A stretch of DNA of 48,430 bases from Arthrobacter antibioticus. Lineage in GTDB: Bacteria > Actinomycetota > Actinomycetes > Actinomycetales > Micrococcaceae. The notes beneath the pieces are model-generated. The model saw only the letters and a program-made list of their open reading frames with translations. It was not told the DNA's origin and ran no database searches. Shown piece after piece: positions 1 through 48,430 of this stretch (its first letter is position 1; each line of letters begins with the position of its first letter). The DNA lies in NCBI RefSeq assembly GCF_030063205.1, contig NZ_JASISQ010000010.1, positions 51,563 to 99,992 on the forward strand, written 5' to 3'. Both the position numbers and the translations under genes were made by a program.

Positions 1-150
1 GTACCCAGCCGCTCCCACTACTCGCAAGCTCGCAGCGGGTCCCTCGCGTCTGTGGGCCCACCCAGCCGCTCCCACTACTCGCAAGCTCGCAGCGGGTCCC
101 TCGCGTCTGTGGGCCCACCCAGCCGCTCCCTCTACTCGCAAGCTCGCAGG
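1..150. repeat. 57-bp tandem repeat array (about 2.6 units, cut by window edge)
   Basis: The phrase ACCCAGCCGCT recurs at 3, 60 and 117, a period of exactly 57 bp. The first two units are identical and the third is diverged. Each full unit holds a CTCGCAAGCTCG motif and the perfect palindrome GTGGGCCCAC. The unit is clearly related to the array at 17558-17730, which has the same length and the same motif order. It lies just past the 3' end of the methyltransferase gene. The array may continue left of the window. Confidence 0.9.
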
Positions 151-196
151 TGAGCGAGCGCTGAGAAATACTCGACGTGAAGTGAGCGAGCGTTGA

Positions 197-1426
197 TTAT
201 GGGGTGAGGGGTTCAACCACTATTGCCACGCGTTCTTCGCCAATACGGGTCAGCACAAGCGTGGCTTTATTGGGCCCCTTGCCCGAGCCCGTCAGTAGCT
301 GACGGCGTAGTTCTTCCGGCGTCGTCGAGATACCGCGTTTTTTGATGTCGAGGACGCCAATCCGGTTAGTCTTCACCCACGCCTTGAGCGCTTTGACGTT
401 GAACGGCTTGACCTCAAGAACCTTATAGCTACGGGCGAACGGCGTCTGGATTGGAGCATCGGAGGACAGGTAAGCAATGTGTTCATCGAGCAGGTGAGCG
501 CCGATGCTTCGGGCTAGATCGGCCACAAGTCCGGCGCGGATAACTGCTCCGTCGGGCTCGTGCAAGTAGCCACTGACGGGGCCCAGCAGCGCATTTTGCT
601 CAGAAGGCTCATATTTCTGCGGACTTGTCAGCTCTGCACTGCCGTTTGCGCCGGTGACATTCTTGCCAATCACCAGAGCAGCGCGACGGATATTGGGGCG
701 GGCAAGCTGATTGAAGTACAGGCCCGCCTCCACCACCTCTCCATTGATGGAGATCCACTGGGCCTCGGCAGTGTCTGGAATTGCGTCGTGCGGGATACCC
801 GGACCCATCTTTACGCCCACAGCTAGCCCCTGATCGGCCAGCTGTTCCACAAATGACAGGGGAGGGGAGAAGGCTTCCGGATCAAAGAGTCGTGTGGTGC
901 CCGAGGTGCTGGTGGTGCGCCGGGCCGGGTCAAGCCACACGCCCTGAATTCCCTGAAGATCCACCTCTTCAGCCTTCGCGCACAACACCGTGGCGTGCGG
1001 GAAGGGCATGAGGTTTACTGTGGTGCACGCGGCTGTTATTTCGTCCATTTCAACGGCGATGACGCTGATATCAAGGCTTGCCATCGCTAGCGAATCAGCG
1101 CCAAGACCGCAGCCAAGATCGGCCACTGAGGTGATACCTGCTGTTGTAAATCTCTGCGCATGCAAGGCAGCGATGCTCAGGCGAGTGGCCTGTTCCAAAC
1201 CTGCTTGTGTGAACAGCATCTGGTGCGCGAACTCCCCAAATTTGGCTTCTGCCTTGTCGCGCAGACGTGCTTGTGTCAGGGCGGCGGCCACCAATTCGGG
1301 GGAGTGCCCGGCTTTGCGCAATGAGTCGTTGAGTTTCAGGGAATCGGCCTCTTGGTAGGGACCAAGGGAAGACAAAAGTTCCCAGCCTTCAACGGTGAGC
1401 AGCGGGGAAATTGCGTCGTGAACCAT
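197..1426 (-). CDS. Class I SAM-dependent methyltransferase with THUMP-like C-terminal domain
   Basis: This is a 409-residue protein. The central part carries a SAM-binding motif I (DLGCGLGADS) followed by an acidic strand end (VIAVEMD) and a later WLDPARR motif, which is typical of this actinobacterial family. The C-terminal third, with basic segments such as KVLEVKPFNVKALKAW and DIKKRGISTT, fits the THUMP-like domain. An RNA substrate is therefore plausible but unproven. The ATG at 1426 is preceded by AAGGA directly abutting the start codon, which is unusually close. The gene is transcribed away from the divergent siderophore operon and ends next to the repeat array. Family assignment is fairly sure; the substrate is unknown. 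Confidence 0.85.
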   Translation of the reverse strand: MVHDAISPLLTVEGWELLSSLGPYQEADSLKLNDSLRKAGHSPELVAAALTQARLRDKAEAKFGEFAHQMLFTQAGLEQATRLSIAALHAQRFTTAGITSVADLGCGLGADSLAMASLDISVIAVEMDEITAACTTVNLMPFPHATVLCAKAEEVDLQGIQGVWLDPARRTTSTSGTTRLFDPEAFSPPLSFVEQLADQGLAVGVKMGPGIPHDAIPDTAEAQWISINGEVVEAGLYFNQLARPNIRRAALVIGKNVTGANGSAELTSPQKYEPSEQNALLGPVSGYLHEPDGAVIRAGLVADLARSIGAHLLDEHIAYLSSDAPIQTPFARSYKVLEVKPFNVKALKAWVKTNRIGVLDIKKRGISTTPEELRRQLLTGSGKGPNKATLVLTRIGEERVAIVVEPLTP

Positions 1427-1479
1427 TCCTTAAGCCTAACCTCCAGAAACTGGCCTTCCGGGCAGGACTGCTCGAAGAC

Positions 1480-1517
1480 AAGTAAATTACAGCACTACTT
1501 AGTTGCGTAATTTACTT
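1480..1517. promoter_or_regulatory. Perfect 11-bp inverted repeat, candidate operator
   Basis: AAGTAAATTAC at 1480-1490 and GTAATTTACTT at 1507-1517 are exact reverse complements separated by 16 bp. The arms are AT-rich and no T-run follows, so a terminator is unlikely. It lies between the divergent methyltransferase gene and the iron-regulated binding-protein gene, which fits a regulator site. No protein can be assigned to it. Confidence 0.45.
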
Positions 1518-1608
1518 AGTCTGTACTAACTTTGATCGCAGCGTCTGGGTAAAAGGTGTTTTGAGGCAAGTTGTGATCGAGCTAACAGCTCCGAAAGTGG
1601 CTTTGTAC

Positions 1609-1627
1609 TTAGGTTAGGCTAAGCTAA
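1609..1627 (+). promoter_or_regulatory. DtxR/IdeR-type iron box
   Basis: The 19-bp sequence TTAGGTTAGGCTAAGCTAA matches the DtxR/IdeR consensus TTAGGTTAGGCTAACCTAA at 18 of 19 positions. It sits 59 bp upstream of the start of the siderophore-binding lipoprotein. By analogy with corynebacterial and mycobacterial regulons, iron-loaded repressor should shut off the operon when iron is plentiful. Confidence 0.9.
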
Positions 1628-1686
1628 CTTTCGGTACCAGTTCAGTTTTACGGCCATTTCACAGCCGCACAAACACGAAGGAAAAA

Positions 1687-2676
1687 ATGACCTCCCTGAA
1701 GTTTCGCTTCATTGCGCTGATTGGCGCAGCCGCCATCAGCTTGACCGCCTGTGGTGCACAAACGCCTGCCGCCACCACCGATTCCAACACCGACGCACCG
1801 GCCACTGTCTCCATCGAAGACAACAATGGACCGCAGACAATCTCAACCCCTTTAAAATCAGTCGTCGCTACTGACAATAGGACCTTTGAAACGCTGTCGG
1901 ACTGGGGTATCAAGCTCAGCGCCGGCGCCGTAGCACTCATGCCAAAAACAAGTGGCTACAAACAAGACTCCTCGATCGTGGATCTGGGCAACCACCGTGA
2001 GCCAAATTTGGAAGCCGTCGTGGCCGTAGAACCGGATTTGATTGTCAATGGCCAGCGCTTCTCGCAATACCATGACGATTTCGCCAAACTGGCGCCTAAT
2101 GCCACAGTCCTTGAGCTGGATCCACGTGAGGGGCAGCCCTTCGACTCTGAGCTGAAGCGTCAGATCTCAGTTCTGGGAGAAGTTTTCGGCAAAAAGACCG
2201 AAGCCAAAAAACTTAACGATGACTTTGATGCGGCGATTGCCCGAGTCAAGAAGTCCTATAACAAAGACACCACTGTCATGGGCGTCATCACCTCCGGTGG
2301 CAACATCAACTACTCCGCACCCGGCAATGGCCGCACGCTTGGCCCGCTGTTCAGCATCCTGGGCCTGACCCCTGCCCTTGAAGTCAAGGACGCCAGCACA
2401 GATCACCAAGGTGATGACATTTCCGTTGAGGCCATTGCCAAGTCCAACCCCGACTGGATCCTTGTTATGGACCGCGACGCCGCGGTGTCCGCTGATGACG
2501 CTGCCTATAAACCAGCCAACGCGCTGCTGGAAGGCTCCGACGCCTTGAAAAATGTCACGGCAACACAAAAGGGCAACATCGTATACATGCCGGCCGACAC
2601 CTATACCAACGAGAGCATTCAGACCTACACCAAATTCCTGAACAGCTTTGCCGAGGCGCTCGAGGGCAAAAAGTAG
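1687..2676 (+). CDS. Siderophore ABC transporter substrate-binding lipoprotein (YclQ/CeuE/FatB type)
   Basis: This 329-residue exported lipoprotein should capture ferric siderophore outside the cell for the permease and ATPase encoded downstream. The N-terminus has two basic residues, a hydrophobic core and the lipobox LTAC, with Cys22 as the lipidated residue. The rest fits the class III (TroA-like, Peripla_BP_2) fold. The segments around SGGNINYSAPGNGRTLG and ADTYTNESIQTY resemble the YclQ/CeuE branch (COG4607), whose members bind catecholate or petrobactin-like siderophores. The ATG at 1687 follows GAAGGA with 5 bp spacing. It is the first gene of a four-gene iron-box-controlled operon. 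The exact ligand cannot be read from sequence. Confidence 0.92.
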   Translation: MTSLKFRFIALIGAAAISLTACGAQTPAATTDSNTDAPATVSIEDNNGPQTISTPLKSVVATDNRTFETLSDWGIKLSAGAVALMPKTSGYKQDSSIVDLGNHREPNLEAVVAVEPDLIVNGQRFSQYHDDFAKLAPNATVLELDPREGQPFDSELKRQISVLGEVFGKKTEAKKLNDDFDAAIARVKKSYNKDTTVMGVITSGGNINYSAPGNGRTLGPLFSILGLTPALEVKDASTDHQGDDISVEAIAKSNPDWILVMDRDAAVSADDAAYKPANALLEGSDALKNVTATQKGNIVYMPADTYTNESIQTYTKFLNSFAEALEGKK

Positions 2677-2693
2677 ACCAACGCTTTACTAAT

Positions 2694-2727
2694 GCAGTGG
2701 CAGACCGCTCCGTGAGTCTGCCACTGC
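2694..2727 (+). promoter_or_regulatory. Intercistronic stem-loop between binding protein and permease genes
   Basis: A perfect 12-bp stem is formed by 2694-2705 and 2716-2727 around a 10-nt loop. No T-run follows. Its position inside the operon suggests mRNA 3'-end protection or partial attenuation that keeps the binding protein in excess over the membrane parts. This is common in such operons but inferred here. Confidence 0.7.
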
Positions 2728-2795
2728 TGCGCATCTGAACTGCTGCGCATTCAAGCTTCGATGCGGCCACGTCAGGTCTGAAGGGACAGCTGAAC

Positions 2796-3773
2796 ATGAC
2801 CACCACCACGCGGGCTCCAACAAAGGGCCGGCTGTTTGAACCCAAGCTATTCATCGGCATTGCCGTTGTGGGGCTTTTATTGGTGTTCTCACTGTTCACG
2901 GGTGTCTATGACATTTTTGGGGCCAAGGACGGTGGCGAGATGTTTGCCGTGACCCGCGTCCCTCGAACCATAGCGCTCGTTTTGGCCGGTGCTGCCATGG
3001 CCATGTCAGGACTGGTCATGCAGATGCTGACACAAAACCGTTTTGTTGAACCCACCACCACGGGCACCACCGAGTGGGCGGGGCTGGGACTGCTGACCGT
3101 GATGATCATCAACCCAGGTGCCAGCATCCTGCTGAAGATGAGCGGGGCCGTGATTGCCGCGTTCATTGGCACCATGGTCTTCTTCCTGTTCCTGCGCAGA
3201 GTCTCACTTAAGGCATCTCTGACGGTGCCGATCGTTGGCATCATGCTGGGTGCCGTGGTGGGTGCCATCTCCAGTTTCATTGCCCTACAGACCAATATGC
3301 TCCAAAGCTTAGGTATTTGGTTTGCCGGGAGCTTTACCTCGGTGCTGCGTGGCCAGTACGAGGTGCTGTGGATTGTAGCCCTCGTGGGAGTAGCTATCTT
3401 TCTTGTGGCAGACCGCTTTACCGTGGCTGGACTTGGTCAAGATGTTGCCACCAGCGTAGGACTGAACTACAACCAGGTCATGCTTCTGGGGACCGGGCTC
3501 ATCGCCATTGCCACAGGGATTGTCACGGTTGTAGTGGGAAACCTGCCATTCCTGGGACTGATAGTGCCTAACATTGTTTCCATGTTCCGTGGCGATGATC
3601 TGCGCGGAAATCTGCCCTGGGTGTGTTTGCTGGGCATCGGTATTGTGACCGTTTGCGATCTGGTGGGCCGGCTAATCATCATGCCCTTTGAAGTCCCCGT
3701 GTCATTGATCCTGGGTGTTGTTGGCGCCGTAGTTTTCATCACCCTTTTGCTCAAGCAGCGCCGCAATGGCTGA
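2796..3773 (+). CDS. Siderophore ABC transporter permease 1 (FecCD family, YclN/CeuB type)
   Basis: A 325-residue integral membrane protein of the FecCD/BtuC family with many hydrophobic helices spread over its length. Family signatures include the early VPRTIALVLAGAAMAMSG segment and the late NLPFLGLIVPNI loop, which contacts the ATPase in BtuC-like transporters. The ATG at 2796 has AAGGGACAG upstream. The stop codon overlaps the start of the next permease gene, so translation is probably coupled. It forms a heterodimeric channel with the next gene product to pass ferric siderophore across the membrane. Confidence 0.92.
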   Translation: MTTTTRAPTKGRLFEPKLFIGIAVVGLLLVFSLFTGVYDIFGAKDGGEMFAVTRVPRTIALVLAGAAMAMSGLVMQMLTQNRFVEPTTTGTTEWAGLGLLTVMIINPGASILLKMSGAVIAAFIGTMVFFLFLRRVSLKASLTVPIVGIMLGAVVGAISSFIALQTNMLQSLGIWFAGSFTSVLRGQYEVLWIVALVGVAIFLVADRFTVAGLGQDVATSVGLNYNQVMLLGTGLIAIATGIVTVVVGNLPFLGLIVPNIVSMFRGDDLRGNLPWVCLLGIGIVTVCDLVGRLIIMPFEVPVSLILGVVGAVVFITLLLKQRRNG

Positions 3774-4827
3774 AACATCCACGCGGAGGATCACACCGCC
3801 ACTTCCTAAGAGCACACACCACCGCGATCGTGCATCCGGCGCCTTGCCCACAACCCGCGCCCGGAGACGGTATTGGATAATACTTGGCGTACTGATCACT
3901 ATGGCCGCGGGATTTGGCTTTGGGCTGCTGGCCTGGGACAACCCCATGCCCCTCGGGAGCGCCGGATTCTGGCGAATAGCTGAAATGCGCGGTACCAGCG
4001 TTGTTCTCATGTTGGTTGTGGCCATCTGTCAGGCCATGGCCACCGTGAGCTTTCAAACGGCCACTAATAATCGTATTATCACGCCGTCGATCATGGGCTT
4101 TGAATCTCTGTATGTTGCCGTGCAGACGGGGGCAGTGTTTTTCTTGGGTGCCGCGGGTGTCAGCGCAGTTCAAGGCGTTCCACAGTTCATCATTCAAATT
4201 GTGCTCATGGTGGGGCTTTCCATGGCACTGTATGGCTGGCTGCTTTCAGGCAAATATGGCAATCTGCAGATTATGCTGCTGATCGGCATAGTCATCGGCG
4301 GTGGGCTTGGCTCCATTTCGGTGTTCATGCAGCGGTTGTTGACGCCAAGTGAATTCGATGTGCTCACGGCACGCCTCTTCGGCTCCATCTCAAACGCCGA
4401 TATCAGCTACCTGCCCATCGCTATCCCGTTGTGCGTAGGGGCCGGGGTTCTGTTGTTACTGAACTCCAAACGGCTGAATATCATTGCACTGGGCCAAGAT
4501 ACCACCACTAACTTGGGCTTGAATCACCGCTTTGAAGTCATGCGTGTACTATTCCTAGTTTCCATCCTGATGGCTACCTCTACCGCGTTGGTGGGGCCCA
4601 TGACGTTCCTTGGCTTCCTTGTAGCCACCTTGGCTTACCAACTGGCCGATAGTTATGATCACCGCTACGTCTTCCCCGTAGCCGTGCTCATTGGCTTCGT
4701 CGTTCTGGCGGGCGCGTACTTCATCATGAAGAACCTCTTCTACGCCCAAGGGGTGGTCTCGATCATCATTGAAGTTGTCGGTGGCGTCGTGTTCTTATTC
4801 TTCATCCTCAGAAAGGGTCGCTTGTGA
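3766..4827 (+). CDS. Siderophore ABC transporter permease 2 (FecCD family, YclO/CeuC type)
   Basis: A 353-residue FecCD-type permease with about 40 hydrophilic cytoplasmic residues before the first membrane helix. Conserved segments include VAICQAMATVSFQTATNNR near the first helices and LVGPMTFLGFLVATL at the ATPase-contact loop. Its ATG overlaps the upstream stop by 8 bp, and its own end overlaps the GTG of the ATPase gene by 4 bp. This tight packing supports a four-gene transcript. It probably pairs with the preceding permease rather than forming a homodimer. Confidence 0.92.
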   Translation: MAETSTRRITPPLPKSTHHRDRASGALPTTRARRRYWIILGVLITMAAGFGFGLLAWDNPMPLGSAGFWRIAEMRGTSVVLMLVVAICQAMATVSFQTATNNRIITPSIMGFESLYVAVQTGAVFFLGAAGVSAVQGVPQFIIQIVLMVGLSMALYGWLLSGKYGNLQIMLLIGIVIGGGLGSISVFMQRLLTPSEFDVLTARLFGSISNADISYLPIAIPLCVGAGVLLLLNSKRLNIIALGQDTTTNLGLNHRFEVMRVLFLVSILMATSTALVGPMTFLGFLVATLAYQLADSYDHRYVFPVAVLIGFVVLAGAYFIMKNLFYAQGVVSIIIEVVGGVVFLFFILRKGRL

Positions 4828-5579
4828 TTACGCTGACCAACGTCAAGAAAAGCTACAGCGATAACGTGGCCATTGGGCCCGTGACGTTGGCGATCCCCCA
4901 AGGCGGAGTTACAGCGTTGGTGGGCCCCAACGGTGCCGGAAAATCAACGCTATTGACCATGATCGGGCGTTTGCTGGGGGTGGACGCGGGTGCCATCGAG
5001 ATTGCCGGGTATGACATCTCCCGCACCGCTTCCAAAGATCTCGCCAAGATCGTTTCCATCTTGCGCCAAGAAAATCACTTCGTCACCCGCCTGACTGTTC
5101 GTCAATTGGTGGGTTTTGGTCGATTCCCGCATTCCAAAGGACGGCTAACCACTGAAGATGAGGAAATCATCAGCCGCTCGGTGGATTTCCTCAACCTCAA
5201 CGAGCTGGAAAACCGTTACCTGGACCAGCTATCAGGTGGCCAGCGCCAACGGGCGTATGTGGCGATGGTGCTGGCTCAAGACACCGACTATGTCCTGTTG
5301 GATGAGCCGCTGAACAACTTGGACATGAAGCATTCCGCGCAGATGATGGCGCTTCTGCAGAAGGCCGCCGTCGAGCTGGGCCGGACAGTGGTGATAGTGC
5401 TCCACGACATCAATTTCGCCGGACACTATGCAGACCACATTTGCGCAGTGAAGGACGGCAAGGTCATTGAGTTTGGCACCCCGGAAACGATCATGACCGA
5501 TGATGTACTGAGCCGGGTCTTCGACACCCCCGTGCAGGTCATTGACGGCCCGCGCGGTCCGCTGGCGGTCTACTACTAG
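4824..5579 (+). CDS. Siderophore ABC transporter ATP-binding protein (YclP/CeuD type)
   Basis: A 251-residue ABC ATPase that powers siderophore import. Visible motifs in order are Walker A GPNGAGKST, the Q-loop RQENHF, the signature LSGGQRQR, Walker B VLLDEP and the H-loop VLHD. The GTG start at 4824 overlaps the permease stop (GTGA). It is the last gene of the operon. The next gene converges and ends only 2 bp away, with no terminator hairpin visible between them, so the two operons may read into each other. Confidence 0.93.
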   Translation: MITLTNVKKSYSDNVAIGPVTLAIPQGGVTALVGPNGAGKSTLLTMIGRLLGVDAGAIEIAGYDISRTASKDLAKIVSILRQENHFVTRLTVRQLVGFGRFPHSKGRLTTEDEEIISRSVDFLNLNELENRYLDQLSGGQRQRAYVAMVLAQDTDYVLLDEPLNNLDMKHSAQMMALLQKAAVELGRTVVIVLHDINFAGHYADHICAVKDGKVIEFGTPETIMTDDVLSRVFDTPVQVIDGPRGPLAVYY

Positions 5580-5581
5580 TA

Positions 5582-6394
5582 CTACGTATCCTTGCGGATC
5601 CATCGGAACGTAGCGCGGCAAAGGATCAAGCCAACCACTAACCAGACGCCCATGATCAAGGCCACGAGTCCAAGATCCCAGGAACCGCCTGACTCCATCA
5701 CCTCAAATGACTCCGGAAGGAACACGCTGCGCATCCCCTGAGCCATCCATTTCAAAGGGAAGATGCTGGCGATGTTTTGTAGCCAGCTCGGCAGTTGTGC
5801 AAAGTTCAGGTAAACCCCTGAAATGAACTGCAACAACAAGACAATGGGAATCACCACAGCGGTAGCACTTTTCCCCGAACGGGGCAGGGCCGAGAGGGCA
5901 ATACCCAGTACGCAGCTGGTGATCACACCAAAAAGGAACACCCACGCAAAAATCAGCCACTTGGCAGGATCGGTGGGCAGCTCAACGCTGAAGACGAAGC
6001 GGGCCACAAGCAACAGCAGAATCACCTGGAAAACGGAGCTGACAAGCACCATGCCAATCTTGCCCATGAAGTAAGAAAAAACCGGTAAGGGAGTGCCGCC
6101 CAAACGTTTGAGCGTCCCGTCGCCTTTTTCCCCAGCAATGTCCACGCCAAGATTCTGTACTCCGCTAAGCAGCATGCCAGCGGCCACCATGCCGGGAACA
6201 TAAAATGCGGCAAAGCTGATGCCGCCACTGCCGTCCGGAGCCTCACCGATGTTGCCGCTGGTGCTGAACGCCACGGCAAAAACGGAGAGCATTAAGATGG
6301 GGAACAGGAACGTGAAAAATACCGAGTCGCCCTGGCGGAAATAGAGTTTTAGTTCGTACCCAATTCGGGAGGTACCCAGCGCCAACGTGCTCAT
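5582..6394 (-). CDS. ABC-2 type transporter permease
   Basis: A 270-residue membrane protein with the layout of ABC-2 exporters: a cytoplasmic N-terminus ending in FRQGDSVFFTFLFPILMLSV, then a long extracytoplasmic loop and five further hydrophobic helices. The segment GEKGDGTLKRLGGTPLP matches the cytoplasmic coupling region of the drug/antibiotic exporter group. The ATG overlaps the stop of the ATPase gene (ATGA), so the two are translationally coupled. The exported substrate is unknown. Lipid, bacteriocin or drug are all possible. Confidence 0.85.
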   Translation of the reverse strand: MSTLALGTSRIGYELKLYFRQGDSVFFTFLFPILMLSVFAVAFSTSGNIGEAPDGSGGISFAAFYVPGMVAAGMLLSGVQNLGVDIAGEKGDGTLKRLGGTPLPVFSYFMGKIGMVLVSSVFQVILLLLVARFVFSVELPTDPAKWLIFAWVFLFGVITSCVLGIALSALPRSGKSATAVVIPIVLLLQFISGVYLNFAQLPSWLQNIASIFPLKWMAQGMRSVFLPESFEVMESGGSWDLGLVALIMGVWLVVGLILCRATFRWIRKDT

Positions 6395-7281
6395 GCCACA
6401 CCTCCAGCGGGGACCGGCTCGGGCGACTTCTGTGCCGCGGAATGGTTTTTCACCATATCCAGATAGATGTCTTCCAAGCTGGGTCGAGTGATTTCAAGCC
6501 CCGGTACCTCACCGCCATGTTCAGCAAACAGCCGTGCGGCTAATGCAGCTGGTGCTGTGGTTCGTTCAACACGGACGACGCCGTCCTGCCGCCACCGCAC
6601 AGATGGCACCTTTGCCTCTTGCCCACCAATCTCATCGATTGGGCCAATGTCTACTAATTTGCCCCCGATGATCACCCCTGCGCGATCGGCCAAGGTGGCG
6701 GCCTCGTCAAGATAATGGGTAGTCAATAAAATGGTTGTGCCTTCGTCTTTAAGTTGGTTGATCAAGTCCCAAAAATGGTGTCTGGCCTCAGGATCAAAAC
6801 CTGTGGTGGGTTCATCCAAGAACAAAAGTCTGGGCCGGCCGATGATTCCTAAAGCAACATCCACACGGCGGCGCTGTCCTCCGGAGAGCTTGCTGATCCG
6901 GGACTTTGCCTTACCTGCCAGCCCCACGGCTTCAATGACATCGGCAACCTTGCGCGGGTTGGGGTAATAGCCAGCGAAGTGCGTCAGTTGCTCCAGCACC
7001 GTGACATTTCCGCTCTCACCACTGGATTGAAGCACGATCCCCAGTTTCTCTTTCCACGCCCTCCCACCGACTTGGGGGTCCACCCCCAGCACTTGAGCGT
7101 CGCCACTGGTCCTGTTTCGGTAGCCTTCCAGGATCTCAATGGTGGTGCTTTTACCGGCACCGTTGGGACCGAGCAGGGCAAAAGTTTCGCCCTCGCCAAT
7201 ATCGAAGGAGATGCCGTCAACGGCGGTGAAGGTGCCATAGGACTTTTTGAGTTCGCGCAATTGCACAGGACTGGGGGTCAT
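6391..7281 (-). CDS. ABC transporter ATP-binding protein (DrrA-like exporter ATPase)
   Basis: A 296-residue exporter ATPase, first gene of a two-gene operon with the ABC-2 permease. Motifs are Walker A GPNGAGKST, signature LSGGQRRR, Walker B LLFLDEP and the H-loop LLTTHYLD. The C-terminal extension after about residue 215, ending with a TRPSLEDIYLDM segment, is typical of DrrA/CcmA-like ATPases. The ATG at 7281 has AAGGA 8 bp upstream. The gene diverges from groES. No regulator gene sits next to it, so the substrate remains unassigned. Confidence 0.88.
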   Translation of the reverse strand: MTPSPVQLRELKKSYGTFTAVDGISFDIGEGETFALLGPNGAGKSTTIEILEGYRNRTSGDAQVLGVDPQVGGRAWKEKLGIVLQSSGESGNVTVLEQLTHFAGYYPNPRKVADVIEAVGLAGKAKSRISKLSGGQRRRVDVALGIIGRPRLLFLDEPTTGFDPEARHHFWDLINQLKDEGTTILLTTHYLDEAATLADRAGVIIGGKLVDIGPIDEIGGQEAKVPSVRWRQDGVVRVERTTAPAALAARLFAEHGGEVPGLEITRPSLEDIYLDMVKNHSAAQKSPEPVPAGGVA

Positions 7282-7439
7282 GGCTTTATCCTTGCATTGT
7301 CCAAGTAGCCCTGAAGCATTGTGACCAAGGATTTGTTGACGGATTCTCCTCAGTCAATCGCAGGTGCATCCGGCACTACCGCTTTTGGTGCGCCGTGAGC
7401 GAAACCCGGCCCGCCGTCGTCGTACTTTTGGCGCTGAAT

Positions 7440-7481
7440 CTGGCACTCGCCTTGACCGAGTGCTAACCAACTATCTAGAGT
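7440..7481 (+). promoter_or_regulatory. groES promoter overlapping CIRCE operator 1
   Basis: CTGGCACTC (7440-7448), a 9-bp spacer and GAGTGCTAA (7458-7466) form a CIRCE element with two mismatches in the left arm. The -35 box TTGACC (7452-7457) lies inside the CIRCE spacer. A -10 box TAGAGT (7476-7481) follows after 18 bp. HrcA bound here would block RNA polymerase directly, giving heat induction of groES-groEL. Confidence 0.88.
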
Positions 7482-7485
7482 CGAG

Positions 7486-7511
7486 TTAGCACTCTCACCC
7501 GAGGGTGCTAA
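7486..7511 (+). promoter_or_regulatory. CIRCE-like operator 2 with 8-bp spacer
   Basis: TTAGCACTC (7486-7494) is a perfect left CIRCE arm. The right arm GGGTGCTAA (7503-7511) has one mismatch, and the spacer is 8 bp instead of the usual 9. It lies just downstream of the -10 box, around the expected transcription start. Together with operator 1 it suggests double HrcA control, though the shortened spacer may weaken binding. Confidence 0.75.
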
Positions 7512-7633
7512 CTTGCCAATCTTCTTGGCCATGGGAGCACCTCCGGCACCGCGACGACGGTTGGACTCCACACACATGGCGAAAAAGACTGCCAGGCATC
7601 CAAAAAATTTACGCATGTGAAGGGGAGGTCCGA

Positions 7634-7930
7634 GTGTCGGTCTCTATTAAGCCTCTTGAGGATCGTATTGTTGTTCGCCAGCTCGAAGCCGAGCTGACCA
7701 CCGCATCAGGTCTGGTCATCCCGGACACTGCCAAGGAAAAGCCCCAAGAGGGCGAAGTTGTGGCAGTTGGACCCGGCCGCGTTGATGACAACGGCAACCG
7801 TGTCCCGATCGATGTTGCTGTTGGCGACGTCGTTATTTACTCCAAGTACGGTGGAACCGAAGTGAAGACCGGTGGCGAAGAGCTGCTCGTTCTCTCAGCC
7901 CGCGACGTACTGGCCATCGTCGTTAAGTAA
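7634..7930 (+). CDS. groES: Co-chaperonin GroES
   Basis: A 98-residue protein of normal family length that forms the seven-fold lid of the GroEL folding chamber in the cytoplasm. It opens with [12 protein letters not shown] and contains the mobile-loop region ([13 protein letters not shown]) and the conserved [17 protein letters not shown] segment. I chose the GTG at 7634 because AGGGGAGG sits just upstream and the family N-terminus begins there; an open frame extending upstream to 7505 runs into the operator region and is not credible. It is the first gene of the operon with groEL and is controlled by the CIRCE/HrcA promoter. Confidence 0.96.
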
Positions 7931-7986
7931 CGACCCTCGCCAAACAACCACTTTGTAAAGCCCCCGCGACCGGGACCGTAGCTTAG

Positions 7987-9633
<1,647 letters not shown>

Positions 9634-9672
9634 TCCCTAGCTTCTTCCCGTTTTCTCGGGGCGAACACTAAG

Positions 9673-9738
9673 AAAGCCGCCGCTTGCGGTTAAAGCCACC
9701 CGGCTACCGGGGGCTTTAACCGCAAGCGGCGGCTTTTT
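9673..9738 (+). terminator. Strong terminator, 25-bp perfect stem, convergent gene ends
   Basis: Positions 9673-9697 pair perfectly with 9712-9736 over 25 bp, with a 14-nt loop and a T-run (CTTTTT) at the right end. It lies between groEL and the convergent metal ATPase gene. The near-symmetrical stem suggests it can end transcripts from both sides. Confidence 0.93.
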
Positions 9739-9744
9739 CGCTTC

Positions 9745-11649
9745 CTACTTGCGCCGACCAGAGACCAAAGCGCGCAGTGCGTTCAAAATAGTGGCCAAAT
9801 CCACGAGTTCCTGGGCCAGCGCCCCGGCCACGGCAGGGATGTAGCCAAATGCGGCGAGAATCATCAGCCCCACGCTCAGGATGATGCCGATCCAAATGCT
9901 TTGGATCGCTATTTTCATAGTTCGCTGGCCGATTTCCACCGACTGGGCAACCTTGGCCAGATCATCGACAAGGATGACAACATCAGCAGACTCACTGGCT
10001 GCCGTGGAACCTTTGGCACCCATGGCGATACCGACGTCAGCCACGGCAAGAACTGGTGCATCGTTGATGCCGTCACCAACCATCAGCACTGGCCGATCAA
10101 GCATCGAATTCACGATGGTGACTTTATCTTCGGGCAGTAAATTCGCCCGGATCTCGGTGATCCCTGCAGCACGGCCCACATGATCGGCCGTGGACTGCGC
10201 GTCCCCTGTCAGAATCATGGCATGGCGTACACCCAGCGAGTGCAGCGCGCTGACCGTTGCCGCGGAATTCTCCCGTATGTGGTCCCGCATGAGGAGAGTG
10301 CCAGCGAAGACTCCGTCAATGGCTACATAAACAGCCAACTGGCCGGGCACAAGTGCTGCTAGCACCACGTTATTGGCCTGCTGCGCCACGAACGCAGACT
10401 TTCCAACCACCACCACACTGCCATCGCATGTAGCAGTAACCCCGTTGGTGGCGTGTTCGACAGCGTTGTTTGAAGAATAGATTTCCAGTCCTTGCGCCTG
10501 CGCCGCATCAATGACGGCTGCCGCGAGAACGTGGGACGAGTATTGTTCGGCCGACGCCGCAAGGGACAACACCCGGTCAGCAGAGAAGTTACCTGCGGGC
10601 GTGATCGCCTCCAACGTTGGATGGCCACCCGTCAGGGTACCCGTTTTATCGAAAGCTGCTGTCTTAACGCGGCCAAGCTGTTCGAGTGTGCCACCATTCT
10701 TCACGATGATGCCAGCCTTGGCTGCCCGGCTCATACCGCCAAGGAATGCCACGGGTGCGGCAATCAGCAACGGACACGGAGTCGCCACGACCAAGACCTC
10801 GGCAAAGCGGGCCGGATCTTTACTCAGGAACCACGCCATTCCGGCCAGCACCAGAGCCACGATGGTGAAGGGCACCGCGTACCGGTCCGCCAATCTGACC
10901 ATGGGTGCCTTGCTGTCTGCGGCCTCTTTGACCAGGGCAATGATGCGGCTGTATTGCGAGTCAGATTCCTTCGCTGTGACCAAGATGTGCAGCGCGGCCG
11001 AGCCATTGACTGTTCCACTGATAACAGGATCACCGGCAAACCGGTCAACGGGAAGGCTTTCTCCCGTCAACGCAGACTCGTCGAAGGAACCAGAATCAGA
11101 GAGCATCGTCCCGTCAACTGGAACCACTTCTGCCGGTTTGATGATGAGGACATCACCAACCTCTACTTCCGCCACAGGGATTTCTTCAGTCAGGCCGTCC
11201 GGGCCTTCTCGGTGTGCCGAAAGTGGTGCCCGCTCCAATAGGGAACGCAGTTCACGCTGGGCACGGCCGGCAGCAAAATCCTCCAGTGCTTCACCACCGG
11301 AGAGCATCAGGACAATGATCAGAGAGGCAATATATTCCCCGACAGCGACTGTGCTGACAATGGCTGTCAAAGCGAGTATGTCAATGCCCCAATGACCTCG
11401 CAGGATGTCCTTGACCATGCCAATGCCCTGGTGGAACGCGACCGCTATGGCGTAGATACTCGCCAACCACTGGGCAGCCGCACCTAAGCCTGTAAGAGCC
11501 AACGAGCCGGCAACAACCAGAACTAGGAGAGTCAGCGCCACTAGCGGGTATCGCCGGATGGCGGCGACTAGCGAGAACTGAGTGGAGGCCCGGGCCGCCG
11601 GGCTGGTCGTCTCGGATGCATCTGTGGTGTGGGGGCGTGTGGCGTCCAT
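9745..11649 (-). CDS. Heavy-metal translocating P1B-type ATPase, TPC-motif type
   Basis: A roughly 634-residue membrane pump that should export a transition metal using ATP. It shows the actuator TGES motif, the membrane metal-site motif TPCPLLIA, the phosphorylation site DKTGTLTGG and the hinge GDGINDAP. It has no N-terminal CxxC metal-binding domain, only a hydrophilic tail of about 30 residues before the first helices. The usual SEHP motif appears as SSHVLA. TPC instead of CPC sets it apart from classic Cu or Zn/Cd pumps, so the metal cannot be called. I prefer the ATG at 11649; an upstream in-frame TTG at 11679 would add 10 residues but has no ribosome site. Confidence 0.9.
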   Translation of the reverse strand: MDATRPHTTDASETTSPAARASTQFSLVAAIRRYPLVALTLLVLVVAGSLALTGLGAAAQWLASIYAIAVAFHQGIGMVKDILRGHWGIDILALTAIVSTVAVGEYIASLIIVLMLSGGEALEDFAAGRAQRELRSLLERAPLSAHREGPDGLTEEIPVAEVEVGDVLIIKPAEVVPVDGTMLSDSGSFDESALTGESLPVDRFAGDPVISGTVNGSAALHILVTAKESDSQYSRIIALVKEAADSKAPMVRLADRYAVPFTIVALVLAGMAWFLSKDPARFAEVLVVATPCPLLIAAPVAFLGGMSRAAKAGIIVKNGGTLEQLGRVKTAAFDKTGTLTGGHPTLEAITPAGNFSADRVLSLAASAEQYSSHVLAAAVIDAAQAQGLEIYSSNNAVEHATNGVTATCDGSVVVVGKSAFVAQQANNVVLAALVPGQLAVYVAIDGVFAGTLLMRDHIRENSAATVSALHSLGVRHAMILTGDAQSTADHVGRAAGITEIRANLLPEDKVTIVNSMLDRPVLMVGDGINDAPVLAVADVGIAMGAKGSTAASESADVVILVDDLAKVAQSVEIGQRTMKIAIQSIWIGIILSVGLMILAAFGYIPAVAGALAQELVDLATILNALRALVSGRRK

Positions 11650-11744
11650 GCCCTTACTCTGCCTTAGCTTTGCCGCCAAACACAGTATATGAGAGACATT
11701 CCCAGTACCCGCGAGGCAAGGACACCGTCAGCAGTGGTGAGGGT

Positions 11745-12743
11745 TCAGCGGCGGAAAGGATTACGTGAGCCCACGTTGTGGGCATTTGCAGCCCCGTGAG
11801 CCGCGGAATAGATGGAAGGCCCAGGACGCCGTCGTCGTGCCATACGGTAAACGAAAAGCACAGTGACCGCAGCAAGAACAATGCCTGAAACATTGACCAA
11901 GAGTTGCAGCACCGAGCCAACAGCCCTGCCCTGTTCGCCCAACACCAATGCAACGGCTATATACCCCGCGGCAGGAATCGTTGTGACTGAAATGAACACG
12001 CCGACCAGGGCGGCGGATTTGCGTCCGATAAGTGAGAGCATTCCAGCCGCACCGGCAAGCACAGCCACAATGAAAGAGTACGGTCCTGGGTGGTAGATGA
12101 ATTCGGTGGCACGGTTTTCACGGAGTACGTCAGCCGGGATGAAAAACCCCAGCCACAGGGAGAGCATTGTGGCCAGGGCCGCCAAAACGATGGCAATTGG
12201 GAACCCGATTATGAGTGCTACGGCGCCGCGCCGGGCCAGTTTCCAGCGCCGGTCCACCACGGCCAACGCCAACCCCGCCAACGGACCGAACTCGGGGCCC
12301 ACCACCATGGCACCAACAATGGCGATGGTGGAATCGGTGACGATGCCGATCCCAGCCAACTGCACGGCGATAATCAGAAAGAGCATATAGTTCCAGGTCA
12401 GTTTCGAATCGGCATTCGTGTCCTTTTCAACTTCGGCCCAAATAATGGCGTCGGCACCGTCCCCGGAAACTTCCTTTTCCACTTCGTCCAAGCGATCGGA
12501 GATAATCAATTCCGGTGAGCTGACGCTGATGGATCCTTGCTGAGCGATGTTGAGGGCTTCCAGCTTTTCCAACAGTCCCTCGACAGATTCGCGCACTGCC
12601 TGTAAAACGATGACGTCGCCCTTGGGGACAAGTGATACACCCCGAGTGCGAGAAATTTCTGAGACGCCGGGGTAGTTGCGAGCAATTTCTTCGACGGAAT
12701 CTGCGGCCCCGGATGGGATAACAATGCGGATCTCCAACGCCAT
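11745..12743 (-). CDS. DUF389 family membrane protein
   Basis: A 332-residue protein with a soluble N-terminal half of about 120 residues rich in acidic and hydrophobic positions. A hydrophobic region of about six membrane helices follows, opening with an AVQLAGIGIVTDS segment and containing the family-typical IVGAMVVGPEFGPLAGLALAV. A basic tail RMARRRRPG follows the last helix. This matches the DUF389 (TIGR00271-like) family, whose function is unknown. The ATG at 12743 has GAAAGG 6 bp upstream. It lies head to tail with the metal ATPase, about 95 bp apart, and a shared transcript is possible. Confidence 0.85.
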   Translation of the reverse strand: MALEIRIVIPSGAADSVEEIARNYPGVSEISRTRGVSLVPKGDVIVLQAVRESVEGLLEKLEALNIAQQGSISVSSPELIISDRLDEVEKEVSGDGADAIIWAEVEKDTNADSKLTWNYMLFLIIAVQLAGIGIVTDSTIAIVGAMVVGPEFGPLAGLALAVVDRRWKLARRGAVALIIGFPIAIVLAALATMLSLWLGFFIPADVLRENRATEFIYHPGPYSFIVAVLAGAAGMLSLIGRKSAALVGVFISVTTIPAAGYIAVALVLGEQGRAVGSVLQLLVNVSGIVLAAVTVLFVYRMARRRRPGPSIYSAAHGAANAHNVGSRNPFRR

Positions 12744-12787
12744 GGGAGGCCTTTCTCGTGCCAGTTTGTGGGCTTGATTCTATGTGA

Positions 12788-14455
<1,668 letters not shown>

Positions 14456-14504
14456 TTCCCTTCGTGGGGCTAGCGAAACGTCTTGGTTAAGCTTCGCCCG
14501 GCGT

Positions 14505-14570
14505 CGTTGAGGTTGGAGGTGATGACACCCCGTTCGTTCCTCGGGGGTGTCATCACCTCCAACCTCAACG
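14505..14570. terminator. 27-bp perfect hairpin between convergent genes
   Basis: Positions 14505-14531 pair perfectly with 14544-14570 around a 12-nt loop. No T-run follows on either strand, so it is not a canonical intrinsic terminator. It lies between guaB and the convergent gene at 14626, where actinobacteria often use T-less hairpins to stop transcription or protect mRNA ends. Confidence 0.8.
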
Positions 14571-14625
14571 GCTAAAACGCAACGGCTTAGCTGTTAGCTG
14601 TTAGCCGCTTTTACTGGTGATTGGT

Positions 14626-15243
14626 TTAAGCTTCCAGTGCTGCCTTGAACTGGGACATGGCTTCGCTCGCCGGATAGCTGTTCTCGGTGAATTCTGACTC
14701 TGATCCGCTGCGTAGCATCCAGTCACCGGACTCGTTTGCCGTCAGCTGGGCTACAAGGGGCTCGGCATCTACGCGTAAGCGCCGAACTACTGCTGTTGCG
14801 GGCAGACCTTCGGCAGCGCCCGTGAGGTACTCATCGCCTAGATGCAGCCCAAGCTCAAGCATGGCCGGGCCGGATTCGATGGGCTGAATCTCATGCACAC
14901 CATGCGGACCGATGCTCAGCAGAACGGCTCCAACATTGGAACCCACGGCGAAAAGTACATGGTTGCTGGTTGGGGTGGTCAGCGAGATCTCCAACCACTC
15001 CTGAGCTTGGGAGAGCACTGTGCCAACAACAGCCGCTTTCTCAATGGGGACAATTTTCTCGGCCTGTTGCTCGGCCAACCCGCGCACCAACAATGTTGTC
15101 AGGCCAGCACTATGGAGTAGTTCATTGTCCCCGTGCTGGTCGAGCCGGAGCAGACCCAGCGTGACGGCAGCCGATTCAGTGGGGGACATGGACAACAGGG
15201 TAAGAAGCTCATGATCGGTCATACGAAGTTCAGTGTCAGTCAT
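14626..15243 (-). CDS. Hypothetical protein conserved next to guaB
   Basis: A 205-residue soluble protein that I do not recognise. It has no signal peptide or membrane helix. The pattern is alternating helices and strands, acidic, with a strand-rich middle (SNHVLFAVGSNVGAVLLSIGPHGVHEIQP) and a C-terminal stretch ending in a helix. Overall it resembles actinobacterial EspG- or secretion-chaperone-like proteins only in size and composition, which is not enough for a call. The ATG at 15243 is followed by a second in-frame ATG seven codons on. The 55-bp repeat array starts immediately upstream of it, so its promoter must lie in or beyond the array. Confidence 0.7.
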   Translation of the reverse strand: MTDTELRMTDHELLTLLSMSPTESAAVTLGLLRLDQHGDNELLHSAGLTTLLVRGLAEQQAEKIVPIEKAAVVGTVLSQAQEWLEISLTTPTSNHVLFAVGSNVGAVLLSIGPHGVHEIQPIESGPAMLELGLHLGDEYLTGAAEGLPATAVVRRLRVDAEPLVAQLTANESGDWMLRSGSESEFTENSYPASEAMSQFKAALEA

Positions 15244-15255
15244 GGACTAAGCGTA

Positions 15256-15411
15256 GCGGCCGAGGGGCCCCGTCCGAGCGAAGCGAGGGTTGGGGAGGGT
15301 GCAAGCGGTAGCGGCCGAGGGGCCCCGTCCGAGCGAAGCGAGGGTTGGGGAGGGTGCAAGCGGTAGCGGCCGAGGGGCCCCCGTCCGAGCGAAGCGAGGG
15401 TGACATGGCCT
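15256..15411. repeat. 55-bp tandem repeat array (three units)
   Basis: GCGGCCGAGG begins at 15256, 15311 and 15366, a period of 55 bp. The units are nearly identical; the third has one extra C in its run. Each has a GGGGCCCC palindrome and the motif GAGCGAAGCGAG. On the other strand this gives CTCGCTTCGCTC followed by GGGGCCCCTCGG, parallel to the motif order in the 57-bp arrays. It separates the hypothetical gene from guaB3. Confidence 0.9.
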
Positions 15412-15779
15412 TCACGGATGTGCCCGTGTTGGCGAGTGCGGGTGGGCAGTGCTTGATGGACGACGGCGGCGGGCAACTTGCGTGCATCAGCGCAGCCACG
15501 CCGTCGAACCTGGATAGCTGCGAATTTTTGGTGACGTGGAGAGTTCTCTCTTGATTCCAGACATGCTTCACATGCTCCTGCCATCACTGGAAGCGGGTGC
15601 GTTTGAGCGAGGCGATTTCACCGCAATGGTCCCGACACTGGAGCTTGCCGTGACTTTGGATAGGACACCCGCCACAGAGTTGGAATCAATGTCCGGCAGG
15701 AGCCACTGGCATCGCCCAATGAACTTCGCGTGAAGTGCCCTTTAATGGCTCTGGCCCTCGCTGCGATAGGCTAGGTGGC
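15412..15779. other. Gap without recognisable gene
   Basis: These 368 bp between the repeat array and guaB3 contain only short open frames on both strands with no ribosome sites or recognisable similarity. A decayed gene fragment is possible around 15405-15560. The guaB3 promoter should be at the right end, but no clear hexamers were seen. Confidence 0.5.
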
Positions 15780-16904
15780 GTGACTTATGAGATTGAGATT
15801 GGCCTTGGTAAGCGCGGACGCCGCGCGTATTCGTTGGACGAGATTGCGATTGTGCCTTCCCGGCGTACCCGCGACCCACAAGACGTATCAGTGAAGTGGC
15901 AGATTGATGCCTACCAATTCGACGTACCGGTGCTTGGTGCGCCGATGGACTCAGTCATGTCCCCGGAGACTGCCATAGCCCTTGGGAAGTTGGGCGGGCT
16001 GGGCGTTCTGGACTTGGAAGGCTTGTGGACCCGGTACGAGGATCCGCAGCCCCTGCTTGATGAAATCGCGATGCTTCAGGCTTCTGTGATGGATCCTGAA
16101 ACAACCGTGCGCTTGCAACAGATCTACAGTGCCCCGATTCAAGCTGAGCTGATCACAGCCCGCTTAGCCGAGATTCGCGCCGCTGGTGTGACAGTTGCCG
16201 GATCGCTGACGCCGCAGCGCACGCAAGAATTTTACAAGACTGTCATCGCCGCAGGTGTAGACATCTTCGTGATCCGTGGAACTACGGTCTCGGCAGAGCA
16301 CGTCTCGAAAACTACTGAGCCGTTGAACCTTAAGCAATTCATTTACGAGCTTGATGTTCCCGTCATTGTCGGTGGAGCTGCTGGTTACACCCCAGCGCTG
16401 CACCTGATGCGCACTGGCGCGGCGGGTGTGTTGGTGGGCTTCGGAGGCGGTGCCTCCACGACCACCAGCCGTGCGCTGGGAATTCGTTCCCCGATGGCAA
16501 GTGCCATTTCTGATGTGGCTTCAGCCCGTCGTGACTACATGGATGAATCAGGCGGTCGCTATGTGCATGTAATAGCCGACGGCGGCATGGGCTCCAGCGG
16601 TGACATTGTCAAAGCCATCGCCATGGGTGCGGATGCAGTAATGCTTGGCGCAGCACTTTCTCGTGCAGCAGAGGCTCCCGGTCAAGGCTGGCACTGGGGT
16701 GCCGAAGCCCACCACCAAGAATTGCCGCGCGGACACCGGGTGAACATGGGAACCGTGGGCACCTTGGCAGAAGTGCTGTATGGTCCGGCGCACCAGGCAG
16801 ATGGAGCCTCCAACCTGATCGGTGCTCTACGCCGTTCAATGGCCACTACCGGTTACTCTGACTTGAAAGAATTCCAGCGTGTAGAGGTCATCGTTGCCCG
16901 TTAG
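15780..16904 (+). CDS. guaB3: GuaB3 family IMP dehydrogenase-related protein
   Basis: A 374-residue TIM-barrel protein of the IMPDH/GMPR superfamily without CBS domains, the normal form for GuaB3. The start MTYEIEIGLGK and the region VLGAPMDSVMSPE are typical. The phosphate-binding segment ADGGMGSSGDIVKAIAMGA is intact. At the position of the IMPDH catalytic cysteine loop the sequence reads RGTTVSAEH (about residues 166-174), with no cysteine. GTG at 15780 is chosen because family similarity begins there. GuaB3 co-occurs with guaB in actinobacteria, but its reaction in this group is not settled. A terminator hairpin follows. Confidence 0.9.
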   Translation: MTYEIEIGLGKRGRRAYSLDEIAIVPSRRTRDPQDVSVKWQIDAYQFDVPVLGAPMDSVMSPETAIALGKLGGLGVLDLEGLWTRYEDPQPLLDEIAMLQASVMDPETTVRLQQIYSAPIQAELITARLAEIRAAGVTVAGSLTPQRTQEFYKTVIAAGVDIFVIRGTTVSAEHVSKTTEPLNLKQFIYELDVPVIVGGAAGYTPALHLMRTGAAGVLVGFGGGASTTTSRALGIRSPMASAISDVASARRDYMDESGGRYVHVIADGGMGSSGDIVKAIAMGADAVMLGAALSRAAEAPGQGWHWGAEAHHQELPRGHRVNMGTVGTLAEVLYGPAHQADGASNLIGALRRSMATTGYSDLKEFQRVEVIVAR

Positions 16905-16931
16905 TTCTTTCGATGCTTGACCCACTATTAC

Positions 16932-16967
16932 AAAAGCGCCCCGTCCCTCGTGGACCGGGGCGCTTTG
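16932..16967 (+). terminator. Terminator after guaB3
   Basis: AAAGCGCCCC pairs with GGGGCGCTTT, with extra pairs towards the loop across a one-base bulge. The right arm ends in TTTG. It lies directly after the guaB3 stop, so it should separate guaB3 from the PTS gene. Confidence 0.8.
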
Positions 16968-17063
16968 TGTGCGGTGTGCATGTCAGAAGCACTCACAGTG
17001 TCCAAGCGCGTGAGGCTAGACTCGTGGAAGGGGAAAATTTTTAAGTACAGCCGAAAGGTACTA

Positions 17064-17555
17064 ATGACATTGGGTTCACTGGAACGCTATGACACAGAGT
17101 TGACCAACCCTGGTTTGGTAATTCTGGAAATGGTGGCGGATTCCAAAGAGGACGCGGCCGCACAGTTGGCTGCCAAGCTGTTCGAGCAAGGCAGGGTCTC
17201 AGACCTGGATGGCTTTCTACGGGACGTCAATGCCCGGGAACACCAGATGGCGACAGGACTGCCAGGCGGGGTGGGCTTGCCGCACGCCAGAAGCGTGCAT
17301 GTTAAAGAGATATCCATCGCTGTTGGCATCACAAAGTTTGACCACAGCTTGGATTTTGGTGCTGTGGACGGGCCAGCATCAGTGATCTTGCTCATTGCCA
17401 CTCCCGACAGCTCATTCTCTGCACACCTTGAAGTGCTGGCCACCTTGGCCCGCTCTTTGTTTAAAGAGAACTTCCGGGAGTCGCTGCGCAGAGCCCACGA
17501 TGCCGAAGTTATTTCAGAGTTGATCAACTCAACTCTGGTGTTTTTCGACCACTAG
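17064..17555 (+). CDS. PTS EIIA type-2 domain protein, standalone
   Basis: A 163-residue protein of the fructose/mannitol EIIA fold. It carries the phosphoacceptor motif GVGLPHARS, with the active histidine at position 74. It should accept phosphate from HPr. No EIIB or EIIC gene lies next to it, so it may serve a distant permease or act in regulation like a nitrogen-PTS EIIA. I chose the ATG at 17064 because GAAAGG lies 5 bp upstream; the frame is open back to 16917 but that stretch includes the guaB3 terminator. The 57-bp repeat array begins within a few bases of the stop. Confidence 0.87.
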   Translation: MTLGSLERYDTELTNPGLVILEMVADSKEDAAAQLAAKLFEQGRVSDLDGFLRDVNAREHQMATGLPGGVGLPHARSVHVKEISIAVGITKFDHSLDFGAVDGPASVILLIATPDSSFSAHLEVLATLARSLFKENFRESLRRAHDAEVISELINSTLVFFDH

Positions 17556-17557
17556 TC

Positions 17558-17730
17558 CCCACGCCCTCCCAACACTCGCAAGCTCGTGCCGGGTCCCTCG
17601 GGCGCGTGGGCCCACCCACGCCCTCCCAACACTCGCAAGCTCGTGCCGGGTCCCTCGGGCGCGTGGGCCCACCCACGCCCTCCCAACACTCGCAAGCTCG
17701 TGCCGGGTCCCTCGGGCGCGTGGGCCCACC
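17558..17730. repeat. 57-bp tandem repeat array (three identical units)
   Basis: ACGCCCTCCC begins at 17561, 17618 and 17675, a period of exactly 57 bp with identical copies. Each unit has CTCGCAAGCTCG, GGGTCCCTCG and the palindrome GTGGGCCCAC in the same order and spacing as the array at 1-150. The two arrays are therefore members of one repeat family. The lack of divergence suggests recent copying. It lies between the EIIA gene and the SURF1 gene. Confidence 0.92.
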
Positions 17731-17788
17731 TGATCATGTTCTTCAACTGCATTCGTTGTTCTACAGCGTGACGAAGTACCGTTGAGCT

Positions 17789-18649
17789 GTGTTGAAAACT
17801 GCCGTTAAGCCCAAATGGATAGCAGCGCTCGTGTTCGCGCTTGCCGTGGCCGCCGCCTTCGTGCTTTTGAGTCAGTGGCAGCTCTCGCGTTCGCTGGAAA
17901 AGGATGTTGCTCCGCCCTCTGTGACAGAACAGATCCAGCCATTACTTGACACGTTGTCTCCCGGGGCGCCCATGATGGGCACCGCTGAAGGACAAGTTGT
18001 CACGGCCACGGGTGAATTTGATCCGAGCAAGCAGGTATTGGTTCCCTCACGCCTGCAGGATGACAACGTTGGATACTGGGTGGTTACTGCCTTTAAAGTC
18101 GAGGGTGCACCGGCACTAAGCGGAGTTGCAGCTACCAAGGAAATCGTCATTCCGGTAGCCCGAGGATGGGTTGTTTCTCCTGACAATGTGCCAAGTGCAC
18201 CACTGGGAACTGTTGCCCTTGAAGGCAGATTGCTGAACTCGGAAGGTCCAGAATTGGCCAAGGACCTGCCGACCGGTCAAGTGAAAACTCTGTCCTCTGC
18301 TGAACTGACGAATATTTGGTCAGTGAGTACCTATTCCGCGTTCATAGTTTCCCACAGTGAGACTATTGAGGGCAAAGACGTAGGCGCGAAAGCTCAAGGC
18401 GCGGCCCTAGTTCCCATTACCGTCACCGTCACGGATCAAAACAACAAGGTCAATTGGCTGAACATCTTCTACGCGATTGAATGGGTATTGTTTGCGGGCT
18501 TTGCCGTTTTCCTATGGTGGCGCCTGGTGGCAGACGATTATCGCCGTGACCAAGACGAACTTTTTGATATCAACGATGAAGATGAAGACGCTAGTGACGA
18601 TGATGGAAGTGACGGCCAGCAACCGTCAGTAGCACCGCACACGCACTGA
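17789..18649 (+). CDS. SURF1 family cytochrome oxidase biogenesis protein
   Basis: A 286-residue protein with the SURF1 layout: one N-terminal membrane helix (about residues 10-28), a large outward-facing domain and a second helix near residues 225-245. Conserved features are FVLLSQWQLSRS at the first helix end, a VARGWV motif and the FYAIEWVLFAGFAVFLWWR helix. It should assist haem a insertion or assembly of cytochrome c oxidase, although no cox genes lie nearby. The C-terminal tail is very acidic and disordered (DINDEDEDASDDD). The GTG at 17789 has only a weak upstream ribosome site. Confidence 0.88.
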   Translation: MLKTAVKPKWIAALVFALAVAAAFVLLSQWQLSRSLEKDVAPPSVTEQIQPLLDTLSPGAPMMGTAEGQVVTATGEFDPSKQVLVPSRLQDDNVGYWVVTAFKVEGAPALSGVAATKEIVIPVARGWVVSPDNVPSAPLGTVALEGRLLNSEGPELAKDLPTGQVKTLSSAELTNIWSVSTYSAFIVSHSETIEGKDVGAKAQGAALVPITVTVTDQNNKVNWLNIFYAIEWVLFAGFAVFLWWRLVADDYRRDQDELFDINDEDEDASDDDGSDGQQPSVAPHTH

Positions 18650-18732
18650 GTTTTTTGCACCGACTGAAGACATGCACCGACTGGTTTTGTTACAGTCAGC
18701 AACCAAGCACAGATTGAAGGAGAGCCGGCACA

Positions 18733-19299
18733 GTGACCGAGCCTAAGAACACCGAATCCAGCACCGAACCCACTAATACCGAGCCGGCAAAGAAAGCAGC
18801 AAGCCCGGCTGTACAGGGAGGCGCATCGCAACCGGCTAAAACAGCACCAAAGCGTCGCTTCGGGGGAACGCCAGCACAGATTCTCAGTGCATTAAAATTC
18901 TATAAAGTCCTTGCATACGCCACGGGGACCATGCTGCTTTTGCTCGTTGTTGAATTGGTGTTGCGCTACGGCTTCCAGAGTGTGCTTGTGGCCGGCGGTA
19001 CGGATACTGCGGGGGCTTCTCACGGACTAGGACTCGTCAATATTGACGGTGGCCTGATGGCCGTCACCGGCGGTGTAAACCTCTCAACGATGGTCTTGAT
19101 CATTCACGGCTGGATGTACGTGGTGTACCTGATTGCCGATTTCCGTCTGTGGACGCTGATGCGCTGGCCGTTCGGGAAACTCGTCCTCATCGCTCTTGGT
19201 GGCGTGGTGCCCTTCCTCTCATTCATTGTTGAGGGCAGGGTTCACAAGGAAGTGCTGGCCGAAGTGGCAGCCAACCCCAAGGCCGGGAAGCGTTACTAA
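18733..19299 (+). CDS. DUF3817 domain integral membrane protein
   Basis: A 188-residue protein with a roughly 50-residue disordered N-terminus rich in Thr, Glu, Pro and Ala. Three hydrophobic helices follow, with the DUF3817 features YKVLAYATGTMLLLLVVE, IIHGWMYVVYLIADFRLW and VVPFLSFIVE. The function of the domain is unknown. The GTG at 18733 follows AAGGAG at a wide spacing. It lies between SURF1 and guaA, a neighbourhood I recognise from related actinobacteria. Two copies of TGCACCGACTG (period 17) stand just upstream at 18656 and 18673. Confidence 0.87.
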   Translation: MTEPKNTESSTEPTNTEPAKKAASPAVQGGASQPAKTAPKRRFGGTPAQILSALKFYKVLAYATGTMLLLLVVELVLRYGFQSVLVAGGTDTAGASHGLGLVNIDGGLMAVTGGVNLSTMVLIIHGWMYVVYLIADFRLWTLMRWPFGKLVLIALGGVVPFLSFIVEGRVHKEVLAEVAANPKAGKRY

Positions 19300-19401
19300 C
19301 CCTGAACTCCTAGGGCACTTTTGTGGTTCATTTTTGAGTAGCTGGTCACTGAAAATGCGGTACCGGGACTGGTTGGCTGCGGCGTAGGTTAAGATTGAAC
19401 C

Positions 19402-20991
19402 GTGACTAATCCCGCTACGCCTCAGACTTCCCAGAAGCCCGTCCTGGTTGTGGACTACGGTGCCCAGTACGCCCAGTTGATTGCGCGCCGTGTGCGTGAG
19501 GCAAACGTGTACTCGGAAATCGTGCCACATACCTATACAACCGCGCAGTTGCTTGCCAAAAACCCAGCTGCCATTATCCTTTCCGGTGGACCCTCTAGTG
19601 TCTACGCCGAAGGCGCACCCAGCATTGGTGTCGACCTTTTTGAAGCTGGTATCCCGGTACTCGGCATTTGCTACGGCTTCCAGGCCATGGCGGCCGCTTT
19701 GGGCGGCACCGTAGCCCAGACCGGTCAACGCGAATACGGATCAACCCAAGTACAACTCTTGGGTGAAAGCCGCTCCATCCTTAGCTCAACAGGGGCGGAA
19801 CAAACCACTTGGATGAGCCACGGGGATAGCGTCCATGAGGCTCCGGCAGGCTTTGATGTTCTGGCATCTTCTCCCGGCGCACCTGTTGCCGCCTTCGCCA
19901 ATGAGGAAAAGTGCCTCTTTGGCGTGCAATGGCACCCCGAGGTCAAGCACTCCGAATTTGGCCAACAGGTGTTGGAAAATTTCTTGTTCAATGGTGCCAA
20001 ACTTGAGAAGAACTGGACCGCCACTAGCATCTTGGACGAGCAGATTGACCGCATGCGCGAGCAGATCGGCGACGCCAAAGTGTTGTGTGGACTCTCCGGC
20101 GGCGTTGACTCAGCAGTGGCCGCTGCCTTGGTGCAGCGTGCAGTTGGCGATCAGTTGACCTGCGTGTTCGTCAACCACGGCCTGCTTCGTCAAGGTGAAG
20201 CTGAGCAAGTTGAGTTGGACTTTGTTGCCTCAACCGGAGCCAAACTCTACGTAGCCAACGAGCAGGACCGGTTCCTGAACGCCCTCGCTGGCGTCTCTGA
20301 TCCTGAAACAAAGCGGAAGATCATTGGTCGCGAGTTCATTCGCGCCTTCGAAGAGGCGGAGCGGGCCATCATGGCTGAGGCTGCCTTGGAAGGTGAAGAG
20401 ATCAAGTTCTTGGTTCAAGGAACCTTGTACCCGGACGTTGTTGAGTCTGGCGGTGGTGAAGGCGCCGCCAACATCAAGAGCCACCACAACGTAGGCGGAC
20501 TACCCGAAGATCTACGCTTTGAACTTGTTGAGCCGCTGCGGGCCTTGTTCAAGGACGAGGTACGTGCGGTTGGTGCCGAGTTGGGTCTGCCACCTGAGAT
20601 TGTGGGCCGCCAGCCGTTCCCCGGTCCCGGCCTGGGTATTCGCATCGTGGGCGAAATTACCGGCGAACGTCTTGAACTGCTCCGAAACGCGGACGCCATT
20701 GCCCGAGCCGAGCTCACGGCAGCTGGCTTGGACAATGAAGTGTGGCAGATGCCTGTGGTGCTGCTTGCCGATGTCCGCAGCGTTGGTGTGATGGGAGATG
20801 GGCGCACCTACGGTCACCCTATCGTGTTGCGCCCGGTGTCCTCAGAAGACGCTATGACCGCGGATTGGTCACGCCTGCCGTACGACTTGCTGGCAAAAAT
20901 TTCCAACCGGATCACTAATGAAGTGGATGGGGTAAACCGCGTGGTTCTGGATGTCACCTCCAAACCACCGGGAACTATTGAGTGGGAGTAG
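19402..20991 (+). CDS. guaA: GMP synthase (glutamine-hydrolysing)
   Basis: A 529-residue enzyme that aminates XMP to GMP, using product of guaB upstream. The N-terminal glutamine amidotransferase has the nucleophile elbow GICYGFQ (Cys90) and the triad partners in WHPE (His178, Glu180). The ATP-pyrophosphatase P-loop LSGGVDSA lies near residue 231. The C-terminal dimerisation domain ends with the conserved KPPGTIEWE. The GTG at 19402 gives the normal N-terminus but has only a weak Shine-Dalgarno sequence. Length is normal for bacterial GuaA. Confidence 0.97.
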
Positions 20992-21005
20992 TTCCCACTT
21001 TTGGG

Positions 21006-21060
21006 ACACTGGTGGACGCCATTACCTGTGGAAATAGGGAAATTTGGTGTCCTCCAGTGT
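21006..21060 (+). terminator. Possible terminator after guaA
   Basis: ACACTGGTGGACGCC (21006-21020) can pair with GGTGTCCTCCAGTGT (21046-21060) apart from one mismatch and one G-U pair, around a 25-nt loop. No T-run follows. It is a modest candidate for the guaA transcript end. Confidence 0.4.
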
Positions 21061-21103
21061 GCCGAACGAGCATTGAAGGGCTGAGAGCGATAGCCTGAAA
21101 TAC

Positions 21104-24100
21104 ATGTCAGTATGGTCAAGACCGTTTCGCTCAAGTGCAGAGAAGAAGGCACCCGTGTCCGATGTTGCAGGCCCCAATGAGAGTTCATTGGAACTCCAAA
21201 CCTGGCTTGCTGGATTGGATTCTTATTCAGGCGCGGATACAGCCCTTACCTTCGTAAAAACCGAGCACGGCAGCATTGGTCTCACACACGCCCACCCGTC
21301 TGGCCTGGCCCAGCTTCTGGCCGGCCGTAAAACCCGGCTCTCCACCTTGATTCGCGAACCCGAACATTATGCGGCCGCAAAGAAGGCTGCCGCTGCCCTT
21401 CGCGCGAAGATCTTTGAGCTGAGCACCGATCGCGGAATCGACGTCGGATATTTGGGTGCCGGTATGGCGCGCTGGTCTGTTGTCGGTGGTGAAAACAGCG
21501 GTGACGTCTGCGCACCTGTCCTGCTCGCCGCCGTCGCACTGACCGTCCGCCCTGGTCAAGATGACTATGAACTCCAGCTAATGGAGCAGGCACAGGTGAA
21601 CCCCGCACTGGCGAAACACTTGGCTCAGAAGGCAAACATCCACCTTGATACCGCAGCTTTAGGGCGGCTGGCGTACAGCACGGCACGCTTCGATCCGGCC
21701 CCCGTCCTGGATCGCGTGCGTACACTGCTGGCCCCCATCAACGGGGCAGTTGTGGAACACGAACTGGTGGTTTCCACCTTCGCATTCCTGGCAGATAATT
21801 TGAACGACCCAGCACTGATGGCCGGTAGCGAACTGCTTGAGTTGCTCCAGAGTCATAGCGGCGATGACGTTCTACCCGTTGAGCTCGAGCCCGACTTTGA
21901 ACGCTTTGCTCCGCTGGATGATCGCCACCCTGAAGATGAACTGTTGGTCCTGGACGCTGATCCACAGCAACAATACGTCCTGGATATGGTTCGCAGTGGC
22001 GAGTCAGTCCTTGTTTCGACCCCTCCAGGGACCGGACAGACACAGACAGCAATCAATGCCGTCGCCCAACTAGTCCATGACGGCAAAAGCGTTTTGGTGG
22101 TGGGTGAACGTCGCGGGACGTTAAATGAATTTGCACAGATTCTTAGCAATCACGATCTTGACTCTCTTCTGTTGCAGCTCAGCGCACAGACGGGGCCCCA
22201 GCAAATCAAGTCGCAGTTGATCCGGGCCATCACCCGAAATGAAAAAGCCGTTGAACCCACATTGGACAGCTTGCATGAAACTCTCGTCGATCATCGGCAC
22301 CAACTGGTTGATCATGTAGCCAGCCTGCACAATGTGCGCGAACGATGGGGATGCTCGCCTTACCAAGCTATGCAGTCATTGGCCGAACTGACCTCGATCC
22401 ACCCCGCGCCATCCACAACAGTGCGCCTCAAACGCAGCGTCTTGGATAGCATCCGTGATCGCAAGGAGCTCACTGGGCGTCTGCGACGGACCGCTGAGCT
22501 CGGTGCGTTTAGCCAGGTTGCCGTCAGTAGTGCATGGCATGGCGCCCGAATGGTGACACGCAAGGAAACCGAGTCGGCTTATTCGCTGGCTGAGCAACTG
22601 TACGATCAGGTGCCCGGCTTTGCCGTGAAGATGCGGGAGGTGGCTGAATTTGGTCAAATTCGGCAGGGTAGTTCTTTTGCCCAGTGGGGTCGGCAGCTGG
22701 ACATGCTGGTCGCGATTCGGGAAAGCCTGGATAAGTTCAACGCCGATATTTTTGACTGGTCAACGGATGAAATGATCGCTGCCACGGCTACCGCTGCTTG
22801 GCGCCGGGAGCGTGGCATCGATATGCCTGCCTTGCAGCGTGCACGGTTCCGTCGCAACGCTAAAGATTTAGTCCGTCCCGGTGTGCATATCGCAGATCTC
22901 CACGCATCCTTGATGCTTGTCAACGAACAAAGCATGCTGTGGGCGGAGGCTGCAACTAGCAAGCGTCACCCCACTGTGCCCTCGGGGCTGGCTGAGTTGA
23001 GCCGCACTTACAAGAGCTTGCGCGAGAAGTTGGTGGCTCTGGGCGCTGTTTTGGACCGTACGGTCGATGGCGGGGACCTGCTGAATTTCAATGCGCGGGA
23101 GCTCGTTGGCCGTTTGGAAGCGCTGGTAGCTTCTCGGGAATCACTGGAGACGCTGCCTGAGCGCACGCTTCTGCTTGAGGGTATGCGGGAACAAGGTCTT
23201 GGCGAACTACTTGATGACCTGGCCCGCCGTGAGGTGCCGTCTGAGCAGACCAGTTCAGAGCTTGAACTTGCGTGGTGGCAGTCGGCGTTGGAAGCCATGA
23301 TTAGCGGGGATGAGTACCTTGCCATGTCCGACGGCGAAAATCTGCGCCGCTTGGAGGCTGAGTTCCGCTTGGCTGACCAAACGCATGTTGCTTCCGGTCC
23401 CGGCCGGATCCGTTGGCACCTGGCCAAGCAGTGGAAGGCGATGCTTGCCGGTCGCAACCGGCAGGGTGAAATGCTGCGCAATGTGCTAAAGGATGGGAGG
23501 GTCTCCCTTGCCGGACTGAGCACCCAGACACCTGACCTGTTACGTAATCTGGCACCCGTTTTTGCCCTGAGCCCACTCGTGGTGTCTTCGGCCATTCCGG
23601 CCCACTACCGTTTCGATGCCGTGGTCATCCTTGATGCAGAATCCACGTCTTTGCAATCGGCCCTCCCAGCCCTGGCCCGGGCGGATCAGGTCATTGCCTT
23701 TGGCGACGAACAGACAGCGTGCCCCAAGAGCTTCAGCGTTGCTGTCGGAACTCCGGGGGCCCGTAGTGCCGAGCAACATCCGTTGGAAAGTGTGTTTGGT
23801 GCGCTGTCCAGGGTCCTTTCGCGACATCGTTTGACAGTTTCTTACCGAGCCGTTGATGAAGACTTGGTGCGTCAGCTCAGTACCGGATTCTACGATTCAC
23901 AGTTGGAACGGCTTCCCGACGGCCGGGCCGTGACAGGACTTGAACGCGCAATCACAGTTGACTATCTCCCGGACGGCAAGGGCTTGCCCGGCGCTGGCGA
24001 CGGCGGGGTTGAATCAGTGGTTGCCGAAGTTAACCGTGTTGTTGACTTGGTGTTTGAACACGCCAGGGTTCGTCCTCGCGAGTCGTTGGCCATCATCACA

Positions 24101-25231
24101 GCCAGTGAGCGGCATGCCGTTCGAGTTGCTCAAGCCATCCGGCTTCAAATGGCCAACCATCCGCTGCTCGCTGAATTCTTTGCCTCGGGTGCTGAGTCGT
24201 TCCGCGTTGTTACTGTTGACCGTGCCGCCGGTCTTGTCAGGGATAGAGTTATTTTCTCCCTTGGCTTTGGACGGACGCCACATGGCCGTGCGCTGCATGG
24301 CTTTGGGCCCTTGTCTGAACCTGACGGTCGTGCGAAATTCGCCCTGGCTATGACGCGCGCCCGCACCCATATACATATAGTCACGTGCTTCCGTCCTGAG
24401 GACTTGGATGAGAATCGGCTAAGTTTTGGTGCCATTGATTTCTTTGAGCTACTTGACCGTGAACTTGCCGGGAATTCGTTGCTGGGAACACCGGCAACAC
24501 GTGCCCTTGATAGTGAACGTGCCACAGGCGAAGACCCGCTTGTGGCGGATCTTGCCGACAGGCTTCGCGCCCGTGGAGCAAGAGTGTGGCATCACTACGA
24601 CGGTGTTCTGGATATGGCGGCGGCCCCGGACCCCGTTCAACTTCTTGGCCTTGAGGACCACGAAATTCCGGTACCTGTCGCAGTTGAATCGGATGGCACG
24701 GCTAAGTACCAGAACATGACTGTACGTGAGCGGAGCCGCCTGCGCCCACAAATGCTGGAACGTTTGGGCTGGCGCTACGTACCGTTGTGGACCATTGAGG
24801 TATTTACCGATCCATCAAGTTGTGCTGATCAGATTGGCCGGCATCTGAACCTGGCCACGACCAGTGGCGATGCCGAACTAGCTTCTTTATTTGGCGCACC
24901 CTCTGATTCCCCCACAACCGGCACGGTTGATTCGTCTCGTTCACGGCGACGCACCAATGTAGCTTCAGCTGACGTAGCGGCGGAGGAGCTGGTGCGTGCA
25001 AATAAAGTAGACGATACAAAAAATAGTGAAAAGAGTGTGCCAACAGTGAGCGGGTCTGAAGATACAGCAGCTGATAAGACGAGCGACAACCCAGCGCCGG
25101 AATCAGCAGAAGACTCCAAGTTGTTGCCCAAGGTAGCTCCGAGCGACGCCGATCATACGTGGGGTGACTCCTCCAACGGACGCGGTCATGACGCGTGGCT
25201 GCGTGAGAATAAGCCTCCGCACTGGGGCTAG
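21104..25231 (+). CDS. SF1-helicase-like protein with altered Walker A and C-terminal endonuclease-like domain
   Basis: A 1375-residue protein. Residues about 25-280 form a DUF4011-like N-terminal part. The nucleotide site reads PPGTGQT (307-313), with Gln312 where helicases have the catalytic lysine. Later helicase-like motifs remain: VVILDAES (Walker B region, Asp844), GDEQ (867-870), TVSYRAVDEDL and the motif VI-like ALAMTRARTHIHIV (near 1083). Residues about 1150-1265 resemble the MTES_1575-type PD-(D/E)XK fold (VAVESDG, then a basic helix and LGWRYVPLWTIEVF). A disordered acidic tail ends the protein. The ATG at 21104 has no clear ribosome site; GTG at 21154 with AAGAAGG upstream is an alternative. 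It lies downstream of guaA. Role in DNA or RNA metabolism is likely, but its ATPase activity is doubtful. Confidence 0.8.
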   Translation: MSVWSRPFRSSAEKKAPVSDVAGPNESSLELQTWLAGLDSYSGADTALTFVKTEHGSIGLTHAHPSGLAQLLAGRKTRLSTLIREPEHYAAAKKAAAALRAKIFELSTDRGIDVGYLGAGMARWSVVGGENSGDVCAPVLLAAVALTVRPGQDDYELQLMEQAQVNPALAKHLAQKANIHLDTAALGRLAYSTARFDPAPVLDRVRTLLAPINGAVVEHELVVSTFAFLADNLNDPALMAGSELLELLQSHSGDDVLPVELEPDFERFAPLDDRHPEDELLVLDADPQQQYVLDMVRSGESVLVSTPPGTGQTQTAINAVAQLVHDGKSVLVVGERRGTLNEFAQILSNHDLDSLLLQLSAQTGPQQIKSQLIRAITRNEKAVEPTLDSLHETLVDHRHQLVDHVASLHNVRERWGCSPYQAMQSLAELTSIHPAPSTTVRLKRSVLDSIRDRKELTGRLRRTAELGAFSQVAVSSAWHGARMVTRKETESAYSLAEQLYDQVPGFAVKMREVAEFGQIRQGSSFAQWGRQLDMLVAIRESLDKFNADIFDWSTDEMIAATATAAWRRERGIDMPALQRARFRRNAKDLVRPGVHIADLHASLMLVNEQSMLWAEAATSKRHPTVPSGLAELSRTYKSLREKLVALGAVLDRTVDGGDLLNFNARELVGRLEALVASRESLETLPERTLLLEGMREQGLGELLDDLARREVPSEQTSSELELAWWQSALEAMISGDEYLAMSDGENLRRLEAEFRLADQTHVASGPGRIRWHLAKQWKAMLAGRNRQGEMLRNVLKDGRVSLAGLSTQTPDLLRNLAPVFALSPLVVSSAIPAHYRFDAVVILDAESTSLQSALPALARADQVIAFGDEQTACPKSFSVAVGTPGARSAEQHPLESVFGALSRVLSRHRLTVSYRAVDEDLVRQLSTGFYDSQLERLPDGRAVTGLERAITVDYLPDGKGLPGAGDGGVESVVAEVNRVVDLVFEHARVRPRESLAIITASERHAVRVAQAIRLQMANHPLLAEFFASGAESFRVVTVDRAAGLVRDRVIFSLGFGRTPHGRALHGFGPLSEPDGRAKFALAMTRARTHIHIVTCFRPEDLDENRLSFGAIDFFELLDRELAGNSLLGTPATRALDSERATGEDPLVADLADRLRARGARVWHHYDGVLDMAAAPDPVQLLGLEDHEIPVPVAVESDGTAKYQNMTVRERSRLRPQMLERLGWRYVPLWTIEVFTDPSSCADQIGRHLNLATTSGDAELASLFGAPSDSPTTGTVDSSRSRRRTNVASADVAAEELVRANKVDDTKNSEKSVPTVSGSEDTAADKTSDNPAPESAEDSKLLPKVAPSDADHTWGDSSNGRGHDAWLRENKPPHWG

Positions 25232-25239
25232 GAACTGCA

Positions 25240-25752
25240 TTGACTAATCCTCCGAAAATTCCCGGGTTGGGCGCGTTTATTGAAAAGAATGCTGGGGCGT
25301 CCAACCCTGCCGTACCACATCTTGTAGTGGCGGCTGCGCGATTGTTACTTGCCGCTGCCGTGGTTCAGATCATCGCCTCAGTGATGGCAGTAATGTACGC
25401 GGCCTCACCCGACCGTCTAGTGGCGATTCAGGCACAAATAGATGCCATGAGTGGTGCTGTACCCAGTTTGGAAGCCACCCGAAACATGGGGGTGATAACA
25501 GTGGTTTTGGCTGGCATTGCAACTGTTAGCGCGTACGTGTTGTTTGCTTTTTTTCTGCGGAAAGGCCGGACTTGGGCCAGAGTTGCCGCTGGGGTGCTGG
25601 CGGTTCTAACGTTGACGCAGCTAGTGGGGTTCACGATGCCTCAGGGGCTGACAACTGTGGCTCAGATTATTTTGGGCGGGTTGGCAGTAGGACTGTGTTA
25701 TTTGCCTGAAGCGAATAAGTACTTTGCAGTTGTCAAGGCTGCACGGAGCTAA
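25240..25752 (+). CDS. Small four-helix membrane protein, unknown function
   Basis: A 170-residue protein with four predicted membrane segments after a 30-residue hydrophilic lead: about 32-53, 78-100, 112-130 and 135-152. The turn FFLRKGRTWARVAAGVLAVLTL between helices two and three is a motif often seen in actinobacterial small membrane proteins of unknown role. The start is TTG at 25240, with AGGA formed across the stop codon of the helicase-like gene, so the two genes are probably co-transcribed and coupled. No function can be assigned. Confidence 0.75.
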   Translation: MTNPPKIPGLGAFIEKNAGASNPAVPHLVVAAARLLLAAAVVQIIASVMAVMYAASPDRLVAIQAQIDAMSGAVPSLEATRNMGVITVVLAGIATVSAYVLFAFFLRKGRTWARVAAGVLAVLTLTQLVGFTMPQGLTTVAQIILGGLAVGLCYLPEANKYFAVVKAARS

Positions 25753-25801
25753 GTGGACAGAAGACAATCGGACTGCTGCAGGGTAGACCGGCATGAGTTC
25801 T

Positions 25802-26596
25802 TCAATTCAGCAAGATGAGGAAAATCTTTCCACGGTTGACGGCGTCCACCAAGCGTACAGACTGCTCTGCTGACGCTGCCACCACGACGAGTCCCTCATT
25901 TTCGTGGGCTGGTAGTAATCCTGCACTGCTCTGCACCAGTTCCGGAGTCCACAAAACGGGGATACTTTCTGCCAATACTTCATTGCGTAAAGGTCCATCC
26001 ATGCCTTGGCTGCTGCTAAGGATCACAGTGACAAGCTGGCCCTGACGCAACAGTGCCAAAGTAGAGGGATCACTTAATCGCAGTGGCACCGCCTGGCTCC
26101 CCGCAGGTGCACCGATCAGCAACCCACTTCCCAGTAGGGAGGCATCGGTCATAACTTCGCCACGGCGAACGGGCCCGGAGACCTGCCTTCCCTGCCACAA
26201 GCTGGACGTTGCGTTGGACTCCGTGCCAGTGGCGGCTGAGCCAGTGGTGGCCGAGCCAATCGTGGCAACCTCGGGATGCAGAGCGCCGTCGGGCACCATG
26301 CGGGGGCTTACCTGGGTGGGCAGCAGATCCCCACTAGCCAGTATGTGTCCTGCCGGAATGTCGTGGGATGCTGTGAATACTGTGGTGGTAACAGGGCTCG
26401 AAGGGGTGAGTTGTTGGACGGACAGGGCCGCTGCTACGCAGAAGAGCAGGGCTGCGAAAAGTCGTCGATGACGCATTATTATCCGCTGAAACCTCTGCCG
26501 GATTGATAGAGGGGAGCCGCGTCCTGACCACGAATGGGAACGCCAAAGAGGTCCTGCATAAACAGGCGGGTTTGGCGGATTGCGTGATGACTTCAT
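25802..26596 (-). CDS. SAF domain protein, CpaB/RcpC-like
   Basis: A 264-residue protein with a basic cytoplasmic N-terminus, one membrane helix (LFAALLFCVAAALSV, about residues 46-60) and an outward-facing SAF domain beginning with TASHDIPAGHILASGDL. A spacer rich in Gly, Ser, Ala and Thr (GSATTGSAATGT) precedes the second half, which has PVRRGEVMT and a later VVVAAS segment. This is the arrangement of Flp pilus assembly protein CpaB, but no other pilus genes are present here, so a pilus role is uncertain. It is the last gene of a leftward group with the zinc ribbon protein and the cyclo-ligase. Confidence 0.78.
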   Translation of the reverse strand: MKSSRNPPNPPVYAGPLWRSHSWSGRGSPLSIRQRFQRIIMRHRRLFAALLFCVAAALSVQQLTPSSPVTTTVFTASHDIPAGHILASGDLLPTQVSPRMVPDGALHPEVATIGSATTGSAATGTESNATSSLWQGRQVSGPVRRGEVMTDASLLGSGLLIGAPAGSQAVPLRLSDPSTLALLRQGQLVTVILSSSQGMDGPLRNEVLAESIPVLWTPELVQSSAGLLPAHENEGLVVVAASAEQSVRLVDAVNRGKIFLILLN

Positions 26597-26734
26597 AACC
26601 CAACGCTAGGCCCACAACCGTTCCACTAATAGGGGCGGACACTTATCAGTGGAGGACTTTCTAACCGGCCGGGTCTGTGGAGGAATAGCTGGGTCCAGAA
26701 GACTAGTTCGCAGAATGAAAAGGGCGCCAAGAAT

Positions 26735-26763
26735 TAAAAGTACTAACTGTACTAAAAGTACTA
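26735..26763. repeat. Short direct repeat, 18-bp period
   Basis: TAAAAGTACTA occurs at 26735-26745 and again at 26753-26763, a period of 18 bp. The right copy contains the stop codon of the zinc ribbon gene, read on the minus strand. Its meaning is unknown; it could be a replication-slippage duplication. Confidence 0.6.
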
Positions 26764-27162
26764 GCTGGATGCGTTGGCTGCTGAGGCGTTTTTTTGGCCC
26801 GAATTCTTCTTGGCCGCACTGCCAGAGCTAGAGCTTTCAGAGCTGCCAGATCCTGCACTTGCCTTGGCCGCACCACCTGAGCTGCTGGCATCTGAGGACT
26901 TGGGGGAGGAAGCGCCACCGGATGCTGAATTTGCTGATTCGGAATTAGTCGAGCCGGATGCGGCAGCTGGAACCGAGCTGGCGTTGGAGCGTGAATCGGT
27001 GCGGTAAAAACCGGATCCCTTGAAAACAACCCCCACTGAATTGAACTTCTTCCGAAGATTTCCGCGACATTCCGGGCAGGCAGTCAAAGAGTCATCGGTG
27101 AATGACTGCTGAATATCAAAGGCGTGGCCGCAATCTTTGCAGGCGTAAGCGTACGTGGGCAC
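26761..27162 (-). CDS. FmdB-family zinc ribbon protein, similar to M. tuberculosis Ruc (Rv0991c)
   Basis: A 133-residue protein whose first 40 residues form a zinc ribbon with two CxxC pairs (ACKDCG and ACPECRG). The remaining 75 residues are disordered and rich in Ser, Ala and Gly. The GTG at 27162 is chosen because AGGAGG lies 7 bp upstream and the family N-terminus VPTYAYAC starts there; the longer frame to 27282 lacks similarity. Size, architecture and position before the cyclo-ligase and galU match Rv0991c, described as a redox-regulated chaperone. The equivalence is inferred from architecture and synteny. Confidence 0.88.
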   Translation of the reverse strand: MPTYAYACKDCGHAFDIQQSFTDDSLTACPECRGNLRKKFNSVGVVFKGSGFYRTDSRSNASSVPAAASGSTNSESANSASGGASSPKSSDASSSGGAAKASAGSGSSESSSSGSAAKKNSGQKNASAANASS

Positions 27163-27336
27163 TGATTTTCCTCCTGGATACATGCGTTGGGACACTGCTA
27201 TCACCAGTCGCGTGGCTGGCAGTCCATGATCCCAGCTGCTAATTCTACCATCGGAAGAGAACAAGGCGCGGAGATCCCTCACATGCCACTCTCCTTTAGC
27301 TACCCTGGTACACCCACCAAGTGCAGCAGTGCTGTT

Positions 27337-27954
27337 TCATTGCGGCTGAATTGTCCCGGTTCCCATGTGTTGGTAGCCAACAGGGGTCAGCGAATAGTCC
27401 ACGGGGGCGTCCAAAACATCGGAGGGGAGGCGGCCGGAGGCAAGAACTTCGGGTGCATAGACCACGGCGGCTACGGGAATGGCAGCGGCTGTCGCCAGGA
27501 ACCTGTCATAGTAGCCGCCTCCCTGGCCTAGGCGGACACCTGAACGGTCAACGGCGAGCGCAGGAACGAAGATCGCCTGAATGTAATCCAATTCGCTAAA
27601 GTGATTTCGAGGTCCTACAGGCTCCATGACGGGAGCGAAGCGGCTTCGTGCCATCTGCACGTCGGCAAACCAAAGGACCCAACTGAGCAGGTGCCCGGGT
27701 TCGCAAACAGGCACGTACACGCTGTAACCAGCATTCGTTAGGGCTCCCAAAAGTGCTTCGGTGGGTGGCTCATCACCCATGGAGATATAGGCACATACGG
27801 CGGAGCCGGAACGTGGCTGGAGGCCAAGCGATTCCAGCCAGCTGAGTCCGGAATACGCCAGATCTGCTCCCAGCAGCGCAGGGGAAGCGCGATGGACTTC
27901 CTTGCGCTGAGCACGCAGCCTGGAACGCCAAACAGACTTATCGAGTGCGCTCAC
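27337..27954 (-). CDS. 5-formyltetrahydrofolate cyclo-ligase
   Basis: A 205-residue enzyme that converts 5-formyl-THF to methenyl-THF with ATP, returning stored folate to one-carbon metabolism. The basic N-terminal helix (WRSRLRAQRKEV) and the nucleotide-binding motif RLGQGGGYYDRFL near the C-terminus are diagnostic. A GTG at 27954 gives the normal start. It diverges from galU, as Rv0992c does in mycobacteria, and runs in the same direction as the zinc ribbon gene, with a 174-bp gap that shows no other gene. Confidence 0.93.
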   Translation of the reverse strand: MSALDKSVWRSRLRAQRKEVHRASPALLGADLAYSGLSWLESLGLQPRSGSAVCAYISMGDEPPTEALLGALTNAGYSVYVPVCEPGHLLSWVLWFADVQMARSRFAPVMEPVGPRNHFSELDYIQAIFVPALAVDRSGVRLGQGGGYYDRFLATAAAIPVAAVVYAPEVLASGRLPSDVLDAPVDYSLTPVGYQHMGTGTIQPQ

Positions 27955-28055
27955 ACGTGTCCAATCGGTTGAGTTGACTTTAGTTCAGTAGAGAGAGCAA
28001 CTAGCTATAGGGACATTATCCGTGTTTTTGGGACTCTTTCAGATAACCTAGGGGC

Positions 28056-28958
28056 ATGACTTCTGCAAAGCATGTACGTAAGGCCGTTATTCCCGCGGCT
28101 GGTTTGGGAACAAGATTCTTGCCCGCAACCAAAGCAATGCCCAAAGAAATGCTCCCCGTGGTTGATAAACCTGCCATTCAGTATGTGGTTCAGGAAGCTG
28201 TCAGCGCGGGCCTGACCGACGTTTTGATGATTACTGGCCGCAATAAACGCGCTCTGGAAGACCACTTCGATAGGGTTCCCGTGACGGAACTTCTTTTGGA
28301 GGAAAAAGGGGATATGGACCGCCTTGCAGCGGTACAACATGCCACTGATCTAGGAGAGATCCATTACGTTCGTCAGGGAGACCCCAAAGGGCTAGGACAT
28401 GCAGTGTTGCGTGCCAAAACCCATGTAGGCGATGAACCGTTTGCCGTGTTGCTAGGTGATGACCTCATCGATGAGCGCGACGAGCTGCTTGCGACGATGA
28501 TCGAAGTCCAGGAGCGCACAGGTGGGTCCGTCGTGGCGCTCATTGAGGTCCCCATGGACAAGATTTCCTCCTACGGCTGTGCTGACATGACAGTGGTTGA
28601 AGGCGAGGATTACGTCCGGGTCAACCACTTGGTCGAAAAGCCCGCAAAAGAGGAAGCACCCTCGAACCTGGCCGTCATTGGCCGCTACGTGCTGCACCCG
28701 GCCGTATTTGACGTCCTAGAAAACACCCCTCCGGGGCGTGGGAATGAAATCCAGCTCACCGATGCGCTGCAAACCCTGGCCACCCAGGAAGGTGAAGGCG
28801 GCGGTGTCTACGGGGTTGTGTTCCGTGGCAGGCGTTACGACACCGGCGACAAGCTCAGCTACCTCAAGGCAGTCGTGACGCTGGGTTGCGAAAACGAGGA
28901 ATTGGGCTCGGACCTGCGCGAGTGGCTCGGCGAGTTCACCGCCGATTTCAAGAGCTAG
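28056..28958 (+). CDS. galU: UTP-glucose-1-phosphate uridylyltransferase
   Basis: A 300-residue enzyme that makes UDP-glucose from UTP and glucose 1-phosphate for cell-wall and storage polysaccharides. The nucleotide-binding motif AAGLGTRFLPATKAMPKEMLP lies at residues about 14-34. Other family segments are VRQGDPKGLGHAVL, LLGDDLI and VEKPAKEEAPSNLAVIGRY. Length is normal. It diverges from the cyclo-ligase gene, and the acetyltransferase gene begins 4 bp after its stop, so the two are likely co-transcribed. Confidence 0.96.
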   Translation: MTSAKHVRKAVIPAAGLGTRFLPATKAMPKEMLPVVDKPAIQYVVQEAVSAGLTDVLMITGRNKRALEDHFDRVPVTELLLEEKGDMDRLAAVQHATDLGEIHYVRQGDPKGLGHAVLRAKTHVGDEPFAVLLGDDLIDERDELLATMIEVQERTGGSVVALIEVPMDKISSYGCADMTVVEGEDYVRVNHLVEKPAKEEAPSNLAVIGRYVLHPAVFDVLENTPPGRGNEIQLTDALQTLATQEGEGGGVYGVVFRGRRYDTGDKLSYLKAVVTLGCENEELGSDLREWLGEFTADFKS

Positions 28959-28962
28959 TTAC

Positions 28963-29580
28963 GTGTGGGGGCAGGCCATCTGGCCGGTGACCTTGGAATG
29001 CGGTGATTTGGTACTGCGCCCCATCAAACTTGGCGACAAGGCCGAGTGGGTCAGGGTACGAAACCGTAATTCAACGTGGCTCCAGCCGTGGGAGGCGAGC
29101 AATCCCGGTGGGCAGGGGGAGCTGCCAACTTATTCGGGGATGGTACGTGTTCTGAACCGGCAAGCCCGCGAAGCCGCCGCATTGCCGTTTATCATTACCG
29201 AACGGATTCCGTCCCAACGACGCCCAGCCATTGTGGGGCAGCTCACTGTCTCCTCCATCATGTGGGGCTCGGCGATGTCGGCGACCCTAGGCTATTGGGT
29301 TGATCAAGGCAGGGCCGGGCGAGGCATTGTCCCCACGGCAGTTGCCATGGCCACGGACCATTGTTTTCAACAGCTTGGCCTGCACAGGATGGAAATCAAT
29401 ATCCGCCCCGAGAACGCGGCCAGTCTGCGGGTGGTGGAGAAATTGGGTTTCCGGGACGAGGGTCTGCGCCCGAGGCTTTTGCACATCAATGGACAGTGGG
29501 CGGATCATCGCAGTTTCGCGCTCACTTCTGAGGAGGTTCCGGAAGGAATCCTCGTCAGGTGGCTGGGCGCGAGGCAGTAG
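28963..29580 (+). CDS. GNAT family N-acetyltransferase (RimJ/RimL-like)
   Basis: A 205-residue acetyltransferase. The GNAT core shows the acetyl-CoA pyrophosphate loop DQGRAGRGIVPTAV followed by LGLHRMEINIRPENAASLRVVEKLGF, typical of the RimJ/RimL group that acetylates ribosomal or other protein N-termini. The substrate cannot be read from sequence. The GTG at 28963 lies 4 bp after the galU stop with a weak ribosome site. In M. tuberculosis the corresponding gene (Rv0995) is separated from galU by moeA1, which is missing here. Confidence 0.88.
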   Translation: MWGQAIWPVTLECGDLVLRPIKLGDKAEWVRVRNRNSTWLQPWEASNPGGQGELPTYSGMVRVLNRQAREAAALPFIITERIPSQRRPAIVGQLTVSSIMWGSAMSATLGYWVDQGRAGRGIVPTAVAMATDHCFQQLGLHRMEINIRPENAASLRVVEKLGFRDEGLRPRLLHINGQWADHRSFALTSEEVPEGILVRWLGARQ

Positions 29581-29827
29581 TCCGAGCAACTCGCGGGCCC
29601 TGCGATGTACTTAGGCAATGTAGTCAGAGACTGCGGTTGCTCTGAGCCCGTCTTGTCAGAAACAAGTGTCGGACACAATTCACGGCGACAAAATGGGGCT
29701 GATTTTTAGCCTTACCCCGCGACACACCGGCAGTAATGCCAGTGCGGACATGTTTCCCGTTTAGGGTTGAAATGTGGCCGGACACGAGTTGCCAGTCCAC
29801 CTAATCCAGCAGTTGCAGGAGACGTCA

Positions 29828-30664
29828 ATGGAAAGCACTACTTCCGACGCCCACACCCACGTGGAGCCGGGACCTTCAACGGCTGCGCCCGAGGGGACTG
29901 CGAGAACTTTACGGATTCGCTGGGACAGGACATTTATTGCTCTCGTGGGCCTGATCGCTTTGCTGATGGCAGGCATAACAGGTGCGTTGAGTGTGTTTAA
30001 TCTCGGCTCGCCCGGTGTGGGATGGACTTCACTACTGGTGTTTGCTGCCGTTGTAGTAGGTCTCAGGGCCATGGCGGTTCGTGATCACTCTGTTCGCCGT
30101 GACGAACGCCAGGCTGCACGTGCGACGGCGAATGCCACTGCGCAAGAATCGTCCAGCAACCCTGTGGAAAAGAAAGAGACATCGGTCTTTGATGGTGCCC
30201 AGGGTGCTGCACCGGCTCCGGTGCCCAAGCCGCTGACCAGTGAAGAGCTGCGCGCCGCCGCAATGCGGGTAGCGGCCAAGGGAACTGCCGACGCGAAACT
30301 AGCGCACACCCAGACTCTCGCTGAGGGCGAGCTGGAAGCTGAAACGTGGGAGCCCGTGGCTGTCCCTGTTCCCGGCTATGTAACGGCGAACCGAGCACTG
30401 AGCCTAGAGAAGCCGCTTGTGCTTCCTGACGTTCCAAAGTCGGCTGGAACTTCCATCCGGGCTGATCAAGCCGGGGTTGGAATTGCAGGGGAACACGGTG
30501 GTGTTGTGACTGTCGTTCAAGGGGATGCGCTGGATGATAGGCAAGATGCAGAGATCGCTAAGACTGACAAGTCCTCCCGCACGGAGAAATTTGTGCCGGC
30601 TTCTGAGCGTGGAACCCACGCACTGAATAACTTGGACGATGTCCTGCAACGACGTCGGGCGTAA
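29828..30664 (+). CDS. Membrane protein with long cytoplasmic tail (Rv0996-like position)
   Basis: A 278-residue protein with about 35 hydrophilic residues, two membrane helices (about 36-58 and 66-83) and then some 195 hydrophilic residues that are Ala-, Glu- and Lys-rich and probably largely disordered. A SSR-type arginine-rich patch (RDHSVRRDERQAAR) follows helix two. I prefer ATG 29828 because GCAGGAGA lies 5 bp upstream; a GTG at 29774 would add 18 residues. No domain is recognised. Its place after the acetyltransferase matches Rv0996 of M. tuberculosis, also of unknown function. Confidence 0.72.
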   Translation: MESTTSDAHTHVEPGPSTAAPEGTARTLRIRWDRTFIALVGLIALLMAGITGALSVFNLGSPGVGWTSLLVFAAVVVGLRAMAVRDHSVRRDERQAARATANATAQESSSNPVEKKETSVFDGAQGAAPAPVPKPLTSEELRAAAMRVAAKGTADAKLAHTQTLAEGELEAETWEPVAVPVPGYVTANRALSLEKPLVLPDVPKSAGTSIRADQAGVGIAGEHGGVVTVVQGDALDDRQDAEIAKTDKSSRTEKFVPASERGTHALNNLDDVLQRRRA

Positions 30665-30833
30665 TTTCTAGACTACAGATTTCACCTGTTTTCCCGAAAA
30701 GTTCTCCACTGCCCTTAAATTCTCCGGATAAAGCTAACTTTCTTGCCCATTTTTGTGAAACCCGACTCAACAGGTTTAGGGTGAGAAAAGCAATGGTGCA
30801 AACAGTGTGAAATTCTAGTATGAGCACCTGCGC

Positions 30834-30906
30834 GGGGCTATGGCGCAGTTGGTAGCGCGCCTCGTTCGCATCGAGGAGGTCAGGAGTTCGAATCTCCTTA
30901 GCTCCA
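30834..30906 (+). tRNA. tRNA-Ala (anticodon CGC)
   Basis: A complete cloverleaf can be drawn. The acceptor stem GGGGCTA pairs with TAGCTCC and contains the G3:U70 pair that identifies alanine tRNAs. The anticodon stem CCTCG/CGAGG frames the loop TTCGCAT, giving anticodon CGC for codon GCG. The T arm is AGGAG-TTCGAAT-CTCCT. The CCA end is encoded at 30907-30909. A TAGTAT -10-like box lies at 30816-30821. Confidence 0.97.
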
Positions 30907-30914
30907 CCACAATG

Positions 30915-30953
30915 ACCCTCTGACCCGTTGAAATACTGAGTCAGGGGGTTTTT
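30915..30953 (+). terminator. Terminator after tRNA-Ala
   Basis: ACCCTCTGAC (30915-30924) pairs with GTCAGGGGGT (30940-30949), with one G-U pair, and is followed directly by a T-run (30949-30953). It stands 6 bp after the encoded CCA, as expected for a monocistronic tRNA gene. Confidence 0.9.
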
Positions 30954-31167
30954 GTCTTTTCGCCGCAGTCATCTTATGTCTGCGTGCGATTGCGTGAGCG
31001 CCACAGCACAAACTTCGCCAAGCGATACATCGGCCATCCCCACCGCAGAACCCTGCAAATGGGAACTAGCGCCGCCGTCGTACTCGTCAGTCACAGCGAA
31101 TACTTCACAGAGAACACACAGGATAGATAACGCCCAGAGCTATTGTTGTTTACAACTTCAGGGGTAT

Positions 31168-31197
31168 ATCGTTGACTCTATCGTTGTATGTCGTTCA
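31168..31197 (+). promoter_or_regulatory. Direct repeats upstream of padR, candidate autoregulatory site
   Basis: ATCGTTGA (31168), ATCGTTGT (31180) and GTCGTTCA (31190) are near-identical octamers on one strand, spaced 12 and 10 bp apart. A TTGACT -35-like box overlaps the first repeat. The set ends 22 bp before the PadR start codon. PadR regulators commonly control their own promoter, so this is a reasonable but untested operator. Confidence 0.4.
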
Positions 31198-31218
31198 CGA
31201 TTTATAAAGGAGTCCATG

Positions 31219-31761
31219 ATGCGTAATTCATTCCCCGGCGGCGGTTTTGGCCCCAGCAACATTGATGGCATGTGGCAGGCGGTTGAGGAACTGCGATCAA
31301 AGTTTGAGAAGCGCTCAGGCACACGTGCAGGTCGCGGCGAGGTTCGTGCTGCTGTGCTTTCACTGCTTGCCGAACGTCCCATGCACGGTTACCAGATCAT
31401 CCGTGAAATTGAAGAGCGGAGCAATGGGAGTTGGAAGCCCAGCGCCGGCTCTGTCTACCCAACGCTGCAGTTACTGGCCGATGAGGGTTTCATCAGTGCT
31501 GAGGAATCAAACGGTCGCAAGATCTACTCACTGACTGAGGCAGGTCGGGAAGAAGCAGCCGGCTCGGATTCTTCCGACCCGTGGAACGCGACGGGGGCGG
31601 CGCCTGGTGGCGGGTTTGCCGCATTACCTAAAGCAGGGGTTGAGCTTGCTCAGGCTGCCACTCAAGTGGGACGCACGGGATCTGCTGAGCAAGTCGCCGA
31701 AGCTGTCACTGTGCTCAACGAAGCACGTCGCCGGCTGTACTCGATCCTCGCCCAAGATTGA
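31219..31761 (+). CDS. PadR family transcriptional regulator
   Basis: A 180-residue regulator. The N-terminal winged helix (about residues 45-120) shows the PadR signature MHGYQIIREIEERSNGSWKPS, then SVYPTLQLLADEGFIS and the wing ESNGRKIYSLTEAG. The C-terminal helices (about 145-180) should form the dimer, a subfamily-2-like arrangement. Two adjacent ATGs exist at 31216 and 31219; AAGGAG at 31207-31212 gives better spacing to the second. The frame is open much further upstream but without support. It is coupled to the next gene by a 4-bp overlap, so the kinase-like protein is probably its regulatory target. The inducer is unknown. Confidence 0.9.
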   Translation: MRNSFPGGGFGPSNIDGMWQAVEELRSKFEKRSGTRAGRGEVRAAVLSLLAERPMHGYQIIREIEERSNGSWKPSAGSVYPTLQLLADEGFISAEESNGRKIYSLTEAGREEAAGSDSSDPWNATGAAPGGGFAALPKAGVELAQAATQVGRTGSAEQVAEAVTVLNEARRRLYSILAQD

Positions 31762-33488
31762 CACGGGTGGCATCGGTTCCTCAAGGTCGGGCCGATTCTG
31801 TTCCTGGGGCCAAGGAGGCTCGCTCACGGTATCGCCGCATTCTGCGTTTTTCGGCGTGGCATCTGGCGGTGACGTGGTGGTTTGAGTTATTTTTACCACG
31901 CGTTGGCTTGACCAAGGTTGCTGAACGCAGCAGAGCGAAAAGAATGACCCGCTTCGCCCAACGTTTCCATGTGCTTGCGGTTGACCTTGGCGGGTTGATG
32001 ATCAAGGTAGGGCAGTTCATGTCTTCCAGACTCGATGTGCTTCCACCCGAGATCACAGCTGAACTTGAGGGCCTGCAAGACGAAGTGCCGCCGGTGCCTT
32101 TCCCTGCGATCCGTTCCCTTGCCGAGACGGAGCTGGGCGCGCGGTTGGACCAGGTGTTCGCATGGGTCGATGAGACGCCCGTTGCCGCGGCCTCCCTAGG
32201 TCAAGTTCACCGCGCGCAACTTCTTGCCAGCGGTGCTGCCGACTCAGGCCTGCATGCGGTGGTGCTAAAGGTCCAGCGTCCCGGTATTGACAAGATTGTG
32301 GACGTGGATCTGGCTGCTTTGCGCAAAGTAGGTGGCTGGCTTAGCCATGTGCGGATCGTTTCAGATCGTGTGGACATGCCAGCGCTTGTCGAGGAGTTCG
32401 CGGCGACCAGTATGGAGGAGATCGACTACCTGCATGAGGCTGCCAGCTCAGAACGCTTTGCCGCGGACTTCAGCGATGATGACCGGGTGCTGGTGCCCGA
32501 GGTTGTCTGGGAACGCTCTTCCCGGCGAGTGCTGACCTTAGAAGATGTCACGGCAATCAAGATTACGGATTCCGCAGCTCTTCTTGCAGCGGGGATAGAC
32601 CCGGTGGACGTTGCTCCTGTTTTTGCTTCGGTCATGTTTGACCAGATGTTTACCAATGGTTTCTTCCATGCCGATCCACACCCCGGAAATATCTTTGTCA
32701 CGCCAAATACCGAGGCCACCGAAAGGACTTCCGCGGAGCGGCCATGGAAGCTGACATTCATTGACTTCGGCATGATGGGGGAAGTCCCACCCAGCACTCG
32801 CAGCGGTCTGCGGAAGTTGCTAATAGCGGCGGCTTCCCGTGATGGCAAAGGTTTGGTGAATGCCATTAGCGACGTGGGTGTGTTGGTCCCTTCGGCCGAC
32901 ACCCTCGAGCTCGAACGGGCTATGACGCACCTGTTCGCCCGATTTGGCGGCATGGGCTTTGCCGAGCTGCGAGAGGTAGACCCTCGCGAGTTCCTCGATT
33001 TCGCTGAGGAGTTTGGTGATGTGGTCCGTTCGCTGCCATTCCAACTGCCGGAAAATTTCCTATTGATTATCCGCGCCATGTCACTGACCTCTGGTGTATG
33101 CAGTTCCTTGGACGCGAAGTTTAATTTGTGGGATTCGGTTGAGCCCTACGCTGCGCAGTTGCTGCGAGATGAACGCGGGAATATTGTTCAGGATGTTGCA
33201 AAGCAGGCGCTCGACGTCGCAGGGGTGGCTCTGCGACTACCGAAACGGCTGGATGGGCTAATTACCCAAGTCGAAGAGGGCTCGTTGTCAGTCTCAACTC
33301 CGCGTTTGGAGCGGCAGGTAGCGCAGCTTAACCGCACGGCACGCAGGGCAGTATCGGTGGCCATATTTGGTGCCGTTCTCATAGCGGGCGCTGTTGTGCG
33401 AGGCGGAGATATGGTGTTCGGCAATGTGTTGATGATCGTCTCGGTACTGCCGTTACTGCACGGCTTGTGGGTGGGTCGTCGACATTAG
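31758..33488 (+). CDS. ABC1/UbiB-family atypical kinase
   Basis: A 576-residue protein of the UbiB (AarF/COQ8) family. Diagnostic features are the KxGQ motif (KVGQFMSSRLD, Lys83), the Ala-rich nucleotide loop AAASLGQVHRAQL, the catalytic-loop region HADPHPGNIFV and the metal-binding IDFGMM. Two membrane helices at the C-terminus (AVSVAIFGAVLIAGAVV and NVLMIVSVLPLLHGLWV) anchor it. Family members support quinone or lipid metabolism; actinobacteria use menaquinone, so the target is unclear. The start is taken as TTG 31758, overlapping the padR stop as TTGA; GTG at 31767 is an alternative. Confidence 0.9.
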   Translation: MTRVASVPQGRADSVPGAKEARSRYRRILRFSAWHLAVTWWFELFLPRVGLTKVAERSRAKRMTRFAQRFHVLAVDLGGLMIKVGQFMSSRLDVLPPEITAELEGLQDEVPPVPFPAIRSLAETELGARLDQVFAWVDETPVAAASLGQVHRAQLLASGAADSGLHAVVLKVQRPGIDKIVDVDLAALRKVGGWLSHVRIVSDRVDMPALVEEFAATSMEEIDYLHEAASSERFAADFSDDDRVLVPEVVWERSSRRVLTLEDVTAIKITDSAALLAAGIDPVDVAPVFASVMFDQMFTNGFFHADPHPGNIFVTPNTEATERTSAERPWKLTFIDFGMMGEVPPSTRSGLRKLLIAAASRDGKGLVNAISDVGVLVPSADTLELERAMTHLFARFGGMGFAELREVDPREFLDFAEEFGDVVRSLPFQLPENFLLIIRAMSLTSGVCSSLDAKFNLWDSVEPYAAQLLRDERGNIVQDVAKQALDVAGVALRLPKRLDGLITQVEEGSLSVSTPRLERQVAQLNRTARRAVSVAIFGAVLIAGAVVRGGDMVFGNVLMIVSVLPLLHGLWVGRRH

Positions 33489-33521
33489 GTGAGATAGCTC
33501 GACGGCGGAAACGCTGACTGT

Positions 33522-34148
33522 TCAGCTATTCCTGCGAGCCCGCAGAACCTCATCGTGGATGATGATGGACTCACCATCGCGCCCCGAGGTCTTTCTGGGA
33601 CGGGAATCTGTGGTCACAATTTCCCAAGCCTCTGGATCCAAAGCGGCGGCTAACTGCTCGGCCGTGAAAAATAAGTCTGTCCCAAAGTGTTGGTGGAAGC
33701 CGGCGTCAGCGTCCGACGGCGAGTGCCCCACGATCAGCAGCGTCCCGCCAGTTGTGACGGCGTCGGCCAGCCGGGAAAATATGGGATCCCGGCTGGCTTT
33801 GGGTAGGTGCATGAACTGCGCCGACACCAAGTCGAAGGCAGCTGATGTAGGCGACCACGTAAAAAAGTCATGGTGCTCCCACGTAATGGAACCAGAAAGT
33901 AAGTGAGTTGCTGCGTGCGCAGCAGCCTTCTCCAAGGCCACAGTGGAAATATCCACACCTGTGACGTGCCAGCCATGCTCGGCAAGCCAGATAGAGTCTG
34001 CACCTTCGCCGCAGCCCGCATCAAGCGCAGTCCTTGGCGCTAAGCCTGAAGTTTCTGCCAGTAGTTGCGGGTTGGGGTTCCCGCTCCAAACCCTTTCATG
34101 CTTGGAGTACCGATCGTTCCAGTAATTTTCATCAAAGATGGCTGTCAT
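33522..34148 (-). CDS. Class I SAM-dependent methyltransferase (TehB-like)
   Basis: A 208-residue methyltransferase starting MTAIFDENYWNDRYSKHERV, a typical opening of small actinobacterial methyltransferases of the Methyltransf_25/TehB group. The SAM-binding motif LDAGCGEGADSIWLAEHGW and the following VTGVDIS are intact, and FDLVSAQFMHLP is motif IV. The substrate is unknown; detoxification of small molecules is common in the group. ATG 34148 is preferred to the upstream in-frame ATG at 34196 because the family N-terminus begins there, although no strong ribosome site is visible for either. Confidence 0.87.
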   Translation of the reverse strand: MTAIFDENYWNDRYSKHERVWSGNPNPQLLAETSGLAPRTALDAGCGEGADSIWLAEHGWHVTGVDISTVALEKAAAHAATHLLSGSITWEHHDFFTWSPTSAAFDLVSAQFMHLPKASRDPIFSRLADAVTTGGTLLIVGHSPSDADAGFHQHFGTDLFFTAEQLAAALDPEAWEIVTTDSRPRKTSGRDGESIIIHDEVLRARRNS

Positions 34149-34232
34149 GGTGCCAGCGTATATGCCAGAATTCTGTCTGCGCCGCCTGGTCGCCATCTGG
34201 AGGACAGGATTAGGGATTCGCTAAAGATACAT

Positions 34233-34263
34233 GCAGTTGTTTTGAGTAATTCAAAACAACTGC
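34233..34263. promoter_or_regulatory. 13-bp perfect palindrome, Fur-family operator
   Basis: GCAGTTGTTTTGA (34233-34245) and TCAAAACAACTGC (34251-34263) are exact reverse complements with a 5-bp spacer. The inner part TTTTGAGTAATTCAAAA resembles actinobacterial FurA/CatR boxes. A TTTTGA -35-like box and TAGTAT -10 box (34264-34269) with 18-bp spacing overlap it, so the bound regulator would block transcription. The -10 lies only 6 bp before the ATG, which implies a leaderless mRNA. Confidence 0.85.
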
Positions 34264-34275
34264 TAGTATTGGGTT

Positions 34276-34719
34276 ATGGCCAAACATGAAACACAAGAAA
34301 TTCTGGAAGGCAGGCTTAGGTCAGCTCAACTGAAAGTGACAGCCCCCCGGGTTGCTGTTCTTGCTGTTCTCACCGGTCGGGGGCACCTGGATGCAGATTC
34401 GGTTTTTTCGAACATTGTCACTTCATTGCCTAAAACTTCCGTGCAGGCTGTTTACGGCGTTTTAGCGGCACTAGTTACGGCCGGTTTAGTCCGAAAGATC
34501 GAACCGGCGGGCTCATCAGCACTCTACGAGGCACGGGTAGGGGACAACCACCATCACGTGGTTTGCCTGAACTGCAAGAGCGTAGAGGATGTGGATTGTG
34601 TCATTGGCGCAAGTCCGTGCCTCACGCCGTCGCACGTGAATGGCTTCGCCATCCAGTCGGCGGAGATCACTTTTTGGGGCCTGTGCTCCAAGTGCCAACT
34701 GGGCATCGACGCCCCATAG
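34276..34719 (+). CDS. Fur family metalloregulator (FurA/PerR-like)
   Basis: A 147-residue regulator of normal Fur length. The N-terminal winged helix has RLRSAQLKVTAPRVAVLAVL and SVQAVYGVLAALVTAGLVRKIEP. The C-terminal metal domain has the signature GDNHHHVVCLNCKSVEDVDC, and a second cysteine pair appears in LCSKCQ, giving a CxxC/CxxC structural zinc site. The HHHVVC arrangement is shared with peroxide sensors and iron sensors. The strong palindrome upstream indicates autorepression. Mycobacterial furA is followed by katG; here no catalase follows, and the next gene encodes a small repeat protein. Confidence 0.92.
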   Translation: MAKHETQEILEGRLRSAQLKVTAPRVAVLAVLTGRGHLDADSVFSNIVTSLPKTSVQAVYGVLAALVTAGLVRKIEPAGSSALYEARVGDNHHHVVCLNCKSVEDVDCVIGASPCLTPSHVNGFAIQSAEITFWGLCSKCQLGIDAP

Positions 34720-34721
34720 AC

Positions 34722-34742
34722 CGTCGCCCTAGCGACGAATCT
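34722..34742 (+). terminator. Possible weak terminator after the Fur gene
   Basis: CGTCGC (34722-34727) and GCGACG (34732-34737) form a 6-bp stem with a 4-nt loop, followed by AATCTTT. It is short and could at most partly stop transcription into the next gene. Confidence 0.4.
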
Positions 34743-34837
34743 TTCCTGGCAGTAGTTACTTCATGCTGCCTTGGCTCCACCACCCAACGCGGCGTGCTTT
34801 GTTGCGTCCTCATCCCATCATTTCCAAAGGAACTTTC

Positions 34838-35143
34838 TTGAAGACTTCTTTCATTTCATTGCGTCACCCACTCATTCGTTTCCTGGTGGCCGACCAGGCC
34901 GACACAACAGAGTCATTTGCCGCTGATAAAAATTCAAAAATGACCATGCGCAGTCATCGGGGAGGGTATGTGACTACCAGTGCGCCTCGCACGGATCAAG
35001 TGACGGGCACCTATGTGAGCACAGCAGCACCACAACCAAGCCGTGCTGGTTCATATGTCACAACCAACGCGGCTCCTTCCGGGACTCAGGGCACCTATGT
35101 AACCTGTGCCGAAGGAGTGGGGGACCAGCCCGCGCCGAGGTGA
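34838..35143 (+). CDS. Small YVTT-repeat protein, unknown function
   Basis: A 101-residue protein that I do not recognise. After a basic N-terminal segment of about 35 residues (KTSFISLRHPLIRFL) it consists of four imperfect repeats of 13-16 residues with the pattern Gly-x-Tyr-Val-Thr/Ser-Thr: RGGYVTTSAP, GTYVSTAAP, GSYVTTNAAP and GTYVTCAEG. No signal peptide or membrane helix is clear. The start is taken as TTG 34838 because AAAGGA lies 6 bp upstream; the frame is open back to 34763. It follows the Fur-family gene in the same direction after 118 bp and may share its control. Confidence 0.6.
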   Translation: MKTSFISLRHPLIRFLVADQADTTESFAADKNSKMTMRSHRGGYVTTSAPRTDQVTGTYVSTAAPQPSRAGSYVTTNAAPSGTQGTYVTCAEGVGDQPAPR

Positions 35144-35258
35144 GTTGTTTGGTCATGGCAGAATCGCTCAACTTTAGTTCCAGCAGCCCTGCTATGGTCA
35201 GGGTGATACGGGCGCAACGGTCCACGCTTGTTTGGTGATGACTACCTTGGGAGCAGCG

Positions 35259-35711
35259 ATGAAGGTCTTTGTTAAGTACTTGATGGCGCTTGGCTGTGTT
35301 CTGCTCCTGACCAGCAGCGCAGTTGGATGCAGCAGCGCATCCGATTCAGAGCCGCAACAAGAAGACCTCACGAGTGTGGCGCCGCCCTTAGTTCCCACCA
35401 AGCCTGCCAACCCTGGCAACCCTGGCAACCCTGGCAACACTGCCAATGCGGCGGCAGAGGATAAATTGGCGAGTAACGGCAACACCAAGGATGGCATTGC
35501 CACCGCGATCGGAGCCGCTCTGGACGGTGACGCAAATTGGCAGGGCAGTATTTTGCACGTGAAACTTAAGAATGAAGCCATCTCTGCCCTCGGGGGTCTC
35601 ACCGAATGCCGAGTGATCCGCGAATTCCTCGTCGAAGACCAGAGCGCCACGCTGGATATGAACGGCACCGTCATTAGCTGCACGGAGCTACTTGCTGAAA
35701 TGGAAGACTAA
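35259..35711 (+). CDS. Small predicted lipoprotein
   Basis: A 150-residue exported protein. It begins MKVFVKYLMALGCVLLL and has a lipobox-like AVGC, with the lipidated cysteine near position 24. A Pro-Gly-Asn linker (NPGNPGNPGN) tethers a C-terminal domain of about 95 residues that contains two cysteines (TECRVI and ISCTEL), which could form a disulfide. No family is recognised. ATG 35259 is preferred because GGGAG lies about 5 bp upstream and the signal peptide starts there; an upstream ATG at 35232 would add 9 residues. Confidence 0.75.
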   Translation: MKVFVKYLMALGCVLLLTSSAVGCSSASDSEPQQEDLTSVAPPLVPTKPANPGNPGNPGNTANAAAEDKLASNGNTKDGIATAIGAALDGDANWQGSILHVKLKNEAISALGGLTECRVIREFLVEDQSATLDMNGTVISCTELLAEMED

Positions 35712-36355
35712 GCCTATGGAGGCGGCGCCGCGCGGTACAGCACTTAGTTTCGGAGACTAGGAGTATGTAAACGTACCGGCAGAGGCGCCGAGCTCGACGC
35801 CGATGGAGACTTTGCGTGCTTCCAGACACCAGGAGCGCTGGGGCTTGTCCTTAGGGCTCATTGAAGTTCCTGTTTGCTGGTCGTCGTCGCGCACCGTTTG
35901 GAAGAGGGCCATGGCTCCATGCTCCATCGCGGGCTTGGTTCCCGTGCGCCATTGTTGCCTTGCTGTTACCGCTGTCCATCGTGGATAGGGCTGAGGCTCT
36001 CCTTTGCTCGCAAAATCGCGCTCAAGGCGATGGAGCTCTTCCCGGCTGACTGTCGCGTTGAAATTCGTGCACTGCCGCTCTACGTCTTTGACTGCGATGA
36101 ACCTGCAACGATGTGGTGTGGAAGAAACTGCCGGCGGACAGCATGACCCACTCTGTGGGTCGGATGAGTGGCTGCAGCTAAGAGAATAATCTGGGTCTGG
36201 CTTTGCACTAAGGAGGACGCCCCAGCCCGGTAGCAGTCCAAGCCCGGTAGTGTTCCAATTGAGGCTTCAGTCGGCAACGGTACAAAGAGGGAGGCCACTT
36301 TGTACCGTTGCCGACGCGCCCGCTTGAACTTCCGGGTGCGGCGCTTCAGCGTTGC
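35712..36355. other. 644-bp gap with hairpin, no recognisable gene
   Basis: Only short open frames without ribosome sites are present, so a decayed gene is possible but nothing is recognisable. GACCCAC/GTGGGTC (36144-36160) forms a small hairpin. AAGCCCGGTAG is repeated directly at about 36222 and 36240. A perfect 18-bp stem with a 10-nt loop lies at 36270-36315, near the end of the alcohol dehydrogenase gene. Confidence 0.55.
36270..36315 (-). terminator. 18-bp perfect hairpin downstream of alcohol dehydrogenase gene
   Basis: GTCGGCAACGGTACAAAG (36270-36287) pairs exactly with 36298-36315 around a 10-nt loop. It stands 40 bp past the stop of the leftward alcohol dehydrogenase gene. No T-run follows, so it would be a T-less terminator or an mRNA-stabilising structure. 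Confidence 0.65.
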
Positions 36356-37396
36356 TTAGATAGTTGCGGCGTCGATGACGAATCGGTAGCGAACATCTGA
36401 GCGAAGAATCCGCTCGTAGGCTTCGTTGATCTTGGAGGCGTCGATTAGTTCAATCTCAGGAGCGATGTTGTGTGCGGCACAGAAATCCAACATTTCCTGC
36501 GTCTCGGCCACGCTACCAATCCCTGACGCGGCGAAGGAGCGGCGGTTACCCATAAGGGAGAAGACAGAGATCGGCAGCGGCTCTGCCGGTGCGCCAACGT
36601 TCACCATAGTGCCGTCAAGGCGGAGCAGGGACACATAAGCACCCAGGTCTACCGGGGCACTGACGGTATTGATGATGAGGTCAAAGGTGCTCTTGAGTTC
36701 CGCAAAGGTGCCTTTTTCGCTGGTTGCGTAGTAGTGGTCAGCACCGAAGCGGAGTCCATCTTCTCGCTTGCTCAGCGACTGGGACAGCACGGTGACTTCA
36801 GCGCCCATGGCGTGGGCGATCTTGACGGCCATATGTCCAAGCCCGCCCATGCCAACCACAGCAACTTTCTTGCCCGGGCCAGCATTCCAGTGGGCCAGGG
36901 GTGAGTAGGTAGTGATGCCGGCGCAGAGCAAGGGAGCTGCTGCTTGGTACGGGATGCTCTCCGGGACGCTGAGCACGAAGTCCTCGTTAACCACAATATT
37001 GGTGGCATAGCCGCCCTGTGTGATGGTGCCATCGCGGTCAGTGGCGGCATAGGTGCCTGTGTTGCCCTTGAGGCAGTAGTTCTCCATGCCCGCCAAGCAG
37101 TTGACACATTCGCGGCAGGAGTTGACCATGCAGCCCACGCCCACCCGATCTCCCATCGCGTGGCGGCTGACATCTGAGCCTATAGCGGAGACGGTGCCAA
37201 CAATTTCATGGCCCACTACCTGCGGGTAAGCGATGGGACCCCAGTCGCCTCGCACTGTGTGGATGTCGGAGTGGCAGACTCCTGCGTAGGCAATGTCGAT
37301 CAGGACATCGTGCGGTCCCACGTCACGGCGTTCAATGCTCGTGGCAACAAGCTGCTCGGTGGGGGAGGTAGCAGCGTAAGCGCGTCCGGTAGTCAT
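36356..37396 (-). CDS. Zinc-dependent NAD(P) alcohol dehydrogenase (cinnamyl-alcohol dehydrogenase-like)
   Basis: A 346-residue medium-chain dehydrogenase. Catalytic zinc ligands lie in GVCHSDIHTV and VGHEIVG. The structural zinc site is the cysteine cluster CMVNSCRECVNCLAGMENYC. The Rossmann motif is VVGMGGLGHMAVK. The overall pattern matches the CAD/YahK group, which reduces aldehydes with NADPH. The start is ATG 37396. It diverges from an HTH regulator gene, which may control it. The aldehyde substrate is unknown. Confidence 0.92.
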   Translation of the reverse strand: MTTGRAYAATSPTEQLVATSIERRDVGPHDVLIDIAYAGVCHSDIHTVRGDWGPIAYPQVVGHEIVGTVSAIGSDVSRHAMGDRVGVGCMVNSCRECVNCLAGMENYCLKGNTGTYAATDRDGTITQGGYATNIVVNEDFVLSVPESIPYQAAAPLLCAGITTYSPLAHWNAGPGKKVAVVGMGGLGHMAVKIAHAMGAEVTVLSQSLSKREDGLRFGADHYYATSEKGTFAELKSTFDLIINTVSAPVDLGAYVSLLRLDGTMVNVGAPAEPLPISVFSLMGNRRSFAASGIGSVAETQEMLDFCAAHNIAPEIELIDASKINEAYERILRSDVRYRFVIDAATI

Positions 37397-37566
37397 AACA
37401 TCTCCGAAGTGTTGTGTATTAGTGGCGCCCCAAGGCGCGTTGTGTTCTCGACGCTACCGTGGCAGGGCGGTAATTTGAGCGGTTTTTTGGCTGCGGCGGA
37501 GTTCGCCTTGATGGGGGCATTGGCAATGACTGCCTCTTGAGCGGTGCTGGCCGTAGAGTCATATCC

Positions 37567-38433
37567 ATGGATAACAAAACTGAGCTGCGTGAGTTTTTGA
37601 CCTCTCGCCGCGCGAAGATCCAACCAGAGGATTACGGGCTGCCAGCAGGTGGTAAGCGCCGTGTAACTGGGCTGCGCCGAGAAGAACTCGCTGCCCTGGC
37701 GGGAGTTAGCCTCAGTTGGTACACCCGGTTGGAACGCGGAAATGCCGTGGGGGCCTCAGACGCGGTCCTAGATGCGATTGCGCGCACCCTGCGCTTGGAC
37801 GAGATGGAACGTCGGCACCTTTTTCTCCTCACCCGCGGGGCCCACAGTGGAGCACCAAAACCAGTACGACGGCGCTTGCCGGCACTTGCTGTCCGCGCCA
37901 CCCTCCAACTGGTCATGGACCAGATGACGCAAATGCCCGCCGTCGTCCAGAATGGCAGAGGAGACATTGTTGCCATGAACGCGCTGGGCAGGGCGCTGTA
38001 TACCGGGCTCATCGCGGGTTCCAAGGGCACGCTAAATCACGCTCGCTACATCCACCTTGACCCGGAATCGCAACGGTTTTATGTGGACTGGGACCAGATG
38101 GCCAGCTACAGCGTTGCCATGCTGCATGTTGCGGCCGGGCGCAATCCGCACGATAAGGACCTGACCGGGCTGATCGGTGAGCTGGCTACTGCCTCGGAAG
38201 ACTTCCGCCTCCGTTGGGCTGCCCATGATCTTCACGAGCACCAGTCCGGGGTGAAGAAGATTCATCACGAGATTGTCGGGGACATGGATCTTATCTACGA
38301 GACACTCTCCCTGCCGGGAGAAGGGGCACTTTCCATGTTCGTTTACACGGCAGAGCCGGGCAGCTCCTCGGCCCACGCGCTTCGTCGCCTCGAGGCTTGG
38401 CGGGAGACTACGCCGGCATTGTTGATTCCATGA
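37567..38433 (+). CDS. XRE-type HTH regulator with MmyB-like ligand domain
   Basis: A 288-residue regulator. The N-terminal part has the family opening LREFLTSRRAKIQPEDYGLP, followed by the helix-turn-helix GLRREELAALAGVSLSWYTRLERG. From about residue 110 the sequence fits the MmyB-like PAS-type domain (MPAVVQNGRGDIVAMN, then ARYIHLDPESQRFYVDW), which binds fatty-acid-like ligands in the one characterised structure. ATG 37567 is chosen because the family starts there. It is transcribed away from the alcohol dehydrogenase gene and towards the MFS exporter gene, so either or both may be targets. Confidence 0.9.
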   Translation: MDNKTELREFLTSRRAKIQPEDYGLPAGGKRRVTGLRREELAALAGVSLSWYTRLERGNAVGASDAVLDAIARTLRLDEMERRHLFLLTRGAHSGAPKPVRRRLPALAVRATLQLVMDQMTQMPAVVQNGRGDIVAMNALGRALYTGLIAGSKGTLNHARYIHLDPESQRFYVDWDQMASYSVAMLHVAAGRNPHDKDLTGLIGELATASEDFRLRWAAHDLHEHQSGVKKIHHEIVGDMDLIYETLSLPGEGALSMFVYTAEPGSSSAHALRRLEAWRETTPALLIP

Positions 38434-38492
38434 GTTAGTAATATGATTATCTAAGTAATTTCGGTGATCAGAATAAGGAATCGGTGACTTAG

Positions 38493-40124
38493 ATGCGCCA
38501 TAGTGCTAAAAGAAAATGGCTTGGTCTGATCTTCATCAGTCTCGCCGTCTCCTTGATCATTGTTGATTCCACCATTGTCAACGTTGCCATTCCCTCGATC
38601 GTGGAGGATCTTGGCGCCTCCTCCACTCAGGTTCAATGGATTCAAGAGTCGTACACCCTCGTTTTCGCCGCACTCTTGTTGGTTTTTGGTGTTCTTGCGG
38701 ACCGGTTCGGCCGCCGGCGGCTGCTTCTGCTCGGAGTGAGCATCTTTGCGGTGGCATCAGTCCTGGCTGCTACCAGTCAAAGCGCCGATTTACTCATTGG
38801 GTCCAGGATTTTGCAGGGCATAGGTGGGGCTATGGTTCTTCCCACCACACTCTCAATCATCAACTCCACGTTTCGTGGCAAGGAACGAGCGTTGGCTTTT
38901 GCGGTCTGGGGATCCACGATAGGTGGCATGTCAGCCGTTGGACCGCTCTTAGGAGGCTGGCTGACCACGTCATATTCATGGCGATGGGCATTTGGTATCA
39001 ATATTCCCCTGGGCATCATCATTGTTGTAGGCACTCTGCTGGCCGTCGATGAGTCACGGGACACGGATTCTGCCAAGCGCCTCGACTTCAGCGGTGCAGT
39101 GCTCTCAGTGTTGGCCAGCGCAACCCTAGTATTCGGACTCATTGAGGGTCGCAACTATGGTTGGTGGTTGGTGAACAAGCCTTTCAAGCTGGGTGCATGG
39201 GATTGGCCATTTCGGCTCTCTGCCGTGCCTGTGGCCTTCACCGTTAGCATCCTCTCGGTTGCTCTTTTTATCACTTTGGGTCGCGCCCGTGCACGGCGCG
39301 GGGCAAGCACCATGCTGGACTTCAGCCTGTTTTCCATCCCTTCGTTTCGCAATGGCAACATTGCGGCCATGATTGTGAGCTTGGGCGAGTTTGGAATCAT
39401 CTTGTCACTGCCCATTTGGTTACAGAACGTGTTGGGCTACTCGGCACTACAGACCGGGCTGCTCTTACTACCTCTGGCCGCAGGATCGTTTGCTGCCAGC
39501 GGATTTGCGGGCGCCTTTGGGAACAAGATCCAGGCAGTGACAATTGTCCGGGTGGGTATTGCTATGGAGATTCTCGGGGTGGCATTCCTTGGCCTGGTGA
39601 TCAGCTCCACCACTCCGTGGGGAGCCCTTGTGCCATTCCTTTTCGTCTACGGACTTGGCGTTGGGCTGGCAACGGCACAATTGACTGGCGTGGTGCTCAA
39701 AGACGTCCCGCAGCTCAAAAGCGGCCAAGCCTCTGGAACCCAAAGCACCGCCAGACAAGTTGGTTCTGCACTCGGCATAGCTATCCTGGGAACTGTTTTA
39801 TTCTCAACGGCCACGCTCCAGCTGTCACATGCGCTGGATGAGCAAAATATTCCTGAAGCTGCCAAGTCAAAGATCGTCACCGCAGTCGTGGAAAGTTCCG
39901 GCGCCGCTATTACAGGCTTTGCTAAAGATCCTGCCACCCAAGGCGTTGCGGACGCGGCACGGACAGCCTTTTCCAATGGAACAAAATACTCCGCATACTT
40001 CGCCGCAGGGTTTCTTACCTTGGGCCTTTTTGCCACGCTGTCACTGGGGAAGGGTGAAGGGGGCTCCGATCCCGCTCGGGGGCTGGATGAGGACACCGTT
40101 GAGGATAAGTTGGCAACAAGCTAA
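38493..40124 (+). CDS. MFS transporter, DHA2 (EmrB/QacA) family
   Basis: A 543-residue proton-coupled drug exporter type with about 14 membrane helices. It shows IIVDSTIVNVAIPSI in helix one, motif A GVLADRFGRRRLLLLG after helix two, and the antiporter motif C region SAVGPLLGGWL in helix five. The C-terminal tail of about 25 residues is acidic and soluble. Start is ATG 38493, with AAGGAA somewhat far upstream. It follows the MmyB-type regulator by 60 bp, and CTAAGT/ACTTAG half-sites flank that gap. Exported compounds are unknown. Confidence 0.92.
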   Translation: MRHSAKRKWLGLIFISLAVSLIIVDSTIVNVAIPSIVEDLGASSTQVQWIQESYTLVFAALLLVFGVLADRFGRRRLLLLGVSIFAVASVLAATSQSADLLIGSRILQGIGGAMVLPTTLSIINSTFRGKERALAFAVWGSTIGGMSAVGPLLGGWLTTSYSWRWAFGINIPLGIIIVVGTLLAVDESRDTDSAKRLDFSGAVLSVLASATLVFGLIEGRNYGWWLVNKPFKLGAWDWPFRLSAVPVAFTVSILSVALFITLGRARARRGASTMLDFSLFSIPSFRNGNIAAMIVSLGEFGIILSLPIWLQNVLGYSALQTGLLLLPLAAGSFAASGFAGAFGNKIQAVTIVRVGIAMEILGVAFLGLVISSTTPWGALVPFLFVYGLGVGLATAQLTGVVLKDVPQLKSGQASGTQSTARQVGSALGIAILGTVLFSTATLQLSHALDEQNIPEAAKSKIVTAVVESSGAAITGFAKDPATQGVADAARTAFSNGTKYSAYFAAGFLTLGLFATLSLGKGEGGSDPARGLDEDTVEDKLATS

Positions 40125-40167
40125 AAAGTTGGCAGCTGCGCAGATGGGGGATCTGCACAGCTGCCAA
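40123..40167. terminator. Bidirectional terminator between MFS and FHA genes
   Basis: Positions 40129-40145 pair with 40151-40167 over 17 bp with a single mismatch and a 5-nt loop. On the minus strand the hairpin is followed by a T-run (complement of AAAAA at 40123-40127), so it should efficiently end the leftward FHA transcript. It also lies just past the MFS stop. Confidence 0.85.
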
Positions 40168-40221
40168 GTCTTATGGTTGGTTACGGGTAGCCGTTGTTTC
40201 TGTGGCCGTTATTGACTGCCG

Positions 40222-41124
40222 TTACGAAGGGTCTGGATATTCTTGGCGGCGCGGATCACCTAGCCCGGAAACGGCGTCGTACTCAATTTGTCCTGTTCGG
40301 GGATCAAATTGTGGGCGCTGCATTCTGGAGAACTCGCCTCCGGTCCGCCCGCCGAAAGGGCGCCCATGATCCGCATATTCTTCACGGAAGAACACCATCC
40401 GCCACGGTCCCAAGAGTAATCTCGCCCCTGTTCGCAGAATCCGCCCACCCGGATTGATGGACGTGTCATGTTCATCGAAGTAGACGTATTCGTCCTGGTC
40501 CGTATGATCTACGCGGCCGTGCTTCTGGGCCAGCTCCGGCAGTATGAAATTAGCATCGGCACCGCTGCCAATAACAGTTGAATCCTCAGTGAGGTTGTAC
40601 TCCTTCGGTGGACGCCCATCCCAGGTTTCACTATCCCGAACGAAAATAAGCCTGGGCCGTCCGCCGCCGCGTGCATAGTGCGTGGTGGTGGCTTTCATGC
40701 GGTACGACTTCTGAAAAGTAGGCACCAAGGGGAAGGGGGTTGACGGGGGCATCAGGCGCCCTTTCAGTCCGCCGGTAGTTTGCGCTTTGACAACAGTTGC
40801 CCACGTGTTCGACTTGCCCGGTTTGATGTGGGCTGAGGTGGTCAGAAGGCGCTGTAGGGGTGAGACATCCACAGCACCCACGCTGACAATGGTTCCCTCG
40901 GGAACCGAAACGTTCACAACAATGCCACGTTTGGCCAAGGACTGCGCCAACTCTTTAATGACGGCCAAATTCCTCCGGGAACCGAGCCGGAACAGGGAAG
41001 TGTTGTCAGTGTGAATGTTAATTTCCTGTCCCGCAGCCTTGATAGTGCCGTTGACTGCGGCGGCTTCCTTGCCGGCTTCAGCGGGAAGTTCTGCGGAAAA
41101 TTCAAGGTCAATGTCGAAGCGCAT
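40222..41124 (-). CDS. FHA-domain protein with N-terminal strand-rich domain
   Basis: A 300-residue soluble protein. Residues about 1-45 are strand-rich (DIDLEFSAELPAEAG, then VNGTIKA), 46-110 are mixed, and an Arg/Gly stretch leads to the FHA domain at about 170-255. That part has RLIFVRDSETWDGRPPKEY, VIGSGADANFILPELAQKHG (phosphothreonine-binding glycine and histidine region) and the closing LLLGPWRMVFFREEYADHG. It should read phosphothreonine marks made by a Ser/Thr kinase. The small gene just upstream (10 bp gap) is its operon partner, and the two share the strand-rich motif. Confidence 0.88.
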   Translation of the reverse strand: MRFDIDLEFSAELPAEAGKEAAAVNGTIKAAGQEINIHTDNTSLFRLGSRRNLAVIKELAQSLAKRGIVVNVSVPEGTIVSVGAVDVSPLQRLLTTSAHIKPGKSNTWATVVKAQTTGGLKGRLMPPSTPFPLVPTFQKSYRMKATTTHYARGGGRPRLIFVRDSETWDGRPPKEYNLTEDSTVIGSGADANFILPELAQKHGRVDHTDQDEYVYFDEHDTSINPGGRILRTGARLLLGPWRMVFFREEYADHGRPFGGRTGGEFSRMQRPQFDPRTGQIEYDAVSGLGDPRRQEYPDPS

Positions 41125-41134
41125 GGCACATCAC

Positions 41135-41389
41135 CTAGGACTTAGGGCCTGCAACGGGGGCGCTTTCATTGTCGCTGGTTGTCACTCGCAGCGTCCCATT
41201 GAACTTCCACGTGGCTCGTGGGGCGTCGGGACCGATATCGCGTGGCACCTCAACGCTCATATCCACGAAAGTGTAGTTGACCACGGCACCTCGACCGGTT
41301 AGGTACGACCAGAGTTGTTGGCCTAGGTCGGACCAGTCGCTGACCGGGACGGAACGGAAATCATCGGCTAATGCTTGGTTGTCAGTCAT
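41135..41389 (-). CDS. Small partner protein of the FHA gene, unknown function
   Basis: An 84-residue protein: an N-terminal helix (WSDLGQQLWSYLTGRG) followed by strands (NYTFVDMSVEVPRDIG and ATWKFNGTLRVTTSD). The pattern hydrophobic strand, VEVP, Gly, then FNGTLR recurs in the first 45 residues of the neighbouring FHA protein (AELP, Gly, VNGTIK), so the two domains may be related. ATG 41389 is chosen because GAGGA lies 6 bp upstream. It is the first gene of the two-gene operon. The size and layout recall the trypco-type small partner domains of conflict systems, but that is only a resemblance. Confidence 0.7.
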   Translation of the reverse strand: MTDNQALADDFRSVPVSDWSDLGQQLWSYLTGRGAVVNYTFVDMSVEVPRDIGPDAPRATWKFNGTLRVTTSDNESAPVAGPKS

Positions 41390-41530
41390 GGCAGTTCCTC
41401 CAAGTAGCAATGCTGCCCGAGCGGAACGCTCAGCAGGGGTGCCGGGGATGAGTTCGCGGGCATTGTTGCCTGTGAACTAGATCTTGCACTTGCTGTAACC
41501 ATAGTGCTTGGGAATGCAGAATAATAGACC

Positions 41531-41549
41531 TAGTTAAAAAATCTAACTA
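41531..41549. promoter_or_regulatory. Small inverted repeat upstream of the FHA operon
   Basis: TAGTTA (41531-41536) and TAACTA (41544-41549) face each other across 7 bp in an AT-rich stretch about 140 bp before the small partner gene. A TATTAT -10-like box for the minus strand lies next to it (complement of ATAATA at 41521-41526). It may be the operon promoter and operator. Confidence 0.35.
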
Positions 41550-41582
41550 CTTCTTAGTGGAAGTTAATTTTGTTTGGGCAGG

Positions 41583-41916
41583 CTAGTTGGCGCTTGATTC
41601 CAGCAGATCTTCAGAAACGCTGAAATGGGCGCCCGTGGCAGCGCGAATGCTCTCAATATTGACCCCCGGCGCAGTTTCAACAAGGGCAAGTCCATTGTCA
41701 GTTATATCCAGAACGGCTTGGCCGGTGACGATCCTGTCCACCACGGATCGTGCCGAATCTTATGACAGAGTCTAGGAAGGTATCGCCAGGGGGTATCGTG
41801 ATTGTTTCTTTCCCTGCGTTGATGAGATCAAGGTCGACGTCGGACTCAACTTGATAGGGGACCCACTCCCATGCGAGAAAGTACGTATGCCTAAGCGCGG
41901 CAGTCAAGAGCTCCAA
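41583..41916 (-). pseudogene. 3-oxoacid CoA-transferase subunit B remnant
   Basis: Reading right to left, the frame from about 41890 gives [38 protein letters not shown], which is the middle of ScoB/AtoA-type subunits. After IRGG about 55 family residues are missing and the frame shifts. It then continues [36 protein letters not shown] to a stop at 41583, the normal C-terminus. Another shift lies upstream at MGVGP. The 5' third is gone. The gene is certainly broken. It once followed the 3-hydroxybutyrate dehydrogenase gene, consistent with ketone-body or PHB-monomer catabolism. Confidence 0.88.
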
Positions 41917-42701
41917 TCGAGCCCGTGATCTACACGATAATTAGTGGAGACCACACAGGGCCCGGTTGTGCGCTGGGGCCGCCCCGCATTGATCAGCTGC
42001 ATAGGGTTCTCAGACAGCCACAACCCGCCAACGGCCAAAGGGGCGCCCGTCTGGGGCATTGGCCACTGAGGTGATTCTTCTCTTGTACGTTATATTCATG
42101 CTCGAGGCGTTTTTCGGAGACGTACTGGCATCCGGCGTGGTGGCAAGTCCGCGTGGACTGCGAACCGGAAGCTGCTGGCAATAGGGCAGTAATCGATCCG
42201 GCCACCCCGGTGGCGGCGGCTCCGGCTCCGGCAGAGTCCATCACGATCGTGCAAGGGTCAGCCTCAGGAACCTGAAAGACCGTGAACCGAGCTACTGTTT
42301 CTGCGCAGCGACCAACATAGTCATCTTGGTAGAGTCCGGCACCTCTTCGAATGAGCCGTTCGGGCCTACAGGAACAAAGCTGCGCAAAAAAAGCTCCGCA
42401 AATGCTGCAGCATGTATCATGCCACGGGGCAAGTGGCCGTGGCATGAGCCAATGCCTCTAGCTGGCGGAGGGTCCCAAGGGTGGGCTTGCCCTTGCGAAT
42501 CGTGCGCCATGTAAATATCACTACAGGGGGGTCAATGCCAGGTGAGGGCAGAATGGAGACGTGAATAGTCAAGGTAATTCGGTTGAGAAAGAGACCGGCT
42601 TAGGACGGCGGTGGATCAGCACCAACGCGACGAGACGGCACTCGAGCGTGTCTCACTACCTGTGATTGATTTAACTGCACCGCTCCAGAGCATCGGTTGG
42701 G
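41917..42701. other. Unassigned debris between CoA-transferase remnant and dehydrogenase gene
   Basis: About 785 bp without an intact gene. The longest minus-strand frames (42292-42510 and 41993-42445) are in shifted registers and may be pieces of one decayed gene, but no family is recognised. CoA-transferase subunit A, expected here, could not be found. A short plus-strand frame from the GTG at about 42561, with GGAGA upstream, runs 34 codons and stops, which could be the broken start of another gene. Confidence 0.5.
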
Positions 42702-43481
42702 TCATCGCGCGCTCCAGCCGCCGTCCATTGTGTATGAGGCGCCCGTAACCATGCCGGCCTCTGCTGTTGCCAACCAGGTGGCCAATGAAGCCACCTCGTT
42801 TGGTTCAACGAGCCGTTTGATGGCACTTTCTGTGAGCATGATTTTGGCAATGACCTCGGACTCGGGGATGCCATGCACTTTCGCCTGCTCGGTGATCTGT
42901 TTCTCCACAAGCGGTGTGCGGACGTAGCCGGGATTGATGCAGTTGCTGGTGACCCCGTGTGCTCCGCCTTCCAATGCTGTGACCTTTGAGAGGCCCTCCA
43001 TGCCGTGTTTTGCTGCCACATACGCACTTTTGAAGGCGCTGGCACGTAGTCCGTGCACTGAGGAGACGTTGATGATGCGTCCAAACCCGCGTGCGTACAT
43101 GCCTGGCAGTGCGGCGCGGATTAGGAGAAAGGGGGCTTCAAGCATGATTTTGTGAATCAGTCGCCACGTGTCAGGTACGAACTCTTCGATCGGTGCGATG
43201 CTCTGGATGCCGGCGTTGTTCACCAAAATATCGGTGGTCAATACCAACGTTTCAAGTGCTTTCGTGTCGCTTAAATCAACGGCCCACACATCGCCGCCAA
43301 TTTGGTCTGCAAGTTCAGTGGCTGCCGCTTTGTTCACATCTGCGACAGTAACTACGGCGCCCTCGGCGGCAAAGGCCCGTGCGCAAGCCTCGCCGATGCC
43401 GCTGGCCCCTCCAGTTACCAGGGCAGTTCGCCCCAAAAGGCGCCCCTCGTGAGGTGCTTGCTTGTACTCATTTTGGTTCAT
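42702..43481 (-). CDS. 3-hydroxybutyrate dehydrogenase (short-chain dehydrogenase)
   Basis: A 259-residue SDR enzyme. The cofactor motif is TGGASGIGEACARAFA, followed by NNAGIQ and the catalytic set Ser (NVSSVHGL), Tyr and Lys (YVAAKHG). The segment GIQSIAPIEEF and the end KRLVEPNEVASLATWLATAE, ASYTMDGGW are typical of D-3-hydroxybutyrate dehydrogenases, which form acetoacetate with NAD. ATG 43481 is chosen because AGGAGA lies 7 bp upstream. The CoA-transferase that would activate acetoacetate is represented only by a broken gene downstream, so the pathway here is interrupted unless another copy exists elsewhere. Confidence 0.9.
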   Translation of the reverse strand: MNQNEYKQAPHEGRLLGRTALVTGGASGIGEACARAFAAEGAVVTVADVNKAAATELADQIGGDVWAVDLSDTKALETLVLTTDILVNNAGIQSIAPIEEFVPDTWRLIHKIMLEAPFLLIRAALPGMYARGFGRIINVSSVHGLRASAFKSAYVAAKHGMEGLSKVTALEGGAHGVTSNCINPGYVRTPLVEKQITEQAKVHGIPESEVIAKIMLTESAIKRLVEPNEVASLATWLATAEAGMVTGASYTMDGGWSAR

Positions 43482-43716
43482 GGTTGGTTCTCCTGTCATT
43501 AATTGCTGCCGGTGGTGCAGGCTCGGGTACCAGTGCGGGTCCAAGCTAATCCATTATTCACTTGAAAACTTACTCAGGTATAGCTAGTCGTCAGTCGCCT
43601 GTGGTTTCCATATCGCCTTCCTGCCGGAGTGCCCACTGCATGCCGAGGTTCTCACCGATACTTATCAGCCCTCAGACCCCCACCGCAAGGGCTAGGAGTT
43701 CCACTTTTCTGGTCAG

Positions 43717-43944
43717 CTAACCGGCGTCGAGACCGTCAACGCTACCTCCATCGATCCGGGTGTAATGCAAGCGCAGTGTCCCAACGAAGGTGAACTCGGT
43801 TTGCTGGCTTAACTTGTACAACGCGGGGTGTTCGTCCATGAATCGGAGGGAAAGCCCGGAAAGTTGCACGGTCGGCAGCCGCAAATAATATGGTGGACTT
43901 TTTGCCATGGAAGGTGCCCGCACTGCACTCATGAGTGAATGCAA
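43717..43944 (-). pseudogene. Possible remnant paralogue of the FHA partner protein
   Basis: A 75-codon minus-strand frame whose C-terminal part reads VQLSGLSLRFMDEH, then TEFTFVGTLRLHYTR. This lines up with NYTFVDMSVEVPRD and ATWKFNGTLRVTTS of the 84-residue protein at 41135-41389. Third-codon positions are GC-rich, as in real genes here. No ribosome site precedes it and the N-terminal helix part is not recognisable. It may be a truncated or frameshifted copy, or a small real gene. The match is short and could be chance. Confidence 0.35.
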
Positions 43945-44084
43945 TCTGGTGCGAACTAACTGTGGTCATGATGTACGACGACGGCGGAAGCAGGCTTTGA
44001 AGTGGTCCCGACGAAGACTTGTTGCCATGGTTGGTCAGCTCCTTTGGCAAGCGTCACGGACTTGTTGGGTCATCGCGGTTGTTA

Positions 44085-45285
44085 TGGTCCCCGGTGTTCA
44101 AGGTGGTGTCTGTCAACCCTGTGGTTGCACCCACCTCGGTGATATCCAACAGGGCGGCCGAGCCCAGCTGCTCTGCGCCAGCCCTGAACACCAGGGCAAT
44201 TACCGACCAGCTGCGCAAAAAGTAGAACCCATGGGGTCTCAGCGGTGAGCGGGGCCGACGTCGTCAGTACCTCCTGCATTTTTTCCGCCCAGAAAATGAA
44301 GCCTATGAAAGCCGGAAATGTGCGGGATTGATCCTGGACGAGGCCGACTTTTTGAAGAAGCATCTCACTGATTCCAGCCAGCTTTTGAGGTCATTCCCTG
44401 CCCCATTCAAGTTGGTCAGCACTGGCACACGCATGCAAAGCAACCCGATGGAGCTGTGGTGGCTTTTTGCCACTACCGCCACGGAACCGCTCCCGCTGTC
44501 GACGTAGTTCATAGGGCTATTACTGCCAGCCTGGTGAGAAGGAAGGGGATGTGGACAAGCAAAAACAATTGTGCCGGCGGATCCGGGCGCTGGCAACGAG
44601 ACGTATCAAGGACACAGTAGCTAAGGAACTGCCGCCCAAGCAGGAGCAAATCCTGGAACTCGCTCCGCGACACCGCACCGTATATCATCGTCATCGGCAG
44701 CGTGAACGCCAAAATTGGTTGGCTTGGTAGACGACATGGAAAAGAAGCAATTTGCCATTTTTCACTCCCTCACTACGCTGCTGATGTTAAGCTTGGACGC
44801 CTCCTTAGTTGACCCGAAGTACGCCATTGCTGCGTCCAGCAAGCTCGAGATCTTATGTGAACAGCTTGAAGATATGGTGGCGAGGGACGCCGGGCACTAT
44901 TTTTGGCCAGTTCACAATCTTTCTGGGCAAAACCTGGGAACGTCTGATCGCAGCTGTCATTGCGTACGCCTATTTGGCCGGCTAAACCAGCAAGCATGGC
45001 GAGGCCAACGAGAAGTTCAAGCCAGGAACCGCACCGATGTTTCTGAACAGTTTAAAATCGGTTGGCTTTGGCCTAAACCTCGCAGAAACCGACTACTGCT
45101 TTCTGCTGGATCCTTGGTGGGATCCTGCCGCGGAAAATCAGGCCGCAGACCGCACCCACCGGATGGAACAGACTAAAAATATCGTGGTCTACCGGTTGGT
45201 GGCCAAGGACACGATCGAGGAGAAAGTCATGGCGCTGAAGAAAAGGAAGGCAAAACTATTCACCTCCGCCATGGATTTCCCCTAG
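44085..45285 (+). pseudogene. SNF2/Rad54-family helicase remnant
   Basis: Pieces of one SNF2-type ATPase appear in order but in different frames: VVAPTSVISN (44120s), ADVVSTSCIF, CAGLILDEADFLKKH with the DEAD box (about 44320-44365), FKLVSTGTRMQSNPMELWWLF, a stop near 44508, RRIKDTVAKELPPKQEQILEL (44585-44660), VGLVDDMEKKQFAIF, and finally [40 protein letters not shown] and [14 protein letters not shown] to a stop at 45285. At least three frameshifts or stops break it, and the Walker A region is missing. The end overlaps the convergent diaminopimelate dehydrogenase gene by 4 bp. Confidence 0.9.
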
Positions 45286-46268
45286 AGCTGTTGGGCGCGC
45301 AGTTGCTCCGCGGATTTAGGTGAGAGTAGTCCGGGGGCCACGTCGAAAACGGTTTTAGCACCAAACTGACCGGACTGATTCATGCGGTGCACGGCGCGAG
45401 CATAGGCAACCAACACGCTGGAGGTGAACTCCGGGTTGCTTTCTAACGCCAGCGAGTACTCGATCACCTGGGAGTGCCCGGCGGTAGTGTTTCCGCTACG
45501 AATAACGAACCCTCCATGGGGCATGGCTGCATGATCGCGTGCCAATTCTTCGGCGGAAATGAAGTTCACTGTGGTGTCATACTGGTCAAAATAGTGTTCC
45601 ATCCCCACAATCTCGGCACGGACGGCGTCTTCGGATGCTCCCTCTGCCAACACTACAAAACATTCGCGGGTGTGCTTCTGACGCGTTGTGAGCTCCGGCC
45701 GCGAGCCGCTGCGTACTTCCTCAATAGCCGCTTCCGATGGCAGGGTGTACTGCACTCCGCCAGCCACCCCCGAAACGCGACGGATAGCGTCCGAGTGCCC
45801 CTGGCTCAGCCCGCGGCCCCAAAAAGTGTAAGTTTCGCCGTCGGGCAACAATGCCTCACCGTACACACGGTTAATGGAAAACATGCCCGGATCCCAGCCC
45901 GCAGAGATCAAGGCAGTCTTGGAGTTGGCCAGCGCTGGGGTATCCACGGAAGCGAAGTACTCTGGGATTCGCGCGTGCGTATCAAAACTGTCCACAGTAT
46001 TAAACAACGCAGCCAATACCGGGCCCTGCTCGGGCAGGTCTGACTTGGATCCTCCGCACAGGATCAGCACGTCAATGTCATTTGCGTGACTGGCCAAATC
46101 ATCCATGGAGTACACGGCTGCCCCAGCATTGAGCGGTAACAGATCGGCCGGATTGCGGCGGGTGTAGATACCAGCCAGGTTCATATCCGCGTTTTTGGCG
46201 ATCGCAGCCTCAACGCCACGACCCAAGTTTCCGTAACCAGCAATTCCAATACGAATTGGCGCGCTCAT
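45282..46268 (-). CDS. ddh: meso-Diaminopimelate D-dehydrogenase
   Basis: A 328-residue NADPH enzyme that makes meso-diaminopimelate from tetrahydrodipicolinate and ammonia in one step. The Rossmann opening is [19 protein letters not shown]. The sequence has [24 protein letters not shown] and [16 protein letters not shown], all characteristic of Ddh. The C-terminal part with [12 protein letters not shown] is also typical. ATG 46268 is preceded by GGAGA. It is intact, unlike its convergent SNF2 neighbour. The enzyme supplies lysine and, where used, peptidoglycan diaminopimelate. Confidence 0.93.
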
Positions 46269-46524
46269 CTAATCTCCATTCATCGATTGGGTCGCCCTCT
46301 TTGGCGGCCGCGTCATTAGAAATAACCGTACAGGCTGCAGCGTAGCCAGGCCTAGGCGGACTGCTCTCCTATGAACGTTCGCGTCGCCTACGTGCGTGGC
46401 CCGCCTTGTCTCCCCCGGCGTCGTTCTCCATGCGGAGATCGCGTCACGGTTCAGCGGTAAAATGATGGTGGGTGTTTTCCCGGCCCCGCCATCTACCTAC
46501 ATCTGCAATAAAAGGAACACACCC

Positions 46525-48111
46525 ATGAGCTTGATCCGTTTGAACGATGTTAGCGTCCGCTTTGACAAGGTTCAGGTGCTTCGCGAGACGTTTTTCAAGT
46601 TGGAAGCAGGGGATCGGGTGGGTTTGATCGGGCGTAATGGCTCGGGAAAGTCCACGCTGCTCAAGCTCGTCATGGATCAGGTGGAGCCGGACACCGGCAC
46701 AGTCAGCATTGAGCTGGGTACAAAGATCGGTTACTTTTCCCAGTTTTCCGAGCTCAATGGAAAGTCAACCATTCTAGAGGTGCTAGAAGACGTGTTTGCG
46801 CACGTCCTTGAAATTGAGGCTGAGCTTGCGGAGATCGATGCTGCGCTTGCGCTCAATCAGGCTGAGGCGGAAATGGACCGGCTGATCCACCGGCAGTCCG
46901 AGCTTTTTGCTGATATGGACCGGCTAGATGGCTGGGATTATCAGCGTTCCATCGACAAGGTGCTGACTACACTTGGCTTCAATGAAGCGCACCGGGTGTG
47001 CCCCATTGACGATCTTTCGGGCGGTTGGCGCAACCGTGCGGCCTTGGCCAAGATTCTGTTGGAGGCCCCCGAGGTACTACTGCTCGACGAGCCCACAAAC
47101 TACCTAGATGTGGCGGGAGTTGAATGGCTGGAAGCCTGGTTTAAGAACTTCAAGGGTGCGGCGATCATCGTCTCCCATGATAGGAAATTCCTTGACTCAG
47201 TGGTCACCCGCATCATCGAACTGGAGAATTACCACTTGCATGAGTACCCCGGCAATTTTGCCCAGTACGTGGTAGCCAAGCAATTCCGGCTTAAGAGCCT
47301 TGAGAGCCAGTTTATGCATGAATCCGAGCTGCTCGCCTTCGAAGCCGAGGGGATTTCTGATCGGCGTGAGGCCGCTAAGGGTGCCACAAAGGGGCTCGAT
47401 TCCAAGCTTTCAAAGATCAAGAAATCGCGTGCGCCGCGGCCAGTGGATAAGATCATTACCGAAATTTACGGTGGTCTGCACGTCAAGGATGTGCTGTGCC
47501 GGGTGGAGTCACTGACGAAGTCTTACGGGGAGCGCACCCTGTTTAGCGACCTTAGTTTTGAGATTCGCAGGGGAAACAGGATCGTGGTGCTGGGCTCCAA
47601 CGGTTCGGGCAAGTCAACGCTGTTGCGGGCTTTGACGGGGGAGGAGCCTGCCGATTCCGGTTACGTCACTTGGGCGAAGGGCGGCGGGCTGGTCTCCTAC
47701 AACCAGGTTCTTGACGAGCTTGACCCGGAGGACACCGTTACCCATGCGGTCAACGCCATGCCCGACAGCCTTGCCCTGACCGCTACTAAAAAATCCGTCA
47801 ACAGGTTTCTGGCCATGTTCCAGTTCTCCGAGGCTGATTTGAAGCAGCGCATCGGGAATCTCTCAGGTGGCCAGCGTGCCCGCGTCGCCATGGCCCAATG
47901 TCTGCTTTCTGGCGCGTCCGTACTGGTCCTTGATGAGCCCACCAACCACCTGGACATGTCCAGCACTCAGGTCATGGAGCGAGCGTTGCTGCATTTTCCC
48001 GGGGCGGTTTTGGTTGTGAGCCACGACAGGTTCTTCACTGACAAGATCGCCAATCGCCGCCTAGTGTTCAACGCGGAGGCGCCGGGCGGGATTGCAGTTC
48101 ATGGGGCCTAG
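46525..48111 (+). CDS. ABC-F family ATPase (ribosome-associated type)
   Basis: A 528-residue soluble protein with two ABC domains and no membrane helices. Domain one has GRNGSGKST, LSGGWRNRAALAK and LLLDEPTNYLD; domain two has GSNGSGKST, LSGGQRARVAMAQ and LVLDEPTNHLD. The linker between them (about residues 235-320) is charged and helical, like the P-site tRNA interaction motif of ABC-F factors. Members rescue or tune translation, and some give antibiotic resistance; the subfamily was not resolved. ATG 46525 is chosen because AAAGGA lies 8 bp upstream; the open frame to 46396 has no support. Confidence 0.92.
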   Translation: MSLIRLNDVSVRFDKVQVLRETFFKLEAGDRVGLIGRNGSGKSTLLKLVMDQVEPDTGTVSIELGTKIGYFSQFSELNGKSTILEVLEDVFAHVLEIEAELAEIDAALALNQAEAEMDRLIHRQSELFADMDRLDGWDYQRSIDKVLTTLGFNEAHRVCPIDDLSGGWRNRAALAKILLEAPEVLLLDEPTNYLDVAGVEWLEAWFKNFKGAAIIVSHDRKFLDSVVTRIIELENYHLHEYPGNFAQYVVAKQFRLKSLESQFMHESELLAFEAEGISDRREAAKGATKGLDSKLSKIKKSRAPRPVDKIITEIYGGLHVKDVLCRVESLTKSYGERTLFSDLSFEIRRGNRIVVLGSNGSGKSTLLRALTGEEPADSGYVTWAKGGGLVSYNQVLDELDPEDTVTHAVNAMPDSLALTATKKSVNRFLAMFQFSEADLKQRIGNLSGGQRARVAMAQCLLSGASVLVLDEPTNHLDMSSTQVMERALLHFPGAVLVVSHDRFFTDKIANRRLVFNAEAPGGIAVHGA

Positions 48112-48311
48112 CGTCGGATCCGCTGGAGGAGTTGGTGCTGTTGGTTGGCGGACGACGGCGGTTCTTGCGTTGTGGGGGTGGGTACGGGTCGGGTTTCGGC
48201 TTGTGTTTCGGTTTGTGTAGCTGAGGCGTGGTGGGGTCTGAGTAGATATTGCTTAGAATGTTTCTTCTAGGAACTATAGCGTTTCGGTCACGACGGGCGT
48301 AGGCTTGTGGT

Positions 48312-48430
48312 ATGAGTATTCCGGTGATGGCCCCCGGGGAACGGGGCGAGGAAGCCACACAGGATGTGGCCGCACTCCTTGGTGCGATAGCCGCTCTTCC
48401 TTCTATTGAACCCTTCGGCACTGACAATCC
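48312..48430 (+). CDS. 5' end of an unidentified gene, cut by window edge
   Basis: An ATG at 48312 opens a frame that runs to the end of the window (39 codons): MSIPVMAPGERGEEATQDVA, ALLGAIAALPSIEPFG and on. There is no clear ribosome site. The Ala- and Leu-rich opening would suit the start of a DUF222/HNH-type protein, but that is only a guess from composition. The 200 bp before it are G- and T-rich on the plus strand and hold no gene. Confidence 0.4.
   Translation, partial: MSIPVMAPGERGEEATQDVAALLGAIAALPSIEPFGTDN

Follow-up and report, generated by a model that had tools for sequence, protein, structure and literature searches.

The closest described systems are anti-phage DUF4011 helicase-nucleases, namely ProA, Hhe and the PADLOC candidate PDC-S37. 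Further afield, Upf1, senataxin, Ighmbp2, Dna2 and Aquarius share a fold of two RecA domains, RecC and AddB are inactive helicase-nuclease folds that read DNA, and PriA is a helicase of superfamily 2 (SF2). AddAB is the subject of PMC4824097, and the conserved PriA of Deinococcus radiodurans is termed a pseudohelicase in PMC4504706. Two other papers report that a defence hotspot of Pseudomonas has a DUF4011 gene at its flank (PMC10250203) and that HEPN, transglutaminase and wHTH domains are part of the founding protein of MTES_1575 as well (PMC3710099); the competence paper on Micrococcus luteus deals with other genes (PMC8467076). Among the papers listed for DUF4011, MTES_1575, Hhe defence helicases, pseudohelicases and PPHW in the library searched, none showed the family described here, and no function was found assigned to the pseudohelicase in the literature searched.

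The gene lies in a 48,430-nt stretch of Arthrobacter antibioticus DNA, referred to as the window (GCF_030063205.1, contig NZ_JASISQ010000010.1, positions 51,563-99,992, forward strand). Its features and those of its neighbours are collected in Table 1.

Table 1. Features of the putative pseudohelicase-nuclease locus, in window coordinates
Feature	Position	Strand	Remarks
guaA (GMP synthase)	19402..20991	+	upstream neighbour
Pseudohelicase-nuclease gene	21104..25231	+	1375 aa; fused C-terminal PPHW tail; basis: ORF, orthologues, AlphaFold model
N-terminal DUF4011-like domain	21272..21892	+	residues 57-263, bounds approximate
Degenerate Walker A, PPGTGQT	22022..22042	+	residues 307-313; Gln312 codon 22037-22039
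Insertion, mostly helical, between parts of the first RecA domain	22139..23563	+	residues 346-820
Degenerate Walker B	23615..23641	+	residues 838-846; D838 kept, D843L, E844D
Degenerate motif III	23702..23716	+	residues 867-871; GD kept, Thr for Gln871
TRAR, motif VI-like	24353..24364	+	residues 1084-1087
MTES_1575 / Vsr-type restriction-endonuclease-fold domain	24521..24868	+	residues about 1140-1255
Linker, variable, presumably disordered	24869..25051	+	residues 1256-1316
Fused PPHW tail	25052..25228	+	residues 1317-1375; stand-alone small gene in many relatives
Recurring flank	25802..29580		RcpC/CpaB-like (SAF), zinc-ribbon (FmdB-type), 5-formyl-THF cyclo-ligase, galU-type nucleotidyltransferase, GNAT acetyltransferase

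Domain layout and relation to known systems

The open reading frame is unbroken from its ATG start codon, in agreement with an earlier note on this DNA that had called the protein full length. The same note had described it as SF1 helicase-like, and this was borne out by an AlphaFold model of residues 57-1255 (pLDDT 89.6), in which the protein is predicted to have an Upf1-like SF1B fold consisting of two RecA domains and an insertion. A Foldseek search with the model returned 80 PDB chains at E≤0.001, among them Aquarius, senataxin, Upf1, Dna2 and Ighmbp2. Upf1 chains aligned over about 340-390 columns with an rmsd of about 5.5-8.5, and TM-scores by query length were only 0.15-0.30 because the query contains further domains. 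Unlike the Upf1-like helicases, the window protein is without the ATPase motifs and has extra DUF4011-like and MTES_1575 domains.

Pfam DUF4011 matches residues 90-173 (E 3.7e-4, 20.9 bits against a cut-off of 22.2) and is found at E≤0.001 in 19 of the 32 members scanned. Pfam MTES_1575 matches residues 1191-1245 (E 2.2e-7, 31.3 bits, gathering cut-off 38.2), and the modelled nuclease-fold domain spans about 1140-1255. MTES_1575 is matched at E≤0.001 in 30 of the 32 members, at best with 1.5e-35, which speaks against an unrelated fold in the C-terminal region, and the MTES_1575-type PD-(D/E)XK domain proposed in the earlier note appears to be real. Its location in the C-terminal 110 residues did not stand, the last 120 residues being the linker and a separate conserved tail. 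The window protein shares the nuclease-fold domain with the MTES_1575 founding protein, whose HEPN, transglutaminase and wHTH domains are extras.

The PDC-S37, ProA and Hhe models each match all 32 members scanned and can be aligned to the window protein over two stretches, with 346 bits for PDC-S37, 327 for ProA and 147 for NCBIfam Hhe, best over the second half. For PDC-S37 the match (345.7 bits; PADLOC gives no cut-off) covers model positions 110-553 and 714-1352 of 1550. Membership in ProA or Hhe was rejected because the scores lie far below the NCBIfam equivalog cut-offs (326.8 against 1500 and 146.6 against 2000); a distant relationship to both appears to be the best reading of the alignments. 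In contrast to these systems, the window protein is shorter than the models and catalytically degenerate, and its gene is a core gene at a conserved locus with the PPHW protein fused or adjacent. The likeness to RecC and AddB is one of idea only, in that an SF1 helicase fold without activity persists as a recognition or scaffolding part, while PriA of D. radiodurans concerns another superfamily and one species, whereas the pseudohelicase is order-wide.

ATPase motifs and selection on the gene

The protein reads PPGTGQT at residues 307-313, with Gln312 (codon CAG) at the Walker A lysine position, exactly as first noted. In a gap-free alignment anchored on D838, the Walker B Asp843-Glu844 of intact relatives corresponds to Leu843-Asp844. 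Residue 871, here Thr, is the counterpart of the motif III glutamine in intact relatives, and the GDEQ at 867-870 is therefore not an intact GDxxQ; the Gln/Glu residues of motif V are lost too in the alignment with intact relatives. By this alignment the changes affect, besides the lysine, the Walker B acids to which magnesium binding and catalysis would be ascribed. An active SF1 helicase has the Walker A Lys, the Walker B Asp-Glu and the motif III Gln, in place of which the protein carries Gln312, Leu843-Asp844 and Thr871. The suggestion that the other motifs persist held for Tyr914-Arg915 and for TRAR at 1084-1087 but failed for Walker B, the motif III glutamine and motif V.

Among 82 pseudo-type sequences, K312 is present in 0, D843 in 18%, E844 in 6% and Q871 in 2%; all four residues are present in all 7 intact sequences. 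The intact set has 220 invariant columns; the pseudo-type set retains 69 of these to 90% or more, and the other 151 fall below 90%, 50 of them below 30%, which indicates that much besides the motor is altered.

The Micrococcaceae alignment comprises 73 rows, a chosen part of the 295 family genomes and no random draw, with Gln312 in 64 (CAG in 57, CAA in 7) and Lys in 0. Position 312 is thus mostly, not always, Gln, and no GTGKT was found in the 73 family orthologues examined. When the Gln loop was searched for as a degenerate DNA pattern, with matches counted anywhere in the genome, it was found in 178 of the 295 family genomes and 23 of 32 genera, one match (G187) having an odd residue in the loop, and the reversed-pattern control gave 0 matches in the 295 genomes. 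A relatives search matched the gene itself in 295/295 family genomes and 193/198 order genomes. In view of these counts, a local mutation or sequencing error was rejected.

The dN/dS ratio was 0.04-0.10 in 14 of 15 pairs and 0.19 in the remaining pair, which supports the original argument that retention of the frame reflects selection. Three pairs were compared region by region, and in one of them the helical insertion (346-820) had the lowest ratio of any folded part. The frame is single and open in 22 of the 23 genomes from the same genus; in the remaining one, G003, it is split into three pieces. With the predicted helicase fold retained, the catalytic residues gone and purifying selection acting, the protein qualifies as a putative pseudohelicase.

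The conserved locus and the small PPHW protein

Upstream, guaA was found in 74 of the 75 family genomes for which enough sequence was available and was not seen in L087; the downstream flank was found again in many relatives. The RcpC match of the flank gene is below the cut-off (26.4 against 28.8), and SAF, FmdB, galU and rimJ are labels of our own. Intact-motif relatives occur in three lineages, in two of which (L099/L148 of f5 and L102/L149 of f17) they sit at the same mscL / zinc-ribbon locus; no literature joining the signature proteins with mscL was found in the library searched. The gene is probably vertically inherited. In no plasmid record did a single place reach 80% coverage of the query, the best match being an Actinomyces oris record with 79% coverage and 31% identity, and phage records gave one weak match. 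Given the conserved locus and these searches, a mobile defence gene was rejected.

Maximum-likelihood trees need 3 changes of state between intact and pseudo. In AU tests, whose constrained groups were chosen with the first tree already in view, p was 0.117 when the smaller tree had its 25 pseudo-type rows all held together and 0.071 when 21 were, without the four f25/f38 rows. Repeated loss of the motor is favoured, not proven (p rounded, 0.12 and 0.07).

The C-terminal 59 residues (..WGD..WLRENKPPHWG) form a separate small protein in many relatives, where a 4-nt overlap between its gene and the big gene is often seen. Of 124 genomes surveyed for this arrangement, 56 had the tail fused, 29 had a possible start for it at -4 or -1, and 15 showed other overlap or abutment. 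The small PPHW protein was matched in 150 of 246 class genomes, once each; the examples scanned had no Pfam or NCBIfam family, and no solved relatives of the tail were found at E≤5. The tail corresponds to a small actinobacterial protein, fused here to a helicase-like one, that none of the papers listed in the literature search was seen to describe. The two genes are apart in f38, the small one lying 85 to 4263 bp downstream in each of the five genomes in which its position was established, and 110 of the 202 class genomes without a strong match to the big protein still carry the small one, so that the link between the two is not universal. AlphaFold modelling of a fused orthologue gave the tail a pLDDT of about 43-62 with no confident docking, and the linker of the L070 orthologue a pLDDT of 33-36. 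The earlier note, made from the letters alone, had included neither the conserved locus nor the intact orthologues of sister lineages nor the fused PPHW protein.

Possible function of the proposed pseudohelicase

The protein is probably an ATPase-dead pseudohelicase-nuclease core protein, whose inferred mode of action is to bind nucleic acid as a scaffold or sensor together with the PPHW peptide. The ATPase machinery of an SF1B helicase would have been dismantled (Lys to Gln, Asp-Glu to Leu-Asp, with loss of the motif III Gln and the motif V Gln/Glu), and the fold and retained residues suggest that the protein may bind nucleic acid and also, perhaps, an adenine nucleotide that it does not turn over. 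Nucleotide binding cannot be what all members have in common, since several families have a destroyed P-loop (PAGCDVTG and TQDTDTAE are examples). It could present the PPHW peptide or be recruited by it, by analogy with RecC and AddB, which read DNA via inactive helicase folds. The nuclease residues present in this genus would make nicking or cleavage a possible added output. Nucleotide binding without hydrolysis, a nucleic-acid scaffold or a nuclease, as originally proposed, is still the best class of explanation. A broader picture is offered more tentatively, as conceivable and somewhat short of probable: a hitherto undescribed core nucleic-acid complex of Actinomycetales and some neighbour lineages, in which a motor-dead helicase-nuclease, recruited from a superfamily that also feeds anti-phage systems, is joined by an ancient, Actinomycetes-wide, small and acidic PPHW protein, with several independent motor losses and fusion in most Micrococcaceae.

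The foremost alternative is a nuclease with the dead helicase as its DNA-binding body, MTES_1575 cutting being the selected activity and the protein perhaps a domesticated anti-phage nuclease. The window protein retains D1170, E1195, D1197, R1208 and R1210, which leaves complete a putative catalytic D...ExD whose roles we assume by analogy with Vsr/DUF559; the presence of MTES_1575 in nearly all members scanned and the remote resemblance to the anti-phage systems ProA, Hhe and PDC-S37 fit this account. However, 21 of 73 family rows and half of the 82 pseudo-type sequences no longer have E1195, and about a third of the latter have lost D1170, so that cleavage is unlikely to be a function common to all members. 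Near-universal retention at a conserved locus, with no plasmid record of at least 80% in a single place and one weak phage match, is also unlike a mobile defence gene, and overall we find this alternative unlikely.

An ATPase still active through a deviant site, with another residue standing in for the lysine, would agree with the loop glycines, the Q-motif Gln (Q289) and the arginines R915 and R1085, which are largely kept. It appears improbable in view of the simultaneous loss of Walker B acids and motif III/V residues, and of the Walker A position in relatives, which is Ala, Gly, Leu, Glu, Val or part of a destroyed loop.

Less credible still is a regulator or decoy, the inactive partner of an intact long paralogue that is a defence helicase. 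The same genome does encode an intact-motif paralogue of 1844 aa with a 785-bit PDC-S37 match, and L137 reads PPGTGKS and DEAS, but among the matches listed the long paralogue occurs in 7 of 23 same-genus genomes and the pseudohelicase in 23 of 23. A decaying, now functionless gene, as the lost catalytic motifs and the three pieces in G003 might suggest, was rejected as scarcely credible given the low dN/dS in 14 of 15 pairs, the matches in essentially all genomes and the single frames in 22 of 23.

The biological interest is that a very large protein is present in nearly all order genomes sampled, with dN/dS near 0.05 between close relatives, and that the chemistry implied by its fold is lost. 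An annotation as 'helicase' or 'defence' would therefore mislead. The coupling to PPHW gives access to another orphan that is more widespread and for which the examples scanned showed no Pfam or NCBIfam family, and intact and dead orthologues at one locus amount to a natural experiment on the role of a motorless helicase. Retention of the protein under strong selection with its predicted ATP site lost, together with the fusion to PPHW, hints at an unrecognised housekeeping role for which no motor is needed.

Loss of ATPase motifs in an intact gene

The earlier note had described a full-length helicase-like protein with glutamine in place of the Walker A lysine, and both the codon at position 312 and the uninterrupted frame confirm this reading. 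A search of the window's own genome found the gene in single copy. To compare motifs, we used an alignment (A1) of 89 sequences, 7 with an intact GK[ST] and 82 pseudo-type sequences without it. K312 was retained in none of the 82, Walker B D843 and E844 in 18% and 6%, motif III Q871 in 2%, and motif V Q1042 and E1045 in 12% and 6%. Other residues persist in the same 82 sequences, among them the loop glycines G309 (96%) and G311 (79%), the arginines R915 (82%) and R1085 (78%), and Q289 (at least 90%), which we take to be the Q-motif glutamine from its spacing to the P-loop. Since 50 of the 220 columns invariant across the intact set are kept in <30% of the pseudo-type sequences, the changes extend beyond the motor. 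Judged from its motifs, the window protein is not an active SF1 helicase.

Features of the pseudohelicase and adjoining genes
Feature	Position	Strand	Remarks
Pseudohelicase gene	21104-25231	+	intact ORF, 1375 aa
DUF4011	residues 90-173		Pfam, below cut-off
AAA_11	residues 286-413		Pfam, below cut-off
Degenerate Walker A PPGTGQT	residues 307-313		Gln312 = CAG at 22037-22039
MTES_1575	residues 1191-1245		Pfam, E 2.2e-7, below cut-off
170-aa gene	25240-25752	+	8 bases past the pseudohelicase stop
RcpC/CpaB-like (SAF) gene	25802-26596		adjoins the pseudohelicase locus in many families

Homologues likewise upheld the loss of the lysine: in 73 Micrococcaceae rows, a chosen and non-independent subset of 295 family genomes with 21 rows from the window's genus (the window included), position 312 is Gln in 64 (CAG in 57, CAA in 7) and Lys in none. 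These rows omit L008 (ambiguous loop bases), the broken G003 copy, the partial G180 pieces and second copies from the same genome. A Gln-loop DNA pattern, searched for across whole genome sequences, is present in 178/295 family genomes and 23/32 genera, and a reversed-pattern control was absent from the 295. At position 312, some pattern-negative genera have Ala, Glu, Gly or Leu, and some differ in the neighbouring proline positions; in other families the loop can be wholly degraded (for example PAGCDVTG or TQDTDTAE).

Predicted fold and nuclease-like domain

Among 32 family members, MTES_1575, DUF4011 and AAA_11 were matched in 30, 19 and 16, respectively (E<=0.001). The anti-phage helicase-nuclease models PDC-S37 (PADLOC), ProA and Hhe (both NCBIfam) were each matched by 32/32 family members scanned; the window protein scores 346, 327 and 147 bits, with the strongest alignment across its second half. 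Its scores fall far under both the ProA and Hhe curated cut-offs, by which membership of either family was rejected. A paralogue elsewhere in the window's genome (L137, G000:C15:314500-321500; 1844 aa, 27-29% identity) has intact motifs, PPGTGKS and DEAS, reaches 785 bits against PDC-S37 and is possibly a defence protein. Four further loci of this genome (L217, L219, L220 and L221) have MTES_1575 matches in ORFs of 317-385 aa, one above the cut-off.

An AlphaFold2 model of residues 57-1255, built from 89 sequences, had a mean pLDDT of 89.6 and a pTM of 0.79. Its Foldseek matches include Aquarius, senataxin, Upf1, Dna2 and Ighmbp2, and on this basis we predict an SF1B fold resembling Upf1 and containing a large helical insertion. 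Owing to extra domains in the query, TM-scores relative to query length were low (0.15-0.30); the longest matches had an rmsd near 30, and core Upf1 matches spanned about 340-390 columns at about 5.5-8.5.

In the nuclease-like domain, the window protein has D1170, E1195, D1197, R1208 and R1210. Of the 73 family rows, 70 retain D1170, 52 retain E1195 and all retain the other three; the corresponding figures for the 82 pseudo-type sequences are 68%, 50%, 100%, 93% and 96%. Since D1197 and the two arginines are kept more widely than the remaining putative catalytic residues, they may have a role in binding.

Retention, selection and locus

The pseudohelicase is a core gene under selection. Matches of any length were found in 23/23 same-genus genomes, in 295/295 family genomes (G093 having a contig-end fragment only) and in 193/198 order genomes, where some of the weakest matches may be paralogues and the five unmatched genomes are draft assemblies in 170 to 610 contigs. 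In the class sample, 83/246 genomes were matched at all, with many of the matches being short or from paralogues, and 44 had one at E<=1e-60. Pairwise dN/dS was 0.04-0.10 in 14/15 pairs and 0.19 in one, with dS to the window saturated (> 1.7) in five pairs, which bears out the suggestion in the earlier note that the retained frame reflects selection. By region (three pairs), folded parts gave 0.005-0.114 and the linker plus tail 0.07-0.35; the helical insertion was the slowest-evolving region in only one pair. In one same-genus genome (G003; L025, L026) the gene is split into three overlapping pieces, reflecting either an assembly error or a recent break.

Named relatives (20 loci) are mostly Arthrobacter, such as A. 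psychrochitiniphilus (83%) and A. cryoconiti (75%), with Sinomonas and one Paenarthrobacter record more distant. Close Micrococcaceae-type orthologues (81% and 64%) also occur in public records titled Sporosarcina beigongshangi REN13 and 'Acidobacteria bacterium isolate G2_11' (L198, L204), which suggests that these records are mislabelled or contaminated.

Of 75 family genomes whose sequence extends far enough, all but L087 (74) have guaA upstream on the same strand at <=1 kb. Downstream, where many stretches are short, an RcpC/CpaB-like gene occurs in 65/76 family genomes and a zinc-ribbon (FmdB-type) gene in 25/76; the full order through galU and an acetyltransferase was seen in the window and L147. 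Several loci of other order families and of f38, a lineage outside the order, have some of these downstream genes, plus mscL and a phosphorylase gene (labels taken from the L148 copies). The 170-aa gene has no Pfam match at E<=1e-5, and its matches are confined to same-genus loci among those searched. A Micrococcus luteus gene likewise labelled RcpC/CpaB-like affects transformation (PMC8467076).

Intact-motif versions in lineages f5 (L148) and f17 (L149) occupy the shared locus and on this ground were treated as orthologues. In f45, the intact copy (L169) has none of the shared neighbours within 17.5 kb. The tree mostly tracks taxonomic families and requires 3 changes between intact and lost motifs, and AU tests did not formally reject a single motor loss (p 0.117, or 0.071 when a smaller group was held together).

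The PPHW tail and a proposed role

The final 59 residues of the window protein end WGD..WLRENKPPHWG, and many relatives have the matching sequence at the C-terminus of a separate ORF immediately downstream. In a survey of 124 genomes (one row per big-gene genome, PPHW near an ORF end, predicted start codons; sampling uneven, 75 being Micrococcaceae), the tail was fused in 56; in 29 it was a separate ORF whose putative start lies at -4 or -1 from the big gene's end; and it was otherwise overlapping or abutting in 15, near in 9 and far in 2; 8 had none found, and another 5 too little downstream sequence. Two of the 8 do have a fused tail (L008, and L076, which ends PPHHS); for a third (L158, G299), the locus gives a weak match to the tail profile.

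A 35-position tail profile matched 150/246 class genomes (73/104 genera) at E<=0.01, once per genome, including 40/44 genomes with a strong big-protein match and 110/202 without. Several families have C-terminal PPHH instead of PPHW. The stand-alone gene often adjoins mscL at the shared locus; some stretches around it, such as those in L167, L168 and L188, hold none of the shared genes. The small ORFs of lineage f31 (L167:6394-6534 and L168:6182-6433) terminate in ..WLRRQRPPHHGD. The tail is the sole match to the big protein in these two f31 genomes, where the PPHW/PPHH protein thus occurs without the helicase. For four examples of the small protein, Pfam gave no family and NCBIfam none beyond one chance-level match (E 0.16); no solved structural relative of the tail was found. 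In an AlphaFold model of a fused orthologue (L070, residues 107-1306, 37 sequences), pLDDT was about 43-62 for the tail and 33-36 for the linker, with no confident docking of the tail.

RecC and AddB are inactive helicase folds, and the pseudohelicase may be likened to them in its working, an analogy that implies no relatedness. AddAB is treated in PMC4824097. The same likeness, again by analogy, may hold for Deinococcus PriA, a known pseudohelicase (PMC4504706). Literature on DUF4011/MTES_1575 proteins, pseudohelicases and PPHW gave no description of this family among the matches listed. By analogy with the acidic C-terminal tip of SSB, the tail may serve for docking. In Micrococcaceae, the preserved Q289, glycines and arginines would be compatible with nucleotide binding; since other lineages have a destroyed loop, such binding is not the common function. 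We propose that the pseudohelicase would act as a nucleic-acid-binding scaffold or sensor without ATP turnover.
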